Of a stretch of DNA of 64,000 nt, positions 1-64,000 are shown in pieces; position 1 is the first letter of the stretch; each line of letters opens with the position of its first letter. Source of the DNA: Planctomycetota bacterium (GTDB lineage: Bacteria; Planctomycetota; UBA1135; GCA-002686595); the NCBI GenBank assembly GCA_016795325.1, contig JAEUHY010000060.1, positions 124,001-188,000 on the forward strand, written 5' to 3'. The notes under the pieces are model-generated. The model ran no database searches, was not told the origin of the DNA, and was given only the letters and a program-made list of their open reading frames with translations. The position numbers and the translations under genes were made by a program.

Positions 1-1125
1 CCAGGAGAGCAGCTTCACCTGCGCGAGGGCCGCCGCCGAGCAGCGCGCGTGCAGCGCGGGGTCGTCGAGCAGCGAGCGCATCGCCTTTTCGAGCTCCGCG
101 CGCTCGCCGGGCTTCACGAACAGGCCTGCGCCGGCGAGCAGCTCGGGCAGGGGACTTTCGAGCGTGGCGATCACCGGCGCGCCGCAGGCGGCCGCTTCGA
201 CCGCCGGCAGCCCGAAGCCTTCGCACTCGGAGGGCAGCAGCAGCGCCGTGGCGCCGGAGTGCAAGGCGCGCAGCTCGTCGTCGGCGACGAAGCCGGTCCA
301 GATGACCTGCGACTCCAAACCGAGCTCTGCAATCGTGCGTCGGATGCGCGCCTGATCGCCGTGGAACACGTCCTTGTCGATCGACCCTACGAGCGCGAGT
401 TGCGGGCGCGGCGTGCGGTCCTTCGCAACAGCGCCGAGCGCACGCACGATGGTGTCGACGTGTTTGTGCGGGTTGAAGCCGCCCACGTAGGTGAACCACG
501 GCGCGTGCGGATCGAGGCCGAACTTGCGCGCCGCGACTTCGATCTGCGCGCGGGACTCGACGGGCGCGTAAGCCGCGGCCGGCGCTTCGACAGCGACGTC
601 GATGCGCTCGCGCTTGACCATGAGCACGCGTTCGAGGTCGCGTGCGGAGTACTCCGACACCGTGAGCACGCGCCGCGCCTGCCACAGCGCGAGCTTCACC
701 TTCGCGCTCCAGAACAGGCGTGCGCGGCGCGAGGGCAGCGTGAGCTGCGGAAAACGCTCGGCGATGCAGTCGTGGATGCACACCACCGCGCGTTGGCCGG
801 GCGGCAGCGGGAAATACGTGTAGACCGAGGGCGAGAAGAACACGTCGAGCGGCTCGCGGCGCACGGCGGCGGTCAGGCGCAGCATGTCGCGCGGCGAACG
901 CGCGCTGTCGGCCGAGGCGGCTTGCGTTGGGGCGACGCTCTGGGCCACGGTGACTAGGCGCACGTTCTTCGCGCGCAGCTCGAACACGCGCGCCGCGGCG
1001 TTGTCGGCGAAGAACACGAACTCGTGGTTCGGCGCCGCGTCGACCATGGCCGCGCAAATCTCGCGTGTGAAGCGGCCGTAGCCGCGGATGTTGGCCCAAC
1101 AGGTCGCGTCGACGCCGATGCGCAT
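1..1125 (-). CDS. GT4-family glycosyltransferase (C-terminus cut by window edge)
   Basis: Retaining GT-B glycosyltransferase that would move a sugar from a nucleotide donor onto a surface glycan or lipid. 375 residues are visible from the ATG at 1125, and the frame is still open at base 1. The C-terminal Rossmann half starts near residue 212 with VGGFNPHKHVDTIVRA, the usual 'YVG...K' motif. The donor-site EX7E motif is E302-E310 in PSECEGFGLPAVE, followed by the GAPVIA and LPELLAGAG segments typical of GT4. Missing only the last helices. It starts 10 nt after the CotH gene and is the last visible gene of a six-gene minus-strand operon, so it probably supplies a glycan for the same envelope structure. 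The family call is firm; donor and acceptor are unknown. Confidence 0.9.
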   Translation of the reverse strand, partial: MRIGVDATCWANIRGYGRFTREICAAMVDAAPNHEFVFFADNAAARVFELRAKNVRLVTVAQSVAPTQAASADSARSPRDMLRLTAAVRREPLDVFFSPSVYTYFPLPPGQRAVVCIHDCIAERFPQLTLPSRRARLFWSAKVKLALWQARRVLTVSEYSARDLERVLMVKRERIDVAVEAPAAAYAPVESRAQIEVAARKFGLDPHAPWFTYVGGFNPHKHVDTIVRALGAVAKDRTPRPQLALVGSIDKDVFHGDQARIRRTIAELGLESQVIWTGFVADDELRALHSGATALLLPSECEGFGLPAVEAAACGAPVIATLESPLPELLAGAGLFVKPGERAELEKAMRSLLDDPALHARCSAAALAQVKLLSW

Positions 1126-1135
1126 GGCGCCTGCT

Positions 1136-4100
1136 CTACTGCTTGGCGCGCGGCCAAGCCACGACGCGCAGGCTGTGGATGCGGAGTTTGCCGACGCGCG
1201 CGGGGCTCGCCGCGAGTTCGACGCGCGCGTAGCGGCCCGGCGGCAGGCTCAACACGCTGAAGCGGTACTCGTCGGGCGCGCTCGAGAGCGCCAGCGCGTT
1301 CTGCTGGGCGAGTGCAGTGTCCGGACCAGAAGCGAGCACGTGTGCGGCCTCGAGCGACTCGCTCGCGGCCTCGACCACCAGCGCGTACTCGCGCTCGGAG
1401 TCGCTCAAGTCCCACTCCACGGCGCGCGTGATGCTCCCGGGCGCGGCCTTGAAGGTCGCCACGAGGTCGCGCCCGCGCTTGACCAAGCGATCCACCGACG
1501 GCGAATGCGTCCAACCGTCGCGCGGATCGACGAAATCCTCGGCGAAACGCACTTCGTAGAGCGGAGCGGCAGGCTGGCGCAACTCGAGCTCGTCGAGCGG
1601 ACCGGGCTCGGCCTCGCCGAGTTCGCAGCCGAGCAACGCATCGAGCCAGTGCAGGTCGGCGTCCGCCGCGCGCTCTTCGCCGCCGAGCAGCGCGCGAGCG
1701 ATGGTGTGTTTTGCCTGGTCTTCCACCAGGTGCGTCACCTTGCTGCCCTCGATCGAGCTGAGCACGACCACCGGCCACCCGGCCTCGCCGTAGCGCCAGT
1801 TCTTCTTGTTGGCGTGGATGCCCGTCGGCCCGCCTTCGATGCGCGTGCGCACGATCCATGGCTCGGAGCGGTCCTTGATCTCGATCCCCTTGTTGCAGCG
1901 TTGGATCGTGTTGTTCAGCACGATCGGACGGCTGTCCTCGCCGACCGAGAGGCCCTTGTCGCCCGAGTCGAGGATCGTGTTGCCGACGACGCGCGGCCAG
2001 CACGTCATCAGGTCGAGTCCGTCGTTGCCCGAGCCTTCGATCCTGTTGTAGGCGACGAGCCCCGACGACATGTCGTAGTCGATCGAGTCCGCGTTGGCGT
2101 GGTGGAAGTGCGAGTGGGTGACGCTCGCGTCGGCCTTGACGATGTTGATCAGATCGTCGCAGCGCTGGTTGCGCGAGAATTCGCAATGGTCGAACACGAC
2201 GTCGCGCGCGTTGTGCACGCACACCATGCCCTTGTATTCGACGCGCTCGAGCTGGGCCGCGCCGCCGCGCTCGAACTTCACGTGCTCGAAGCGCGAGCCG
2301 TTCGCGCCTTCACCTTGCAGCGCGAACACGCCCCAAGGCAGCAGCGGATCACTCGCTGTGATCGTGATCGGCTCCTCCGCGGTGCCGATGGCGAGCACGC
2401 GACCCTTGGCAAGGATCGACGCGTCGGGACCGAGGATCAGCCGCGCGCCGGGCCGAAGCTCGAGTTGGTCGTCGGCGCCGATCAGCAGTGTTTCACGCAG
2501 GCGCTGCTCGCCGACCAGGGTTTGGACACGCCTCTTGACCTCCACATTCGGCATCGTGAATGGCTGCGGGCGGAACAGATCACCTGAGTCCAACTCAGAC
2601 ACTTCCAGCGCACGACCTTGGCCCGCGCGCTGCCAACGCAGGTCGAAGCGCAGCTTGTCTGTGGATCCCCAAGTGTCCAACAGTTCCACACGAAGTCGGT
2701 AGTCGCGTGGCGTCGGCCGCAGAGCCCCGTCGACGATGCTCGCGCGAGGCGTCAAGACGAGTCCGAGCGCTTCCAACCGCGTCGACTGCGTTTCCAGTGC
2801 CACCAGGGCTCGCCTCGGCGCTTGCGGCCCGGCGCATTCGTCCAGAAGGTGAACGTGCCAAGTGTCCTGCAGCGGAACCAACCCAAGTTCGAGCGATTCC
2901 AGTTCAGCCGATCCGCGGCCGGAGACACGCAGGTCCACTAGAAACGAGTGGTCGTCGAGCCGAGTCACACGCTGCTCGACACGCACGTCGTCCAACCACC
3001 CCCGCAACGTGTCGAGGTTTTTGCGCAGCGTCGCGAGCGTCGTCCGCGGATCTCCAACCGGTGGAATCACGCCCGCGCGCAGCGACTCGTACTCGAACTC
3101 GGCCTCGTACTTGCGCCACGCCTCGTTCACGCGCTGCTCGGCGAGCTTGTACAGCTTGTCGCCTTCGAGCCACTTGGCGACTTCGCGCATCGCGCCGTCC
3201 CACACGCGCGGATCTTCGAGCGCCGCGCGCCAGAAGCGGTTGATGTTCGAGCCCGGCGGCGGCTTCTCGAGGTCGAGCAGGCGCACGTCCCACACGATCG
3301 GGTGCAACTTGCCGCTGGTCGGATCCTCGTACCAGAATTGGTTGTGCACGCCGCTCATGTGGTACGGGTCGCCGCACACGAGCAGGAAGGCGAACAGGCG
3401 CGAGAGCTCGTCGGTGTCGAGCCAGCTCATGAAGCGCTCGCGCCCAGCTTCTGAGCTGTCGTTCAGATCGCGCAGGAACTGTTCGAGCAGCGCGGTGCCG
3501 AACGCTCCGGGCCGGTCGTTGTTCGCGACGCGATCCCAGATGTGCGGGTTGGCGAAGACCTCGCGCGGCAGGCCCTTGAAGTAGTCGCCGCGCTCGGCGG
3601 TGTCGGCGCGGAAGATGTTCCCCGGCATGCGCAGATTGCGGCGCAAGAAGCCCTCGTCGACCGGCTCGACGAAACGGTGCAGCCCGTAGAAGCGCTCGTT
3701 CATGTAGATCGGAACGATCTGTTGCTCGGGCGCGAGCAGGCCGAAGTCCTTGGCGATCGTTCCGACCAGCCACTGCGGCAGCACGTCCTTGACGCTGAAG
3801 GCGAGCGACCGAAACCCCTTGTAGAGCTCGTCCTGGCCGGTGCGCAGCGTCAGCGACTTCTTCTCACTCGTCCAGTGCGCGCTGCCGTCGCCGCGGAAGC
3901 GCAGCTTGGCCTTGGTGCGGTCGCCGGCGTCGAGCAACTCGACGTCGACCCACTCGCCCCAGCGAGCGGGGACGTCGCGCTCCAGGCTCGCGAACTCGTC
4001 GCGGTCGACGAGGATGCGCACGCGCGGAACGTCCTCGCGTTCGGCGGAGAAGCCCTTGGCGAGTTCGTTCATCCGCAGCGAATTCCACGCGGCGCGCACG

Positions 4101-4336
4101 CGCTGATAGCCGAACTTGCGCACGCTGGTGGCGCGCGACCACCAGTCGTCGTAGCGCCGGATGCGCGCGTAGTCGTTGAGCGCGCCGAAGAACAGCCACA
4201 GCGCCAGCGCCATGGGCGGCAGCGTGAACACGACCGCTTCGAACAGCGTGAGGCGCCGCCACCAACCGCGCAGGCCACGGAGTTCGCGCTGCGTCACAGC
4301 TCGCCTCGCTCTCGTGCGGCGAGCGCTCGCACGCAC
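1136..4336 (-). CDS. CotH-kinase domain protein fused to a right-handed beta-helix
   Basis: 1066-residue membrane-anchored protein. A short basic N-terminus is followed by one transmembrane helix (about 33-53). A CotH kinase domain spans roughly 105-420: FRGDGSAHWTSEKKS (148-161), FYGLHRFVEPVDEGF, the catalytic-loop-like GDPYHMSGVHNQFWY (D323, N332) and the metal-binding PIVWD (D350). CotH proteins are atypical protein kinases first known from spore coats. Residues about 600-850 form a parallel beta-helix with repeating 'V..N.I..' rungs, and a beta-rich tail follows to 1066. This layout suggests an extracytoplasmic kinase carrying its own surface- or glycan-binding scaffold. A GTG at 4297 is an alternative start. 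It lies in the operon with VTC and DUF4956 genes. Its substrate cannot be read from sequence. Confidence 0.88.
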   Translation of the reverse strand: MRASARRTRARRAVTQRELRGLRGWWRRLTLFEAVVFTLPPMALALWLFFGALNDYARIRRYDDWWSRATSVRKFGYQRVRAAWNSLRMNELAKGFSAEREDVPRVRILVDRDEFASLERDVPARWGEWVDVELLDAGDRTKAKLRFRGDGSAHWTSEKKSLTLRTGQDELYKGFRSLAFSVKDVLPQWLVGTIAKDFGLLAPEQQIVPIYMNERFYGLHRFVEPVDEGFLRRNLRMPGNIFRADTAERGDYFKGLPREVFANPHIWDRVANNDRPGAFGTALLEQFLRDLNDSSEAGRERFMSWLDTDELSRLFAFLLVCGDPYHMSGVHNQFWYEDPTSGKLHPIVWDVRLLDLEKPPPGSNINRFWRAALEDPRVWDGAMREVAKWLEGDKLYKLAEQRVNEAWRKYEAEFEYESLRAGVIPPVGDPRTTLATLRKNLDTLRGWLDDVRVEQRVTRLDDHSFLVDLRVSGRGSAELESLELGLVPLQDTWHVHLLDECAGPQAPRRALVALETQSTRLEALGLVLTPRASIVDGALRPTPRDYRLRVELLDTWGSTDKLRFDLRWQRAGQGRALEVSELDSGDLFRPQPFTMPNVEVKRRVQTLVGEQRLRETLLIGADDQLELRPGARLILGPDASILAKGRVLAIGTAEEPITITASDPLLPWGVFALQGEGANGSRFEHVKFERGGAAQLERVEYKGMVCVHNARDVVFDHCEFSRNQRCDDLINIVKADASVTHSHFHHANADSIDYDMSSGLVAYNRIEGSGNDGLDLMTCWPRVVGNTILDSGDKGLSVGEDSRPIVLNNTIQRCNKGIEIKDRSEPWIVRTRIEGGPTGIHANKKNWRYGEAGWPVVVLSSIEGSKVTHLVEDQAKHTIARALLGGEERAADADLHWLDALLGCELGEAEPGPLDELELRQPAAPLYEVRFAEDFVDPRDGWTHSPSVDRLVKRGRDLVATFKAAPGSITRAVEWDLSDSEREYALVVEAASESLEAAHVLASGPDTALAQQNALALSSAPDEYRFSVLSLPPGRYARVELAASPARVGKLRIHSLRVVAWPRAKQ

Positions 4337-4402
4337 GCCACCGCGGCGCCGCGCTGCGCGAACTGCCGATGCTCTCGAGGTCTGTGGGCATTGCGCATGC
4401 GC

Positions 4403-5461
4403 TCAGTCCTCGAACAGCGTTCCGCCCGCGTCGCAGCCGCCGACGCGCGAGCGCTCGCGAAAGCTCGCCAGTCGTTCGAACTCGAGCGTGTTCGCGCAGG
4501 CCTTCTCGACTTTCGCCCACAGCCCCGGCTCGAGCCGCTTGAAGAGCGTGAGCGCGATCCGCGCGCGTTGGACACCGCCCGGGCACTCCACCGCGCGGTA
4601 GACGAACGCCGAGGAGACGTCGACGGCGATCTGCTCGCTGGCCGGCAGGGTCACGCTCGCGTTGCGTCCCGGGACGCCGACGCGCAGCGCCGGTTCCAGC
4701 GTCAACGCATCGATCCGCGCCGAGAAGCCGCGTGTTTCGATCCGCAGCTCGCCGCGCCAGTCCGACGGCAGTTCGAGCTCGACCAGCGCTTCGTGCGTGC
4801 GGCCGTCGGCCTGCACGTCGAACCACGCTTGGTGCTCGCCCGCTTCGATGCGCACGCGCGCCAGCAGCCACGCATCGAGATAGCGCTCGTAGAGTGCGGG
4901 GATCGGCCCGTAGCGGCCCGCGGCGTAGTCGAGCTCCACGCGCGCGGAAAAACTCGGCCAGTGCGTCGGATGCAGCGCCAGCACACGCTCGTAGGCAAGC
5001 GTCGCCGCGTCGCCGTCGCCGAATCCCCGCAGCGCCTCGGCGTGCAGGAAGTGGTTGCGCCAGTTGCGCGGATCGAAATCGGCGAGTTGCTCGAGGGTCG
5101 CCAGCGTGCGGCCCTTGCGGCCCTGCGCCTGGTGCGCGCGGGCGAGCAGCTCGAGCGCGCGTTCGTGTTCGCGGTCGAGGCGGTGCTTGATCGTGTTGAG
5201 GCCGTTCGTGGCCAGCACGTGCTCGAGCCGCGCCTGGGCGCGCTGGGGGGCGCCGGCGTTCAGCTCGTTCTCCGCGACATCGAGCTGCGCCACCCACGAA
5301 GCCTGCCCGGCTTCGATCCAGCGCTCGACGCGTTCGGAGGCGACGCCCGCGAGCGCCATCAAGGCCAGCGCCGCGGCGCACAGCGCCAGCCACGCGAGCG
5401 CCAGCGCGCGCTCGTGGCGCGCGATCCAGCTCGACGTCGTGGTGGCGTTGGCGTCGCGCAC
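4403..5461 (-). CDS. membrane-anchored TPR-type protein of the CotH/VTC operon
   Basis: 352 residues from a GTG start, 13 nt after the DUF4956 stop. A single hydrophobic helix lies at about 20-42, and most of the protein would be outside the membrane. Residues 50-190 are helical repeats of TPR type (for example DAATLAYERVLALHPTHWPSF). The rest is beta-rich and ends with several cysteines (VEKACANTLEFE, GGCDAGG). No catalytic motif is visible. Position between DUF4956 and CotH suggests an assembly or adaptor role for the operon's membrane complex. This is inference from context; I do not recognise a named family for the whole chain. Confidence 0.8.
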   Translation of the reverse strand: MRDANATTTSSWIARHERALALAWLALCAAALALMALAGVASERVERWIEAGQASWVAQLDVAENELNAGAPQRAQARLEHVLATNGLNTIKHRLDREHERALELLARAHQAQGRKGRTLATLEQLADFDPRNWRNHFLHAEALRGFGDGDAATLAYERVLALHPTHWPSFSARVELDYAAGRYGPIPALYERYLDAWLLARVRIEAGEHQAWFDVQADGRTHEALVELELPSDWRGELRIETRGFSARIDALTLEPALRVGVPGRNASVTLPASEQIAVDVSSAFVYRAVECPGGVQRARIALTLFKRLEPGLWAKVEKACANTLEFERLASFRERSRVGGCDAGGTLFED

Positions 5462-5474
5462 GCGGGGGCTCGTC

Positions 5475-6170
5475 TCAGACGTCGACGTTCTGCGCCCCAG
5501 TGAGCATCACGACCTTGCGTCCGCCGTTGGCGGCGCGCAACGCCTCCATCAGCTCGCGCTCGTCGACCTTGGGCTTGAGGTGGACCGAGTACACGAGTTC
5601 GAGCGCCGCTCCGCCCTGCAGCGTTTCCATCGACAGCAACGAGTGCTGGCTGAGGTGCTTGTAGAACACCTCCTGGAACGCGGTGCGATGGTCGGCGTCG
5701 CCGGCGAGCTGCAGCTTGAGCAGCATCTCGCTCGTCGGCTGGGCGCCGATCTGGAAGCGGTAGAGGAAGTACACCGCGGGCGCCACGAACAGCGTGAACA
5801 GGATCGCGAGGTCGTAGAACCCGGTGCCCGCGGCCATGCCGATCGCCATCGTCGCGAAGAGGAACGCGACGTCACGTGGCTCCTTCACCGCTGTGCGGAA
5901 GCGGATGATCGAGAGCGCGCCGACCAGGCTGAAGGCGCGGGCCACGTTCGAACCGATCACGATCATGATCAGCGAGACCGTGACCGCCATCAGGATCATC
6001 GAGTGCACGAACGAAACCGAGTAGCTCACCCCGCGGTGCGTCTGGCGGTAGACGTACGCCAGCACGAGCGCGAGGAAGAAGCTCAGCAGCAACGTGGTCA
6101 GCGTCTGCCACACGTTGATGTCGCCTCCGACTGCGGAAACGCCGCGGAACCACTCGTTGAACTCGGGCAT
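5475..6170 (-). CDS. DUF4956 family membrane protein
   Basis: 231 residues with an N-terminal soluble stretch and about four membrane helices (roughly 22-41, 52-73, 100-117, 120-138). The family hallmark is the conserved stretch SLVGALSIIRFRTAVKEPRD (81-100) between helices. The C-terminal 90 residues form a cytosolic ferredoxin-like alpha/beta domain. DUF4956 proteins commonly sit beside VTC-domain and CotH genes, as here, 21 nt after the VTC gene. A channel or membrane partner for polyphosphate synthesis or export is a reasonable guess, but the biochemical role is unknown. Confidence 0.9.
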   Translation of the reverse strand: MPEFNEWFRGVSAVGGDINVWQTLTTLLLSFFLALVLAYVYRQTHRGVSYSVSFVHSMILMAVTVSLIMIVIGSNVARAFSLVGALSIIRFRTAVKEPRDVAFLFATMAIGMAAGTGFYDLAILFTLFVAPAVYFLYRFQIGAQPTSEMLLKLQLAGDADHRTAFQEVFYKHLSQHSLLSMETLQGGAALELVYSVHLKPKVDERELMEALRAANGGRKVVMLTGAQNVDV

Positions 6171-6191
6171 CGCTGTTTACCTGATCGCTGC

Positions 6192-6959
6192 CTACTCGGG
6201 GCGGGGGGTGAGGCCGTGGCGGCCGTCGAAGCGCGCGAGGTCGATCGCCGCGCAGTACTTCGAGAACCGCACGACCTCCAGGCCGTGTTTGCGCACCAGT
6301 GCGAGTAGCCACTGGGGAACACGGTGGTTGTACTTGATTTCGAGCACGCACCAGCGCGGGTCGAGCAAGTACGCCGCGCTGCGTTGGGGCCGCGCGAGGT
6401 CGAGCTCGTGGGCGTCGTACTGGAGGCGGCTGTCGAAGGTGACGCGCAGGTCGGGCTCGAAGGTCGCGAACCACGCCTGGCGCTGGTAGCGGATCGCCGC
6501 CGCAGGCGCGAGCTTGTGCAAACGCGTCAGCACGAGCGCCTCCTGCAGCACCGGATCGCCCGCCTGGGACTCGCGCGCGGCGTCGATTGCGCCGCGGTCG
6601 AACAGCGCCAGCGCCTCGGCGAGCGCAAGGCGCGTGCGGCGCTTCTGCACGGTGCGGTCGATGCGTTGTTTGATCTCGACGTACACCTCGTCGCGCCCTT
6701 CGTAGCGACGAAAACGCAGCTTGCGGCGCAGCTTTTCGCCGTCGAGCTTTTCCCAGAAGAACATCAGCTCCGGCGAATCCCAGTACAGCGAGTAGACCGG
6801 GTAGCCCTCGAGGCCCGAATGCGGATCGGGGTGCGCGTGCAGCGCGAGCTCCGCGGCGAACTCGCGCGCGGCTTCCAGCGGCAGCAGGTACTTGAGCTCG
6901 AACCGGTTGAAGCTGCGGACGTACGCGCTCGACGCCGTCGACAACGAAGGGGTCGCCAT
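6192..6959 (-). CDS. VTC-domain polyphosphate polymerase-like protein
   Basis: 255-residue single-domain protein of the VTC tunnel fold, the catalytic domain of the yeast polyphosphate polymerase Vtc4, which makes polyphosphate from ATP. Basic residues that line the tunnel appear in order: FELKY (K23), LRFRRY (R82, R84, R85), VYVEIKQR (E95, K97), QKRRTRL, RVTFDSR (R172), VLEIKY (E207, K209) and FSKY (K234). All the charged positions expected of an active enzyme seem present. The ATG at 6959 lies 8 nt after the upstream oxidoreductase stop; longer in-frame extensions run antiparallel through that gene and are rejected. No membrane segment is seen, so it probably acts at the cytosolic face with the DUF4956 partner. 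Confidence 0.88.
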   Translation of the reverse strand: MATPSLSTASSAYVRSFNRFELKYLLPLEAAREFAAELALHAHPDPHSGLEGYPVYSLYWDSPELMFFWEKLDGEKLRRKLRFRRYEGRDEVYVEIKQRIDRTVQKRRTRLALAEALALFDRGAIDAARESQAGDPVLQEALVLTRLHKLAPAAAIRYQRQAWFATFEPDLRVTFDSRLQYDAHELDLARPQRSAAYLLDPRWCVLEIKYNHRVPQWLLALVRKHGLEVVRFSKYCAAIDLARFDGRHGLTPRPE

Positions 6960-6967
6960 CGCGCGCC

Positions 6968-8458
6968 TCAACTCACGGGCGCTGCGGCGCGTTCCTTCGA
7001 CTCCAGCCGCTGTTCCTCGTGGTACTCGTAGTCGGTGTTGACTTCCCACACGTCGTGGGAGGCGCCCTGCATGTTCCACACGCTCATCATCGCCGTGAGC
7101 ATCGAGTGGTCCTGGTTGTTGTACTTGTGCATCCCGTTGCGTCCCACCGGGTGCAGGTTGGCGAGCGTGTCCAGGTGCGCGCGCACGACGTCGAGGTGGC
7201 CGCGGTACACCGAGTCGTAGATCGGATAGGCCTTGGGCATGCGCACGACGGTGCCGTCGACGACCAGATTCGGATCGGCGAGGCCGAGTTGCCCCAGCTC
7301 CTTGGTCGCGAGCGCGATGAGTTCGGCGTCGCTCGAACTCCACAGTCCGTCGCCCTCGAAGCAGAAGTACTCCATCCCCAGGCAGGTGCGGCCCGCCTCG
7401 GGCACCATGGCCTTCGACCAGTTGTTGAAGTTTTGGATGCGGCCGACTTTCACGCCCGGCGTGTGGATGTAGATCCAGTTGTCGGGGAACAGGTTCTCCT
7501 GCTTCAAGATCAGCGCGACCACGAGGAAATCGCGGTACTTCAGGCCCTCGGCCGCGTCGCGCACGGCCTGGGGCGCGGAGGGTTCGAGCGCGCGCACGAG
7601 CGAACGCACGGGCATCGTCGAGATGACGTGCTCGCACTCGAAACGTCGTTCGCCCTGCGGCGTGTTGCAGCGCACGGCGACCGCGCGCGAGCCGCGTGTC
7701 TCGATGCGCGCGACTTTGTGCTCGAGCAGCACTTCGCCGCCGATCTTCGCGATGCGCTCGGCGCACATCTCCCACATCTGTCCGGGGCCCAGGCGCGGAT
7801 ACTGGAACTCGTTGATCAGGCTCTTGATCGCCGTCGAGCGCCGCTGGATCGACGCGGCGTTGAGGATTGCCTTCGCCAGCGACAGGTTCTGGATGCGCTG
7901 CGCGGCCCACTCGGCGCGGATCTCGGTGCAGGGGATGCCCCAGACCTTCTCCGTGTAGGTCTTGAAGAAGATGTTGAACAGCCGCTTGCCGAAGCGGTTG
8001 GAGACCCACTGCTCGAAGTTCTCTTCGACAGGGTTGGGCCAGATCTTCGCGCGGGCGTAGCTCGCGACGACCATCGCCGATTGCCACAGACCGAGCCCAG
8101 AGAGCGCGTTCCAGGCCTTGAGCGGATAGTCGAAGTACTTGCCGCGGTAGTGGATGCGCGACATGCGCGGCACCGAGATGAACTCGGAGCCGAGGATCTC
8201 GTGCCACAGACGCTCGACCGGCTCGACCTTGGTGAAGAAGCGGTGGCCGCCGATGTCGAAGCGGTAGCCCTTGTACTGCGCCGTTTGTGAGATGCCGCCG
8301 AGCATCTTCGTGCCTTCGAGCACCGTGACGCGCGCGCCGGCCTGCTGGAGCAAGTAGGCCGCCGTCAGCCCGGCCGGGCCGCCGCCGATGACCACGACAC
8401 GCTCGCCGGGGCGGAGCTGGGTCACGGTGCGGACGTTGGGGCGGGCAGCCTGGGACAT
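6968..8458 (-). CDS. FAD/NAD(P)-dependent oxidoreductase, UDP-galactopyranose-mutase-like
   Basis: 496 residues with an N-terminal dinucleotide-binding fold VVVIGGGPAGLTAAYLL (from 21) and the acidic end of the second strand at VTVLEG. The segment GYRFDIGGHRFF is typical of the amine-oxidase/protoporphyrinogen-oxidase/UDP-galactopyranose-mutase group. Relatives often lie in polysaccharide clusters and are annotated only as NAD(P)/FAD oxidoreductases. It is the first gene of the six-gene operon ending in a GT4 glycosyltransferase, which favours a sugar or lipid substrate. A run of nine G (C on the coding strand) lies just upstream of the ATG, and no Shine-Dalgarno is visible. The exact reaction is not determinable. 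Confidence 0.87.
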   Translation of the reverse strand: MSQAARPNVRTVTQLRPGERVVVIGGGPAGLTAAYLLQQAGARVTVLEGTKMLGGISQTAQYKGYRFDIGGHRFFTKVEPVERLWHEILGSEFISVPRMSRIHYRGKYFDYPLKAWNALSGLGLWQSAMVVASYARAKIWPNPVEENFEQWVSNRFGKRLFNIFFKTYTEKVWGIPCTEIRAEWAAQRIQNLSLAKAILNAASIQRRSTAIKSLINEFQYPRLGPGQMWEMCAERIAKIGGEVLLEHKVARIETRGSRAVAVRCNTPQGERRFECEHVISTMPVRSLVRALEPSAPQAVRDAAEGLKYRDFLVVALILKQENLFPDNWIYIHTPGVKVGRIQNFNNWSKAMVPEAGRTCLGMEYFCFEGDGLWSSSDAELIALATKELGQLGLADPNLVVDGTVVRMPKAYPIYDSVYRGHLDVVRAHLDTLANLHPVGRNGMHKYNNQDHSMLTAMMSVWNMQGASHDVWEVNTDYEYHEEQRLESKERAAAPVS

Positions 8459-8468
8459 CGGGGGACGA

Positions 8469-8477
8469 GGGGGGGGG
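8469..8477 (-). repeat. C9 homopolymer tract in the leader of the oxidoreductase operon
   Basis: Nine consecutive G on the given strand (C in the mRNA), followed by a run of five at 8460-8464 directly before the start codon at 8458. It occupies the place where a ribosome-binding site would sit. Confidence 0.9.
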
Positions 8478-8557
8478 CGAGACGTTTCGCGCCGCGCCGG
8501 AAGGGACCTCTTCGGCCCCGGCGGTGCGTGGCCTGTAGGCCGTGGTGGGGGCCCCGG

Positions 8558-8563
8558 ATCCTA
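8558..8563 (-). promoter_or_regulatory. possible -10 (TAGGAT) of the FAD oxidoreductase operon
   Basis: TAGGAT on the minus strand, about 100 nt before the operon's first start codon, in the divergent region shared with the sulfatase-like gene. No convincing -35 is seen. Weak, composition-based call. Confidence 0.25.
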
Positions 8564-8611
8564 ACGTCTGACGAGCGCGGAAGCCGACCGCGGCTGCTGC
8601 AGATCCCGTGC

Positions 8612-8617
8612 TAGGCT
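8612..8617 (+). promoter_or_regulatory. extended -10-like element (TGCTAGGCT) of the sulfatase-like gene
   Basis: TAGGCT preceded by TGC, as in extended -10 promoters, ending 11 nt before the ATG at 8629. The 11-mer tgctaggctcg recurs at 10061-10071 ahead of the next gene. Transcription would begin almost at the start codon, so the longer GTG start at 8608, which overlaps the element, is disfavoured. Confidence 0.45.
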
Positions 8618-8628
8618 CGACCGCAACC

Positions 8629-10044
8629 ATGCGTCCCGTCGCCGCGTCGCCGCACCGCCGCTCGGTGTGGGAAGTTCTGTGCGTGTGGGCTGTCGCCGCG
8701 CTGCTCCAGGGCTGCGGCGCCGAACCGGCCCCGGCGCGCAACGTCGTGCTGGTCGTGCTCGACACGGTCCGGGCCGATCACCTCGGCTGCTACGGCTACG
8801 CGCGGCCCACGACTCCGTCGCTCGACGCCTTCGCGGCGCGTTCCGACCGCTACGCCGTGGCGCGTTCCACGGCGCCGTGGACGCTCCCGAGCCACGCCTC
8901 GCTGTTCACCGGCAAGGCGCCCCAACTGCACGGCGCCGACGCCCGCCGCTTACCGTCCGGCAACGTCGAGGACGCGATGAAGTTGCGCGACGAAGAACTC
9001 ACGCTCGCCGAGGCGCTGCGCGAGGGCGGTTGGTCGACGGCCGCGTTCGTCGCGAACGCCGGCTACGTCAATCCGCGCATGGGGCTCGACCAGGGTTTCC
9101 AGGAGTTCATGAACCAGCGTCATGACGCTCGCACGATGAGCGAGCGCGCGCTCAGTTGGATCGATACGCAGGCGCCCGAGCGACCGTGGTTCGTGTTCGT
9201 GAACTACATGGATGCGCACCGGCCGTACAACACGGCTGCCCTGCCGCCGGAGCGCGCCGCGGGGCTGCCCAAGCCGCCCGCGGAGGGCGAGCCCAACACG
9301 GTCGAAGCGCTCGAGGCGCTCTACCGGCACGTGTTCACGCAAGCCGACCCGCCTCCGCCCGAGATGGTGCAGCGCGTGATCGACGACTACGACCTGGGCC
9401 TCGCGAATCTCGACCTGGGACTCTCCGCGCTGCTCGACGGTTTGAAGGCGCGCGGATTGCTCGAGAACACGCTGGTCGTCGTCACCGCGGACCACGGCGA
9501 GTACTTCGGCGAGCACGATCTTGTCGAGCACTCCAAGGACGTGTACGAGCAGGCCCTGCGCATACCCTTGATCGTGAAGCGACCCGCACAGAAGGACGGT
9601 CGCGTGGTCGATGCGCCCATCTCGCTCGCCGACGTGCCGGCCATGGTCTTGCGCGAAGCGGCGCCCGAAGTCGCCCGGCGGCGCGCCGAGAAGTTCAGCG
9701 GAACGAACGGCATGCCCGGGCAGGTCGCCCAAGCCCGCTACGCGCGCCGGCGCGATCTCGAAGCGGAGTGGGGGCCGCGCTTTCAACGCGAACGCGATGC
9801 GATCTACGTCGAGCGCTTCAAGCTGATCTACTCGAGCGACGGGCAGCACGAGCTCTACGACCTCGGCGCCGACCCCGGGGAGCTCGAGAACCTCTTTCCC
9901 CGCGAGCAAACGCGCGTCGAGTCCTTGTTGCGCTGGATGGAGCGCCTGCGGCTTGCGGGCGAGGGAGGCGGCGTGCTCCCGCGGGCGCCGAACGCCGAGG
10001 AACTCGCCGAACTCCGAGCTACGGGCTACGTCGGCGACAAGTGA
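8629..10044 (+). CDS. sulfatase-superfamily lipoprotein with Thr nucleophile
   Basis: 471 residues. A signal sequence ends in the lipobox-like LLQGC (C29), so the protein should be a membrane-anchored periplasmic lipoprotein. The alkaline phosphatase/sulfatase fold shows LVVLDTVRADH (metal-binding D45), the nucleophile loop APWTLPSHASLFTG and VTADHGEYFGEH for the second metal set. The position that is Cys or Ser (formylglycine precursor) in true sulfatases is Thr85. Activity as a phosphodiesterase or phosphoryl transferase is therefore as likely as sulfatase activity. A GTG at 8608 would add seven residues but overlaps the promoter-like hexamer. The HEAT-repeat gene follows 108 nt later with its own -10-like element. 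Confidence 0.88.
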   Translation: MRPVAASPHRRSVWEVLCVWAVAALLQGCGAEPAPARNVVLVVLDTVRADHLGCYGYARPTTPSLDAFAARSDRYAVARSTAPWTLPSHASLFTGKAPQLHGADARRLPSGNVEDAMKLRDEELTLAEALREGGWSTAAFVANAGYVNPRMGLDQGFQEFMNQRHDARTMSERALSWIDTQAPERPWFVFVNYMDAHRPYNTAALPPERAAGLPKPPAEGEPNTVEALEALYRHVFTQADPPPPEMVQRVIDDYDLGLANLDLGLSALLDGLKARGLLENTLVVVTADHGEYFGEHDLVEHSKDVYEQALRIPLIVKRPAQKDGRVVDAPISLADVPAMVLREAAPEVARRRAEKFSGTNGMPGQVAQARYARRRDLEAEWGPRFQRERDAIYVERFKLIYSSDGQHELYDLGADPGELENLFPREQTRVESLLRWMERLRLAGEGGGVLPRAPNAEELAELRATGYVGDK

Positions 10045-10063
10045 GCGCGGCGCGCCGGGTTGC

Positions 10064-10069
10064 TAGGCT
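10064..10069 (+). promoter_or_regulatory. extended -10-like element (TGCTAGGCT) upstream of the HEAT-repeat gene
   Basis: Same tgctaggctcg 11-mer as upstream of the sulfatase-like gene, 83 nt before the ATG at 10153. Its recurrence in two consecutive intergenic gaps is the main support. Confidence 0.4.
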
Positions 10070-10152
10070 CGGGGCCGCGCTGTCGCGGAGAGCGCGCCTT
10101 CCCGGCCGCGACCTCGAACCCACGCAAGCGGCAGACGCGCGCCTGTCGATCC

Positions 10153-12210
10153 ATGACCATGAATCCGCTGCTCCCGCTCTCGGTGCTGCTCGCGCTGGCG
10201 TGCCCTGCTTCGGCGCAGGAAGGCGCGCGGCCGGCGCGCCCAACTGGCGCTGAAGACCAAGTCGAGGCCGACTCTGCGGTGTACGTGCAGCTGCAGTCGG
10301 TGGGCGAGTTCTCGGAACTCGTCGCGCGCGACCGCCGCGTCAGCTTCGCCCCGCGCACGGTCGCAGCGGCCGTCCGCGAGTTGGAACGCAAGGAATCGGG
10401 CAAGGCGGCCCGCGCTGCGGCGCTGATGGCGCTCGGCGCCGCGCGCGCCGTGTCGGAGCGCGGCCGCATCGAGTCGCACGCGCTCGAGGCCGAACTCGAA
10501 GTGCGCCAGGCGGCCATCCTCGCGCTCGGCGAACTGCACTCCGCCGATCTGGGCGTGTTGCTGCAACTGGCTGGCAAACGCGCCGCCGTGGCGAGCTACG
10601 CGCTGTTCGCGCTGGCGCGAAGCGGCGCGCCCGCGGGTCTCGCCGCGGTGCAGGAAATCGCCGGGCAAGCCGCGCATCCGCTGCACGCCGCCGCACGGGA
10701 AGCACTGGGCTTTGCGCTCGACCCGCCGGTGGAATCCGACGTCGCTCGCGCCTACTACGAGTTGCGCTTCGACGCGGCGCGGCGCTTTGGGCTGGTCGAC
10801 GACCAAGCCTGGCCGACGCTGCTGGTCGAGGACCTCGCGCGCGACTCGAACTTCCTCTCGCGCCTCGTGTATCGCGCGGCCGCTGACCTCAACCGCGCCG
10901 GCATCAAGGATCACTTGCTCGAGGTCACGCTGGCCGGCGGCGCGCCCGAGCGCCTGCGTGGCGTGGTTGCCGCGATGCCCACGGAACTCTCGCGCATGAT
11001 CGAAGAGGACCTCTACGTGCCGACGGACCGGCGCGAGTGGGAGGCGCTGCTCGACGAAATCGAGCGGCGCGGGATCGAAGCGTTGTGCGTGCCCATCCTG
11101 CGGCGCGCGTGGACCGACCCGGCCGCGCGCACCAAAGCGCTGCAGTTGCTCGCGCGCGCACGTGCGCCGGGAGCGCTGGAATTGGTGGAGTTGGGGCTGC
11201 GCGCCGCCGATCCTGCGGCGCGGGCAGCCGCGGTCCACGCGTTGGCCTACGCTCCGAGCGACAAGGCGTTGCCGTTGCTGGCGGGGTTCGAGAAAGACGA
11301 GGACCAGGGCGTGCAGCGCGCGACGCTGGTCGTGCAGTACCGCCTGGGAAGCGAAGACGCATCCGCCAAGTTGCGCGAGGCGCTCGACATCGACGCGACG
11401 CAGCGCGCGATCGGCGAGGCCAGCCGGCCCAAGGCCGCGCCGAGTTCCGAGCGCCCCGCCCGCGGCGGCCGCGGCGGCGCAGGTGCGGACAAGTCGCCCC
11501 AGGATGCAGGCGCGAAAGCTCCCGACAAGCCGCGCGAGGGTGCGAAGACAAAGTCCGCTGAAGACGCGCCGAAGTTGACCCCGTACCCGCGCGAGGCGTT
11601 GCAGTGGGTCGAGGCCTTGCTGCCCGCCGCGGCCGACCGACGCGTGCGCGATCTGCTCGCGGTGGCCCGCGCGCGGACTCCCGACGCGCTGCGCCAGCGC
11701 GTCGACACCGAACTCGCCTGGCACGGCGACGCGCGCTCGCGCGCCGCGTTGCGCGACGTGCTGCGGCGGCAGCGCCCGAGCGGAGCCGCCGGCGCGCGCG
11801 CAGTCATGGCGCTGGGGCGCGGCGCAGGATTGGCCGACATCGAACTGCTGCGCGAGCTGTTCCCGCTGGGCGACGAACCGGAGGTCGATGTCGAGCTGGC
11901 CTTGGCGCTGATCGCGGCGCGCGAGGCTGCGGTGCTGCCGCTGTTGCGCGCGGCCGTCTGGAGCGAGCCGTGGAATCGAAGCGTGCTCGCCGGTGCGCTC
12001 GTGCTGCACCACGGCGGCATCGAAGCGCTGCGGGCCGAGGTCGCCCGGCCGCCGGCTGGGATCAACGATCGCGACCTGCGGCGTGTGGGGTTCGCACTCG
12101 GCGAATGGGGCGGAGCGGTCGAGGTGGACCGACTGGCCGGCCGGGTCAGCGCTGCGGATCCGGCGCTCCAAGGCGCGCTGCTCGGCGCGCTGTCGACTCG
12201 CAGTCGTTAG
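10153..12210 (+). CDS. secreted HEAT-repeat protein
   Basis: 685 residues beginning with a Sec signal peptide (LLPLSVLLALACPASA, cleavage before QEG). The mature chain is a series of HEAT-like helical pairs (for example RAAALMALGAARAV, VRQAAILALGEL, ARAAAVHALAYAP). A charged, Pro/Ala/Gly-rich linker at about 415-475 splits it into N- and C-terminal solenoids. No catalytic motif is present, so a protein-binding scaffold in the periplasm is likely. The ATG at 10153 is chosen because it puts the signal peptide at the N-terminus; the frame is open further up to a TTG at 10060, but that stretch is not signal-like. The partner is unknown. Confidence 0.82.
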   Translation: MTMNPLLPLSVLLALACPASAQEGARPARPTGAEDQVEADSAVYVQLQSVGEFSELVARDRRVSFAPRTVAAAVRELERKESGKAARAAALMALGAARAVSERGRIESHALEAELEVRQAAILALGELHSADLGVLLQLAGKRAAVASYALFALARSGAPAGLAAVQEIAGQAAHPLHAAAREALGFALDPPVESDVARAYYELRFDAARRFGLVDDQAWPTLLVEDLARDSNFLSRLVYRAAADLNRAGIKDHLLEVTLAGGAPERLRGVVAAMPTELSRMIEEDLYVPTDRREWEALLDEIERRGIEALCVPILRRAWTDPAARTKALQLLARARAPGALELVELGLRAADPAARAAAVHALAYAPSDKALPLLAGFEKDEDQGVQRATLVVQYRLGSEDASAKLREALDIDATQRAIGEASRPKAAPSSERPARGGRGGAGADKSPQDAGAKAPDKPREGAKTKSAEDAPKLTPYPREALQWVEALLPAAADRRVRDLLAVARARTPDALRQRVDTELAWHGDARSRAALRDVLRRQRPSGAAGARAVMALGRGAGLADIELLRELFPLGDEPEVDVELALALIAAREAAVLPLLRAAVWSEPWNRSVLAGALVLHHGGIEALRAEVARPPAGINDRDLRRVGFALGEWGGAVEVDRLAGRVSAADPALQGALLGALSTRSR

Positions 12211-12581
12211 TCGGCGGCGCGTCGGCGCCTGAGGCGGCGTTCACGCGTGTTCCTGCTCGTCCACGCAGCTGAGCAGCGCCGGGCACACGGATGTGACCCG
12301 ACGGCGCCAACGGCCCAAAAGTTCCGTTGGTGCAGGCGCAAAAAAGGCGAGTTTCTTGGCAGGTTCGCAGGAGCGTGTGGCGCTCATGCCGCGCAACATT
12401 TTCACGCCCGAACCGCACGGTTGCTGGCGCCCGGGCCGGGTATAGTTTTCAGTTGCACCCAAGTGTGCGGGCGGCCCTCAGGAGCGCTGGTGACAGCGCG
12501 GGCGGGCAACTCGCATGCGGCGCCAGTCGCCTCTCCGCGGCCCGCGCTCTGCATCGGCCTCAACCCTCTAAGCGCAGCAAC
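12211..12581. other. 371-bp intergenic region with hairpin and possible promoter
   Basis: Non-coding stretch between the HEAT and FG-GAP genes. It holds a 10-bp hairpin (12304-12313 pairing with 12324-12333, one G-U) followed by A-rich rather than T-rich sequence, so it is not a standard terminator. It also holds a TATAGT hexamer at 12441-12446. No convincing small gene is seen. Confidence 0.6.
12441..12446 (+). promoter_or_regulatory. possible -10 (TATAGT) for the FG-GAP gene
   Basis: TATAGT, 5 of 6 to TATAAT, in very GC-rich surroundings. A TTGCTG at 12421-12426 is spaced only 14 bp, too short for a normal -35. The leader would be about 130 nt. Confidence 0.35.
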
Positions 12582-14759
12582 ATGGCAAGACGATCGAAAC
12601 TCAGCGCGTTCGCCGGACTGGCGAGCGTCGCTTGCCTCAGCCAAACGGCGTCGGCGCAAGCCTTCCAAAACCTGTCCGCGACCCGCATTCCGATTTCGGG
12701 CGGCTCCACGGAGAACGTGGACTTCGCCGACGTTGATCAAGACGGCGACTTCGACGCCATCCTCGCCGAAGGCGGCGACTCCGGCGACGACCAGAACAAC
12801 ATCTGGATCAACCGCGGCTTCGAAGCGGGCGGCACGATCGGCTTCTTCGCCGACCGCACCGCGACGCAGTTCCCCGCGCTCCTCGACCAGAGCCGCGACA
12901 TCGAGTTCGTCGACCTCGACAACGACGGCGACGTCGACATCTACGTCTCGAACACGTCCGCGATCTCCAACCAGTCCAACCACTGGTGGATCAACATGGG
13001 CGGCGCCCAGGGCGGCACGCTCGGCTTCTACCAGGATCAGACCACCGCGCGCTGGTTGAACCTCAACACCGCGCCGACCTCGATCTCGAACAGCCTGCTG
13101 CTGCCCTCGGGCTTCATCGACTGGTCCTGCGACTGCGACTTCGGCGACCTCGACAACGACGGCGACATGGACCTCGTCCACTCGACGTACGGCGGCGCAT
13201 TCAACGGCAACGTGCCCACGCGCTTGTTCCTCAACGACGGAACGGGTCACTACACCGAGTTCAATCCGTCCTCGTTCCGCCTCACGGGGCAGAACATCGC
13301 CGCGGGCAATCCGGCGCTGTGGGCGCAGGGCATCCAGCAAGCCAACACGGCCAACAACACGGGTGTGAACGCGGACGTCGCGAGCTCGGCGCTCGACATC
13401 GACGTGATGGACGTCGACGGCGACCTCGACCTCGACATCCTGCACGGCGCGCGCCAGGAAGTGCCGCGCATGTTCTTCAACCGCTTCCAGGAAAACGGCG
13501 GCGTGCTCGGCGCGTTCCGCGACGTCAGCACCCTCGTGTTCCCGGCGGGCTGGTCCACGGGTGACGGCCACTACGAGCAGGAGATGGGCGACTGCGACAA
13601 CGACGGCGACCTCGACCTCTACGGCCTGAACTGGCTGCAGGGTCCTGCGTTCAACGACATCACGATGCGCAACGACGGCATCGGCATCTTCTCGAACATC
13701 GTCGTCCTCTCGGGCTCGAGCGCGGACGACAACGAAGGCGACTTCCTCGACTACGACAACGACGGCGACCTCGACCTGTACGTCGCCAACTTCTCGGGTC
13801 AGGACAAGCTCTACCGCAACAACTTCGCGGGCGCGGGCTTCAGCTACACGAACGTGACCACGGCGCAGCTGCCCACGCTCAACCGCGTGGCGCTCGACGC
13901 GGATTGCGCTGACCTCGACAACGACGGCGACACGGACATCATCGTCGCCAACGACAACAACGCCGAGGAGTACTACCTGAACAACAACACGAACGTGGCC
14001 GACACGTTCGCGCCGCGCCCGAGCAACCTCGAGCAGGCGCCGGCCCGCACGGCGGGCGCCAACCCGACGGTTGTGCGCGTTCAGGTCTACGACAACGCCT
14101 CGTACTACGAGACCTGGTACATCAACGTCCAACTCGAGTACCGCGTCCTCCCGACGGTCGCCTTCACGCAAGTGGCGATGCAGGCGAGCCAAGGTCAGAT
14201 CTGGCGCGGCCAGATCCCCGGCGCCCTGGTCGGCACGATCGAGTACCGCGTGCGCGCCACGGATCGCCGCGGCAACGTGGGCGTTTCGACCGCCAAGCAG
14301 TTCGTCGCGTCGGCCGCTGGCCCGGTCACGTACTGCACCACCAGCACGACCTCGAGCGGTTGCAACCCGGTGATCGGCTTCGTCGGCACCCCGACCGCCG
14401 GCGCCACCTCGGGCTTCACGCTGACCACCACCAATACGGAAGGTCAGCGCGCGGGCCTCTTCTTCTACGGCGTCAGCGGCCGCACCGCCGCGCCGTGGCA
14501 ACCGGGCAACAGCAGCACGCTGTGCGTCAAGGCGCCCACGCAGCGCCTCACGGCGCAGGCCTCTTCGGGCGGCGTCGCCGGCCAGTGCAACGGCTCCTAC
14601 AGCGAAGACTGGTTGCTGTGGCTCTCGACGCGTCCGACCGCCGTCGGCCAGCCCTTCGTGGCGGGCGAGGTCGTGAACGCGCAGACCTGGTTCCGCGATC
14701 CCGCGGCGCCGGGCACGACGAACCTGTCGGGCGGCCTCGAGTGGACGATGGTCCCCTGA
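12582..14759 (+). CDS. secreted FG-GAP/VCBS-repeat protein with Cys-containing C-terminal module
   Basis: 725 residues with a signal peptide cut after QTASA. At least seven calcium-loop motifs of the form DxDxDGDxD (DVDQDGDFD near 50, then DLDNDGDVD, DLDNDGDMD, DVDGDLDLD, DCDNDGDLD, DYDNDGDLD, DLDNDGDTD) mark a VCBS/FG-GAP beta-propeller. A loop-rich Ig-like part follows, then a C-terminal domain of about 140 residues with paired Cys (YCTTSTTSSGCNP, TLCVKAP, GQCNGSY) ending in WFRDPAAPGTTNLSGGLEW. I recall similar tails on many secreted Planctomycetota proteins, perhaps for sorting or anchoring. The gene stands alone with a strong terminator after it. Likely a cell-surface adhesive or ligand-binding protein. 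Confidence 0.88.
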   Translation: MARRSKLSAFAGLASVACLSQTASAQAFQNLSATRIPISGGSTENVDFADVDQDGDFDAILAEGGDSGDDQNNIWINRGFEAGGTIGFFADRTATQFPALLDQSRDIEFVDLDNDGDVDIYVSNTSAISNQSNHWWINMGGAQGGTLGFYQDQTTARWLNLNTAPTSISNSLLLPSGFIDWSCDCDFGDLDNDGDMDLVHSTYGGAFNGNVPTRLFLNDGTGHYTEFNPSSFRLTGQNIAAGNPALWAQGIQQANTANNTGVNADVASSALDIDVMDVDGDLDLDILHGARQEVPRMFFNRFQENGGVLGAFRDVSTLVFPAGWSTGDGHYEQEMGDCDNDGDLDLYGLNWLQGPAFNDITMRNDGIGIFSNIVVLSGSSADDNEGDFLDYDNDGDLDLYVANFSGQDKLYRNNFAGAGFSYTNVTTAQLPTLNRVALDADCADLDNDGDTDIIVANDNNAEEYYLNNNTNVADTFAPRPSNLEQAPARTAGANPTVVRVQVYDNASYYETWYINVQLEYRVLPTVAFTQVAMQASQGQIWRGQIPGALVGTIEYRVRATDRRGNVGVSTAKQFVASAAGPVTYCTTSTTSSGCNPVIGFVGTPTAGATSGFTLTTTNTEGQRAGLFFYGVSGRTAAPWQPGNSSTLCVKAPTQRLTAQASSGGVAGQCNGSYSEDWLLWLSTRPTAVGQPFVAGEVVNAQTWFRDPAAPGTTNLSGGLEWTMVP

Positions 14760-14823
14760 GCGTGTGAGGTCACGGGTCCGCGGCGCGCCACAAGCGCAGC
14801 GGGCCCAGACCCGCGAAAGCAAC

Positions 14824-14863
14824 CCGCGCGCCGGCGCTTCCCTCGGGGAGCGCCGGCGCGCGG
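14824..14863 (+). terminator. rho-independent-type terminator after the FG-GAP gene
   Basis: Perfect 15-bp GC stem (14824-14838 pairing with 14849-14863), 10-nt loop, then TGTTTTGTG. It lies between the convergent FG-GAP and cupin genes. The T-run is short but the stem is by far the strongest I saw in the window. Confidence 0.7.
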
Positions 14864-14904
14864 TGTTTTGTGCTCGCGGTCGACGCCCGCGCGAGCTTCG
14901 CGCC

Positions 14905-15231
14905 TCAGGCGCGATTGGGGTTGGGGCCCATCACGACGAGCAGCACACAGCGCGCAGGCCCAGGGTTGGCGACTCCGTGGCTCTCGCCCGGCGCCGACCA
15001 AGCGAGTTGTCCGGGCCCCAGTTCGCGGCTCTCCTCGCCCAGCGTCGCCACGGCGCGGCCCTCGAGCACGTAGTAGAACTTCGTCGCTCCGGCGTGGGCG
15101 TGCGGCTTCTGCGACTGACCAGGTTCGAGGCAGTACAGGTCGCAGAACATGTGCTCGGTCTGGAACAGGCCGACCTTCTGCAGCTTGTCCGCCGCAAAAC
15201 GCACGGCCCCGAGGGCGTCTACGTAACTCAT
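14905..15231 (-). CDS. small cupin-domain protein
   Basis: 108-residue single cupin barrel. Motif 1 reads PGQSQKPHAHAGATKFYYVLEG, with two His and the usual Y-x-V-L-E-G end; motif 2 is PGQLAWSAPGESHGVANPG, with the later metal His. Such small cupins bind a metal or small ligand and serve as isomerases, dioxygenases or sensors. Residues are sufficient for metal binding, but no substrate can be named. It is transcribed divergently from the dioxygenase-like gene, with only 41 bp between the two start codons. Confidence 0.88.
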   Translation of the reverse strand: MSYVDALGAVRFAADKLQKVGLFQTEHMFCDLYCLEPGQSQKPHAHAGATKFYYVLEGRAVATLGEESRELGPGQLAWSAPGESHGVANPGPARCVLLVVMGPNPNRA

Positions 15232-15237
15232 CGCAGC

Positions 15238-15243
15238 ACGATA
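15238..15243 (-). promoter_or_regulatory. -10-like hexamer TATCGT, cupin gene
   Basis: TATCGT on the minus strand, 6 nt before the cupin ATG (15231). Transcription would start at or next to the start codon. Confidence 0.45.
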
Positions 15244-15259
15244 GCGCTGCGGGTGGCGC

Positions 15260-15265
15260 TATTCT
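15260..15265 (+). promoter_or_regulatory. -10-like hexamer TATTCT, dioxygenase-like gene
   Basis: TATTCT preceded by GC, 7 nt before the ATG at 15273, giving a leaderless arrangement. Confidence 0.45.
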
Positions 15266-15272
15266 CCGCCGG

Positions 15273-16394
15273 ATGCAGAGCGCCGCGGCCGAGCGTGTGA
15301 AGGTCCAACTCCTGCGCCGGGGCGTTCGCCACGGCAGGTTTGTCGCGGAGATCGCGCCGGACACCGACCTCGCCGGTTCGCAGCTTGCGGACCACGCTCT
15401 CCCGCGTTGGCGCGCTGACGAGCCGCTCGTGGTGCGCGGCGCGTCGCGCGCGGGAGTCCGTCGCGCGCGCCGCGACATCGCGCGCTCCCTAGCGTTGTTC
15501 GAGGCACTCCGCGGCGGGGCGAGCTTCGAGTCGCTCGCCGCGCGTCGCCTCGCCCGCGCTCCGTTTCGGCCGGCGGGCGTGACGATCGATCTGGGCGACA
15601 CGCGCGAGATCGAAAAGCTGTTCGTCGACGCACTCTCGGCGTCGGGGCGCGCGGTCGCCCGCGACCTGTACGCCAAGCTCTCGTGGATCGCGCACGACGA
15701 GCGCGACACGAGCTTGCGCGTGCGCTTCTCGTTCGGCGCCGAAGCGCTGCTCGACTGGCAGAAGGAAACGCGCCGCGCGCGTTGGAGCGACGCGTTCGCA
15801 CGCGCGCTGTTCCCCGAATGCGGCGTGATCGACGAGAACCAAGCGCTGCTCGCGCTCGTCGAGCAGATGGTCGGGCGCCGCGTGCGCCTCAGCGAGCGCA
15901 TCATCTACAACAACGCGCCGGGCGGCGGAGCGACGTTCCACCACGACGACGAACCGCGCCAACTCGGCGTCGTGTTCACGCAACTCGAAGGCGCCACGGC
16001 GTGGTTCGCGCTCCCCAAGCGACGGCTCGCGGAGCACGTGGCGGCAGCCGCGCGCACGGCGAAGCTCCGCCAGCGGGCCGGCACGCCGCGCAAGGCGCTG
16101 CGCGCGCTGGACGAGACCTCCGACCCGTTGCTCGGCAAGCTGCTCAACGCGACGCCGTCGTTCACGCGCCGGCTCGTCGAACACGGCGAGTTCTACGTGC
16201 TGCGCGCCGGCGACTCGATCCTCCTGCCGTCGCACGGTCCCGACGAAGTGTGTTGGCACGCGGTGTTCGCGCTCGGCGCACAGGCCAGCTTGGCGCACTC
16301 CTACGGCGTGTTCCCGCTGCGCGACGCGCCGCTCAGCGCAACTCGAGCACGCGGATCGGACCGAACGAGCGCTCGCTCGCGAGACGCGCGTTGA
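15273..16394 (+). CDS. JmjC/cupin-like putative Fe(II)-dependent oxygenase
   Basis: 373 residues. A double-stranded beta-helix domain in the second half contains NNAPGGGATFHHDDEPRQLG, where H224 and D226 (or H223/D225) would form the HxD metal pair. A distal His (DEVCWHAVF) comes about 110 residues later in an 'ILLPSHGPDEVCWHAV' context resembling JmjC-type hydroxylases. The N-terminal 200 residues match nothing I recognise. The start at 15273 is supported by the TATTCT 7 nt upstream; an in-frame extension to 14868 would run through the cupin gene. Its 3' end overlaps the convergent GT-C gene by 62 nt. Substrate is unknown, and an inactive cupin-like role is possible. Confidence 0.72.
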   Translation: MQSAAAERVKVQLLRRGVRHGRFVAEIAPDTDLAGSQLADHALPRWRADEPLVVRGASRAGVRRARRDIARSLALFEALRGGASFESLAARRLARAPFRPAGVTIDLGDTREIEKLFVDALSASGRAVARDLYAKLSWIAHDERDTSLRVRFSFGAEALLDWQKETRRARWSDAFARALFPECGVIDENQALLALVEQMVGRRVRLSERIIYNNAPGGGATFHHDDEPRQLGVVFTQLEGATAWFALPKRRLAEHVAAAARTAKLRQRAGTPRKALRALDETSDPLLGKLLNATPSFTRRLVEHGEFYVLRAGDSILLPSHGPDEVCWHAVFALGAQASLAHSYGVFPLRDAPLSATRARGSDRTSARSRDAR

Positions 16395-18084
16395 CCAGCT
16401 GCGCGACGCGCGGGAACGACTCGAGCGTGATGTAGCGCGCCTTGGGCTTTTGTCCGTCCGGGGCCGGATAGCCGATCCATACGCGCGGTTCGAGCACGAT
16501 CGTGCGCACCTCGAAGCGCTCCAGGCGCTCGAGCAGACGCTGTTCGAAGGCCGCGAAGCGCGCGTCGTGCGGGTAGGGGAAGGTGAGCCCGGGGTGGAAC
16601 CAAAGGGCCGGAAACACCGAAGGTTTGCCCGTGATTCCGTACAGCACCGAAGCGTCGCCGACGAGGAAGAACCCGCCGTCGCGCGCGCGCAGGTACTCGC
16701 TCAGCTCGCGCAGGTCGTTCGCGCCGTAGGTCACCAGGCGGGGCGTTTCGAACTGCATGCATGCGAGTTGGTCGGGCAACTTCGGCGGCGGCGCAGCTGG
16801 GGAGGGATCCGCGAAGGTGATGTCGATGGCCTTGCGCGGGATGTTGACGCGCTCGTGGAAACCCCACGCATCCCACAGCGCGAGTGCAGCCAGCGCGAAC
16901 GCTGCTGCGCGTCCCGCAGGCGCGGCGCGTGGCCCGACGGCGGCGCCCGCGGCGACCAGCGCCGCGGCGCACGCGCCGAGCGCGGCGAACACGAGCGGCA
17001 CGCCCTGTTCACGGTCGTTGCTAGTGAGGGCGATGAAGCCCAGGCAGGCGAGGAGCAGCAACTCGCCGAGTGCCGCCGCGCCCAACGCCTGCCGCCAACG
17101 CCAGGTCGGCTCGCGCAGCGCGCGCGGCAGGAGAACCGAGCCCAAGGCCAGCGCCGGAAGTCCCAGCAGGTGCACGACCAGGATCGAGTGCAGCGCGAGC
17201 TTCGTGCGCGTCTCGTCGAAGTTGCGCAGCAGTGCGCCGAAGCCGTCGATGTAGCCCAGCCGGCGGGCGCCTTCTTCCGCTGGCAAGTCGAGAACGAACA
17301 GCCGCAGCGCGGCGAAGTCCACGCCGAGCGCGAAGGCGGCGATCAGGAGCACGAACGCTGTGGCCGCGAGCGAGAGCAGCATGCGCCGCAACGTCGCAAC
17401 GCGTTCGGTTCGCGCCAGTGCGCACAGCGCGAGGCACGGGACCAGGAAGAACACCGAGGGGATCTGCTTGGAGAAGAAGGCCAGCGCCAGCAGCGGCCCG
17501 ACAAGCCAGGCCTCGCGGCGGCGCACCTTGTCCGCGTGGTGCAGCGTGGCGCGCAGCGCCGCGACCAGCGCTGCGAGCGAGAACGCGAAGGCGTGCGTGT
17601 CCATGTAGGGCGCGCCGAAGGGCGTGAAGAACACCACCCCGGTCGCGCCCGCAAAGAGCGCTGCGAGCCAGGGCCCGAGGCCGAGTTGGCGCAGCAGGAG
17701 CCACACAGCGCCCGCGGCGAGAGCGTTCATCAACGCGGCGTGTTCGATGTAGCTCGACCAGTTCACTCCGCCCACGGCGAAGAACAGCGCCTGGAGCGCG
17801 TGCACCGTGAAGCCGTTGGGCGCGACGTAGTCGCGCAGCGGAACCTCGCCGCTCAGGATGCGCCAGCCGCCGTCGAAGCAGATCGACTGGTCGAGCGGCA
17901 TGAAGCCCACGCGGCCGCACTCGCGCACGAGCGCGGCCGCGTGGGCAACGGCCAGCCCGAGCGCGAGCCACGGCCCGAAGCGGCTGGCGAACTGCTCCAG
18001 GCGCGCGGGCTTGTGGCGCGATTCGCCCGAGGGCTCGCCGTTCGACCCGGCTTCAGGGGGTTCGTTCGGCTGCGGTGAGCTCAT
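16333..18084 (-). CDS. polytopic GT-C glycosyltransferase-like membrane protein (GT39 type)
   Basis: 583 residues with about ten membrane helices after a polar, proline-rich N-terminus of 35 residues. The first periplasmic loop, CFDGGWRILSGEVPLRDYV, resembles the 'D-G.R.L.G..PY.D' loop of lipid-linked sugar transferases of the PMT/ArnT (GT39) group. A soluble C-terminal domain (about 430-583) follows the helices. It would move a sugar from a polyprenyl-phosphate carrier to a protein, lipid or glycan outside the membrane. Its start overlaps the end of the upstream metallopeptidase gene by 32 nt, so the two are co-transcribed. Substrate unknown. Confidence 0.8.
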   Translation of the reverse strand: MSSPQPNEPPEAGSNGEPSGESRHKPARLEQFASRFGPWLALGLAVAHAAALVRECGRVGFMPLDQSICFDGGWRILSGEVPLRDYVAPNGFTVHALQALFFAVGGVNWSSYIEHAALMNALAAGAVWLLLRQLGLGPWLAALFAGATGVVFFTPFGAPYMDTHAFAFSLAALVAALRATLHHADKVRRREAWLVGPLLALAFFSKQIPSVFFLVPCLALCALARTERVATLRRMLLSLAATAFVLLIAAFALGVDFAALRLFVLDLPAEEGARRLGYIDGFGALLRNFDETRTKLALHSILVVHLLGLPALALGSVLLPRALREPTWRWRQALGAAALGELLLLACLGFIALTSNDREQGVPLVFAALGACAAALVAAGAAVGPRAAPAGRAAAFALAALALWDAWGFHERVNIPRKAIDITFADPSPAAPPPKLPDQLACMQFETPRLVTYGANDLRELSEYLRARDGGFFLVGDASVLYGITGKPSVFPALWFHPGLTFPYPHDARFAAFEQRLLERLERFEVRTIVLEPRVWIGYPAPDGQKPKARYITLESFPRVAQLVNARLASERSFGPIRVLELR

Positions 18085-19918
18085 CGATCCAGCGCTCGAA
18101 GGCGTGGGCGAAGGCCGCGAAGTCGCCGTCGAGCTGCGCGACGGTCTCGCGTCCGTGGATGACCTTGATGCGCGCGTCGAGTTCGACCGGCCCGTTCCAA
18201 CGCGGCACGCTCTCCAGTCGCGCGAGCGCGGCGCGCGCCTCCTGTTTGGCCTCCTGCGCGCTCAGGTTCACGCTGTGCGCCATCGCGCGCGCGCTGAGCT
18301 CCGCACCGGTCAAGCGCCGCACGAACTCGCCGAAACTCACGCTGTTGCCCGGCGCCCACCAGGCGCGCGCCAGCTCCGGGCCGATGCGCGGGTTGTCGAC
18401 CAGATGTCCGTCGCGCGTCCGGAAGAACTCGCGGGTTTGGTGTACGGCCATCTCGGCGAGCACATAACCGTGGTAGTAGGCGCTCGAGTCGCCGCTCAAC
18501 AGGTGCGGAACGGCGAGGATCGGCCGCGGCGAACCTTCGTCGAGGAACAGCAGGCGCCGCTCGACGTCGCGCAGCGTCTCGAGCGCGCGCTGCGGCGTGA
18601 GCTCGTCGTCGGGGATCTCGTACAGCGCCTTTTCGCCGTAACACACAGCCAGCATCGCGCGCGCGTTCCACGCCGCGAAGGGCTGGTGCGCGTCGAGCGC
18701 TCGTTCGACCAGTTCGAACGGCATCGGCCGGCCCTGTTCGTCGAGCGCGTAGCGCTGCTGCCAATCCGCGTCGTCGAGCAGCGAGTCGAGGAACATGCTC
18801 TGCGTTTCGCAGAAGGCGACCGAAGTGGGCGCGAACTCCTGCCCGAAGCACGGGCTGGGCATGTCGATGTTCGCGAAGTGCGCGGCGTGGCCGCCTTCGT
18901 GGAACAACGTCTGCATCGCACGTTGGCCCGAGCCGACCATGCCCGGAATCGCGTTGGCGGTGAAGTGGATGCGCGCCGGTACGCGGCCGCGCGGGGTGCG
19001 CCAAGCCACGACCGGTCCGTGCATGAAGCCGTTTTCGTACTTGCCCTTCCGATCGACGAGGTCGAGCACCAGCTCCGCGCCGGCGTACTTCACGCCCAGG
19101 GCCGCGAACGAGCGGCCCCAGACCGCGAGCGCCGAACGGAAGGGGAAGTACGGGTCGAGTTCGCGCGTGACGTCGCCGGCGACCAGGTAGTGCAGGTTCC
19201 ACGGCGTGAGCCGCTGCGCGCCGTGCGTCGCGCGCGCGTCGTTCACTGCGCGCTGGCCGGCCGCGCGCGTGCGCTCCTCGAGCTCGTCGAGCCAGGCGAA
19301 CACCTGGCGCTTGCTGAGGTTCTCGACACGGCGCGTCTTCCAGTCGTAGTAGTCCTCCGCGCCGAGCAAACGCCCCAGCCGATTGCGCATCCGCACCAGC
19401 TCGAGAAAACCGTGGTCGATCACGTACGGCTCGATCGAACGCAGCGCGTTCCACGCCGCGCGCCGCAGCGCTTCGTCGGGCGCGGAGCGCAGCAGGCTCG
19501 AGAGCTTGACGCTCGAGGCGCGCACGAAGCCTCCGCCGCTGTCGCGGTAGCCGAGCTCCATCTCGCCGCGTGCATGCTCGAGTCGGCTCTCCGCCGCGGT
19601 GATCTGCTCGGCGAGCTCGCGCGCTCGAGGGCTGTCGATCACGTGCGCCTGGAAGGTCGCGACCCAGCCCGCGGCGCGCACCCGCTCCGTGTCGCTCGCC
19701 GCGCGCGCCTCCAGTTCACGCGCCTCGGTCAGGCGCGCCGGATCCTGAAGGAAACGTTGCAACTCGATTTCGCGCGTCTCGAGCTCGCTGTGCGCGGCCT
19801 GCGAGTCGTCGAGCAAGCCCATCTTCGCCGACCAGAAGGCGTCTTCCTTGCGCGTGTGCAAGGCCGCGTAGGCGGCGTCGAGTTCGTCCAGTCGGCGGGT
19901 AGGGGAGGCGGTGGTCAC
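18053..19918 (-). CDS. M3-like zinc metallopeptidase
   Basis: 621-residue soluble, mostly helical gluzincin. The zinc site is LFHEGGHAAHF (H340, E341, H344) with E371 in AFCETQSMF as the likely third ligand, spaced as in M2/M3 oligopeptidases. Length and helical N-terminal half fit oligoendopeptidase F relatives. A catalytic-pocket His/Tyr segment, SSAYYHGYVLAEMAV, occurs near the C-terminus, as is usual in M3. No signal peptide is seen, so it should degrade oligopeptides in the cytosol. The start is a GTG at 19918, with a TACGCT hexamer 38 nt upstream. The GT-C gene follows with an overlap. Confidence 0.85.
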   Translation of the reverse strand: MTTASPTRRLDELDAAYAALHTRKEDAFWSAKMGLLDDSQAAHSELETREIELQRFLQDPARLTEARELEARAASDTERVRAAGWVATFQAHVIDSPRARELAEQITAAESRLEHARGEMELGYRDSGGGFVRASSVKLSSLLRSAPDEALRRAAWNALRSIEPYVIDHGFLELVRMRNRLGRLLGAEDYYDWKTRRVENLSKRQVFAWLDELEERTRAAGQRAVNDARATHGAQRLTPWNLHYLVAGDVTRELDPYFPFRSALAVWGRSFAALGVKYAGAELVLDLVDRKGKYENGFMHGPVVAWRTPRGRVPARIHFTANAIPGMVGSGQRAMQTLFHEGGHAAHFANIDMPSPCFGQEFAPTSVAFCETQSMFLDSLLDDADWQQRYALDEQGRPMPFELVERALDAHQPFAAWNARAMLAVCYGEKALYEIPDDELTPQRALETLRDVERRLLFLDEGSPRPILAVPHLLSGDSSAYYHGYVLAEMAVHQTREFFRTRDGHLVDNPRIGPELARAWWAPGNSVSFGEFVRRLTGAELSARAMAHSVNLSAQEAKQEARAALARLESVPRWNGPVELDARIKVIHGRETVAQLDGDFAAFAHAFERWIDELTAAERTP

Positions 19919-20315
19919 GTCGGGTTCGAGGTGCGGGTTTAGAGCTGGTGTGGCGCAGCGTAGTGTCCGGCCGGACCGTCGCCGCGCTCGGCCTCGGCCG
20001 AAAAGACCGCGCCGCAGGCAGCGCCGCCCGCCGCGTGCGCCGCGCTGGGCTCGAGGCGGCGCCCCGACACACGGCCGCGTCCTGCGGCGAGCGCCTTCAT
20101 CTCATCTGCACTTCGGCCGGGTCGCCGTCGGACTGGAGCGCGCGCGGCGTCGGTGACCGTTCGCGCGGCGTGGGGTACCTTGGTTGGCTCGCCGCCCTTC
20201 GCGCGTCCCGCGGCGGCGCCGTCCGTCCCCATCCCCACCTTGCCTGTCCCGACGCGGTGCAGCTTCTGCGGACCCTCGCGGTCCCAGCCGCTGCGTCCGC
20301 GCCGACCGATTCCTC
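19919..20315. other. 397-bp divergent intergenic region
   Basis: Between the metallopeptidase (minus) and CAP lipoprotein (plus). It holds TACGCT on the minus strand at 19957-19962 and a TACCTT on the plus strand near 20176. I see no small gene, tRNA-like fold or repeat. Confidence 0.55.
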
Positions 20316-22820
20316 ATGTCGATCGCCCGCTCCCTCGGTGTGTTCCTCCTGCTACTCGCGGCCGGCGCGTGCGGTCAGGAGCGCGACAGTCTGGCGCTGG
20401 CCCGCGCGTCGGTCGCCAAGGGCGACCTCGACCACGCGGCGCGTCTGCTGAAGGAGCTCGAGACGCCTGAGGCGCGCGATCTCGAGGCGCAGATCGCCAA
20501 GCTCCGCGAGCGGCACACGCGCTTGGTCGCGCAGATCGACGAGCTCTACACGCGCGTCGGCGAACTCTCGGAGGGCGAGGCGCGCGACCAGCTCAAGCGT
20601 TGGCGCGACCGTGAGACGGACGCACACGCGCGCGAACTGCTCGACCTTGCGTTGAGCGGACACATCGAGCGCTACCGCGGCATCGAGGCGCAGCTGCGCA
20701 AGAACGCTCCACGTCCAGCGCTCGCGGAACAGTCAGATCGCACGCGTGAAGACGACGCGCTCGCGTTGGGGCTGCGCAGTGAAGTGCGCGAGGCGCTGAC
20801 CGCGCAGAACTGGCAGCGTGCGAACTCGGCGCTCGTGCTCTTGAGCGAGATTCCCTCCAAGCGTGTGAGCGACGTGGACGAACTGCGCCGCCAGTTGCGC
20901 GAGGGAGCGCGCGCGGAGGCCGAGCGCTTGATGGCGCAGGCGCGCAGCCTCGAGAGCCAACTCTCGGTCGAAGAGGCGCACACGTGGCTGAGCCGCCAAG
21001 CGGAGCGCTTCCCGCCGACGCGCGACTTCGAGGCGCTCACGCAGATGGTCCGGCAACTTGGGGAACGCGCGCGCAGCGTGGCCGCCGCCGGCGAGGGCGA
21101 GTTCAAGGTGTTCGAGCTGCCCGACGAGGCCGAAGCGGAAGGCGCGGCGACGCTGAGCGCGCTCGGCAGCGCGGAACCGCCGGCGGACCTCGACGCCGCC
21201 GCGCTCGTCGACTTGGCGCGGGAGCACGCCGGCCGCGGCGAACTTGCGTACGCGCGCAGTTGCGCCCTCGCGGCGAGCGCCAAGTTGTTCGCCGGCGACT
21301 TGCGCGACGACTGCGTCGGCCTGTCGCAGGACCTGCGCGCGCGTCTGGCGCTGCGGGAAGAGCTCGCGCGCGCTTGGAAGTCGCGCGCGGAAGACCTGGG
21401 CAAGCTCGGAGTCGAGCGCATCGACGTCGACGCCTGGCGTTTGGGCGGCGCGGTGCGCGCCTGGCCCGAGGTCGGCTTCGAGTTGCTGCAGCGCGCCGCG
21501 GATGTCGCACGCGTCTCTCCGCTCGCGTGGCGCGGTGTGATCGCCGAAGCGCTCGCCGGCCCGCACACCCAACGCGAGTCCGCGTCGCAGGAACTGGCCC
21601 GCATGGTCGAACGCGGCGCGATCGAAGCCGCGACGGCCTCGGGAATGATCGCGCGCGCGCGCGGCGGAATCGGTGCGAGCCAGCGCTACCTGCTCGCCAA
21701 GGGCCAGTGGGCGACGCTCGAAACCGCGGCCGCCAGCGACAGCGCCGCAGCCAGCGCGAACCTCGAACGCGCCTTTCTGCGTGCGTCGGGCGAGGCGCGC
21801 GATCAAGCCTTCGAGGCCCTGCTCGCGGGTGCGCCGCCCGAAGTCGCGCGCGCTGCGTTGGCGGCGCGCGCCACCGCGGTGGTCACCAAGCTCGCGCGTT
21901 CGAAGACCACGGAGCAGCTCAAGGGGCTGGCGAACCTGCGCACCGCGCTCGACGCGGCGCGCAAGGACGCGCTGGCGTTGATCTTCGACGAAGAGACGTA
22001 CTTCTATCCGTACAACCCGCCGCCCGCGCCGAAGACGGCGGCCGACTACGCGCGCGCCCAGCGCGACGTGGACGAAGCGGTCGGCAAGTTGCGCGAGGCG
22101 TGGGAGAAGTCCAAGCCCGTCAAGCTGGCCAAGGACTTCACGCAGGCGCTCGAAGAGTTGGAGTGGTGCGCCGGCGCGTGCGCGAAGCTCGAGTTGCCCT
22201 TCGCATTGCCCGAGACGCTGCCGACCTGGTTGCTCGCGACTCCGCGCGGCGTCGAGAGCGTGGACCTCCAGCAGTTCGCCTGGAGCGAGGCCGAAGCGTC
22301 GGATCTGGCGCTGTCGCGCGCGGTCGAAGCGCGCAACGAACGGCTGTGGGCGGCGCTCGACAAGAACAAGGAGCGCGAAGGCGCCGCGAAGGAGCAGTGG
22401 GCCGATCCGCCGGCGCGTGAGCAGGTGCGCGTCACCAACCGCTACCGCGCGATGTTCGGTCGCCGCTCGTTGGCCTGGAATCCGCGCATCCAGGCCGCGG
22501 CGTGGGGCCACAGCAAGTACATGGCGGACACCGGCGACTTCGGGCACTTCGAAACCGACCCGACGCGGCGCACGCCCAGTGATCGCGCCAAGCTCGCCGG
22601 GTACAACAACGGCGTGAGCGAGAACTGCTCGATGGGGCGCACCGATCCGGCTTCGGCCCACGACGGCTGGGCGCACTCGAGCGGCCACCACAGAAACCTG
22701 CTGATGGCGGGCCATCGCGAGATGGCGAGCTCGCTCGTGTCGCTCTACTGGACCCAGAATTTCGGCGCGGACCGCGCCTTCGAGAAGGAACTCGACAACG
22801 AGTCGGGAAACACGCGATGA
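20316..22820 (+). CDS. lipoprotein with long helical repeat region and C-terminal CAP domain
   Basis: 834 residues. The signal sequence LGVFLLLLAAGAC ends at a probable lipid-modified Cys (about residue 19). Residues 25-690 are Ala/Glu/Arg-rich helices, partly TPR-like and partly coiled coil. The C-terminal 120 residues are a CAP (SCP/PR-1) domain: VRVTNRYRAMFGRRSLAWNP, AAWGHSKYMADTG, GHFE, SENCSMG and HHRNLLMAGHREM, with the cavity His and Glu residues visible. CAP domains in bacteria bind lipids or cell-wall material. A short stop-start overlap (ATGA) couples it to the FHA gene. In-frame extension upstream to 20184 lacks signal character. Confidence 0.83.
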   Translation: MSIARSLGVFLLLLAAGACGQERDSLALARASVAKGDLDHAARLLKELETPEARDLEAQIAKLRERHTRLVAQIDELYTRVGELSEGEARDQLKRWRDRETDAHARELLDLALSGHIERYRGIEAQLRKNAPRPALAEQSDRTREDDALALGLRSEVREALTAQNWQRANSALVLLSEIPSKRVSDVDELRRQLREGARAEAERLMAQARSLESQLSVEEAHTWLSRQAERFPPTRDFEALTQMVRQLGERARSVAAAGEGEFKVFELPDEAEAEGAATLSALGSAEPPADLDAAALVDLAREHAGRGELAYARSCALAASAKLFAGDLRDDCVGLSQDLRARLALREELARAWKSRAEDLGKLGVERIDVDAWRLGGAVRAWPEVGFELLQRAADVARVSPLAWRGVIAEALAGPHTQRESASQELARMVERGAIEAATASGMIARARGGIGASQRYLLAKGQWATLETAAASDSAAASANLERAFLRASGEARDQAFEALLAGAPPEVARAALAARATAVVTKLARSKTTEQLKGLANLRTALDAARKDALALIFDEETYFYPYNPPPAPKTAADYARAQRDVDEAVGKLREAWEKSKPVKLAKDFTQALEELEWCAGACAKLELPFALPETLPTWLLATPRGVESVDLQQFAWSEAEASDLALSRAVEARNERLWAALDKNKEREGAAKEQWADPPAREQVRVTNRYRAMFGRRSLAWNPRIQAAAWGHSKYMADTGDFGHFETDPTRRTPSDRAKLAGYNNGVSENCSMGRTDPASAHDGWAHSSGHHRNLLMAGHREMASSLVSLYWTQNFGADRAFEKELDNESGNTR

Positions 22821-24133
22821 CGCGATTGATCCTCGAGGAAGGCGGCAAGCGCCGCGCGTTCAAGGTCGGCGACGGAGTGATCACGATCGGCAGCGGGCCC
22901 AACGCGGCGCTCAAGCTCTCGAGCGGCGGCGTCGCGGAGTTGCACGCCGAGCTGGTGATCCAGGGCGGCGTAGTGACGCTCAAGCCCAAGCCTGGCGTGC
23001 TGCCGCCCAAGCTCGGCCCCAAGGCTCTGACCGGCGACACGGCGCTCGCGGCGGGTTCGGTCGTGACGATCGGCGAAGCCAAGCTCAGCATCGATCCGCC
23101 CGAGGGCGGCGCCGCGCCGGCCGCCGCGCCGGCTGTGACCGGCGGCCGAGCTGCGCCGCGCGAGAAGACGGTCGAGAAGCAGGAGTGGCAACGCTCCGCG
23201 CGCGAGCTGCACAGCTCCAAGGGCATCAAGCCCGCGCACATGCTGATCATCCTCGTGCCGCTGGGGATCGTGGGCTTCTTCGTGTTCAAGAAGATGGCCG
23301 AGCAGGACGCGCCGAACGCGTTCCTCGCGCAGACGCAGTACTTCCACGCCGTGGAGATGCTCAAGTCGGGTCTCGCCGAGCAGGCGCAGGCGGACATCGA
23401 GAAGATTCCCGCCGACGCGCCGCGCACCCCGGAACTCCAGGCGAAGATCGAGCAACTCAAGCTCGAGATCGCCCAAGCTCGCCAGGGCGCGGAACTCGAG
23501 AAGGTCAACAAGAGCGGCACGCAGTTCCTCGACACGCAGCTCAAGAACTTCGAAGCGCAGCGCATGCAGGGCAAGGTGCAGTCGCCGACCGTGCGCGTGT
23601 TCTTGAAGCGCCTCGCCGAGTTCGAGCGCCGCTGGCCGCAGCACCCCGAACTCGAGTGGGTGCAGCGCCAGAAGCAGATCTACTCGAAGATGGTGGACCT
23701 CAAGGCGCCGCCGACCTACGAGGACGTCGCCTTCGAGGTCGAGACGCTGACCTGGGCCAATCCGCGCGACTACAAGCAGGCTTTCGCGATCCTGCAGCGC
23801 TTCCTGGACAGCGCGAGCGCCGACGACCGCGCCAAGACGGCGGCCTTGATCGACAAGCTGACCGCGGCCCGCAAGGAGTGGTACGACGACCGCACTCTGC
23901 AGGCGCAGCACGAGTACAAGAACAACCAGGTCGGCAAGGCCGTGAGCTGGTTGTTGATCCTCGCGACCTACAGCGGCGACGACGAGATGGAGCAGACCGC
24001 CGCCAAGCGCCTGCTCGACTTCCCGCGTGTCGACGAGCACCTGCGCGGTTACCGCGACACGCGCGGCGACTGGTGGCCGGCGATTTCGGCCAACCGCACG
24101 ATCGCGGAGTGGCTCAAGGCCAACCCGCTGTAG
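22817..24133 (+). CDS. membrane protein with degenerate N-terminal FHA domain
   Basis: 438 residues overlapping the CAP lipoprotein gene by 4 nt. Residues 1-95 fit an FHA beta-sandwich (VITIGSGPNAALKL, LHAELVI, GSVVTIGEAKLSI). The phosphothreonine-contacting Arg of the usual IGR motif is Ser26, and the usual Ser of SxxH is Ala40, so canonical phosphopeptide binding is doubtful. A Pro/Ala linker, one membrane helix (about 141-160, MLIILVPLGIVGFFVF) and a helical TPR-like domain to 438 follow. The FHA part would be cytosolic and the repeat part periplasmic. Likely a scaffold working with the CAP lipoprotein. Confidence 0.78.
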   Translation: MTRLILEEGGKRRAFKVGDGVITIGSGPNAALKLSSGGVAELHAELVIQGGVVTLKPKPGVLPPKLGPKALTGDTALAAGSVVTIGEAKLSIDPPEGGAAPAAAPAVTGGRAAPREKTVEKQEWQRSARELHSSKGIKPAHMLIILVPLGIVGFFVFKKMAEQDAPNAFLAQTQYFHAVEMLKSGLAEQAQADIEKIPADAPRTPELQAKIEQLKLEIAQARQGAELEKVNKSGTQFLDTQLKNFEAQRMQGKVQSPTVRVFLKRLAEFERRWPQHPELEWVQRQKQIYSKMVDLKAPPTYEDVAFEVETLTWANPRDYKQAFAILQRFLDSASADDRAKTAALIDKLTAARKEWYDDRTLQAQHEYKNNQVGKAVSWLLILATYSGDDEMEQTAAKRLLDFPRVDEHLRGYRDTRGDWWPAISANRTIAEWLKANPL

Positions 24134-24185
24134 CTGGCGGCGTGTCGCGCGGCGCTCCAACCTCCCGCGCGCGCTGCCGCAAGAG

Positions 24186-25130
24186 TCAGACGCCTTCGCT
24201 CCCGCTGGCCCGTTCGACGTGTTCGTCGGCGGGCCAGCGGCGCTGGTGCCAAGCCCACTGCTCGGGCGCGGCGCGGATCCAGCGCTCGAACACGGCGTTC
24301 ATGCGCGTGAGCAGATCCAACGCGGCCGCGCGTTTGTCCGCGCTCGCCGCGAGTTCGAGCGGCTCGTCGACGCGGATGCGGTAGCGCGCGCCTTCGCGCA
24401 CGCAGCGCACGGGCGTGAGCGGCAGGCCGCTCGCTCGCGCGAACGCGGCGGGGGCCGTCATGGTGGGGGCCGAACGGCCGAAGAACGGCGCGTCGACGTT
24501 GTCGAGTCGACGTGCGTGCAAGTCGCAGAGCAGTCCCAGCGTCTCGCCCCCGCGCAGCACGTTCAGCACCTCGCGTGGCGAGCTGTCCTGGGGCAGGCTG
24601 CGCACGCCCAACCCAGAGCGCAAGCCGACGAGCCAATCCGCGCTCGAGTCGTTGCGCTTGCGCAGACCGACCACGGCGCCGTCGAGCCCCGCGCGCCGCA
24701 GCGCCGCCGCGAGCAGCTCCCAGTTGCCCAGGTGCGCCGTGACGATGAGCACGCCGCGTCCGCGCGCGGCGCGGCGCCGCAGTTCGTCGCAGCTCGCGTC
24801 GAACTCGACGCTCGCGTCGATCCAGCGCTCGACGCGCTGGCGTTCGCGTTCGCTGCGTGCGGCGCGCGCCATCCACAGCCACTCGCGCACCAAGCGCGCG
24901 GTGTGCGTGAGCACGCCCCGCGTCAACGTCTCGCGCGCCTGCGCGTCGAGTTCGGCGCCGTAGGCGAGCGCGAGGTTGCGCTCGATGCGCCGCGCCGCGC
25001 TCGTGTGTTGAGCGGCCTGTGCTCCGGCCGCCAGCGCGACGCGGAGCAGCGGGTCGAACGGCGAACCTGCCAGGCGCGTCAGCGCATCCAGCGCACGTGC
25101 GCGAACGCGGCGGCGCAGCGGCTCAGCCAT
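24186..25130 (-). CDS. LpxL/HtrB-type lipid A acyltransferase
   Basis: 314 residues, the usual size of the lysophospholipid/lipid A acyltransferase family that adds secondary acyl chains to Kdo-lipid A at the inner membrane. The catalytic HX4E motif is in VTAHLGNWELLAAAL. The later conserved block LCDLHARRLDNVDAPFFGRSAP carries the glycine/phenylalanine-rich acceptor loop, and GLPLTPVRCVREGARYRI follows as in LpxL. The C-terminal WAWHQRRWP matches the family's 'W.HrRwk' end. The start overlaps the LPS-kinase gene end by 8 nt, so both are one unit. Specific acyl donor not inferable. Confidence 0.9.
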   Translation of the reverse strand: MAEPLRRRVRARALDALTRLAGSPFDPLLRVALAAGAQAAQHTSAARRIERNLALAYGAELDAQARETLTRGVLTHTARLVREWLWMARAARSERERQRVERWIDASVEFDASCDELRRRAARGRGVLIVTAHLGNWELLAAALRRAGLDGAVVGLRKRNDSSADWLVGLRSGLGVRSLPQDSSPREVLNVLRGGETLGLLCDLHARRLDNVDAPFFGRSAPTMTAPAAFARASGLPLTPVRCVREGARYRIRVDEPLELAASADKRAAALDLLTRMNAVFERWIRAAPEQWAWHQRRWPADEHVERASGSEGV

Positions 25131-26448
25131 GGCGCAGTCGGGCTCTCAGACGCGCGCGGCCGTGCGGGCTGGTGCGGCTCGCGGCGAGGATGCCCGCGGC
25201 GTAGGCCGCACGTTCGCGCGCGCTGAGCTGTTCGAGGTTGCGCCCGGCCAGCGCCAGGACACGCACGAGGTCCAGTCCGTCGCCGCCGCGAGGATCGGCC
25301 TCCAGCGCGCTGGTGGCGGCGAGCGCCAGCTCGTCGCGCGCGCCGCGCCACAGCACCGGCCAGCGACCGCTCGCGATGCGCAGGCGCCGGTCGGCAAGCT
25401 CCGCGCACAGCTTCCCGAGCGAGTGCAGCGCGCGTGTTCCTTCAAGCGCGAGGCCGGGCGCGACGGGCGCGCCGTCGAACGGCGCCTCCAACGCGACCCA
25501 GCGCTGCGGGCGCAAGCTGAGTGCGAGCGGACGCAGGCAGGCGAGTCCGTGTTCACTCAGGCGCGCCGCGTTGCTCCACACCGCCAGGGCTTCCCGCTCG
25601 CTCAGCTCGCGCAGCAGCAGCACCCGCGCGCGCGGCAGCCGCTCGGGCGCGGTGAAGTCCACCTGGGCGAGCGCTTCGCGCCGCACGAAGCCGTGGCGCT
25701 CGCCGTCGAGCGGTGCGCATGCGGAACTCTCCCGCAGCCAGCGCGCGCGCCGTTTGTCGACGGCCGCGCAGCGCCGGGCGCGCGCCTGCTGCTCGAGGGT
25801 CGCCGCAAGAGCGCTGCGTGAGTCGCCGGCGCGCTCGAGCACGTCCTGGGCGAGCGTCTGCGGCGCGGAGCGCAGCCATTCGAGCAGAAAGCGCGCGCGG
25901 AACTGCGGCGTCGTGCACTCGCGCGTGCCCGCGGCGAGGCTCACCAGATCGCGCCAGGCGCACGCCGGTTTCAGCCGCCGCGCGCGGCGCGCCTTGTGGA
26001 AGTCGATCGCCCAGGCGCGCCCGAGCCCGTCGAGCAACACGTTGCCCGGATGCAGGTCGGGGTGGTCGACCTGCGCGTCGTGCAGCTTGGCGAGCAGGCG
26101 CGCGAGCTCGCGCGCGAGGCGCTCGGGCGGCGCGGGCCAGGCGCGCGCCCCGCTCAGGTGCTCGGCGAGCGCGTGCGCGTCCTCGATCCACTGCATGCGG
26201 ACTTCCCAGCCGCCGTTGACGCGCTCGAGCGCCAGCGGCGCCGGCGCGCGCACGCCCCGCGCGACCAGTTCGCCGAGCAGGCGGTGCTCGCGCGCGGCGC
26301 GCGCGCGGTCGAGCGTGGCGCCGGCGAGCGAGCGGTTGGCGAAGCGCTTGACGACGGTGCGCACTCCGTCGGCGCCGCACTCCAGCCGCACGCTGCGGTG
26401 CAAGCTGTCCTTGAGGATGGAGCGCGTTTCGCTGGGCACGGCGCGCAT
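25123..26448 (-). CDS. lipopolysaccharide-kinase (WaaP/Kdo kinase)-like protein
   Basis: 441 residues from the ATG at 26448. A kinase fold of the Kdo/heptose kinase type occupies about 1-210: VVKRFANRSLAG with the ATP Lys, the catalytic loop DHPDLHPGNVLLD and the metal-binding AIDFHKARR. Such enzymes phosphorylate inner-core sugars of LPS. The C-terminal 230 residues are helical and Arg/Ala-rich; they may be a degenerate second kinase lobe. An upstream ATG at 26505 would add 19 residues but lies inside the 22-bp repeat array, so 26448 is preferred. It overlaps the lipid A acyltransferase gene and is divergent from lptF. Confidence 0.78.
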   Translation of the reverse strand: MRAVPSETRSILKDSLHRSVRLECGADGVRTVVKRFANRSLAGATLDRARAAREHRLLGELVARGVRAPAPLALERVNGGWEVRMQWIEDAHALAEHLSGARAWPAPPERLARELARLLAKLHDAQVDHPDLHPGNVLLDGLGRAWAIDFHKARRARRLKPACAWRDLVSLAAGTRECTTPQFRARFLLEWLRSAPQTLAQDVLERAGDSRSALAATLEQQARARRCAAVDKRRARWLRESSACAPLDGERHGFVRREALAQVDFTAPERLPRARVLLLRELSEREALAVWSNAARLSEHGLACLRPLALSLRPQRWVALEAPFDGAPVAPGLALEGTRALHSLGKLCAELADRRLRIASGRWPVLWRGARDELALAATSALEADPRGGDGLDLVRVLALAGRNLEQLSARERAAYAAGILAASRTSPHGRARLRARLRHG

Positions 26449-26487
26449 CCTAAGCGCGCGCGGCGCGGCGCCGTGAGTGGACGCGCC

Positions 26488-26619
26488 GTCGACGTGACGA
26501 CGCAAAGCCGTCGACCTGACGTCGCAGAGCTGTCGACCTAAGGTCGCAGAGCCGTCGACCTAAGGTCGCAGAGCCGTCGACCTAAGGTCGCAGAGCTGTC
26601 GACGCGCCGTCGAAGCGCA
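26488..26619. repeat. six-copy 22-bp tandem repeat in a divergent promoter region
   Basis: GTCGAC recurs at 26488, 26510, 26532, 26554, 26576 and 26598, a strict 22-bp period. Copies 3 and 4 are identical, copy 5 differs by one base, copy 2 by three, and the outer copies 1 and 6 are more diverged. The core of the inner copies is the inverted repeat CGACCT-A-AGGTCG. The array fills the gap between the LPS-kinase gene (minus) and lptF (plus) and ends 14 bp before the lptF -10-like hexamer. Confidence 0.9.
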
Positions 26620-26632
26620 GGCGCCGCGCCGC

Positions 26633-26638
26633 TACGAT
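26633..26638 (+). promoter_or_regulatory. -10-like hexamer TACGAT, lptF
   Basis: TACGAT, 7 nt before the GTG start of the LptF gene at 26646 and immediately after the tandem array. Places the transcription start at about the first codon. Confidence 0.5.
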
Positions 26639-26645
26639 CGGCCGC

Positions 26646-27779
26646 GTGACGCTCGAGCGCTATCTGCTGCGCCAACTGCTGGTCGGGATGACGTTCGCCG
26701 TCGCCGGCATGGCGTTCGTCGCCGTGCCGGGCATTTTGGTGCAGGCCTTCCACAAGCTCTCGGGCGTCGGCATGGGCGCGATCCTGGGCTTCTTGCCGCT
26801 CGTCCTGGTCGACCTCGTCCCGTACCTGCTGCCGATCGGCTTCCTGCTCTCGCTCGTCGCCACCTACGGCCGCATGGCCGCCGACAACGAGTGGACCGCG
26901 ATCTTGATGGCCGGCATCCATCCGCTGCGCATGTTCGTGCCGGCGGGAGTGCTCGCGCTGGCCCTGTCGGGGCTCCTGTACTTCCTCGCGACGGAAGTCT
27001 CGCCGCAGACCAAGTTCCGCCAGCGCGACTACACGAAGAACTCGGTCGTGCGCCTGTTGCGTTCGCTCAGTCCGGGGCGCACGGAACTCAAGTTCGGCGA
27101 CTTCTACCTGTCCTCGCGCGCCCGCGATCCACAGAACCGCAACCGCTTCGAGCAGGTGTTCATCCACGTGCCGCGGCGCGCCGACGAACCGGCCCAGCTT
27201 CTGTACGCCGCGACGGCGGAGTTCGGCATCGAAGAGTCGTCGATGACGATCGATCTCACCTGGCCGCGCTGGATCGGCGGTGGGATCGATGCGCGCCTCG
27301 CCAACGCGCGCATCGCGCTCGACCTCGACGAGTTGTTCGAGGTGGACGCGACGCGCCGCCACGAGTGGAGGTACCAGTCCAGCCGCGAGCTCGAGCGGCG
27401 CCTGGAGCGCACCGCTCAACTCGTCGCGAGCGAAGGCGAACAGGCGCTGGCGACCAAGACGCCGTCCGACGGCTACGCCATGCCGAACGAGCTAGCCAAG
27501 ATCGGCTTCGAACTGCACGCGCGGCGCGCCCTCGCGGCGATCTGCCCGATGTTCCTGCTGCTGGGCGTGTCGACGGGGCTGATCCTGCGGCGCGGCTCGC
27601 AGCTCACTGCGTTCGCGGCGGCTGTTCTGTATGCACTCGTCTATTACTTGCTCTCGATGCGACTTGGCAAAGGCCTGGTGGCGTCCGACGCCGTGCCGCA
27701 GTGGCTCGCGGCGTGGGGCGCTACGATCGGCGGAACGCTGCTCGGCGTCGTCATGACCGTGGTCGCGCTGAGGCGCTGA
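26646..27779 (+). CDS. lptF: LptF/LptG-family LPS transport permease (first copy)
   Basis: 377 residues from a GTG start. YjgP/YjgQ architecture: three N-terminal membrane helices (about 10-30, 44-75, 92-115), a beta-jellyroll periplasmic domain (about 120-285) and three C-terminal helices (about 290-375). Conserved NEWTAILMAGIHPLRM follows helix 2, matching the family's 'sEl.ALraaGis' coupling-helix region that contacts the LptB ATPase. With LptG it forms the inner-membrane part of the LPS exporter. Gene order with a second copy 5 nt downstream matches usual lptFG pairs; which copy is F and which is G rests on order alone. Confidence 0.85.
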   Translation: MTLERYLLRQLLVGMTFAVAGMAFVAVPGILVQAFHKLSGVGMGAILGFLPLVLVDLVPYLLPIGFLLSLVATYGRMAADNEWTAILMAGIHPLRMFVPAGVLALALSGLLYFLATEVSPQTKFRQRDYTKNSVVRLLRSLSPGRTELKFGDFYLSSRARDPQNRNRFEQVFIHVPRRADEPAQLLYAATAEFGIEESSMTIDLTWPRWIGGGIDARLANARIALDLDELFEVDATRRHEWRYQSSRELERRLERTAQLVASEGEQALATKTPSDGYAMPNELAKIGFELHARRALAAICPMFLLLGVSTGLILRRGSQLTAFAAAVLYALVYYLLSMRLGKGLVASDAVPQWLAAWGATIGGTLLGVVMTVVALRR

Positions 27780-27784
27780 ACTCG

Positions 27785-28888
27785 ATGCGCATCGCAGGAC
27801 TGGAGTTGTTCGGCCGCATCGATCGCTACGTCGCCAGTCTGTTCGTCGGCGCGTACTTCACGAGCTTGCTGCTCGTCGTCGGGCTCGCGGTCATCATCGA
27901 CGTCGCTTCGAACCTCGACTACTTCACGCCCTGGGAAAACGGCGAACCGGCGCCGGCGACGCTGATCCTGCGCTACTACGCGCTGAATGCGCCGTTCCTG
28001 TTCCTGCAGGTCGCGCCGTTCGTGACGGTGAGCGCCGCGCTGTTCACGATCGTCAAGCTCTCGCGCCACAACGAACTGGTCGCATGCCTGAACGCAGGCG
28101 TGAGCGCGCGACGCGCGGTTGTGCCGCTGTTCCTCGGCGGCGCGCTCGCGGCGCTTGGCATGGTGGCGCTGCGCGAGTTCGCGACCGACCGACTGGGCCC
28201 CGAACGCGACCGTCTGCGGCACCTGCTCGACACGCACACCACGGGCTGGCGCCTGGAGGACGTGTGGATGCGCGACATCGCCGGGAACGTCGTCGGCGCG
28301 CGCGAGTTCCATCCCGACGAAGGACGGATCGAAGGTCTGGAGATCGTCGGCGCGCGCGGGCCGACGCTGATTTCCGTGTCGGCGCAACGCGCGCGCTTCA
28401 CGACGCTCGAGGGCGCGCCGGGCTGGTTGCTCGAGGACGGAGTCCTGCGCGAAGAAACCGGCGACACGTCCAAGCGCAGCAGCTTGGAGTGGTTCGACCT
28501 GGTGGCCTTCACGCCCTCGGAGTTGTTGCTCGCCGACAAGGGCGACCGCCGGGCGCTCGAACTCTCACTCGCCGAGTTGGACGTGCTCGCGGCGCGCGAC
28601 CCCTACAACCTGCAGTACCAGACGCTGTACCACTACCACGTGACCTTCCCGCTGGCGAACGTGGTGCTGCTGCTCATCACGCTGCCCTTCCTGTTCGGCC
28701 GCGAGCGCGGCAAGGGCGTCGAAGGCCTGGGCGCGGCCGCCCTCATGTGCGTGCTGTACTTCTGCCTGGACTTCATCGGACGCGCCCTGGGGATGGACGG
28801 TTCGTTGGCGCCGCTGTTCGCCAGCTGGCTGGTCGTGCTCGTGTTCGGTTCGCTGGGCGTGGTGCTGTTCGAGGGCTTGCGCACCTGA
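27785..28888 (+). CDS. lptG: LptF/LptG-family LPS transport permease (second copy)
   Basis: 367 residues, starting 5 nt after the first permease. Same layout: helices near 20-38, 58-80 and 100-120, a periplasmic jellyroll (about 125-270) and three C-terminal helices. The coupling-helix motif HNELVACLNAGVSARRAV is clear, and the C-terminal segment YHVTFPLANVVLLLITLPF is typical of the family. It pairs with the preceding protein in the LptB2FG complex that extracts LPS from the inner membrane. No lptB, lptC or lptA gene is in the window. Confidence 0.86.
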   Translation: MRIAGLELFGRIDRYVASLFVGAYFTSLLLVVGLAVIIDVASNLDYFTPWENGEPAPATLILRYYALNAPFLFLQVAPFVTVSAALFTIVKLSRHNELVACLNAGVSARRAVVPLFLGGALAALGMVALREFATDRLGPERDRLRHLLDTHTTGWRLEDVWMRDIAGNVVGAREFHPDEGRIEGLEIVGARGPTLISVSAQRARFTTLEGAPGWLLEDGVLREETGDTSKRSSLEWFDLVAFTPSELLLADKGDRRALELSLAELDVLAARDPYNLQYQTLYHYHVTFPLANVVLLLITLPFLFGRERGKGVEGLGAAALMCVLYFCLDFIGRALGMDGSLAPLFASWLVVLVFGSLGVVLFEGLRT

Positions 28889-28966
28889 GCCTGGGGCCGC
28901 GGGAAGAACCCGCGGCGCCGCGCGTCCCAGCGCCAGGGCGGCGCTGCATCCAGCGCCGTCGCTTCG

Positions 28967-28972
28967 TACAGT
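28967..28972 (+). promoter_or_regulatory. possible -10 (TACAGT) of the TPR lipoprotein gene
   Basis: TACAGT 53 nt before the ATG at 29026, within the 137-bp gap after lptG. No good -35. Confidence 0.3.
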
Positions 28973-29025
28973 GGACCGCCGTACCCCCCTGGGACCTCCC
29001 TGGGCGTCGACCCCGCCGCAAGCGC

Positions 29026-30333
29026 ATGAACCTGCACCGCTCTCCGCACCGCCCCGCCTCTCGCCCCGTGTTCCTCGCGGGCCTGGCCGCCGCCCTGACC
29101 GTCGGCCTCGGCGCCGGCTGCGCGTCCAACGCCTCGAAAGCCGAGGAGCAGGACGTCAACTGGCTGGTCCGGCACGCACGCTACGAACAGGCGGTGCGCG
29201 TCGCGGCCGAGCGCGTGGAGAACGCCCCGGACGACGCCCAGGCCAAGGAACAGTGGCGCCTGGCGACCGCCGCTTGGCGCCTCGAGGCGGGCCGCCGCCT
29301 GACTTTCGAGAACAAGGACATCGAGGCGCTCGAACAGTTCCGGGCCGCGGAGGCGCTCGCGCCCGAACAACCGCAGGTGCGCGCCTGGATCGCGGCCACG
29401 CTCGACAAGCTCTCCAAGCGCTGGGTGAACCGCGCGATCGAGGCCCACGCAGCCGACGATCTCGACGCAGCCGTGCGCGCCTACGAGACGGCGCTGACCT
29501 ACAGCCCGAGCGAGCGGTTGGCGCTGGACGGACTCGCGCGCGCCCTGCTGCAGCTCAACTACCGGCGCGGCATGGGCGAGTCGTACTACGAGCGCGGAAC
29601 GCGGGCGCTGAACGAGTTCTGGCTCGAGCAGGCCGCGCACCACTTCTCGTCCACGCTGAAGTACGACGAAAACGACCGCGCCGAGTTGCGACGCGCGCAG
29701 GCGGACACCCTGCGCGCCGAGAACCGCGCGCTGATCGCCCAGGAGCTCGAGGAGCAAGGCCAGTACGCGGCCGCGCGCAACGAGTACCGCATCGCGACGC
29801 TGTTCGATCCCGCGCACGCCGAGTCCCTGGCGGGGCTTGAGCGGATGAAGCTCGAGGAGCGCGCCGCAGAGCATCTGCGCGAGGCGGACCGGCGCATCAT
29901 GAAGCGCGACTTCGAAACCGCCGAGCGCGAACTGGCCGCAGGCGAAGCGCTGTCGCAGCGCCAGCTCGCGGGTTTCGCCGCGGAGCGCGAGCGGTTGCTC
30001 GAGGCCCGGCTCAGCGCGCGTTACGAGGCCGTGCTCTCGGTCGAGGCCGATCACCGCTTCGAGGAGGCGATCGAGGGCTACACCAAGCTCATCGAAGCCG
30101 CGCCGCAGGGCTACTTCCGCGACGCGCTCGCGCGCCGCGACGCGTTGACCGACTCGGTCGCTCGCGCCAAGGGTTACTACGACCAGGCCTTGGCCGAGAC
30201 GGACCTCGCGCGCCGCGCACAGCTGCTGCGCCAGGTGTTGCTCGTCTACCCCGAGTACAAGGACTCGCGCCAACTGCTCGCGCAGACCGAGAGCGCGCTC
30301 GCCGCACAGCCCCCGGCGGGCGGCGGCCGCTGA
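29026..30333 (+). CDS. TPR-repeat lipoprotein
   Basis: 435 residues. A Lys/Arg-poor but hydrophobic signal (FLAGLAAALTVGLGAGC) ends with a plausible lipid-modified Cys (about 32). The mature part is almost wholly alpha-helical TPR-like repeats (WRLEAGRRLTFENKDIEAL, AVRAYETALTYSPSERLAL, AAHHFSSTLKYDENDRAEL, GYTKLIEAAPQGYF). Likely a periplasmic scaffold; the neighbouring lptFG and BamE-like genes suggest envelope assembly, but nothing in the protein itself proves this. The lipobox has Gly at -3, weaker than consensus. Confidence 0.78.
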   Translation: MNLHRSPHRPASRPVFLAGLAAALTVGLGAGCASNASKAEEQDVNWLVRHARYEQAVRVAAERVENAPDDAQAKEQWRLATAAWRLEAGRRLTFENKDIEALEQFRAAEALAPEQPQVRAWIAATLDKLSKRWVNRAIEAHAADDLDAAVRAYETALTYSPSERLALDGLARALLQLNYRRGMGESYYERGTRALNEFWLEQAAHHFSSTLKYDENDRAELRRAQADTLRAENRALIAQELEEQGQYAAARNEYRIATLFDPAHAESLAGLERMKLEERAAEHLREADRRIMKRDFETAERELAAGEALSQRQLAGFAAERERLLEARLSARYEAVLSVEADHRFEEAIEGYTKLIEAAPQGYFRDALARRDALTDSVARAKGYYDQALAETDLARRAQLLRQVLLVYPEYKDSRQLLAQTESALAAQPPAGGGR

Positions 30334-30398
30334 GCGAAACGCGGCGATCGGCAGCACGTCACGGATGCGCGCGTTGCCGCCGGCGATGAGCGGCGCGG

Positions 30399-30473
30399 AT
30401 TGCGCTGGCCCGGATTGCGCTGGCCCTTATTGCGCTGGCCCTTATTGCGCTGGCCCTTATTGCGCTGGCCCAG
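30399..30473. repeat. five-copy 15-bp tandem repeat
   Basis: Unit attgcgctggccctt; copies start at 30399, 30414, 30429, 30444 and 30459. The invariant core attgcgctggcc is identical in all five; only the three bases between cores vary (cgg, ctt, ctt, ctt after copies 1-4 with slight edge changes). It lies in the 207-bp gap between the convergent TPR lipoprotein and BamE-like genes. Confidence 0.92.
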
Positions 30474-30540
30474 AGTCAGCGTCGCACGCCGGCGCACACG
30501 TTCGGGCGTTCGGCGCGCCTCGAGCCGCTCCCGGTGCGCT

Positions 30541-30882
30541 TCAGTCGCGCCACGCGCGCAGCACGCGACCGTCGCGGAACTCGACGTAGGCGCGGCGTTC
30601 GGCGCGCGCCTTGGGATCGGATTCGACGCGGTAGACGACCGCGCCGCCCGAGGACTTGCGCTCGCGCAGGGCCCAGGTCCACAGCTCGAGGCCGTCGTCG
30701 AGCTGCACCTTCTCGCGCGGCTCGCCCAGCAGATAGAGCACGAACTTGCGGCCTGAGCCCGGCTCGATGCGATCGAGGGTCTGCGCCCCGATGTCGATGT
30801 TGCGGGTGGCGAGCGGCGCGGCGCCGCAACTGCCGAGCGCGGTCGCTGCGGCGACAAGACAGACCAGCACGAAGCGCGACAT
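30541..30882 (-). CDS. small BamE/SmpA-like lipoprotein
   Basis: 113 residues with a clear lipobox LGSC (C19). The mature part (about 94 residues) contains LYLLGEPREKVQLDDGLELW and a beta-rich end YVEFRDGRVLRAWRD, resembling the two-helix/three-strand BamE-SmpA fold in which a 'lG.P' motif precedes a sheet. BamE aids outer-membrane protein insertion; similarity here is by pattern only. The ATG at 30882 is chosen over 30894 because a TATGCT hexamer lies exactly 7 nt upstream and would overlap the longer start. Confidence 0.68.
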   Translation of the reverse strand: MSRFVLVCLVAAATALGSCGAAPLATRNIDIGAQTLDRIEPGSGRKFVLYLLGEPREKVQLDDGLELWTWALRERKSSGGAVVYRVESDPKARAERRAYVEFRDGRVLRAWRD

Positions 30883-30889
30883 GCGAGGC

Positions 30890-30895
30890 AGCATA
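30890..30895 (-). promoter_or_regulatory. -10-like hexamer TATGCT, BamE-like gene
   Basis: TATGCT on the minus strand, 7 nt before the ATG at 30882. Confidence 0.45.
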
Positions 30896-30968
30896 GCTGG
30901 CGCCTGTCCATGCAGGTCAACCTGCCGCCGTACATCGCGCCACCCGTCGAGCCGTCGAGGTGCAGCGC

Positions 30969-30974
30969 TACACT
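30969..30974 (+). promoter_or_regulatory. -10-like hexamer TACACT, TIM-barrel lipoprotein gene
   Basis: TACACT, 9 nt before the GTG at 30984. It decides that start over the GTG at 30960, which would be upstream of the transcription start. Confidence 0.45.
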
Positions 30975-30983
30975 CACCCGCGC

Positions 30984-33311
30984 GTGTCGCCGTACGCCTC
31001 GGATCCGCGCCCATTCGTGGCGTTGCTGCTCGCGCTCCTCGCGGCGGCGTGCACGCGGCCGGACGTGTCGAGCGAGGACTGCGGGCGCCTCGCGCTCGAA
31101 GGTGCGACGCGGCTCGCCGTGCGCGTGCCGTCCGAACGTGCGCAGCGCGTGCTCGCTCCGCTCGCGGACGAACTCGAGCGCAGCCAGCGTTGGCGGGTCG
31201 AATGGGTCGTCGGCTCGACGTCCGACGCCGAACCCGATCCGCGGGCGGCGCAGCTGTGGTTCGCCGACGCGCTCACGCCGGGCATCGGCGCGCTCGCCCA
31301 GCGCCACGGCGTGGTGTTCGAACACAGCGGCGCGTTCTGGTTTGCGGGAGAGCGCTTCGCCGCGCCGGGGGACGGCGTGCAACTCACCCTGCCCGATCCC
31401 GCGCGCCCCGGCTGGCCGCTCGAAGTGGTGCTCGCGCCGAGCGCCGAGGACGCCGTGGCGCTGGCGCGCTCGCTCGCGCCGAGTTGGCGCCCCGGCGCGC
31501 TGCTGTGGCGCGGCGGACTGGTCTCCAAGGCCTTGCGCGGCATGCCCGGCGGTCCGCTCGCGAGCGTCTCCGGCGGTCCGGTGTTCGATCTCGTCCGCTC
31601 GGCGCCGGTGCGCGTGCAGCGCGACGGCGTGCTCGAGCACCACCTGCACGGCGACGTACCGGCCGCCGCATTCGAGCACTACGCCAAGCTCGCCAAGCGC
31701 TGCGCGCAGGACGTGGAGAAGTTGCTCGGACCGCAACCGCCGGGCGCCGCGCCGCTGCGCGTCCACGTCTGGCCGCGGCTGGACCAGTTCGCGAGCGCCA
31801 CCGGCGTGTGGGATCTCGCCGCGCCCGGCGCACGCGCCGGCGAGCTCCACGTGCTCGTCGCGAGCGCCGCGCTGCACGACGGCGGCGCGCAGATCGCGCG
31901 GGAACTCGCCATGCGCACCGCGGGCCCGCCGCCGGAGAGTTGGGCGCTCGCCGCACTCGGGGTCGAAGCCAGCCAAGGCTGGTTCGGAGCTCCGCTCGAG
32001 GTGGCGCTCCAACTGGCGTGCGCCGCCGCGGACTCCGCCGAGGCTTGGCGCGCTCCGCCCGCGCACGCTTCTCCGCATGTGTTCCAGCCGCTGCGTGCGC
32101 TGGCGCTGCGCACGGCGTTGCGTGGGCTCGACCTCCAGGCGCGGCGCGACGCGTGGAGTTCGGGTCGACTCGCCGAGCGCGTCGACCCGCAGCGCTTCGC
32201 CGAGCGCTTCGAGAAGCTCGCCGGACTTGGGCGGGCCCTGCTGGAGACGCGGCGTGCGGCGCGCGACGCGCTCGGCGTGCGCGACGGCGTGCATTTGGTG
32301 CAGGCGCGCGACGACTACGGTTGGCGCGCGCAGGGTTACGGTTCGTCCGCGTGCGACGAGGCGTTGAAGGGCTTGGCCGGCCTGGGCGCGGACGCGGTGG
32401 TCTTCCAGCCGACCTACTTCGAGCGCACGCCGCCGCGCGAGTGGTGGGGCGCCCGGCTCGGAGGTCCGTTCTCCTGCGATGCGAGCGACGCCGCGCTGTG
32501 GGCCGCGTTTCGCAGCGCGCGCGCGCTCGGGTTGCGCGTGGTGTTCGCGCCCGAACTGCTTTCGACGCCGACCGGCGCCGCCACCGTGCGGCGCGTGGGC
32601 GAGGACGAAACCGCGCGCGGCGAGCGCCTTGCGATGTGGCGCGCGCTGGTCGAGCACGCAGCGCTGCTCGCCGAACTGACCGGCGTCGACGTGCTGATCC
32701 TCGGCGAGCGCGCTTCGAAGATCGCGTTCGAGTGGGGCCGGCCGTGGGACGAACCCGAAGCGGCGCGGGCGCCGGGCGCTCCCGGCCCGTTCGCCGCGAT
32801 CTTCGCCAGCGCGCGGCGGAGCTTTTCGGGCGCGGTGAGCTACACGCTGTTCCTCGACGGCGAGCAGAAGAACTTCGCGCACGCGGACGACTGCGAGCCG
32901 CTGCTCGTGCGTGCGAAGCTGAGCCTCAGCGTGCCGCAGCGTCCGGGCGAACCTCCGACGGATCTGGAGCTGCGCAACCTGTTCGAGGTGCAACTCGGCC
33001 GCGCGAAGGACCTCGCGGGCGGCGCGGCGCGGCCGCTGTGGTGGATGGACATCGGATTCCCGCCGACGTCGGAGGGCTGGCGCGACAGCGACTTCGCGCG
33101 CGGCGGTTACGACGCGCCGGAGCAGGCGCGGTTGGCGGCTGCGTTCGCGGTTGCGCTGCAGCGCGCGCGCGCCGCGGGCCGTGCGCCCGACGCGGTGTTC
33201 TTCGGGCACTGGAGCACCGATCCCGAGCACGGCAACGGCGTCGATCGCAGCTACACGCTCCAGAACCGTTCGGCGGCCGAGAGCCTGCCGGCGCTGCTCG
33301 AGCGCCCCTGA
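30984..33311 (+). CDS. lipoprotein with C-terminal TIM-barrel (GH113-like) domain
   Basis: 775 residues from the GTG at 30984. A signal sequence ends LLALLAAAC (C23). The N-terminal 440 residues are Ala/Arg-rich with a segment (AKLAKRCAQDVEKLLGPQPP, then 'VHVWPRLDQF') that recalls secreted peptidase-like proteins, but no catalytic His-Glu-x-x-His is present. From about 450 the sequence GYGSSACDEALKGLAGLG, DAVVFQPTYFER, RVVFAPELL, DVLILGERASKI, WWMDIGFPP and DAVFFGHWSTDPEHGNGV reads as strands of a TIM barrel like that of GH113 mannanases. Likely a glycan-binding or hydrolytic surface lipoprotein. recG follows 7 nt downstream. Family assignment is tentative. Confidence 0.7.
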   Translation: MSPYASDPRPFVALLLALLAAACTRPDVSSEDCGRLALEGATRLAVRVPSERAQRVLAPLADELERSQRWRVEWVVGSTSDAEPDPRAAQLWFADALTPGIGALAQRHGVVFEHSGAFWFAGERFAAPGDGVQLTLPDPARPGWPLEVVLAPSAEDAVALARSLAPSWRPGALLWRGGLVSKALRGMPGGPLASVSGGPVFDLVRSAPVRVQRDGVLEHHLHGDVPAAAFEHYAKLAKRCAQDVEKLLGPQPPGAAPLRVHVWPRLDQFASATGVWDLAAPGARAGELHVLVASAALHDGGAQIARELAMRTAGPPPESWALAALGVEASQGWFGAPLEVALQLACAAADSAEAWRAPPAHASPHVFQPLRALALRTALRGLDLQARRDAWSSGRLAERVDPQRFAERFEKLAGLGRALLETRRAARDALGVRDGVHLVQARDDYGWRAQGYGSSACDEALKGLAGLGADAVVFQPTYFERTPPREWWGARLGGPFSCDASDAALWAAFRSARALGLRVVFAPELLSTPTGAATVRRVGEDETARGERLAMWRALVEHAALLAELTGVDVLILGERASKIAFEWGRPWDEPEAARAPGAPGPFAAIFASARRSFSGAVSYTLFLDGEQKNFAHADDCEPLLVRAKLSLSVPQRPGEPPTDLELRNLFEVQLGRAKDLAGGAARPLWWMDIGFPPTSEGWRDSDFARGGYDAPEQARLAAAFAVALQRARAAGRAPDAVFFGHWSTDPEHGNGVDRSYTLQNRSAAESLPALLERP

Positions 33312-33318
33312 GGCCGCG

Positions 33319-35385
33319 ATGGAGGAACGCGACAGCACGCCGTCGCAGTCAACGCTCGCGGACCTGCGGAGCGTGCCGCTGACTGCGCTCGAGGGCGTCG
33401 GCCCGGTGCGCGCCGCGCGGCTGGCGCAGTTGGGACTGTCCAGCGTGCACGACTTGCTCTGCACCGCCCCGCGCAAGTTCGAACCCTGGCCGCCCGCGCG
33501 CACGATCGCGGCGCTGCGAGCGGGGAGCGACGGCTCGACCTGCGTGCTCCAAGGCCGCGTCACGCGCTGGAGCTTCTCGCGCTTCGGCGGCCGTTCGTCC
33601 GTGCGCTGCCACGTGCTCGACGAAAGCGGCGAGATCGTGCTCGTGTTCTTCAACCAGCCCTGGATGCGCCAGCGGCTGGCCAAGGACATGCTGCTGCGCG
33701 TCGCAGGCCGCGCGAACAGCTCGAATCCAGGACTGTTCGTGGTCTCGCGGCTCGAGAGCGAGAGTGCGCCGTTTCCGCGAGCGGGGGAGCTGGTGCCGAC
33801 TTACCCCAGCGCCGAGGGCGTGTCGCAGGTGTTCCTGCGCGAGTTGATCGAGCAGGCGCTCGAGCGCTTCGGCGCGTCGCTCGACGAACCGCTGGCGCCG
33901 CAGGAGCTGGCGCAGCACGCACTGCGTCCGCTGCCCGAGGCCGTGCGCGAAGTCCATCGTCCGACTTCGCTCGCCGAGTACGAGCGTGCGCTGCGGCGCG
34001 TGCAACTCGAGCCGCTCGTCGCAACGCAGCGGCGCTTGCTCGCCAGCGCGCTCGCGCGCCGCCAGCTCGGCGCGCCCGCACTGGCGGTCGACGACGCGCG
34101 TTTCGCACAGCTCGTGGCGAGCTTTCCATTCGCGTTCACAGCCGGGCAGCGGACCATCGCCGCCGAGTTGCGCGCCGATCTGGCGCAGCCCACGCCGATG
34201 AGACGGCTGCTGCAGGGCGACGTGGGCGCCGGCAAGACGGCGCTCGGCGCGCTCGCGTGCTTGATCGCCGCGTCGAGCGGCGCGCAGGCGGCCTTCATGG
34301 CGCCGACCGAGTTGCTCGCCGAGCAGCACTTCGCCAGCCTCGCGCCGCGCTTCGCCGCCGCGGGCGTGAGTTGCGCGTTGCTCACCGGTTCGACTCCCGC
34401 GCGCGAACGGCGCGCCCTGTGCGAGCGCCTGGCGCGCGGCGAACTCGCCGTGTTGATCGGCACGCACGCGCTGTTCTCGGGCGACATCGTGTTCGCGCGT
34501 CTGGCGCTCGCCGTCGTCGACGAACAGCACCGCTTCGGCGTCGCACAGCGCGAGCGCTTGTTCGAGAAGGGCGGGGCGCTGCACGGCCTGCTCATGACGG
34601 CGACGCCGATTCCGCGCAGCCTCGCGCTGACGCTGTACGGCGACCTCGAGGTGTCCGTGTTGCGCGAGCGTCCGCCGGGGCGCGGCGAACTCGTGACCCG
34701 TTGGGCGCGCGAAGGCGCCCGCGAGTTCGAACGCGACCTGGAAGCGCGGCTCGAGCGCGGCGAGCAGCTCTACTGGGTCGCGCCGCGCATCGACTCGGAC
34801 GCGGTGGAAGGCGAGGCCGACGAGGCGGCGCTCGCCGAGGACGAGGCCCAGGCTGCGCTCGGCGCCGAACAACGTTTCGCGCGCATCGCTTCGCGGCGCT
34901 GGTCGCGCTGGGGCGTCGAGCTCGCCCACGGCCGCATGAAGTCCGCCGAACGCGCCGCGCGGCTCGAGCGTTTCCGACGCGGCGAGGCGCGCATCCTGGT
35001 GGCGACGACGGTGATCGAGGTCGGCGTCGACGTGCCCGCCGCGAGTGCGATCGTGATCGAGTCCTGCGAGCGGCTCGGGCTCGCGCAACTGCACCAACTG
35101 CGCGGCCGCGTCGGCCGCGGCGCCGCCGCGAGCGTGTGCTATTTGCTGGGCAAGTCCTCGGCGCGGCGACGGCTGGAGCTGCTCGAGCGCACGCGCGACG
35201 GCTTCGAGATCGCCGAGGAGGACCTGCGCGAGCGCGGCATGGGGGACCTGGCTGGGGTGCGGCAGGCGGGCGAGAATCGCGAGGGTTTCGAGCCCGAAAC
35301 CAGCGATTTGGAATTGATCGCCCTGGCGCGCACGCTGGCCCGCGCCGGCGGGCAGGCGCCGGGCGCCGCGCGGCCGCTGTCCTGA
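33319..35385 (+). CDS. recG: ATP-dependent DNA helicase RecG
   Basis: 688 residues, the typical RecG length. It unwinds branched DNA and remodels stalled forks. The N-terminal wedge/OB region begins with a helix-hairpin-helix-like LTALEGVGPVRAARLAQLG and VLQGRVTRWSF. The SF2 motor shows Walker A GDVGAGKT (K306), DEQH box (D401-H404) in VVDEQHRFGV, TATPIPRSL (motif III), the IEVGVDVP block (motif V) and HQLRGRVGRG (motif VI). The RecG C-terminal 'TRDGFEIAEEDLRERGMGD' hairpin region is present. The ATG at 33319 is 7 nt after the TIM-barrel lipoprotein stop, so both are probably one transcript. Confidence 0.96.
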   Translation: MEERDSTPSQSTLADLRSVPLTALEGVGPVRAARLAQLGLSSVHDLLCTAPRKFEPWPPARTIAALRAGSDGSTCVLQGRVTRWSFSRFGGRSSVRCHVLDESGEIVLVFFNQPWMRQRLAKDMLLRVAGRANSSNPGLFVVSRLESESAPFPRAGELVPTYPSAEGVSQVFLRELIEQALERFGASLDEPLAPQELAQHALRPLPEAVREVHRPTSLAEYERALRRVQLEPLVATQRRLLASALARRQLGAPALAVDDARFAQLVASFPFAFTAGQRTIAAELRADLAQPTPMRRLLQGDVGAGKTALGALACLIAASSGAQAAFMAPTELLAEQHFASLAPRFAAAGVSCALLTGSTPARERRALCERLARGELAVLIGTHALFSGDIVFARLALAVVDEQHRFGVAQRERLFEKGGALHGLLMTATPIPRSLALTLYGDLEVSVLRERPPGRGELVTRWAREGAREFERDLEARLERGEQLYWVAPRIDSDAVEGEADEAALAEDEAQAALGAEQRFARIASRRWSRWGVELAHGRMKSAERAARLERFRRGEARILVATTVIEVGVDVPAASAIVIESCERLGLAQLHQLRGRVGRGAAASVCYLLGKSSARRRLELLERTRDGFEIAEEDLRERGMGDLAGVRQAGENREGFEPETSDLELIALARTLARAGGQAPGAARPLS

Positions 35386-35407
35386 TCGGCGCCGAGAGCC
35401 TGTTTCG

Positions 35408-35413
35408 TATCCT
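35408..35413 (+). promoter_or_regulatory. possible -10 (TATCCT) of the large HEAT-repeat gene
   Basis: TATCCT 22 nt after the recG stop, 52 nt before the first candidate start (35466) and 148 nt before the second (35562). Confidence 0.3.
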
Positions 35414-35561
35414 GATGGCGCTCGCCCGGGTACTCCGCTCTCCCGTCGACGCTCCCGGATCCGCCATGACCAGCACCCGCCACCATCCCGACGCCCCCGA
35501 GTGTTGTTCCCGGCCCCACGGGCAGCCATTCGGGCGACCGCACGTCCGCAGCTCGAGCGCG

Positions 35562-38500
35562 ATGCTGCGCGAACGCACGGTCAGCCTGGTGTTGGCCGCA
35601 CTCGGATGGGTGTTCTGCTCCGCGGCCGCGCACGCGCAGGTCGAACTTCCCGAGCGCCGTCCCGCAGCCAAGCCGGTCAGTCCGTCGGTGGACTTGGGGC
35701 GCGCGCGGCGCGGCAACACCGCCGAACGCGTGACCGGCAAACGTCTCTACGCCGGTCCGCGGCAGTCTGCCGCCGGAACGCTCGAGTTGCCGGCGCAGCG
35801 CCCGACGCCGCCCGCGCCCGTGCCCGCGGGAAGCACCGCGCCGCCGGCGGCCGCGCCTGCTGTCGGTCCGGCCGTCGGTCCGGCCGCCCCGCTTCCGAGC
35901 GAACCGGCGGCGACACCCACGGCGCCCGTCGCCAGCTCGAACCCGTCGTCGGCCGCACTGATGGTGCTCGAGGAGGTCGCCAAGCTCAGCGACATCCACA
36001 GTCCGATGCTCGACTTCGGCGCGCAGAGTTTGGCCGAGCAGGGCGCCGCCGGTCGGACCGCGGCGTTCCAGGCCCTCGAGCGCGACCACGCGCCGAGCGT
36101 GCTGCTCGGCGCGCGCACGCTGCTCGCGCTCGGCGACGAAGAGGCGTTCGGCGCCGTGCTCACCCGCCTGCGTTCGAAGTTGCCCTCGGCGGCGGCGAGT
36201 GCGCTGGTCGACCTCGTCGTCGCGCGCGACCCGGTGCGCGCGGGACCGAGCGTGCTCGCCGACTTGCTCGCGCACAAACAATCCGGCGTGCGCAGCGCCG
36301 CGCAGCGTCACCTCGCCGCGCTCGGGCGCGAGTTGCCGGCCGCCGCGCTGCTTGGCGCGCTGCGCTCGAAGGAAGTCGACGCGCGCTCGCGCGCCGTGGC
36401 TTTGCTCGCGCAGTGCGACGACGCGGGGGCGGTTCCGCTGCTGCTCGAATCGCTCACCGACAGCTCCAGCCAAGTGGGGCGTCGCGCGCTGGAGTCGCTG
36501 GCGCACCGCGCCGACGAACGCATCAACGGCGAGTTGTTGCGCAGAGCGTTCGACGCGCCGTACCTGTTGCGCGACCAGGCGCTGGCGCTGATCGCGCTCG
36601 TCGAGCGCGAGGACGCACGCTTCGAAGCGTTGTTCACCGACGTGCACCGCGCGCGACTGCTCGACGGACTGACCTCGTCGGAGCCGTTCGTATCCGGCGC
36701 CTGCGCTGCGGCGCTGATCGGCTTGGGCTATCGCGGTGCGGCCAGCGAAGCGCGCTGGTACGACCGCGACGCGCCGCACCGCCTCGTGCGCGTGGTCGCG
36801 GCGCAGGACTTTGCGAGCGACATCAGCACGTTGCTTCCGACCGCGACGCGGCGCCTGGCGCTCGCCACGGGCGTCGATTTCGGAAGCGATGGGCCGCGCT
36901 GGATGAATTGGTGGGCGCAGAACGCCGAGAACTTCCGCTGCGCGCGCGCGCGGCTCGAGGTCGGCGAACAAAGTGCGCTCGAGTTGGAGTTGAGCGTGCG
37001 TTCGAGCCGCGCCGGTGAGGAGAGCTTCACCCTGCTCGGCCCGGCCTGGGCGGACCCGCAGCGCCCGCCGCGCGCGGTGCTCGGCGAGCGCTTCTTCCTC
37101 ACCCAAGCCCAGGCCCGCGGGGCCTTCGAAGAACTGCGGCGCCTGGGCCTATTCGGCGCCGAGCGGCTGCCCGGATTGCGCGGCAGCCCCTCGTCGCCCG
37201 CGCGCGCGCTCACCGTGGCCTTCGAGGCCGCGAGCAAGCAGTTCAGCTTCCCCGACGGCGCGGGCGAGCCGTGGTTCCTGGCCACGCTGGAGCTGATGCG
37301 CGGGCTGCGCGAGCGCAACCTGTGGCAGTTGCTCCACGATCCGCGCAGCGGCGTGAGCGCCGAGGATTTCTGGCGCGATCAGGCGAGTTGGTGGGACAGC
37401 GAGACCAACACCGCCGCGCGGGCGCGCCGTCTGTGGGAGCTCACCGCCGCGCGCGCCAAGGGGCAGAGCGGATCGCAGCGCGACGTGCTCGTCGAGCGTC
37501 TGGTCAGCGCGACGCGCGACGTGGGCCCGCTCTCGCGAGCGGACTCGGAACTGCTGGTCGGATTGCTCAGCGAAGAGGCGTTCTACGGCGCGCGCGCGGA
37601 GCGCTTGCTCGAGCTCGTCGTGCAGTCCCTGGCCGTCGACGGCGCGCTCGCGGACGCGGAGGTCGAACGACTGACGACCCTGCTGTTCACGCGTTTCGGC
37701 GTCCAGGGCGGCGAAGCGCTCGCGCGTGTGCTCGGGTTGGCTTCGGCGGAGCAGTTGCTCGCGCGCAGCCGCGACGAACGTCACCACGTGCGGGCCGTGT
37801 CCGCGCTCGTGCTCGCGCAGCGCGGCGACGAGGCCGCGCTGGCGCGACTGCTCGAGTTGGTGCGCGATACGCACGTCGATGTGCGCGCCGCTGCGTTGCT
37901 GGCGCTGGGCGACAAACGCGTCGAAGCGGCGCGCGACGTGATTCTGGTCGAAGCGCGCGTCGGCGAAGGCGAGTTGCGCCTCGCGGCGCTGCGGGCCGCG
38001 GGGCGGCTCGGCGGCGATGGCGCCTTGAGCGCGTTGCTCGACGGCCTCTCGGAGGAGTCGGACACGCGCGTGCGGGTGGCGGCGGCCCAGGGGCTTTCGC
38101 TGCTGCGCGACCGCGGCGCGGCGCCGATCCTGATCTCGCTGCTCGCGCGCGGCCCCGAGGATCCCGCGTACGTGCACGCGCGCGAGGGCCTCAAGCTCTT
38201 GGGTGAAGCGGGGCAGGAGGAACTGCTGCGCGTCGTGCGGACGAGTTCGCACAAAGCGCGCCGCGAGGCGACGTTGATCCTGTCCGAGCAGTTGGCGCCG
38301 CAGTGCGCCTCGGTGTTGATGACGCTGCTGAGCGAGGACCCGAGCGACGCGCGCGTGGCCGAGGAATTGGCCGTGCTGACGGCGGTCGACTACCGCGGCG
38401 ACGCGACCCCCTCGGCCTCCTGGTGGGCGTGGTGGGACTACGTCGTGCACGACGACGCGCAGGCCTGGTTGTCCGGCGCGATCGCGCGCTTGCAGCTCGG

Positions 38501-38717
38501 CGCGCCGACTCCCGAGGAACTGCGCAGCGGCTCACCGGCTGCGGTGGAACTGCTGCTCGAGCTGTGCGGCCGCGAGGAAACGCACTTGGTCGAGCGCGCG
38601 CGGCGCGAGCTCTCGCGACTCGCCGGCCGCGACCTGGGGCGCATGCCGCCGCGCGGGCGCGAACGCGACGCGTGGCGCAACGGGCTGCGCGACGCGCTCG
38701 CCAACCTGCGGCGCTGA
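35562..38717 (+). CDS. large secreted HEAT-repeat protein
   Basis: 1051 residues from 35562, where a signal peptide (LVLAALGWVFCSAAAHAQ) is at the N-terminus; an ATG at 35466 would add 32 polar residues. After a Pro/Ala-rich linker with small repeats (about 60-125), the chain is HEAT-like helical pairs (SVLLGARTLLALGDEEAF, ARSRAVALLAQCDDAGAVP, AALRAAGRLGGDGALSAL). An interruption at about 420-640 contains Trp-rich WMNWWAQNAENF and a second Trp-rich 'SWWDSE'. A third Trp cluster, SWWAWWDYVVHD, lies near 945. No enzyme motif is seen. It is probably a periplasmic scaffold, paralogous in style to the 10153 gene. Confidence 0.82.
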   Translation: MLRERTVSLVLAALGWVFCSAAAHAQVELPERRPAAKPVSPSVDLGRARRGNTAERVTGKRLYAGPRQSAAGTLELPAQRPTPPAPVPAGSTAPPAAAPAVGPAVGPAAPLPSEPAATPTAPVASSNPSSAALMVLEEVAKLSDIHSPMLDFGAQSLAEQGAAGRTAAFQALERDHAPSVLLGARTLLALGDEEAFGAVLTRLRSKLPSAAASALVDLVVARDPVRAGPSVLADLLAHKQSGVRSAAQRHLAALGRELPAAALLGALRSKEVDARSRAVALLAQCDDAGAVPLLLESLTDSSSQVGRRALESLAHRADERINGELLRRAFDAPYLLRDQALALIALVEREDARFEALFTDVHRARLLDGLTSSEPFVSGACAAALIGLGYRGAASEARWYDRDAPHRLVRVVAAQDFASDISTLLPTATRRLALATGVDFGSDGPRWMNWWAQNAENFRCARARLEVGEQSALELELSVRSSRAGEESFTLLGPAWADPQRPPRAVLGERFFLTQAQARGAFEELRRLGLFGAERLPGLRGSPSSPARALTVAFEAASKQFSFPDGAGEPWFLATLELMRGLRERNLWQLLHDPRSGVSAEDFWRDQASWWDSETNTAARARRLWELTAARAKGQSGSQRDVLVERLVSATRDVGPLSRADSELLVGLLSEEAFYGARAERLLELVVQSLAVDGALADAEVERLTTLLFTRFGVQGGEALARVLGLASAEQLLARSRDERHHVRAVSALVLAQRGDEAALARLLELVRDTHVDVRAAALLALGDKRVEAARDVILVEARVGEGELRLAALRAAGRLGGDGALSALLDGLSEESDTRVRVAAAQGLSLLRDRGAAPILISLLARGPEDPAYVHAREGLKLLGEAGQEELLRVVRTSSHKARREATLILSEQLAPQCASVLMTLLSEDPSDARVAEELAVLTAVDYRGDATPSASWWAWWDYVVHDDAQAWLSGAIARLQLGAPTPEELRSGSPAAVELLLELCGREETHLVERARRELSRLAGRDLGRMPPRGRERDAWRNGLRDALANLRR

Positions 38718-38739
38718 GCGGCGCTGGTGCGCGGCGGCC

Positions 38740-39567
38740 GTGCGCGCGGCGGCAGCTTTACTTCGCCGCGGGCTGCCGCAGACTGTGCGCCACTTGGCTA
38801 CTCGAGGCTCTCGGCGCGGCTCGGCGCGCCCGCGCCGTGCGGCGCGCAGTGTCGCCGAACGCTGGCTCTCGCGTTTGTTCTGGGTCGCTGCGCTCGCCGC
38901 GTGTGTGGCGCTGTGGGGGCCGCGCTGGGTTGCGCCGATCATGGCCGCGAACGGTTACCGACGCGTCGAAGCGCGCGCCGAGTTGTTGCGCGAGGTGGCG
39001 CGCGAGTTCGAGCTCGATCCCAACCTGCTCGCCGGCGTGATGCTCGCCGAGTCGAGCGGGCGAATCGACGCGCAGTCGCACGCCGGCGCGCTCGGGCTGT
39101 TCCAGCTGATGCTGCCGACCGCACGGGAACGCGCCGAGCTGCTCGGCCTCGACGCGCCGACGCGCGACGAGCTGCTCTCCGACGCGCGCCTCAACGCGCG
39201 CCTCGCCGGCAGCTACCTGCGCTGGCTGCTGCGGCGCTACGGCTCGGAGGAGCCGGCGCTCGTCGCCTACAACGCGGGTCCGGGCCGACTCGACCGCTGG
39301 ACGAAGGAGTTCGGCGGTTATGCTGCGTGGCGCGAGGCGCGCGAGAGCACGAGCGAAGTGCTCGGCTACGCGCGCAAGGTGCTCGCCTACCGCGAGCGGT
39401 TCCGCGAGCGCGGCGTGGTGACGCCGCCGTTCGACCAGCCTCCGCCTCCTCCGCAGTGGAGCGCGGTCCCGCCGCCGATCGGCCCGCCGCTGGCGCCCGC
39501 CGAGGCGTCGGAGGCCGCCTCGCCCGACTCAACTCCCTCCGCTCCTCCGTCGACCTCCGATGTTTGA
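38740..39567 (+). CDS. SLT-type lytic transglycosylase
   Basis: 275 residues from a GTG. One membrane helix (about 43-60) anchors it; the SLT domain (about 80-220) faces the periplasm and cuts peptidoglycan glycan strands. Catalytic Glu104 sits in GVMLAESSGRID, followed by GALGLFQLM and the substrate-site VAYNAGPGRLDRW (YNAG 177-180). The C-terminal 60 residues are Pro/Ser-rich and disordered. The first 40 residues are very Arg-rich, so the true start may be later. The stop overlaps the MscS gene start by 8 nt, linking wall turnover with the channel. Confidence 0.85.
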   Translation: MRAAAALLRRGLPQTVRHLATRGSRRGSARPRRAARSVAERWLSRLFWVAALAACVALWGPRWVAPIMAANGYRRVEARAELLREVAREFELDPNLLAGVMLAESSGRIDAQSHAGALGLFQLMLPTARERAELLGLDAPTRDELLSDARLNARLAGSYLRWLLRRYGSEEPALVAYNAGPGRLDRWTKEFGGYAAWREARESTSEVLGYARKVLAYRERFRERGVVTPPFDQPPPPPQWSAVPPPIGPPLAPAEASEAASPDSTPSAPPSTSDV

Positions 39568-41362
39568 TCGCCGTGTCCTGACGCGCCTGTGCGCGCTGCT
39601 GTGCGTCCTCGCGCTCGCCCTCGTCCATGCACCCGCCCGGGCCGCCGCGGCGTCGCAAGAGCCCGCGCAGCAGCCTGAGCAACTCAGCTCGCCCTTCCAG
39701 AGCCCGCGCGAGGTGATGGAGAGCTTCGTTCAGGCCTTCCAATACTTCGAGTCTCGCAACGAGAAGGACCTCGTACCGGCGTCCCGCACGTTGTACATCG
39801 AAGCGCCGCGCGACCAGCGCGAGCGCGTCGCCAAACGCTTGGTGCAGGAGCGCTTCCTGCGCATCTTCGACCGCGTCGTGCGGCTGGATCCGAGCGAGTT
39901 CGACGATGCCGCGACCGTCGCAGGCAAGGACGTTTCGATCACCACGCTGCGCCGCAGCGTGCCGCCCGAGGTCAGCATCGACATCGTGTTCGAGCGCGCG
40001 CCCGGCGGCGGTTGGCTGATCGCGCGCGAGACCGTGCAGCAGGCCGATGCGCTGTGGGCCAAGGTCTCGAGTCTCGACCCGCTCCCGGAGTTCGCCGCGT
40101 CCCACGCCGCGAGCCCCGCGGAACTGCTGCGCTCCGTCGTGCCGCCGACGCTCCAGGGCGGCGGCATCTGGCTCGAGCCCTACCAGTGGCTCGGACTCGT
40201 CGCGCTCATCGTGCTCTCGGTGGTTGTCGAGCGCCTGATGGTGCTGCTGCTGCGCCCGCTGACGCGCAAGCTCTCTTCGTCCGACGGGCTGCTGATCGAC
40301 GTCAAGCTGCTGCACGATTTCGAGCGCCCCGTCGGCGCGATCTTCCTGGGCCTGGTGTTCCTCGCGGGACTGCCGGTGCTCGACCTCGCGCAAGGTCCGC
40401 GCGGCGCGCTCGACATCGCCGCGAGCTTCGTGATCGCCGTGGCCAGCGTGTGGGCCGCCTACCGACTCGTGGACGTCGTGTGCTGGAACCTCGAGCAGCG
40501 CGCCGCGCGCACCGAGAACAAGTTCGACGACATGCTCGTGCCGCTGCTGCGCCGCACCTTGAAGGTGCTGGTCGTGGTGGTGGGCCTGGTGTTCATCGCG
40601 TCGCGCCTGACCGACCAGCTCTGGCACGTGCTCGCCGGACTCTCGATCGGCTCGCTGGCCATCGGTTTCGCGGCCAAGGACTCGATCGAGAACCTGTTCG
40701 GCACGTTCACGGTGCTGCTCGACAATCCGTTCAAGCTCGGCGACCTGGTGAAGGTCAGCGACATCGAAGGCACGGTCGAGCAGGTCGGCTTCCGCTCGAC
40801 GCGCATCCGCACGGCGGAGGACAGCTTGATCACCGTGCCCAACTCGCGCTTCATCGGCAGCCACGTCGAGAACTTCGGCGCGCGCCGCCGGCGCCGCGTG
40901 CGCACCTTGCTCTCGCTGACCTACGAAACCCCGCCGGAGAAGCTGCAGGCGTTCTGCGAGGGCGTGCGCGAGTTGATCCGCAAGCACCCGTACGCCGCGC
41001 AGGACGTTTACCACGTGTGGCTCGCCAACTGGGGCGCGTCGTCGCTGGACGTCGAGTTCGTGTGCTTCATCTCGACCACGGACTTCGCGACCTTCCTGCG
41101 CGAGCGCCACCGCCTGTACCTCGACGTGCTGCGGCTCGCCGCGCAACTGCGCGTCTCGTTCGCGTACCCGACCCAGACGGTCTGGCACGCGAGCGCCGAG
41201 GGCGTGCAGCACCCCGACAATCCGCGCACGGCCGCCGAGGCCGTCGCGCAGGGGCGCGCGTCGGCCCGGACGGTCACCGACGCGTCGCTGGCGCACCTGG
41301 GCGGACAGCAGCCGCCGCTGGTGCGTTTCGACCCCGCGGATCCCGACGCCATCGGCGGTTGA
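39560..41362 (+). CDS. MscS-family mechanosensitive channel with periplasmic N-domain
   Basis: 600 residues with signal peptide (LCALLCVLALALVHAPARA). A periplasmic alpha/beta domain occupies about 35-200, then come membrane helices near 215-232, 258-275, 285-305 and 335-350. The pore helix and beta-domain signature GSLAIGFAAKDSIENLFGTF is followed by LLDNPFKLGDLVKVSDIEG and ITVPNSRFIGSHVENFG, as in MscS. The C-terminal cage domain runs to about 540, with a polar tail. It would open under membrane tension to release osmolytes. The large N-domain suggests regulation from the periplasm. Confidence 0.92.
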   Translation: MFDRRVLTRLCALLCVLALALVHAPARAAAASQEPAQQPEQLSSPFQSPREVMESFVQAFQYFESRNEKDLVPASRTLYIEAPRDQRERVAKRLVQERFLRIFDRVVRLDPSEFDDAATVAGKDVSITTLRRSVPPEVSIDIVFERAPGGGWLIARETVQQADALWAKVSSLDPLPEFAASHAASPAELLRSVVPPTLQGGGIWLEPYQWLGLVALIVLSVVVERLMVLLLRPLTRKLSSSDGLLIDVKLLHDFERPVGAIFLGLVFLAGLPVLDLAQGPRGALDIAASFVIAVASVWAAYRLVDVVCWNLEQRAARTENKFDDMLVPLLRRTLKVLVVVVGLVFIASRLTDQLWHVLAGLSIGSLAIGFAAKDSIENLFGTFTVLLDNPFKLGDLVKVSDIEGTVEQVGFRSTRIRTAEDSLITVPNSRFIGSHVENFGARRRRRVRTLLSLTYETPPEKLQAFCEGVRELIRKHPYAAQDVYHVWLANWGASSLDVEFVCFISTTDFATFLRERHRLYLDVLRLAAQLRVSFAYPTQTVWHASAEGVQHPDNPRTAAEAVAQGRASARTVTDASLAHLGGQQPPLVRFDPADPDAIGG

Positions 41363-41379
41363 GCGGCGGGCAAAGCGTC

Positions 41380-41385
41380 TACAAT
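41380..41385 (+). promoter_or_regulatory. likely promoter of the moxR/Bat operon (TACAAT)
   Basis: TACAAT (5 of 6 to consensus) with TTGAGC at 41359-41364, 15 bp apart; the -35 overlaps the MscS stop codon. The leader to the moxR start would be about 200 nt and shows no obvious riboswitch. Confidence 0.45.
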
Positions 41386-41594
41386 CTTCGGCCTCGCGGC
41401 CCGGGCTGCGCGCCAACAGCGCGCGGAGCGGGCCGTAGCTGTACCGACGCGCTGCTCCGGCGCGCCGACGACGCCTTGGTTTGGACGCGTGCTCAGGTTC
41501 CGGCGAACAGCCGGGGGCTGAGCGCGCGTTCCATCCGTGGCGTCGTGTTCGTGTCGCTCTGCTCAGGCCCGAATCTCTCCGCCACCCCACGCCC

Positions 41595-42590
<996 letters not shown>

Positions 42591-42626
42591 GTCGCCAGCG
42601 CTACCTCCGCCGACCGACTTCGAGCC

Positions 42627-43556
42627 ATGGCTGCTGAAGATCGCAACCTGGAGCTGCTCGCACCCGCGTTGATGGCGCGTGTGAGCCAGATCCAATTGCG
42701 CACGCACCGACTCGTGAACGACGTGCTCGCGGGCGCGTACCGCAGCACGTTCCGCGGCTCGGGCGTCGAGTTCGAAGAGGTGCGCATGTACCAGCCCGGC
42801 GACGACGTGCGCACGATCGACTGGAACCGCACGGCCAAATCCGGCGAGCCGTTCGTCAAGACCTACGTCGAGGAGCGCGAGCTCTCGATCGTGTTCCTGG
42901 TCGACACCAGCCGCTCGATGGACTTCGGCTCGCGGCAGTGGACCAAACGCGAAGCCGCGGCGGCGTTCTGCGCTCTGCTCGCCTTCGTTGCGCAGCGCAA
43001 CCAGGACCGCGTGGGCTTGAGTTTGTTCGGCGCGTCGCCTGGTTTGCATCTGCCGGCGCGCAAGGGCGCGGGCGCGGTGGCGCGCGTTGTGCGCGAGGTG
43101 ATCGCCGCGCGGCCCACCGCTGGCCCGGCGGGCTTTCACGAGCTGCTCGAGCTCCAGGAGCGCACGCTGCGACGCCGCTCGCTGGTGTTCTTGCTCAGCG
43201 ACTTCGACTGCTTCGACGAAGCAGCTTCGCAGGCCCTCGCGCGGCTCGCGCGACGCCACGACGTGATTGCCGCGCGCATCAGCGATCCGCTCGAGCGCGA
43301 CCTGCCGTCCGCGGGGCGCATCTGGCTGCGCGAACTCGAGAGCGAGCGCCTCGTGGAACTCGACAGCCGCTCGAGCGCCGTGCGCCAGGCGTGGCGCGAA
43401 GACTTCGAACGCCGCAGCGCCCAGCTCGCCGACCTGCTCGCGCGCGCGGGCGTCGACTTGCTCGAGCTGGGCTCGGGCGAAAACCTCTCCAAATCGCTGG
43501 CCGAGCCGCTCGTGCGCTTCTTCGCCGCGCGACGCCGGCGGAGGGGCGGGCGATGA
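42627..43556 (+). CDS. DUF58 (vWA-like) protein
   Basis: 309 residues. The DUF58 signature FRGSGVEFEEVRMYQPGDDV and IDWNRTAKSGEPFVKTY is followed by a vWA-like fold with a MIDAS-type VDTSRSM (D93). It is the usual second gene after moxR and probable substrate or partner of the ATPase. No membrane segment or signal peptide. The final codons overlap the next start (ATGA at 43553-43556), indicating translational coupling. Confidence 0.93.
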   Translation: MAAEDRNLELLAPALMARVSQIQLRTHRLVNDVLAGAYRSTFRGSGVEFEEVRMYQPGDDVRTIDWNRTAKSGEPFVKTYVEERELSIVFLVDTSRSMDFGSRQWTKREAAAAFCALLAFVAQRNQDRVGLSLFGASPGLHLPARKGAGAVARVVREVIAARPTAGPAGFHELLELQERTLRRRSLVFLLSDFDCFDEAASQALARLARRHDVIAARISDPLERDLPSAGRIWLRELESERLVELDSRSSAVRQAWREDFERRSAQLADLLARAGVDLLELGSGENLSKSLAEPLVRFFAARRRRRGGR

Positions 43557-44542
43557 GCGGACCTTCGTGGCGCCTGCGCAGCGCGCTGTGCGGGCTGATG
43601 AGCGCCGTCGTTCTGCTGCCCGGCGCCGACGCGTCGTCGTCGGTCTCGCTCGCGCAGGCGACGTCGCGTTCTGCTTCGACTGCTTCGGCGCCCGACGTCG
43701 ACGCGTCGTGGAACTTCGAAGCCCGCGAACGCTCGGTGGGGGAAACGCTGACGGCGGTGCTGTTCGTCGCCCACGCTCCCCAGGCGCGCGTCGAGTGCGA
43801 CTTCAGCGCGCTCGAGGCCGACCCCTCGTGGCTGCTCGCCGCTCCCGCGCAGGTGCGACGCGTGCTGCGCGACGAGCGCGTGGTCGGCACGAGCATCACG
43901 CTCGAGTTGGTCTCGCTCGAGGCCGGCGAACGTGCCCTGCCTGCGCCCGCGTTGACGCTCGTCGAAGCTTCGGGCGGACGCCGCAAGCTCGCCACGGGCG
44001 AGGCCCTGGCGCGCTTTGCGAGCGCGCTCGCGCCCGGCGAAGACGAGCCGCGTGCGCCGCTCGGTTTTCGTCCGCTCGAAGCGGAGCTCGAACGCGGCTG
44101 GGCGGCCTGGCAAGTGGCCGCTGCCGCCGGCGGCGGACTCGCCGTCGCCATCGGCGCCTTCGCGCTGCTGCGCCGCAAGCGCAGCGCTGGCGCAACCCCG
44201 CCGCCGACGCCCCTCGAGCGGCTCGACGCTTTGGCGGCCCGCGACGTGGAGCAGCGCGAGAGCGTGCGGGACACTTGCTACGAACTCACCGCGCTCGTCC
44301 GCAGTGCGTTCGATGCGCGCGAGGGCGCTGCGCGATCGGCGTTGACCGATGCCGAGTGGCTGGCCGCGCTCGCGCCGAGCGTCGAGGCGAGCGTGCGCGC
44401 CGAACTCGCAGCGCTGCTGCGCGATGCGAGCGAGGTGAAGTACGCCGGGCGCCATCCGACGCACTGGGCGGTGCGCGAGATGCTCGAACGCGCGCGCAAG
44501 GCCTTGGAGTGGAGCGCCCGCGCTCCGGAGCGCGCCGCATGA
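43553..44542 (+). CDS. short BatD/DUF4381-like membrane protein
   Basis: 329 residues with an N-terminal hydrophobic signal segment, a beta-sandwich region (about 50-170, WNFEARERSVGETLTAVLFV) and a membrane helix at about 187-203 (AAAGGGLAVAIGAFALL). The cytosolic helical tail contains RDTCYELTALVRSAFDAREG and LTDAEWLAAL, resembling DUF4381 proteins found between DUF58 and BatA genes. The extracytoplasmic beta domain makes it look like a shortened BatD. It is linked by ATGA overlaps on both sides. Confidence 0.78.
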   Translation: MSGPSWRLRSALCGLMSAVVLLPGADASSSVSLAQATSRSASTASAPDVDASWNFEARERSVGETLTAVLFVAHAPQARVECDFSALEADPSWLLAAPAQVRRVLRDERVVGTSITLELVSLEAGERALPAPALTLVEASGGRRKLATGEALARFASALAPGEDEPRAPLGFRPLEAELERGWAAWQVAAAAGGGLAVAIGAFALLRRKRSAGATPPPTPLERLDALAARDVEQRESVRDTCYELTALVRSAFDAREGAARSALTDAEWLAALAPSVEASVRAELAALLRDASEVKYAGRHPTHWAVREMLERARKALEWSARAPERAA

Positions 44543-45612
44543 GCGCGTTGAGCGCTGTGCAAGAGGCCGCGCCGAGCGGCGTCGCCAGCGTCGCGCAGGC
44601 GCAGTGGCGCGTGATCGGCGACCTGTACCTCGCCGAGCCCGAGTTCCTGGCGCTCGCGCCGCTCGCGCTCGCGCTGCTGTACTGGGGCCGGCGCGCGCGC
44701 GCCCGCGCGGCGGGACGCGTCCCGCAGCTTCCCAGCGCCGCGTTGCCGCACTCGTGGACGCAGCGACTGGGCTGGATCCCGGTTGTCCTGCAGGGCCTCG
44801 CGCTCGTGCTCGTGAGCGTGGCTCTCGCTCGCCCTGTGCGCGGCAACGCCGTGCGCACGACGATCTCGGAGGGCATCGACATCGCGCTCGTGCTCGATCG
44901 TTCGGGCTCGATGAAGTACGACGACCTGGAGAAGGGCAAGACGCGCCTGGATGTGGCGAAGGAAGTGCTCGCCGCGTTCGCCGAGCGCCGCATGACCGAT
45001 CGCGTCGGCGCGGCCGACAGCTGCGCGTTGCTGACCTTCGCGCAGTACCCGGCGCTGTTGTGTCCGTTCACGCTCGACTTCGGCGCGTTCAAGGGCTTCC
45101 TCGACGGCGTGCAGTACGTGCGCAACGAAATCGAGGACGGAACCGCGATCGGCCGCGGGCTCGCCAAGGCCGTGTCGGTGCTCGCTGAGACCGACGCGCG
45201 CAGCAAGGTCGTGGTGCTGCTCACCGACGGCGAGAACAACGTGCTCGACATCACGCCGATCAAGGCCGCGGAGCTCGCCAAGGAGAAGGGCGTGCGCGTG
45301 TACACCGTGCTCGCCGGACGATTCGCCTTCCAGGAGGACGTGTTCGGCCGCATCTACGCGACCGAGCGTGAGCTCGACAGCAGTGAGCTCCAGCAGATCG
45401 CCGAGCTCACCGGCGGGCGCTTCTTCCGCGCCAAGGACCGCGGCGCGCTGGACGAGGTGTACGCGACGATCGAGGCGCTCGAACGCACGGAGCGGCGCGA
45501 AGAGCGCTACACCGAGACCTTCGACCTGTACTTCGACGTGCTGCTCGCGGCCCTGGTGTGCTACGCACTGGCGTGGTTCTCGTTCGCCACCTGGGCGAGG
45601 AGCTTGCCGTGA
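44539..45612 (+). CDS. batA: BatA-type membrane vWA protein
   Basis: 357 residues with two N-terminal membrane helices (about 35-52 and 78-97), a vWA domain and a C-terminal helix (about 330-350). The MIDAS motif is ALVLDRSGSM (D120, S122, S124), with the later acidic LLTDGENN. The segment between helices is basic, as in BatA. Bat proteins of aerotolerance operons are thought to form a membrane complex with BatB-E. ATGA overlap upstream and GTGA overlap downstream. Confidence 0.9.
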   Translation: MSALSAVQEAAPSGVASVAQAQWRVIGDLYLAEPEFLALAPLALALLYWGRRARARAAGRVPQLPSAALPHSWTQRLGWIPVVLQGLALVLVSVALARPVRGNAVRTTISEGIDIALVLDRSGSMKYDDLEKGKTRLDVAKEVLAAFAERRMTDRVGAADSCALLTFAQYPALLCPFTLDFGAFKGFLDGVQYVRNEIEDGTAIGRGLAKAVSVLAETDARSKVVVLLTDGENNVLDITPIKAAELAKEKGVRVYTVLAGRFAFQEDVFGRIYATERELDSSELQQIAELTGGRFFRAKDRGALDEVYATIEALERTERREERYTETFDLYFDVLLAALVCYALAWFSFATWARSLP

Positions 45613-46691
45613 GCTTCGCCCTGCTCGGCTTCGATCTGCTGCGCGAAGAGCAGCTGTGGTGGTTGCTGGCCGCCCCGATTCTGCTCGCGCTGGGGCTGTG
45701 GTCGCTGCGGCGGCGTCGCGCCGAGTTGCAGCGCATGGTCGAGGCGCGGCACACGCGCCGCTTCCTCCCGGACTTCAGTCGGCCGAAGTCGGTCCTGCGC
45801 CTGGTGCTCGCCTGCGCAGCGCTGTTTCTCGCCGGTTTCTCGGCCGCCGGACCCGTGCGCGGCTACACGGCGCGTTCGGTGCAGCGCCGCGGCCTCGACC
45901 TCGTCGTGTGCATCGACACCTCGCGCTCGATGCTCGTGCGCGACCTGCGCCCGGACCGACTGACGCGCGCCAAGCGCGAGGTCTCGGGCCTGATCGAACG
46001 GCTCAAAGGCGATCGCATCGCACTCGTGGCCTTCGCCGGCGACGCGCGCGACATCTCGCCGCTCACGCACGATCGCACGACGTTGCGTGCGCTGCTCGAA
46101 CGTGTGAACACCGAGGAGAACGTCAAGGGCGGCACCGACCTGGGCGCCGCGCTCAACCACGCGCTGCAGCTGTTCGATGGCCGCAGCGGCGCGCACGAAG
46201 CGATCGTGATGTTGACCGACGGCGAGGACCTCGAAGGCGGCGGACTCGAAGCCGCGCGGGTCGCCGCCGAGCGTGGGATTCGCATCTACGTCGTCGGAAT
46301 GGGCGCCGAGGGCGGCGGCAAGATCCCGCAGGTCGGCGCCGACGGCCGCGAGTCGTTCGTGACCGACGAGAACGGCCAGGAAGTGATCTCCGAGCTCGTG
46401 GGTGACACGCTCGAGCAGATCGCGCGCGCCAGCGGCGGCGAGTACCTCGCTGCGACGCGCTCGGCGACGCCGCTCGAGGAGCTGTACATCGCGCGCATCA
46501 ACCGGCTCGAAGGGCGCGACCTCGAGGGCGGCGTCGAGTACTTGCCGCACGATCGTTACCAGTGGTTCCTCGGCATGGCGGCGCTGTGCATGCTGGTCGA
46601 GTCCGGATTGCGTGAGCGGCGCCGGGTCTCGTCGCGCGCGAGTGAGTTTGGTGCGCCTGAGCTCAAGTCTTCGGAGGAGCGTGCAGCATGA
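45609..46691 (+). CDS. batB: BatB-type membrane vWA protein
   Basis: 360 residues starting at a GTG that overlaps the batA stop (GTGA at 45609-45612). Two N-terminal helices (about 15-33 and 62-82), a vWA domain with CIDTSRSM (D103) and MLTDGEDLEGGG, and a C-terminal helix (about 320-335). The GGTDLGAAL threonine completes the MIDAS. The DE..GQEVISELVGDTL stretch before the last helix is typical of BatB. Works with BatA and the following TPR proteins. Confidence 0.9.
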   Translation: MSFALLGFDLLREEQLWWLLAAPILLALGLWSLRRRRAELQRMVEARHTRRFLPDFSRPKSVLRLVLACAALFLAGFSAAGPVRGYTARSVQRRGLDLVVCIDTSRSMLVRDLRPDRLTRAKREVSGLIERLKGDRIALVAFAGDARDISPLTHDRTTLRALLERVNTEENVKGGTDLGAALNHALQLFDGRSGAHEAIVMLTDGEDLEGGGLEAARVAAERGIRIYVVGMGAEGGGKIPQVGADGRESFVTDENGQEVISELVGDTLEQIARASGGEYLAATRSATPLEELYIARINRLEGRDLEGGVEYLPHDRYQWFLGMAALCMLVESGLRERRRVSSRASEFGAPELKSSEERAA

Positions 46692-47785
46692 ATCTGCGAA
46701 GTTGGAGCTTGCTCGCGGCGGCTTGCGCGTTGGGCGCTCGAGCGCCTCAGACGCCGCCGTCTGACGCGCAGTCCGCGCCGAGTCCGTCGGCCTACTCCGG
46801 CAGCGTGCGCGACGCGCGCGCGCGCCTGCGCGAACTCGCCGAGTCGGCGCAGCACGAGCAGGCCGCGGCCTTCGCCGAAAGCGTGCTCGCGGCGCCGACG
46901 TGGAGCGTGGCTGCGGAACGCGAGCAAGCGGAGTTCTGGTTCGCCGTCGGCGTGGCGCGCGGCGCGGCGCAGGCCTATCCGCAGGCCGCGGACGCAGCGC
47001 ACGCGGCGCGCGGCCTGTCGGGCTCGAGCGAGCTGGGCCTCTCCAGCGGGTACAACGCGGGCGCGTTCCGTCTCGTGCACGCCGAGCGTCTGCGCCAGGA
47101 CATCCCGCAGATCCGCGAGCGACTCAAGCTCCCGCCGCTTGCGCCCAGTGCGCAGGGAATTCCGCAACCGGGCGGCGCGCCGCAGGGGCCGGTTGGGCAG
47201 GAGACGGCGTCCGACCCGATTGCCGTGGCGCGTGGCGCGTACCTCGCCGCGCGTGCGGATCTGATCGAACGTTGGCGCGCGGGGCCCGACGCCGACACGT
47301 GCGCCAACTTGGAGCTGATCGTGCGCCGGCTGCGCGAACTCGACGAACTCGAGCGACAGAACGAAGAGCAGCAGAACGAGTCGAGCGAGCGCGAGAACAA
47401 GGATCAGAAGAAGGATCCGCAGCAGCAAGACAAACAGGATCCGAGCCAGCAGCAGGACCAGCAGCAGAACGAAGAGCAGAAGGACGAGCAGGATCCCAAG
47501 GAGCAGCAGGACAAGCCCGAGGACTCCGAGCAGGACGCGAAGGACGAGCAGAAGCAGAACGAGGAGTCCAAGCCGGAGTCCGAGCAGGACAAGCAGGAGC
47601 AACAGGGCGAGCAGCAGCCGCCGAAGGACGGCGCCGATCCCGCGCAGGAACAAGAACAGCGCGTGCTCACGCCCGAGGAAGTCCAACGCCTGCTGCAGCA
47701 GCTGGACAAGATCGAAGACCAGGCCGCGCAGGTGCAGGCCGCGCTGCGGCGCGCCAAGCGCGTGCCGGTGAAGAAGGACTGGTAG
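46688..47785 (+). CDS. BatC-like protein with long charged Gln/Glu/Lys-rich tract
   Basis: 365 residues. Starts with a signal-like hydrophobic stretch, then TPR-like helices (about 35-215, QHEQAAAFAESVLAAP and AVGVARGAAQAYPQAAD). From about 222 to 316 comes an almost pure Glu/Gln/Lys/Asp tract of about 95 residues, followed by a short helical end EEVQRLLQQLDKIEDQAAQV. Such a tract followed by a terminal helix is characteristic of BatC proteins, where it is likely a disordered spacer. The DNA beneath it (about 47350-47640) is purine-rich and less GC-rich than its neighbours. ATGA overlap with batB. Confidence 0.82.
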   Translation: MNLRSWSLLAAACALGARAPQTPPSDAQSAPSPSAYSGSVRDARARLRELAESAQHEQAAAFAESVLAAPTWSVAAEREQAEFWFAVGVARGAAQAYPQAADAAHAARGLSGSSELGLSSGYNAGAFRLVHAERLRQDIPQIRERLKLPPLAPSAQGIPQPGGAPQGPVGQETASDPIAVARGAYLAARADLIERWRAGPDADTCANLELIVRRLRELDELERQNEEQQNESSERENKDQKKDPQQQDKQDPSQQQDQQQNEEQKDEQDPKEQQDKPEDSEQDAKDEQKQNEESKPESEQDKQEQQGEQQPPKDGADPAQEQEQRVLTPEEVQRLLQQLDKIEDQAAQVQAALRRAKRVPVKKDW

Positions 47786-47817
47786 AGCGGCGCCCGGCGC
47801 ATGCGCGACGTACACCC

Positions 47818-49593
47818 ATGAACATCGAACGAAATCTCGGCGCTCGGACGCGCGTGTTGCTCGCGCCGCTGCTCGTGCTCGCCGCGCTGCTCGCCTGGTC
47901 CGCCCCGGCGGCGGCGCAGCGCGGCGGCGAGCCGCAATTGCGCGCCTACCTCTCCAGCGGCGTGGTGCGCCTGGGCGAGCGCGCGTCGCTCCTCGTCACG
48001 GTCGAGAACGCGAACTCCGCGGAGTTGCGCTCCTTGCCGAAGGTCGACGGATTGAGCTTGGGCCCAGTTCCCAGCCCCAACGAAGTGATGCAGCTGCTCA
48101 GCATCGGCGGGCGTCAAGAGCGCACCGTGAGCCGCACGTGGCCGATCCCGGTTGCACCCGCGAAGGCTGGGGAGTTCGCGATCCCGCCGTTCGACGTGCT
48201 CGTGAACGGCGCGGTAGTCCGCACGCCCGAGCTGCGGCTGCGCGTGGTGGCGGACCTCAAGGGTGAGGAGCTCGGTTTCTTCGAGATCCGCGCCTCGTCG
48301 CCCAAGGTCGTGGTCGGCCAGCCCTTTTCGGTCGTGCTGGAGTTCGGCTTCGACGCCGCGATCCAGGAGCGCGTCAACTACGGCAACCTCGCGCTCTCGT
48401 GGTGGGGTCGCCTGCCCGGTCTGCTCGAGAACGAATCGCCGCCCGATCCGGCGGCGCGTTCGCTCGAGCTGCTCCTCAACGATCGCGAGCGCGTGAACGT
48501 GGTCGCCGTCGAGCCGTTGCGCGAGATGCGCGGCCGGCGTTTCGTCACGCTGCGCGCCGTGCGTTCGTACACGCCGACCCGCACCGGGAAGATCGAGTTC
48601 CCGGTCAGCTTCTTCGAGTTCGGCGAGGTCATCGAGCGGCGCGATTTCTTCCGCACGGAGCGCCAGAAGGGCGAGACGTTCTTCGCGCGCGCGCCCGAGT
48701 TCTCGATCGAAGTCGTCCCGCTGCCGGAAGCCGGCAAGCCGGTCGACTTCAGCGGCGCCATCGGCACTCTCGCGGTCAGCGCTTCGGCCCAGCCGCGCGA
48801 CGTCGACGCCGGCGAGTCGATCAAGCTGCGCGTCGAGTGGACCGGCGCGGGCAACCTGGAGTTCTTCACCGCTCCGGATCCGTCGCGCCTGGAGAGCTTT
48901 CGAGACTTCCGCGTGTACGGAAAGACCGAGGAGAAGTCCTTCGATCGCCGCGTGGTGGTCTACGACCTGGCGCCGCTGTCGAGCGCGGTCAAAGCGATCC
49001 CTGCCTTGCCGCTGCCGGTGTTCGAGCCGCAGAGCGAGCGCTACACGACGGTGTCGACGGCGCCGATCGAGATCCGCGTGCGCGCGCTCGAGGGCGCGAG
49101 TGGACTCGTCGGCGACGAAGCGCGCGAGACGTTCGACGAGGACCTGCTCGACATCGTCGCGCAACCTGCTCCGGCGGAAAGCCGCACGCCGCTCGGCGCG
49201 GGTTGGGTGCTGGCGCTCACCGGCGCCGTGCCGCTCGGCTGGTTTGCACTGCGCACCGCCGTTCGCAGGCACGGCGCTCCCGATGCGCCGCGCGAACGTG
49301 CGCGGCGCCGCGCGCGACGCGCGTTGGCGAAGGAGCTCGCCAAAGTGCGCGAGCCGCGTGAGCAACTCGTCGCGCTGCACCGATTCCTCGCGGCGCGCAC
49401 GGGCCGCAGTCCGCAGGACTGGGAGGGGCGCCCCGCCCGCGAGGCGCTAGTGCCCAGCCAGGCCGAGCGCGCGCGCGAGTTGGAGGCCTGCGTCGCCGAG
49501 TTGGAGAGCGCGGTCTGGGGCGGTCGCGGGGGCGCGCTCAAGCGCGATCGCGTGGAAGCGGCCGTCGACGAAGCCATGAAGGGAGGCCTGTGA
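47818..49593 (+). CDS. batD: BatD-type oxygen-tolerance protein
   Basis: 591 residues with a signal peptide ending APAAA|Q. Three or more Ig-like beta domains fill about 35-455 (LRAYLSSGVVRLGERASLLV, SIGGRQERTVSRTWPI, FFEIRASSPKVVVGQPF, AVSASAQPRDVDAGESIKL), the pattern of BatD. A membrane helix lies near 463-480 (AGWVLALTGAVPLGWF), followed by a cytosolic helical tail. It sits 32 nt after the BatC-like gene and overlaps the BatE gene start. Likely the extracytoplasmic part of the Bat complex. Confidence 0.9.
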   Translation: MNIERNLGARTRVLLAPLLVLAALLAWSAPAAAQRGGEPQLRAYLSSGVVRLGERASLLVTVENANSAELRSLPKVDGLSLGPVPSPNEVMQLLSIGGRQERTVSRTWPIPVAPAKAGEFAIPPFDVLVNGAVVRTPELRLRVVADLKGEELGFFEIRASSPKVVVGQPFSVVLEFGFDAAIQERVNYGNLALSWWGRLPGLLENESPPDPAARSLELLLNDRERVNVVAVEPLREMRGRRFVTLRAVRSYTPTRTGKIEFPVSFFEFGEVIERRDFFRTERQKGETFFARAPEFSIEVVPLPEAGKPVDFSGAIGTLAVSASAQPRDVDAGESIKLRVEWTGAGNLEFFTAPDPSRLESFRDFRVYGKTEEKSFDRRVVVYDLAPLSSAVKAIPALPLPVFEPQSERYTTVSTAPIEIRVRALEGASGLVGDEARETFDEDLLDIVAQPAPAESRTPLGAGWVLALTGAVPLGWFALRTAVRRHGAPDAPRERARRRARRALAKELAKVREPREQLVALHRFLAARTGRSPQDWEGRPAREALVPSQAERARELEACVAELESAVWGGRGGALKRDRVEAAVDEAMKGGL

Positions 49594-50399
49594 TGCACTC
49601 GCTCCTTCGCAAGTTGGCGCTTGTCGCTGCGCTGTTCTCCTGCCTGTCGTTCTTCGCCGGCGCGCGCGCGGCCGACCTCGGTTGGCAGGAGCCGCCGTCG
49701 AGCGGCGCTGCGCAGGATGCGTTCGCAGCCGGCGTCCAGTCCTACCGCGACGGCGCGTGGGCCGACGCGCGTGCGAACTTCCTCGAAGCCTTGGCCGCGC
49801 GCGGCGTCGAGCGCGCAAGCGTGCTGCGCAACCTCGGCAACGTGGCCTACCGCGAAGGCAAACCGCTCGAAGCCGCGGGTTGGTTCACGGCGGCGGTGCG
49901 CGAGGCGCCGCGCGACGCGGAGGCCTGGCGCAACCTCGAGTTCGTGCGCCGCGAGGCGGGGCTCGACCCCGCCGATCGCGGCGATCTGCGCGACACCGCG
50001 GTGCGCCTGGCGACGATGCTGCGCCTCGAGGAAGCAGAGCGCCTCGTGCTCTCCCTGCTCGCGCTGCTCGCGCTCGCGCTCGTGTGGGAGGCGCTGCGCG
50101 GCGGCCTCGCCTCGAAGGTCGTCGCGTGCAGCCTGAGCGTGTTGCTCGCACTCGCTTTCGTGCCCTACGCAGTGCAGTGGTCTGCGCAGGGCGCGCGTCC
50201 GCAGTTCGTGATCCAGCCCGAGGGCGCCGCGCTGAACAGCGAGCCTCGCGACGCCGCGGCGCTCGTCGGACGGTTGGCGCCCGCCAGTATCGTCGAACAA
50301 ATTGACGCACTGCCCGGCTGGGTCCGGGTGCGTTCGGATGCGGGACTGAGCGGCTGGTCACGCGAAAGTTCGGTGCTCAGCTTGAGCGACGCACGCTGA
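49590..50399 (+). CDS. BatE-like protein with TPR, membrane helices and SH3-like tail
   Basis: 269 residues from GTG 49590 (GTGA overlap) or 268 from the adjacent ATG 49593. A signal peptide (ALVAALFSCLSFFAGARA) leads into two TPR units (GVQSYRDGAWADARANFLEAL, VLRNLGNVAYREGKPLEAAGWF). Two membrane helices follow at about 150-165 and 175-190, then a bacterial SH3-like domain (GAALNSEPRDAAALVGRLAP, LPGWVRVRSDAGLSGWSRE). This order is usual for BatE. It closes the eight-gene operon. Confidence 0.85.
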   Translation: MMHSLLRKLALVAALFSCLSFFAGARAADLGWQEPPSSGAAQDAFAAGVQSYRDGAWADARANFLEALAARGVERASVLRNLGNVAYREGKPLEAAGWFTAAVREAPRDAEAWRNLEFVRREAGLDPADRGDLRDTAVRLATMLRLEEAERLVLSLLALLALALVWEALRGGLASKVVACSLSVLLALAFVPYAVQWSAQGARPQFVIQPEGAALNSEPRDAAALVGRLAPASIVEQIDALPGWVRVRSDAGLSGWSRESSVLSLSDAR

Positions 50400-50439
50400 A
50401 GGCGTTGCACGCGGCTCGCTCGAGCGCGACACTCGCCGC

Positions 50440-51948
50440 GTGAACTCGTCGGCACGCTTGCGCACCTCGCTCCTGGCGCTTCTGGCGCTCGTCTGCGTGG
50501 CGTGTGACGGCGCCAGCCTTCCGGCGCGGAGCTCCGCGTCCGGCGCGGCCGGCGGGAACGTGCTCGTGATCGTGATCGACGAGTTGCGCGCCGACCACAC
50601 CTCGGTCCTGGGCTACGACCGCGACACGACGCCGAATCTCGCTGCGCTGGCGCGCGAGGGTGTGGTCTTCGAACGCGCCTTCTCGCCGGCGCCGTGGGAT
50701 GTTCCCGCGCACGTCGCGTTGCTCTCGGGGTGCGATCCGACGATCGCCGAGCGGTATCTGCCCGCCAGTGCGCCGCGCCCGATCTCGCTGCGTTGGCGCT
50801 TCCCGGCCAGCGCGCCGTCGCTGCCCGAGGAGATGCTGCGCAGCGGCCGCACCACGGCCGCGTTCTCGGACTCGCTGCTGCTCGGGCCGACCTTGGGTTT
50901 CCAGCGCGGCTTCGAGACTTTCGATCTGCTCGAGTCGCGCGACGTGCGCGGCCCCGAGGATTTCGGGGCGGTCGGCGTGCTCGCGCGCTTTCGCCGCTGG
51001 CTCAGCGAATTGCCGCAGAGGCAAGGTTGGTTCGCCTACGTTCAGCTCGGCGATCTGACGCGCGAGTGGGGCGGCAACGACGAGTGGGGGCGCCGCTTCG
51101 AGCCGCGCGCGGAGCTCGACTACGCGCCGCCGGTGTCCGATTCGTTCGAGACGTTCTTCGCCATTCCCCGCCCGCGCTGGATCGGCGCGTACTGCACGCT
51201 CGGCGAGTACGAGTCGTACTACGACGGCGCGTTGGCGCGCGTCGACGACGCGCTCGGCAAGCTCTTCGCGCACCTGCGCGCGCGCGCGGACTTCGCCGAC
51301 CTCTCGATCGTCGTGGTGAGCTCGCACGGGATATCGTTCGGCGAGGACGGGCTCGTCCTGGACCACGGTCAATTGAACGACGCCGACCTACGTGCGCTGC
51401 TCGTGGTGCGCCCCGCGGATCGACTGGCGCGTGCGGCGCGCGGCGTGCGCGTGACGAGCACGATCAGCTTGCTCGACGTGGCGCCGACGCTGCTCGAGCT
51501 GGTGGGCCAGGCGCCGCTGGCGTCCATGCACGGCGCCTCGCTCGCGGCCAGTCTCGACACGGCGCGCGGAACGTTGGATTTTTCGCCGGAGCGGCGCGTG
51601 TTCGCGCGTTTTGCGCGCCTCGACGGCTTCGCAGTGCGCAGCGACCGCGGTGACTATCGCTGGTTGCGCACCTGGCGCAGCGACCGCGGCTACACACAGC
51701 GCGCCTGGTTCGGCGGCAAGTATCCGCCGGCGCAGGGGCCGCTCGAGGAGTGGCGGCCGCGCGGCGAGCTCGGCGCGCCGGATGCGGCGCCCGCGCTCGA
51801 CGTCGCCGCGCGCAACGCCGAGTACGACGCGGCGCGGGCCTGGTACGAGCGCGCCGAGCGGGATCGACGCACGTATTGGGCGGGGGACTTCGAGCAGTTG
51901 CCCGAAGCCGAACGCGCCGCCGCCCAGGCGCCGGTCCCGGCGCGCTGA
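50440..51948 (+). CDS. sulfatase-fold lipoprotein with a degenerate active site
   Basis: 502 residues from a GTG. A hydrophobic signal (LLALLALVCVAC) ends at C22. The fold is clear: VIVIDELRADH (D47), TTPNLAALAREGVVF and LSIVVVSSHGISFGEDG. The nucleophile position in SPAPWDVPAHVALLSG is Asp87 instead of Cys, Ser or Thr, and the metal-binding Asp before the second-site His is Ser295. Two essential residues are therefore missing. It may be a binding protein that arose from an enzyme like the 8629 gene, which keeps DH and has Thr. Only 12 bp separate it from the convergent GT-C gene. Confidence 0.85.
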   Translation: MNSSARLRTSLLALLALVCVACDGASLPARSSASGAAGGNVLVIVIDELRADHTSVLGYDRDTTPNLAALAREGVVFERAFSPAPWDVPAHVALLSGCDPTIAERYLPASAPRPISLRWRFPASAPSLPEEMLRSGRTTAAFSDSLLLGPTLGFQRGFETFDLLESRDVRGPEDFGAVGVLARFRRWLSELPQRQGWFAYVQLGDLTREWGGNDEWGRRFEPRAELDYAPPVSDSFETFFAIPRPRWIGAYCTLGEYESYYDGALARVDDALGKLFAHLRARADFADLSIVVVSSHGISFGEDGLVLDHGQLNDADLRALLVVRPADRLARAARGVRVTSTISLLDVAPTLLELVGQAPLASMHGASLAASLDTARGTLDFSPERRVFARFARLDGFAVRSDRGDYRWLRTWRSDRGYTQRAWFGGKYPPAQGPLEEWRPRGELGAPDAAPALDVAARNAEYDAARAWYERAERDRRTYWAGDFEQLPEAERAAAQAPVPAR

Positions 51949-51960
51949 GCGCCTCCCGCG

Positions 51961-53517
51961 TCAGCGCATGCGGCGCGCGATGGCGGCCCAGCGTTCGCTG
52001 TCGAACAAGGCGCCGCGCGTGATCTGCTGCACGTCGGCGTGCAGGCTTTCGAGCTCCGCGTTCTCGAACTGCGCCGCTTCGCCGCGCAGCGCCGCCAAGT
52101 ACGCGGGCGGCACGTCGCGGTAGTAGTGCCCCACGCGCCACTCGCGCTCGCCGAAGCGGTTCTTGTCGGGCCGCACGACGCGGCCGTCGACGACGATCGG
52201 CAAGCGCGCCAAGAATCCGTCCGAGAGCCCCATGGGGTCGATCAGGTGCGGCTTGGGACCGGCCCAGTAGCCCAGGTAGCCGATCCCTTCGATGGGCTGC
52301 ACGACCGTGGTGTCGCGCAATTTGAGGCCCAACCCATGGCCGCGTGAGATGTGGCGGTAGGGAGGCGCTTCCATGGCGCGCGTCGGTGCGAAGAGTCCGG
52401 CGGCGGAGTACCAGTACGCCCGTTCGTCGGCGATGCCGTCGGGTCCGATGTGCGCCGGCGGCAGCTTGTTCTGCGCGTAGTCGAGCGGCGCACGCAGCGG
52501 ACTGGATGGCGTGGCCGCGGCGAGGAGCAACGCGGCGAAGGCGCCGAGTCCGAGCGCGCGCGGCGGGCAAGGCAGGTGCGCCAACGCGAAGGTCGCGATG
52601 CACAGCGGGGCGGTGAGGAAGCGTCCGCTCATGAAGTCTCCGCCGATCTTGACCACGTAGGCGAGGTGCAGCGCGAGGCCCAACGCGATCGCGTAGCCCA
52701 GCCGTGCGCGCGACGCGACGCTGAGCGCCGCGCCAGCGGCGATCGCAGCCAAGGTCAGCGGGTCACGCGACAGGGAGTCGGCGAGGTAGCGCAGCCCTTG
52801 TGCGGCGAGCTCGAAGCCATGGAGGCCCGTGTTCAGCTTGGCAATCGCCGTGTTGGGCGTGAGCGCGCCGTAGTAGACGAGCGAGAACAGCTCCCAGGCC
52901 GCCAGCGGGGCGAGCCCGAGCGCGAACGTGGCGAGCCGCCGCGGCTGCAGCTCGCCCAGGCCGACTAGAACAAGCGGCGCGAGCAGCGCGAGGCTGTCCA
53001 GGCGCGTGAGCGCCGCGACGCTCGTCCACAGTCCGATCACGAGCGGCGGCCGCTCTTCGGCGACGGCCAGCAACGCGCCGAGCAGGGCCACGTGGAGCAA
53101 CGGGTTCTCGAGCCCGGAGGTCGAGAAGTCGATGAAGGCTTTGGACCCGCACCAGATGCACAACGCGAAGGCGGCGGCGTAGGCGTCGCGCGCCGCGCGG
53201 CCGACGAGCAGTACAGCGGCGGCGAGCGTGGTCGCGGCGCCCAGGGCGATCGACGTGAGGTAGACCTCGCCGCTGATGGCGCGCGCTGCGAGCATCAGCC
53301 CCAGCCACGCCGGATGCGTGTAGGCCTGGACGCGTTCGTCGATGTTCCAGCGCAGGCCGTAACCCGCGAGCGCGTTCTCGACCACGCGGAAGGAAATGTA
53401 CGCGTCGTCGCACACCCAGGCGCACTTGATCACGAGCAGCACGAGCGTGGCCAGCAACGCGGCGAGCAGCGCGCGGTCCAGGCGTGCGTTGCGACTGTGG
53501 GCGACAGCGCCGGTCAT
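51961..53517 (-). CDS. GT-C glycosyltransferase-like membrane protein
   Basis: 518 residues with about ten membrane helices. The first extracytoplasmic loop CDDAYISFRVVENALAGYG and VQAYTHPAWLGLM carry the paired acidic residues and 'GYT.PLW' pattern seen in polyprenyl-phosphate-sugar-dependent transferases of the arabinofuranosyl/mannosyl type. A soluble C-terminal region of about 150 residues (GIGYLGYWAGPKPHLIDPMG) is also common there. It overlaps the phosphatase gene by 4 nt (ATGA) and is therefore downstream in the same transcript. Acceptor unknown. Confidence 0.8.
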   Translation of the reverse strand: MTGAVAHSRNARLDRALLAALLATLVLLVIKCAWVCDDAYISFRVVENALAGYGLRWNIDERVQAYTHPAWLGLMLAARAISGEVYLTSIALGAATTLAAAVLLVGRAARDAYAAAFALCIWCGSKAFIDFSTSGLENPLLHVALLGALLAVAEERPPLVIGLWTSVAALTRLDSLALLAPLVLVGLGELQPRRLATFALGLAPLAAWELFSLVYYGALTPNTAIAKLNTGLHGFELAAQGLRYLADSLSRDPLTLAAIAAGAALSVASRARLGYAIALGLALHLAYVVKIGGDFMSGRFLTAPLCIATFALAHLPCPPRALGLGAFAALLLAAATPSSPLRAPLDYAQNKLPPAHIGPDGIADERAYWYSAAGLFAPTRAMEAPPYRHISRGHGLGLKLRDTTVVQPIEGIGYLGYWAGPKPHLIDPMGLSDGFLARLPIVVDGRVVRPDKNRFGEREWRVGHYYRDVPPAYLAALRGEAAQFENAELESLHADVQQITRGALFDSERWAAIARRMR

Positions 53518-54182
53518 GGAGCGAACTGCGCGCGCGGCGAACGCACGTTGCAACGCAGAAGTCGCCAGCCGCGCCCCGAGTCTTCGAGCAGCGCGCCAGC
53601 CGTGAGGTCGATGCGAATGCGGAACGAAACCGTCGGCGCCACGCCCAGCGCGTGCGCGATCAAGTTGCGCACGACGTTGTAGTGGCACGCCAGGGCGAAT
53701 TCGCGGCGGCCGGCGAGCACCTCGCGCTCGAGCACCGGCCAACTGCGCGCCAGCACGTCGCGGTCGGTCTCGCCTCCGTGCTCGCGCCAGTTCCACGGGT
53801 CGTTGTAGAAGGCTTCGACCTGCGCTTCGTGCCGCGCGAGCAACTCCTTCTGCGGCATTCCCTGCCAGCGGCCGCGATCGATCTCGACCAGGCCGGCGTC
53901 GAACTCGAGCGGCGCGCCGGTGGCGTGCGCGAGGCGTTCGCCGAGAAAGCGCGCGCGCTGCAGCGTCGAGGCGACGATGCGTTCGAAGCGCGCGCCCGCG
54001 AAACGCTCGGCGAGCCGCTCCGACTGTTCGCGGCCTTCGGCCGAGAGCGGCACGTCCATCCCGCCGTAGGCGAGTCCCTGGAAATCCTCGTGGACTTCGC
54101 CGTGGCGGAACAGCCACACGCGCGCCCCGCTGCGCCACCCGGGGTGGGGAGTCCGTGCGGTGGATTCGGACGGGTTGTGCAT
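53514..54182 (-). CDS. histidine phosphatase (phosphoglycerate-mutase superfamily)
   Basis: 222 residues. The RHG motif LFRHGEV (R26, H27) carries the phosphorylated His; R76 in STLQRAR, E100 in LVEIDRGRWQG and H167 in CHYNVVRN complete the pocket. Size and the 'ID.G.W.G' block resemble alpha-ribazole phosphatase (CobC) and related small-molecule phosphatases, but no cobalamin gene is nearby. Leaderless-type TACCTT lies 8 nt before the ATG. Co-transcribed with the GT-C gene, so a sugar or lipid phosphate is a fair guess. Confidence 0.85.
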   Translation of the reverse strand: MHNPSESTARTPHPGWRSGARVWLFRHGEVHEDFQGLAYGGMDVPLSAEGREQSERLAERFAGARFERIVASTLQRARFLGERLAHATGAPLEFDAGLVEIDRGRWQGMPQKELLARHEAQVEAFYNDPWNWREHGGETDRDVLARSWPVLEREVLAGRREFALACHYNVVRNLIAHALGVAPTVSFRIRIDLTAGALLEDSGRGWRLLRCNVRSPRAQFAP

Positions 54183-54190
54183 GTGCTTCC

Positions 54191-54196
54191 AAGGTA
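54191..54196 (-). promoter_or_regulatory. -10-like hexamer TACCTT, histidine phosphatase gene
   Basis: TACCTT on the minus strand preceded by GC, 8 nt before the ATG at 54182. Confidence 0.45.
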
Positions 54197-54280
54197 GCGC
54201 AGCGTGCGCGGCGCCCGATGGCCTGAGTGCAACTCACCAAGAGGCGAGAGCGAGCCTTGCCAGCGCGCCGACCGCACCCG

Positions 54281-54286
54281 TAACCT
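54281..54286 (+). promoter_or_regulatory. possible promoter of the ferredoxin gene (TAACCT)
   Basis: TAACCT with TTGCCA at 54257-54262 (5 of 6 to the -35 consensus), 18 bp apart. Leader of about 40 nt to the ATG at 54334. Confidence 0.4.
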
Positions 54287-54333
54287 CGCTCCTCTTCTTT
54301 CGCCGCCCCGAACTCTCTCCTGCGAGATCGTCC

Positions 54334-54615
54334 ATGCCCAAGGTCACCTTCCTCGTCAACGGCGCCAGCTTCGACGCGCCGGTCGGAACGCGCTTCCTCG
54401 ACTTGTGCGAGCGCAACGACGCTCCCCACGACTTCGGCTGCACCGTCGGCAGTTGCGGGACCTGCTGCCTGACTCTCGAGCAAGGCGCGGCCAACGTGGA
54501 CCCCGCGAGCTCCGACGAGCTCGAGACGGTCGAGATGCGCACCTCGGTCAAGGGCGCGCGGCTGGGTTGCCAGCTCGTGATCCGCGGCGACATCGCCGTC
54601 AAGCCGGTCGACTGA
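54334..54615 (+). CDS. [2Fe-2S] ferredoxin
   Basis: 93 residues of plant/vertebrate-type ferredoxin fold. Cluster ligands are C36, C41 and C44 (GCTVGSCGTC) and C79 (RLGCQLVI), the standard CX4CX2C...C spacing. It would carry single electrons between a reductase and an oxygenase or other enzyme in the cytosol. Monocistronic as far as visible. No partner reductase is adjacent, and the molybdenum hydroxylase 6 kb away has its own clusters. Start chosen at the ATG directly before the first strand (KVTFLVNG). Confidence 0.92.
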   Translation: MPKVTFLVNGASFDAPVGTRFLDLCERNDAPHDFGCTVGSCGTCCLTLEQGAANVDPASSDELETVEMRTSVKGARLGCQLVIRGDIAVKPVD

Positions 54616-54686
54616 GCCATGCCTGTCGGCTCGAGGGGCGCCGTTCGCTTCGGCTGCTGGGATGCGGCGTCCCGAGTTCCGTGAGA

Positions 54687-55190
54687 TCAGTCCGACGGCG
54701 AGGCCCCGCGCCGGGCGCCTTTCGACCCGCCCGCGCCCTTTGCGCGGCTCCAGGTCAGCCAGACGGGCAGCGCGCCCCCGAGCAAGAGATCGACGCCCAG
54801 ACGCCGGCCGGCGTCCGAGAGCCCGCAACCGAGCGCGCACGCAGCGTAGAGGGCGGCGAGCAGTTGCTCGTGCGGCGGTCCGAAGCTCCAGCGCAGCACG
54901 GCGAGGACGAGGAGGCCCAGGCTGGCGGGGCGTGTGAGCGCGCCGACGAAGTAGAGCGCGCCGAGGGCCGCTGTGGCGCCGAACCAGACCCACGCCGCTG
55001 GTTCGGGGAAACGCAGCAGCACGTCCTGACCCAGGCGCGCCAAGGGTTCGGGGGCGAGCGCGATCCGGTGGGCGCAGTCTTCGATGAGGCGTCCACCGAC
55101 GCCGCCGGAGTGCATGCGGCGCGCTTCCTCGAGCAGCAGGGCGCCGGCGCCGATGCGCACGAGGGCGAGTCCGAAGTTGGGCTGTTGCAC
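54687..55190 (-). CDS. DoxX-like membrane protein
   Basis: 167 residues with about four hydrophobic helices (near 8-22, 70-86, 92-107 and 115-135). The N-terminal FGLALVRIGAGALLLEEARR fits the first helix of DoxX/SURF4-type proteins, and WFGATAALGALYFVGALTRP the second. The tail is basic. DoxX-like proteins are linked to redox or thiol metabolism; nothing more specific can be said. The GTG at 55190 is chosen because a CATAAT hexamer lies 9 nt upstream and because the frame above it belongs to the opposite-strand gene. Confidence 0.7.
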   Translation of the reverse strand: MQQPNFGLALVRIGAGALLLEEARRMHSGGVGGRLIEDCAHRIALAPEPLARLGQDVLLRFPEPAAWVWFGATAALGALYFVGALTRPASLGLLVLAVLRWSFGPPHEQLLAALYAACALGCGLSDAGRRLGVDLLLGGALPVWLTWSRAKGAGGSKGARRGASPSD

Positions 55191-55199
55191 GACCGGCTG

Positions 55200-55205
55200 A
55201 TTATG
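55200..55205 (-). promoter_or_regulatory. -10-like hexamer CATAAT, DoxX-like gene
   Basis: CATAAT (5 of 6 to TATAAT) on the minus strand, 9 nt before the GTG start at 55190. Confidence 0.45.
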
Positions 55206-55214
55206 CGTTGGCGC

Positions 55215-55220
55215 TATGCT
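55215..55220 (+). promoter_or_regulatory. possible -10 (TATGCT) of the sulfotransferase gene
   Basis: TATGCT preceded by GC, 33 nt before the ATG at 55254 and 10 bp from the opposing DoxX element. Confidence 0.35.
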
Positions 55221-55253
55221 CGCGGAAACGCGCTGCTCGTCCACGAGCGCTCC

Positions 55254-55976
55254 ATGACGCTTCGCATCCAGCTCTGGTCTGGCCCCCGCAACGTCTCGAC
55301 GGCGTTGATGTACTCGTTTGCCCAGCGCTCCGACACCAGCTGCGTCGACGAACCGCTGTACGCGCACTACCTGCGCGTAAGCGGCGCCGACCACCCCGGG
55401 CGCGCGGACGTGCTGCGTGCGCAGGAGAACGACGGCGAGCGTGTCGTGCGCGAGCTTCTGCTCGCTGCGCATCCCTCGCCGGTGCGCTTCTTCAAGCAGA
55501 TGGCGCACCACCTAGTCGAGCTCGACCGCTCGTTCCTGCGCGAGTGCTCCAACGTGCTGCTCACGCGCGACCCGCGCGAGATGCTGCCGTCGCTGATCAA
55601 CCAGATCCCCGAGCCGACCTTGCGCGACACGGGCTACGCGATGCAGACCGAATTGCTCGAGCAGCTCGAGCGCGCGGGCCAGCGGCCGGCCGTGCTCGAC
55701 GCCGCGCGCCTGCTGCGCAATCCGCGCGCGGTGCTCACGAGCCTGTGCGAGCGGCTGGGGTTGCGCTTCGAGCCCGCGATGCTCGCCTGGCCGAGCGGAC
55801 CGCGCGAGTTCGACGGCGTGTGGGCGCCGCACTGGTACCACAACGTGCACCGCTCGCGCGGCTTCGAGCCCTTCGCGCCGAAAACCGCGCCGTTCCCCGA
55901 GCGCCTCGAGTCGCTCTACGCGGCGTGCCGTCCGCACTACGAGCAGTTGCTCGCCCACGCGCTGGGCGAAGCCTGA
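55254..55976 (+). CDS. sulfotransferase-family protein
   Basis: 240 residues. The PAPS 5'-phosphate loop is LWSGPRNVSTALMYSF, directly after the first strand, and the 3'-phosphate motif is NVLLTRDPREMLPSL, with Arg and Ser placed as in soluble sulfotransferases. The C-terminal WPSGPREFDGVWAPHWYHNV is typical of a bacterial subgroup. It would transfer sulfate from PAPS to a small molecule or glycan. The window also has two sulfatase-fold lipoproteins, but they are not adjacent. Confidence 0.82.
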   Translation: MTLRIQLWSGPRNVSTALMYSFAQRSDTSCVDEPLYAHYLRVSGADHPGRADVLRAQENDGERVVRELLLAAHPSPVRFFKQMAHHLVELDRSFLRECSNVLLTRDPREMLPSLINQIPEPTLRDTGYAMQTELLEQLERAGQRPAVLDAARLLRNPRAVLTSLCERLGLRFEPAMLAWPSGPREFDGVWAPHWYHNVHRSRGFEPFAPKTAPFPERLESLYAACRPHYEQLLAHALGEA

Positions 55977-56033
55977 TTCGCGCCTGCGCTCGACGTGTTC
56001 CTGTGCGCGGTCCGGCCGCGCGGCGCTTGCGAT

Positions 56034-56951
56034 TCAATTGCGCGGCAGGCTGGTGTCCCGCGCGCGTGGAACTTCCGCGTGTGTCCGTTCGGCGGGCGGC
56101 CCCATGCCTTCGAGGAAGCTCTGCGCGAGCTGCTCGCGCGCCGGATTCGCGCGACGCGGCGCGAGGCGGTCGAGCAGGCCGCGCTCGGAGGTCAGGGCGC
56201 GCTTCTGCGCGAGCGCGCCGTTGGCGTCGAAGGCCTGCATGCGCTCCACGCCGTCGAATTGGAGCGCCGCGACGATGCGCTCGACGGCCGCTTCGCGGAA
56301 GCGCTCGAGGAACTCGCGCCGCAGTTCGAGCTCCGCGCGCGGATGGAGCTTCTCGACGCCCAGGCGCCAGTGACGTCGCTCGCTGACCAGGAGCACGTGG
56401 TTGAAGATGGCCTTGTTCGTGGTCATCGACAGCGCCTTGTGCGGCACGGTCTGGTTCACGAGCTGGTCGAGCTGCGCGAGGCCGTCGAGCCGCTTGAGCC
56501 GTGAGACCACGTCCCAACGCTCCTCGGGCACGAAACGGTCGGCGTTCATCTCCCAGTACAGGTGCCCGAGCCCCTTGGTCCGCGCATAACGCGCCAAGTG
56601 GTACGGCACGAAGTGGTTGTGCGCGATCGTGTCGGCCGCCAAGTGCGCGAGGTAGCCCAACGTGAAGGCCAACTGGAACTCGGTGCGCGCGAGTTGCTGC
56701 ATCTCGCCCACGATGCCCCAGCGGTGGCAGTGGCTGTACGGGCCGCCGACGGCCTTGAAGTTGATGATGTCGGCCGCGATGTGGCCGTACTGCCAAGCCC
56801 CGCGTTCGCGCTCGATCAACTCGGCTCGTTCGGCGGGCAGGCGCTCGCGCGCAGCGAACACGCGCGCCTCGAACTCCAGGTGGGTGCCTGGCCCCCAGGC
56901 GCACAGGCACAGCGTGCACACGGCGGCGAGCAGCAGGCAGGCGATCAACAT
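56034..56951 (-). CDS. zinc-dependent phospholipase C-like protein
   Basis: 305 residues. A signal peptide is followed by CAWGPGTH, giving Trp19 near the mature N-terminus, as in zinc phospholipase C/S1-P1 nucleases, whose N-terminal Trp binds zinc. Further likely ligands: YGHIAADI (H57, D61), HCHRWG (H74, H76), GYLAHLAADTIAHNHFVP (H103, D107, H111, H113). The C-terminal 120 residues are helical. It probably hydrolyses phosphodiesters outside the cytoplasm. TAGCTT lies 9 nt before the ATG, so the gene is probably monocistronic and leaderless. Confidence 0.82.
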   Translation of the reverse strand: MLIACLLLAAVCTLCLCAWGPGTHLEFEARVFAARERLPAERAELIERERGAWQYGHIAADIINFKAVGGPYSHCHRWGIVGEMQQLARTEFQLAFTLGYLAHLAADTIAHNHFVPYHLARYARTKGLGHLYWEMNADRFVPEERWDVVSRLKRLDGLAQLDQLVNQTVPHKALSMTTNKAIFNHVLLVSERRHWRLGVEKLHPRAELELRREFLERFREAAVERIVAALQFDGVERMQAFDANGALAQKRALTSERGLLDRLAPRRANPAREQLAQSFLEGMGPPAERTHAEVPRARDTSLPRN

Positions 56952-56960
56952 GCGGCCCTC

Positions 56961-56966
56961 AAGCTA
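56961..56966 (-). promoter_or_regulatory. -10-like hexamer TAGCTT, phospholipase C-like gene
   Basis: TAGCTT on the minus strand, 9 nt before the ATG at 56951. Confidence 0.4.
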
Positions 56967-57108
56967 GTCCGTTCCGGCGCAAACACCGGGCGAAAAGCCG
57001 CGAAGCGGCGTACATCGCGGGCGTCGGCACGGACAGGCGGCTGCATGGGACGGATTCTCGCCGCGCTCTCCATCGACGGGCGGCGCGGCGCAGCTGGAAC
57101 CGCGAGCT

Positions 57109-58296
57109 TCAGCGGGCGAGCACGGCGCGCACGGCCGCGATCACGTCGCTCACGTCCTCGTCGCTGAGCCCCGCCGAGAGCGGCAGGCTCACCGTGCGAC
57201 GGCCCAGCGCCATCGCGACCGGCCAGTCGCCGGGCTTCCAGCCGAAGCGCTGCTGGTAGTAGGGGTGTTCGGGCACGCTCATGTAGTGCACGCCCACGCC
57301 GATCCCGTTGGCGGTCATGCCGTCCAGGAAGCCGTCGCGCGACACCGGCGCGCGCTCCTCGTCGATGAGCAGCGTGTAGAGGTGCAGGCCGTGGCGCGTG
57401 TTCGCCTCCGTCGGCGCCGGGAGTTCGGCGGGCAGGTCGGCGAACGCGCGGTCGTAGCGCGCCCAGATCTCCGCGCGTCGCTCGAGCCAGCGCTCGACGC
57501 GCGGCAGCTGATGGATCCCGACCGCGGCCTGGATGTCCATCATGTTGTACTTGTAGCCCAGCTCGACGACCGAGTAGTGCTTGTAGCCCTCGTCGGAGAA
57601 GCGCTTCCAGGCATCCTTCGACATGCCGTGCAGCGCGAGCATCTTGATGCGCGCCGCCTGCGCTTCGTTCTGCGTGAGGACCATGCCGCCCTCGCCGGTG
57701 GTCATGTTCTTGGTCGCGTAGAACGAGAAGCACCCGAAATCGCCGAACGTTCCGGCCTTGCGGCCCTTGTAGGTCGTCTCGATGGCGTGCGCGCAGTCCT
57801 CGATCACGACCAGCTTGCGTCGCCGCGCGATGTCCATGATCGCGTCCATGTCGCAGGCGCGGCCGGCGAAGTGCACGGGCAGGATCGCGCGCGTGCGAGG
57901 CGTGATGGCGCGCTCGATCGCCTCGGGCGAGATGTTCATCGTGCGCCGGTCGACGTCGGCGAGCACGGGCTGCGCGCCGGCGTGCAGGATCGCGTTCACC
58001 GTCGCGCAGAACGTGAGCGGCGTCGTGATGACCTCGTCGCCGGGGTGCAGCCCCGCCGCGAGGATCGACAGCTGGAGCGCAGCGGTGCACGAGTGCACGG
58101 CGACTGCGTGCGGCACGCCCTTGTAGGCCGCAAAGTCGCGCTCGAGTCGCGCCACCTTCGGGCCGGTGCCGAGCCAACACTTGCGCAGCGAGTCGACGAC
58201 CTCCGCGATCTCGGGTTCCTCGATCGTCGGGCGACCGAAGATGAGGAAACGTTCCTTGGGGCGAATCGGAGTGCGCGGCGTGGTGCTCTCGGGCAT
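57109..58296 (-). CDS. DegT/DnrJ/EryC1/StrS sugar aminotransferase
   Basis: 395 residues, the normal length. PLP-binding Lys196 lies in SFYATKNMTTGEGG, D167 and H170 in VVIEDCAHAIE contact the cofactor ring, and AVHSCTAALQLS is the phosphate site. N-terminal PTIEEPEIAEVVDSLRKCWLGTGP is family-typical. It transaminates a nucleotide-linked keto sugar to an amino sugar for surface polysaccharide. No other nucleotide-sugar gene is adjacent, but several glycosyltransferases lie elsewhere in the window. TACCAT is 9 nt before the ATG. Confidence 0.93.
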   Translation of the reverse strand: MPESTTPRTPIRPKERFLIFGRPTIEEPEIAEVVDSLRKCWLGTGPKVARLERDFAAYKGVPHAVAVHSCTAALQLSILAAGLHPGDEVITTPLTFCATVNAILHAGAQPVLADVDRRTMNISPEAIERAITPRTRAILPVHFAGRACDMDAIMDIARRRKLVVIEDCAHAIETTYKGRKAGTFGDFGCFSFYATKNMTTGEGGMVLTQNEAQAARIKMLALHGMSKDAWKRFSDEGYKHYSVVELGYKYNMMDIQAAVGIHQLPRVERWLERRAEIWARYDRAFADLPAELPAPTEANTRHGLHLYTLLIDEERAPVSRDGFLDGMTANGIGVGVHYMSVPEHPYYQQRFGWKPGDWPVAMALGRRTVSLPLSAGLSDEDVSDVIAAVRAVLAR

Positions 58297-58305
58297 GGCC
58301 CGAAC

Positions 58306-58311
58306 ATGGTA
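58306..58311 (-). promoter_or_regulatory. -10-like hexamer TACCAT, aminotransferase gene
   Basis: TACCAT on the minus strand, 9 nt before the ATG at 58296. Confidence 0.45.
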
Positions 58312-58348
58312 CGCGCCCGAGCCCGTCGACTCGACGGCCGGCGGCGGC

Positions 58349-59926
58349 TCAGCGTGTCAGTCGCATTTCCTCGAGGTCCAGCTCGGTCTGCAGGCGCAGC
58401 TGGGTGAGGTCGTTGATCACTTCGCGATCGCGCAGCTCCAGCAGCTTGCGCCGCTGCGCGCCGAGCAGGCTGAGCTGAGCCCGGCGCTGGTGGGCGCCGT
58501 CGAAATCGGCGCGCAGTTGCTCGCGCAACTCGCTCTGGCCCTCGAGTTGAACCAGGCGCGCACGTTGCGCGGCCTCGACACGCTCGATCTCGCTCGCCTC
58601 GCAGCGTGAACTGGCGCGCAATTCGCCCAGGTGGGCCAGCGCGGTCTTCACCAACTCGACGCGGGCGGCGCGCTCCTCGTCGTCGCTCAGCGCCGCGGTG
58701 CGGATGCCCAGCGCGCGGATCAAGGGCTCGAGCGTCAGGCCTTGGAGCAGCAGCGTGGCGCAGATCACGCACAGCACGCCGAAGATCACTAGGTCGCGCC
58801 CGGGAAAGGGCGCGCCGTCCGGGAGGGTCAGCGGGATCGAGAGTGCGGCCGCGAGCGAAACCACGCCGCGCATGCCGCACCAGCCGACGACCAGCACGTC
58901 GCGCAGCCTGGGGCGCGGCTCGCGTTCGCGGATCGAGCGCGACAACCAGCGCGGCAGGTAGGCGCCCGGATAGACCCACACCAGGCGCGCGAGGATCACC
59001 GCCAGGCTGGTCGCGATCCCGAACGCCGCGAGGAAGCCCGCGTCGTAGCGCTCGAGTCCTTCGCGCAGGCGCGGCAGTTCGAGGCCGATCAGCACGAAGC
59101 AGAAGCCGTTGAGCAGGAACACCGCGAGCTCCCACACGGTGTAGAGCTGGAAGCGGCTGTCGGCGGGTATCTCGTGGATGCGCCAGGACACGTAGAACCC
59201 CGCGGTGACCACGGCGAGCACGCCCGAGACGCCCAGGTGCGTGCAGATCACGTACGCGACGTAGGGCGCGAGGATCGAGAGCGCGAACAGCACCTGCGTG
59301 TCGTGCACGATGCGGTTGGCGTGCGCGGCGAGCCAACCGACGGCGAGGCCGACCGCGATGCCCGCCAGCGCGACCCAGGCGAACGCGGTCGCCACCTCGC
59401 CTGCGTCGAACACGCCGCTGAGCGCGACCAGCGTCGCCATCTGGAAGCCGACCAGACCCGTTGCGTCGTTGACCAGGCTCTCGCCGCCGAGGATCGCCGT
59501 GAAGCGCCGCGGCATGCGGATACGCTCGAGGATCGCCTGCGCGGCGACGGTGTCGGTCGGCGAGACGACCGCGCCGAAGAGCAGCGCCACCGACCAGGGC
59601 AACTCGGGCGCGAAGTGACGCGCCACGGCGCCGACCGCCAGCGTCGTCGCCGCCACCAGGCCGGTGGAGAGCATCACGATCGGCCGCAGCCAGCGGCGGA
59701 AGTCGATCCACGAGGTGTGGAACGCGTCCGAGTACAGGAGTGGCGGGAGGAACAGCAGCAGGATCAGGTCCGGATCGAGCCGCTGGCTGGGTGCGAAGGG
59801 CGCGAAGCCCAGCAGCACGCCGCCGACCACGAGCAGGATCGGATAGGGGAGCGCGATGCGCTTGGCGAGCGCAGCGATCACGCTCACCGCGAGGAGGAGC
59901 GCAATCAGCGACTGGGCGGCCTGCAT
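58349..59926 (-). CDS. CPA1-type Na+/H+ antiporter
   Basis: 525 residues with about twelve membrane helices up to residue 400. The ion-site signature GGESLVNDATGLVGF and the earlier VVSPTDTVAAQAIL are those of NhaP/NHE-type CPA1 exchangers; the conserved Asp of NDATG is present. The C-terminal 120 residues are cytosolic, charged and coiled-coil-like (ERVEAAQRARLVQLEGQSEL), probably regulatory. It exchanges protons for Na+ or K+. The ATG at 59926 lies before the first helix; extensions above it overlap the next gene. Confidence 0.9.
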   Translation of the reverse strand: MQAAQSLIALLLAVSVIAALAKRIALPYPILLVVGGVLLGFAPFAPSQRLDPDLILLLFLPPLLYSDAFHTSWIDFRRWLRPIVMLSTGLVAATTLAVGAVARHFAPELPWSVALLFGAVVSPTDTVAAQAILERIRMPRRFTAILGGESLVNDATGLVGFQMATLVALSGVFDAGEVATAFAWVALAGIAVGLAVGWLAAHANRIVHDTQVLFALSILAPYVAYVICTHLGVSGVLAVVTAGFYVSWRIHEIPADSRFQLYTVWELAVFLLNGFCFVLIGLELPRLREGLERYDAGFLAAFGIATSLAVILARLVWVYPGAYLPRWLSRSIREREPRPRLRDVLVVGWCGMRGVVSLAAALSIPLTLPDGAPFPGRDLVIFGVLCVICATLLLQGLTLEPLIRALGIRTAALSDDEERAARVELVKTALAHLGELRASSRCEASEIERVEAAQRARLVQLEGQSELREQLRADFDGAHQRRAQLSLLGAQRRKLLELRDREVINDLTQLRLQTELDLEEMRLTR

Positions 59927-59951
59927 GTTCGGCGCGTGGGCGCGCGAGCGC

Positions 59952-60974
59952 TCAGACGTGGTGCACGGGGCCCGAACGCGCGGCCGCGGCCGCCAGCGTG
60001 CGGCGCACGTACACGGGAACCATCTCGCGGCGGTACTCGTGGTCGCCGGGGATGTTGGGCAGCGGGCGGCACTGCTTGTACGCGAGCTGCGCGACGACTT
60101 CGCACGCCGGGGCGAACTGCGCACCGTCGAGCGCGACGCCGGAGAGCGCCTCGCGCACCTTGTTCACGCGTTTGGGTTGCGCGGCGAGCGCGGTCACGAC
60201 CACGTCGGCGTGTTCGATGCGTTCGTCGGCGCCGAGGTCGAGGCGCACGGCGACGCCCAGGAGCGGGAAGTCGATGCTGCCGCGGTCGCGCAACTTGCCG
60301 TAGGCGCCGCGGTGTCCCGAGCCGACGGGCGGCACGCGGATGCGCGTGAGGATCTCGCCGTGCTCGACCTGCTTGTTCTTGATGCCGTCGGCGAGCCACA
60401 GCTCGTCGATCGGCGTCGTGCGCGCACCCTTGGCGCTCTCGAATTCGAGCGTGGCGCCGAGCGTCATCAGCGCCGGCGCCGAGTCGTTCGAGGCGGCCGC
60501 GACGCAGTTCTTTCCGCCGGCGACCACGTGGCACACCGACCCGTCCTTCTTCATGCAGAAGCCCAGGGCTTGGCGCCAGAAGTAGGTTTGGTTGTACCAC
60601 TGGCAGCGCGTGTCGAGCATCACGTTGCCGCCCAGCGTGCCCATCGTGCGCAGCTGCGGACCGGCGACGAGCGAGCAGGCCTGCGCGAGCGCGGGCGCTT
60701 GTTCGCGCACGAGTTCGCTCGCCGCGATGTCGGCGAGGGACGTCATGGCGCCGATCGAGAGCACGCCTCCGCTCTCGCGGCGGATGCCGCGCAGCTCGGC
60801 GATTCGAGCGAGCGACACGACGAGCTCGGGCGTGAAGAGCTCGTGCTTCATGTTCGGCACGAGGTCGGTGCCGCCGGCGACGACCAGCGCCGACGGGCCG
60901 GCCTCTTCGAGCAGTTCGATCGCCTCTTCGAGCGTGGCGGGCGTTTGCAGTTGGAACTTGGGCAGCCGCAGCAT
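59952..60974 (-). CDS. FAD subunit of 4-hydroxybenzoyl-CoA-reductase-like Mo hydroxylase
   Basis: 340 residues of the CoxM/xanthine-dehydrogenase FAD-binding fold: VVAGGTDLVPNMK (FAD pyrophosphate loop, 32-43), SIGAMTSLADI and GTLGGNVML. Unlike ordinary CoxM proteins it has an insert with four Cys, C124, C140, C148 and C157. Their 16/8/9 spacing equals that of the [4Fe-4S] ligands I recall from Thauera HcrB (122, 138, 146, 155). That loop is the mark of 4-hydroxybenzoyl-CoA reductases, which dehydroxylate aromatic CoA esters. The start overlaps the stop of the large-subunit gene by 1 nt. Substrate in this organism is unproven. Confidence 0.88.
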   Translation of the reverse strand: MLRLPKFQLQTPATLEEAIELLEEAGPSALVVAGGTDLVPNMKHELFTPELVVSLARIAELRGIRRESGGVLSIGAMTSLADIAASELVREQAPALAQACSLVAGPQLRTMGTLGGNVMLDTRCQWYNQTYFWRQALGFCMKKDGSVCHVVAGGKNCVAAASNDSAPALMTLGATLEFESAKGARTTPIDELWLADGIKNKQVEHGEILTRIRVPPVGSGHRGAYGKLRDRGSIDFPLLGVAVRLDLGADERIEHADVVVTALAAQPKRVNKVREALSGVALDGAQFAPACEVVAQLAYKQCRPLPNIPGDHEYRREMVPVYVRRTLAAAAARSGPVHHV

Positions 60975-63361
60975 CAGCGAACTCCGGAGGCGAGGCCCGC
61001 GGGGGCCGCGACGCGTGCCTGGCGCTCGCGCAGCGCCTTGAGCACCTTGGCGGGGGTGAAGGGCAGGTGTTGGAGCCGCACGCCGATGGCGTCGTGGATC
61101 GCGTTGGACAGCGCGGGCAAGGAGGGATGCAGCGGGCCCTCTCCGGCTTCCTTCGCGCCGTACGGGCCCTCGGGGTCGAGCGACTCGACGATCAACGCGC
61201 GGAAATCCGGCGTGTCGAGCGAGGTCGGAAGTCGGTAGTCGAGCAGTGAGGGCCCTTGGTGCAGCCCGAAACGGTTGATGTCGTGGTCCTCGAGCAGCGC
61301 TTCAGCCAAGCCCATGTAGGCCGAGCCTTCCATCTGCCCCGCGACGATCATCGGGTTGATCGCGCGCCCGCAGTCGTGGGCGATCCACACGCGCGGAACG
61401 TAGATGCGGCCGGTTTCGAGGTCGACTTCGCACTCGACGACGTGCGCGGTGAACGAGTAGGCCGGCGAAGCTCCGATCGTTCCGCCGCGGTAGTCGCCGC
61501 CCAGCGTCGGCGTGTTGTAGGCGCCGGTCGCGCCGAGCGTGTCGAACTTCGCTTCGGCGAGGTGGAAGGCCTCCATCGAGCTCAGCGAGCGCGCGGTGTC
61601 TTCGAGGTCGACCACGTGGCCGTCGATGAAGCGCACGCGGCGCGGATCGCAGTCCCACTTCGTCGCCACCGCGGCGACGAGTTGTTCGCGCAGCTTGCGG
61701 CAGGCGTCGATCGTGGCGTTGCCCACCATGAACGTGACGCGGCTGGAGTAGGCGCCGAGGTCCACCGGACACAGATCCGTGTCGGCGGCCACAACTCGGA
61801 CTTGCTCGATCTTGATGCCGAGCTCCTCGGCCACGATGTACGCGCACAGCGAGTTCGAACCCTGGCCGATGTCGTTGCCGCCCGTGAAGACCGTGACGAG
61901 TCCCGAGCGGTCGACCTTGAGCTGCACGCCGGCCTGCGGCATGTCGTTGGGGTAGACGGGGTAGTTGGTGCCCGAGATGTACATCGAGCCCGCGACGCCC
62001 AGTCCGCGGCCGAAACCGAGTTTGCCGCGTCGCTCCTTCCAACCGCTCGCGCGCTCGACCTCGTCGAGGCACTGCAGGAAGCCGTTCGAGGTGATGCGTT
62101 GGCCGTTGACGGTGCGCGTGAAGTCGCCTTGGAAGTTGCGCCGCCGGATCTCGATCGGATCGAGCCCGAGTTTCTCGGCCAACTGGTCGAGTTGGATCTC
62201 GAAAGCGAAGCGCGGCTGCACCGAACCGTGCCCGCGCTTGGGGCCGCACGGCGGCTTGTTGGTGAACACGCGCGTCGAATCGAAGCGGTAGTTCGGGAAG
62301 TGGTACGGCCCGGTGAGCAACTGTCCCGAGTAGTAGGTCGTGACCAGTCCGAACGAGCTGTACGAGCCGCCGTCGATCAGGATCTTCGCGTCGACGCCGA
62401 GCAGCTTGCCGTCGGCGTCGCAGCCGCTCCGGTAGTGCAGGCGCATCGGATGGCGGCCGCGGTGCGCGTAGAACACTTCCTCGCGCGTCCAGAGCATCTT
62501 CACCGGCCGGCCGGTGAGCATCGCCAGCTTGGAAACGGCGAACTCGAGGCTGAACGGATCGCTCTTGCCGCCGAAGGCGCCGCCCAGGCAGGGCTGGATC
62601 ACGCGGATCTTGTGCGGCGGCAACTCGAGCACACGCGCGAGCGCGCGGTGCACGTAGTGCGTGATCTGCGTCGCGCTCCACAGCGTCAGCAGTCCGTCCG
62701 GCGAGTACGTCGCCACGGCGCAGTGTGGTTCGATCGGCGCGTGCGTCGTGCCGTGGAAGGTGTAGTCGTCTTCAACGGTCACCGCAGCTTGCGCGAGCGC
62801 GCTGTCGACGTCGCCGAAGGCGAGATCGACGTGCTTGGAGATGTTGCCCTCCTTGCTGTGCTCGTGGATCTTTGGCTCGTGCCGCGCCAGCGCTTCGAGC
62901 GGATCGAAGTACGCGTGCAGCAGCTCGTACTCGACCTCGATCAGCTTCAACGCGGCGTTGGCCGTGTCCTCGTCGACCGCCGCCACCGCGGCCACGGGGT
63001 CGCCGATGAAGCGCACCTTGTCGAGCGCGAGCGCGTTCTCGTCGGGCGTCCAGGGGATCACGCCGTACTTGATCGGCATCGAGTCGCCGCCGATCACGGC
63101 GTGCACGCCGCTGAGCGCGCGCGCCTTGCTGAAGTCGATGCGCCGGATGCGCGCGTGCGCATGCGGACTGCGCAGCGTCTTGGCGTGCAGCATCCCCGGC
63201 AGTTGGATGTCGTCGGCGTAGACCGCCGCGCCCGTCGCTTTCGCCAGGCCGTCGACCTTGCGGTGCGCTTTGCCCACCACGCCGAATTCGGTGTTGCCCT
63301 TGGCGCCCGGCGCCTCTGCGCCCCACGGCGCCCCCGGGCCATGCAGGTCGCGTGCGCTCAC
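60974..63361 (-). CDS. molybdopterin-binding large subunit, HcrA/xanthine-dehydrogenase family
   Basis: 795 residues from a GTG that overlaps the small-subunit stop (GTGA). N-terminal GKAHRKVDGLAKATGAAVYADD is the family entry motif. Mo-cofactor loops include QPCLGGAFGGKSDPF, GGNDIGQGSN and VDLGAYSSR; the catalytic Glu is E741 in YGAKEAGEGPLHP. Length fits HcrA (about 770) rather than the larger fused xanthine dehydrogenases. It carries the active site for hydroxylation or reductive dehydroxylation. Longer upstream frame to 63769 is antiparallel noise over the small-subunit gene. Confidence 0.92.
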   Translation of the reverse strand: MSARDLHGPGAPWGAEAPGAKGNTEFGVVGKAHRKVDGLAKATGAAVYADDIQLPGMLHAKTLRSPHAHARIRRIDFSKARALSGVHAVIGGDSMPIKYGVIPWTPDENALALDKVRFIGDPVAAVAAVDEDTANAALKLIEVEYELLHAYFDPLEALARHEPKIHEHSKEGNISKHVDLAFGDVDSALAQAAVTVEDDYTFHGTTHAPIEPHCAVATYSPDGLLTLWSATQITHYVHRALARVLELPPHKIRVIQPCLGGAFGGKSDPFSLEFAVSKLAMLTGRPVKMLWTREEVFYAHRGRHPMRLHYRSGCDADGKLLGVDAKILIDGGSYSSFGLVTTYYSGQLLTGPYHFPNYRFDSTRVFTNKPPCGPKRGHGSVQPRFAFEIQLDQLAEKLGLDPIEIRRRNFQGDFTRTVNGQRITSNGFLQCLDEVERASGWKERRGKLGFGRGLGVAGSMYISGTNYPVYPNDMPQAGVQLKVDRSGLVTVFTGGNDIGQGSNSLCAYIVAEELGIKIEQVRVVAADTDLCPVDLGAYSSRVTFMVGNATIDACRKLREQLVAAVATKWDCDPRRVRFIDGHVVDLEDTARSLSSMEAFHLAEAKFDTLGATGAYNTPTLGGDYRGGTIGASPAYSFTAHVVECEVDLETGRIYVPRVWIAHDCGRAINPMIVAGQMEGSAYMGLAEALLEDHDINRFGLHQGPSLLDYRLPTSLDTPDFRALIVESLDPEGPYGAKEAGEGPLHPSLPALSNAIHDAIGVRLQHLPFTPAKVLKALRERQARVAAPAGLASGVR

Positions 63362-63909
63362 GGCGTCACCGGCTTTCCGCGGCGCTCGGCGAGTTGCGCT
63401 TCCCACGAGCGCGGCTCGGTGGCGACTCCGAGCGAGTGCGCAACGCACGACTCGACGGCCTCGAAGATCTGCGTGTAGCCGGTGCAGCGGCATAGGTTGC
63501 CGCTCAGTGCGTCGCGGATCTGGTCGCGCGTCGGCTGCGGGCAACGATTCAGGAGCGCGCGCGCCGAGAGCATCATCCCCGGCTGGCAGAAGCCGCACTG
63601 CAGCGCGCCGCAGCGGTCGAAGGCCTCTTGGATCGGATCGGCGCCTTGGCCGCCTGCGCGGCGGTGCGCCGGCAGCAAGCCCTCGATCGTCGTCACCGAT
63701 CGGCCCTGCACCGTCGCGCCGAGCGTCAGGCACGCGAGCACCGGCTTGCCGTCGAGCAGCACCGTGCAAGCGCCGCAGTCGCCCTTGTCGCAGCCTTGCT
63801 TCGACCCGGTGAGGCCGAGGCGGTAGCGCAGGACCTCGAGCAGGGTCCAGTGGTCGGGCGCCGAGACCTCGAGCGGGTCTCCGTTCACTTCAAGTCGATA
63901 CTCCACCAT
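63358..63909 (-). CDS. two-[2Fe-2S] small subunit of the Mo hydroxylase
   Basis: 183 residues. Plant-type cluster ligands C40, C45, C48 and C60 (QGCDKGDCGACTVLLDG) and helical-domain cluster ligands C105, C108, C140 and C142 (LQCGFCQPGM, NLCRCTGY). Length and motifs match HcrC/CoxS-type electron-transfer subunits. First gene of the three-gene unit (small, large, FAD subunit). TTAGAT on the minus strand at 63958-63963 is a weak promoter candidate, 48 nt before the ATG. Confidence 0.95.
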   Translation of the reverse strand: MVEYRLEVNGDPLEVSAPDHWTLLEVLRYRLGLTGSKQGCDKGDCGACTVLLDGKPVLACLTLGATVQGRSVTTIEGLLPAHRRAGGQGADPIQEAFDRCGALQCGFCQPGMMLSARALLNRCPQPTRDQIRDALSGNLCRCTGYTQIFEAVESCVAHSLGVATEPRSWEAQLAERRGKPVTP

Positions 63910-64000
63910 GCTCCCAAGTCTCGCCGCACGCCGCGGACGAGAAAAGAGCCCGCGGCGATCTAAGCGCGATCTTGCGCGCCGGTTCTCTCAGCGCTGCTTG
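63910..64000. other. upstream edge region of the Mo hydroxylase operon
   Basis: 91 bp to the window end. Contains a possible -10 (TTAGAT, minus strand, 63958-63963) and no supported gene. A promoter or the end of a neighbouring gene cannot be told apart. Confidence 0.4.

Follow-up and report, generated by a model that had tools for sequence, protein, structure and literature searches.

Architecture of the array

What is a sixfold repetition of GTCGAC at regular spacing doing between the divergent genes for an LPS kinase and the LPS export permease LptF: does it hold a row of operators, does it tune the flanking promoters through its copy number, or is it a repeat that has simply grown there? 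We analyzed the array within a 64,000-nucleotide stretch (hereafter the window) of a Planctomycetota MAG (6.48 Mb, 70% GC, ~90% completeness), the one genome of its species considered here, in which repeat copy number may reflect assembly. The six GTCGAC motifs begin at positions 26488, 26510, 26532, 26554, 26576 and 26598, and every step is exactly 22 bp; this periodicity, which an earlier note on the same DNA had pointed out, is confirmed over 26488–26603 and lies far above chance. TRF delimits the array at 26485–26603, with a period of 22, 5.4 copies, 91% matches, no indels and a score of 175, the highest in the window. Four matches to the 22-bp unit with at most three mismatches occur in the window against 0.00 expected, and because shuffled windows give none at this threshold, chance is excluded for the array. 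Head-to-tail, near-identical units of 10–100 bp are the hallmark of minisatellites (VNTRs), and the array has this form. Its finer period is 11 bp, GTCGACCTAAG alternating with GTCGCAGAGCC, and GTCG recurs in 11-bp register (26488, 26510, 26521, 26532 and so on to 26609). The copies at 26529–26594 are nearly identical and the outermost copies are degenerate. The repeat features are as follows:

26485 to 26603, no strand: tandem array, 22-bp unit GCCGTCGACCTAAGGTCGCAGA, a dimer of the 11-mers GTCGACCTAAG / GTCGCAGAGCC, 5.4 copies
26480 to 26492, plus strand: left copy of the 13-bp direct repeat GACGCGCCGTCGA, bounding a 121-bp expansion
26601 to 26613, plus strand: right copy of GACGCGCCGTCGA, 121 bp (11 × 11) from the left copy

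Genes and putative divergent promoters

The neighbors had been named correctly in the earlier note: Pfam assigns the LPS kinase (PF06293) to the minus strand and the LptF/LptG permease (PF03739) to the plus strand, on which a second LptF/LptG permease, also identified by Pfam, follows lptF. The genes and their putative promoter elements are:

25123 to 26439, minus strand: LPS kinase, Kdo/WaaP family, PF06293; GTG start at 26439 placed by homology
26646 to 27779, plus strand: lptF, LPS export permease, PF03739, from Pfam and homologues
26610 to 26615, plus strand: putative lptF −35 hexamer TCGAAG, from sequence comparison; conserved with its 17-bp spacer in a same-genus relative
26633 to 26638, plus strand: putative lptF −10 TACGAT, 7 bp before the GTG start, leaderless-type
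26447 to 26452, minus strand: putative kinase −10 TAGGAT, 7 bp before the GTG at 26439, read by eye

A mechanical ORF call begins the kinase at a TTG at 26505, inside the array; this start is not credible, and homology favors the GTG at 26439. A TANNNT box stands 7–10 bp ahead of the lptF start in eight of the nine family members examined, and the kinase −10 has matching TANNAT counterparts in four relatives (L141, L142, L143 and L023). Because the TACGAT and TAGGAT boxes end 7 bp before the GTG starts, lptF and the kinase look, judging from sequence, like leaderless genes transcribed from back-to-back promoters. A sigma-70 consensus scan found no promoter, the putative lptF −35 included, and a terminator scan returned nothing. 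TANNNT boxes ahead of lptF, and similar ones ahead of the kinase, occur family-wide (the window, L141, L142, L143, L023, L024, L033 and L036), and in these Planctomycetota the two genes seem as a rule to be transcribed without a leader.

The earlier note had placed the array across the −25 to −145 region of the lptF promoter, which needs correction: the last GTCGAAG of the array coincides with the putative −35, so that the 3′ end overlaps 26610–26615. Repeats that tune promoters lie within or just upstream of them, and the array does end at the putative −35, in a promoter recognized from conservation only. As both putative promoters stand between the array and the genes, the array should fall outside either transcript, and we set aside an RNA-level role (thermometer or attenuator). 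A 13-bp perfect inverted repeat that flanks the array (26460–26472 and 26620–26632) was dropped as a candidate feature, since an inverted repeat of this length is reached in 26% of Markov-resampled sequences.

Array-free relatives and the origin of the array

Our close comparison is with one same-genus genome, Planctomycetaceae bacterium PLA3 (G001), which has the same divergent gene pair with 77% identity for lptF and 61% for the kinase. The PLA3 spacer has no array and keeps TCGAAG, the 17-bp spacing and TACGAT; just upstream, GGACGCGCTG is directly joined to GTCGAAGCGC, and GGACGCGC..GTCGAAGCGC is uninterrupted. In the window, 121 bp (11 × 11) lie between GGACGCGCC and GTCGAAGCGC, with the 13-bp GACGCGCCGTCGA at either end. 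The kinase–lptF gap measures 206 bp here versus 127 bp in PLA3, 95 bp in L142, 93 bp in L143 and 79 bp in L023, and subtraction of the 121 bp leaves a spacer of 85 bp, inside the 79–127 bp range of the relatives. More distant relatives are likewise array-free, and the array was hence most simply gained in the host lineage; such lineage-specific presence at a conserved site, array-free in PLA3 and shorter in the others, is characteristic of minisatellites. Moreover, 121 being 11 × 11, the direct repeat at the boundaries keeps the register of the array, which slippage or unequal exchange predicts. The corresponding gap of PLA3 carries an unrelated near-palindrome, GCACGCGCCTCGCGCGCGAGGCGTGC (L022:1413–1441), which indicates that the kinase–lptF gap is labile in both genomes.

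A clean array-free site in a relative, together with a direct repeat at the array ends, would also suit a mobile or dispersed element of the REP/MITE type that had inserted here and duplicated a 13-bp target. However, REP and MITE families are recognized by scattered copies, and no second copy exists anywhere in the genome; the 11-bp register of the direct repeat is also something that a target duplication does not need. We regard such an insertion as extremely improbable. Searches for the 22-bp unit gave chance-level matches only in 80 other family genomes, and exact scans of two public collections (genome_contigs and viral_contigs) gave no match. Of the three outcomes that the earlier note had named as counting against its proposal (the third being no effect of copy number on expression), lack of conservation in relatives is what we find, and random scatter of the unit through the genome is not seen. 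The confinement of the unit to one locus speaks against a regulon and likewise against membership in a dispersed repeat family.

The dyads as candidate operators

Each inner unit had been described as carrying the inverted repeat CGACCT-A-AGGTCG, and cooperative binding of a dimeric regulator had been proposed from it. The perfect dyads are these:

26534 to 26546, 26556 to 26568 and 26578 to 26590, no strand: three perfect dyads CGACCTAAGGTCG, all within 26534 to 26590

The description holds for the copies at 26534, 26556 and 26578 and fails for the inner copy at 26512, which reads CGACCTGACGTCG and in which the dyad is broken with no compensating change; the dyad is perfect in three of the six array copies, or three of the four inner ones. 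The accompanying claim that all copies face the same side of the helix stands locally and not along the whole array: with 10.5 bp in a helical turn, a step of 22 bp adds ~34 degrees, which amounts to ~171 degrees from the first copy to the sixth, and exact same-face phasing holds only at 11.0 bp per turn.

A dimeric regulator that binds each dyad, its copies cooperating to control lptF and the kinase, would account for dyads with 6-bp arms in three copies, for their 22-bp spacing and for their position between divergent promoters. An operator array is nevertheless expected to carry the dyad in each copy, in contrast to the broken dyads of the remaining copies, and to be conserved with its orthologous genes or to have further sites, whereas relatives that keep both genes and promoters have no array. 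Indeed, the exact dyad has no further site in the 6.48-Mb genome outside the array, and a whole-genome search for a dyad regulon allowing up to two mismatches yielded 75 near matches versus 73 for a reversed-pattern control. Shuffling the unit gives arms of at least 6 bp in 4% of cases, and 10% of the 22-mers from intergenic DNA of the same genome have them too; the dyad by itself is hence weak evidence for operators. Among the Pfam-checked neighbors (acyltransferase, kinase and two LptF/LptG permeases), none has a DNA-binding domain. Taken with these results, control by a cooperative dimeric regulator is very unlikely.

Minisatellites across the host genome

We surveyed 1.66 Mb of the host (about a quarter of its genome, with gene calls from a crude script) for tandem repeats. 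Counting non-overlapping arrays with 2.5 copies or more in intergenic DNA, we found 47 in the host and 5–15 in three Markov controls. Scores of at least 80 are reached by 21 of the host arrays and scores of at least 120 by 10, versus none at either threshold in the controls. A 0.4-Mb sample of PLA3 contains three intergenic arrays, none of them scoring at least 80 or at least 120, which is the background level. The host arrays have periods of 10–39 and units that are almost all unrelated to one another, as independent slippage predicts, and their abundance marks the host genome as one in which minisatellites in general grow readily or are tolerated. The contrast between the array-rich host and PLA3 suggests either that the growth or tolerance of repeats changed in one lineage or that assembly affected the counts.

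Arrays are rarer than expected between divergent genes (3 of 45, against 18% of intergenic bases), most others in the host lying in tandem or convergent gaps. This scarcity is consistent with most insertions into promoters being harmful and with the lptF array being tolerated outside the core promoters.

Other repeats were seen in the course of this survey. The window holds a second array at 30399–30471 (15 bp × 4.9, ATTGCGCTGGCCCTT), just past the 3′ end of the minus-strand ORF 30541–31014. The longest short-period array in the sample is a 15-bp array of 33.7 copies (GCGCCGGTCGAGCAA; L109:12066–12570), which is absent from the intergenic list and hence probably coding. A 24-bp array (GTCGAGCCTTTGGTCGCGAACTGA; L173:10877–10992) has a unit superficially similar to that of the lptF array and was rejected as a relative, sharing no 10-mer with it and having no comparable dyad. 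A dispersed inverted-repeat element with arms AGCCACGGAGGCACGGAG / CTCCGTGCCTCCGTGGCT is represented by 14 exact arm copies in 1.66 Mb of the host (sites include L089:5480–5956, L177:8021–8495, L153:2448–2848 and L159:17710–17870) and is sometimes tandemly duplicated in units of 166–204 bp; none occurs in 0.4 Mb of PLA3.

A probable slippage-born minisatellite between LPS promoters

We consider it likely that the array is an intergenic minisatellite, born recently by slippage between divergent promoters, and it probably has little regulatory effect. Of the two explanations offered in the earlier note, a recently expanded repeat is the one well backed by the near-identical inner and degenerate outer copies, the array-free same-genus site and the many minisatellites of the host. 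We hypothesize that replication slippage (or unequal exchange) copied a short GTCGA-containing stretch beside the lptF −35, 11-bp units probably coming first and 22-bp units later, and that 121 bp were thereby gained between the divergent leaderless-type promoters after the split from the nearest sequenced relative. Lying outside both core promoters, the array would have been tolerated, and it may now serve mainly to keep the two −35 regions apart, as a spacer, with a probably mild effect on the expression of lptF and the kinase. Two points run counter to this explanation: the position in a divergent gap is less usual, and the 22-bp period and the dyad are together suggestive of binding sites.

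The array could alternatively be a variable-number repeat, in which slippage alters the spacing of upstream sites to the lptF and kinase promoters and so generates variable surface LPS. Such a role would suit an array immediately upstream of the putative lptF −35, between divergent LPS-gene promoters, with identical inner copies that make a recent change in copy number likely; precedents are the 7-bp repeats in the hmwA promoters of H. influenzae (PMC2424069) and the nadA repeat (PMC2791445). However, the array is known from one genome, and with similar arrays found genome-wide, mostly in tandem or convergent gaps, a promoter role is not needed to explain one more. LptF is also presumably an export permease that the cell cannot do without and not a variable surface antigen, and strong switching would then be costly. 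We judge a tuning role unlikely. Distinctly improbable is the more specific idea that the 11-bp GTCG ladder, starting from the lptF −35, is a self-made tuning device for both divergent LPS promoters; if true, slippage would copy the sequence next to the −35 in steps of one helical turn, the number of turns would set output, and the locus would be a planctomycete contingency locus for outer-membrane LPS.

Regarded as a slippage-born minisatellite, the array is ordinary, one of dozens in the intergenic regions of its host. It is also a clean, polarizable tandem expansion: the bidirectional promoter where it sits is conserved, and a relative without the array is available for comparison. If its copy number altered expression, the locus would have a tunable promoter for LPS export, which to our knowledge is unusual outside the Proteobacteria. 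Of possible wider interest is the difference between a minisatellite-rich host genome and a relative near background.

Comparison with known systems

The lptF array resembles the intergenic minisatellites (VNTRs) of other bacteria (PMC6749651) in its short head-to-tail units, its noncoding and species-specific nature and the presence of many unrelated arrays in the same genome, and differs from them in lying exactly between divergent promoters. The same survey of prokaryotic satellites lists 29 for Rhodopirellula baltica (Planctomycetes), a count that is not comparable with our census, as the survey applies its own size limits. With hmw1A and hmw2A of Haemophilus influenzae, the array shares a tandem repeat in the promoter region whose copy number could alter expression. 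Those promoters have a 7-bp unit in 9–28 copies, with measured variation and effect (more repeats generally give less mRNA; PMC2424069), whereas the lptF array has a 22-bp (11-bp) unit in ~5 copies upstream of the −35. The nadA repeat of Neisseria meningitidis (PMC2791445) is likewise an upstream promoter-region repeat that shifts the spacing of distal elements; in contrast to the lptF array, it has operators assigned to a known repressor, NadR, on its flanks. The hmwA and nadA precedents show that modulation of expression by promoter repeat length can happen, and for the lptF array they offer an analogy.
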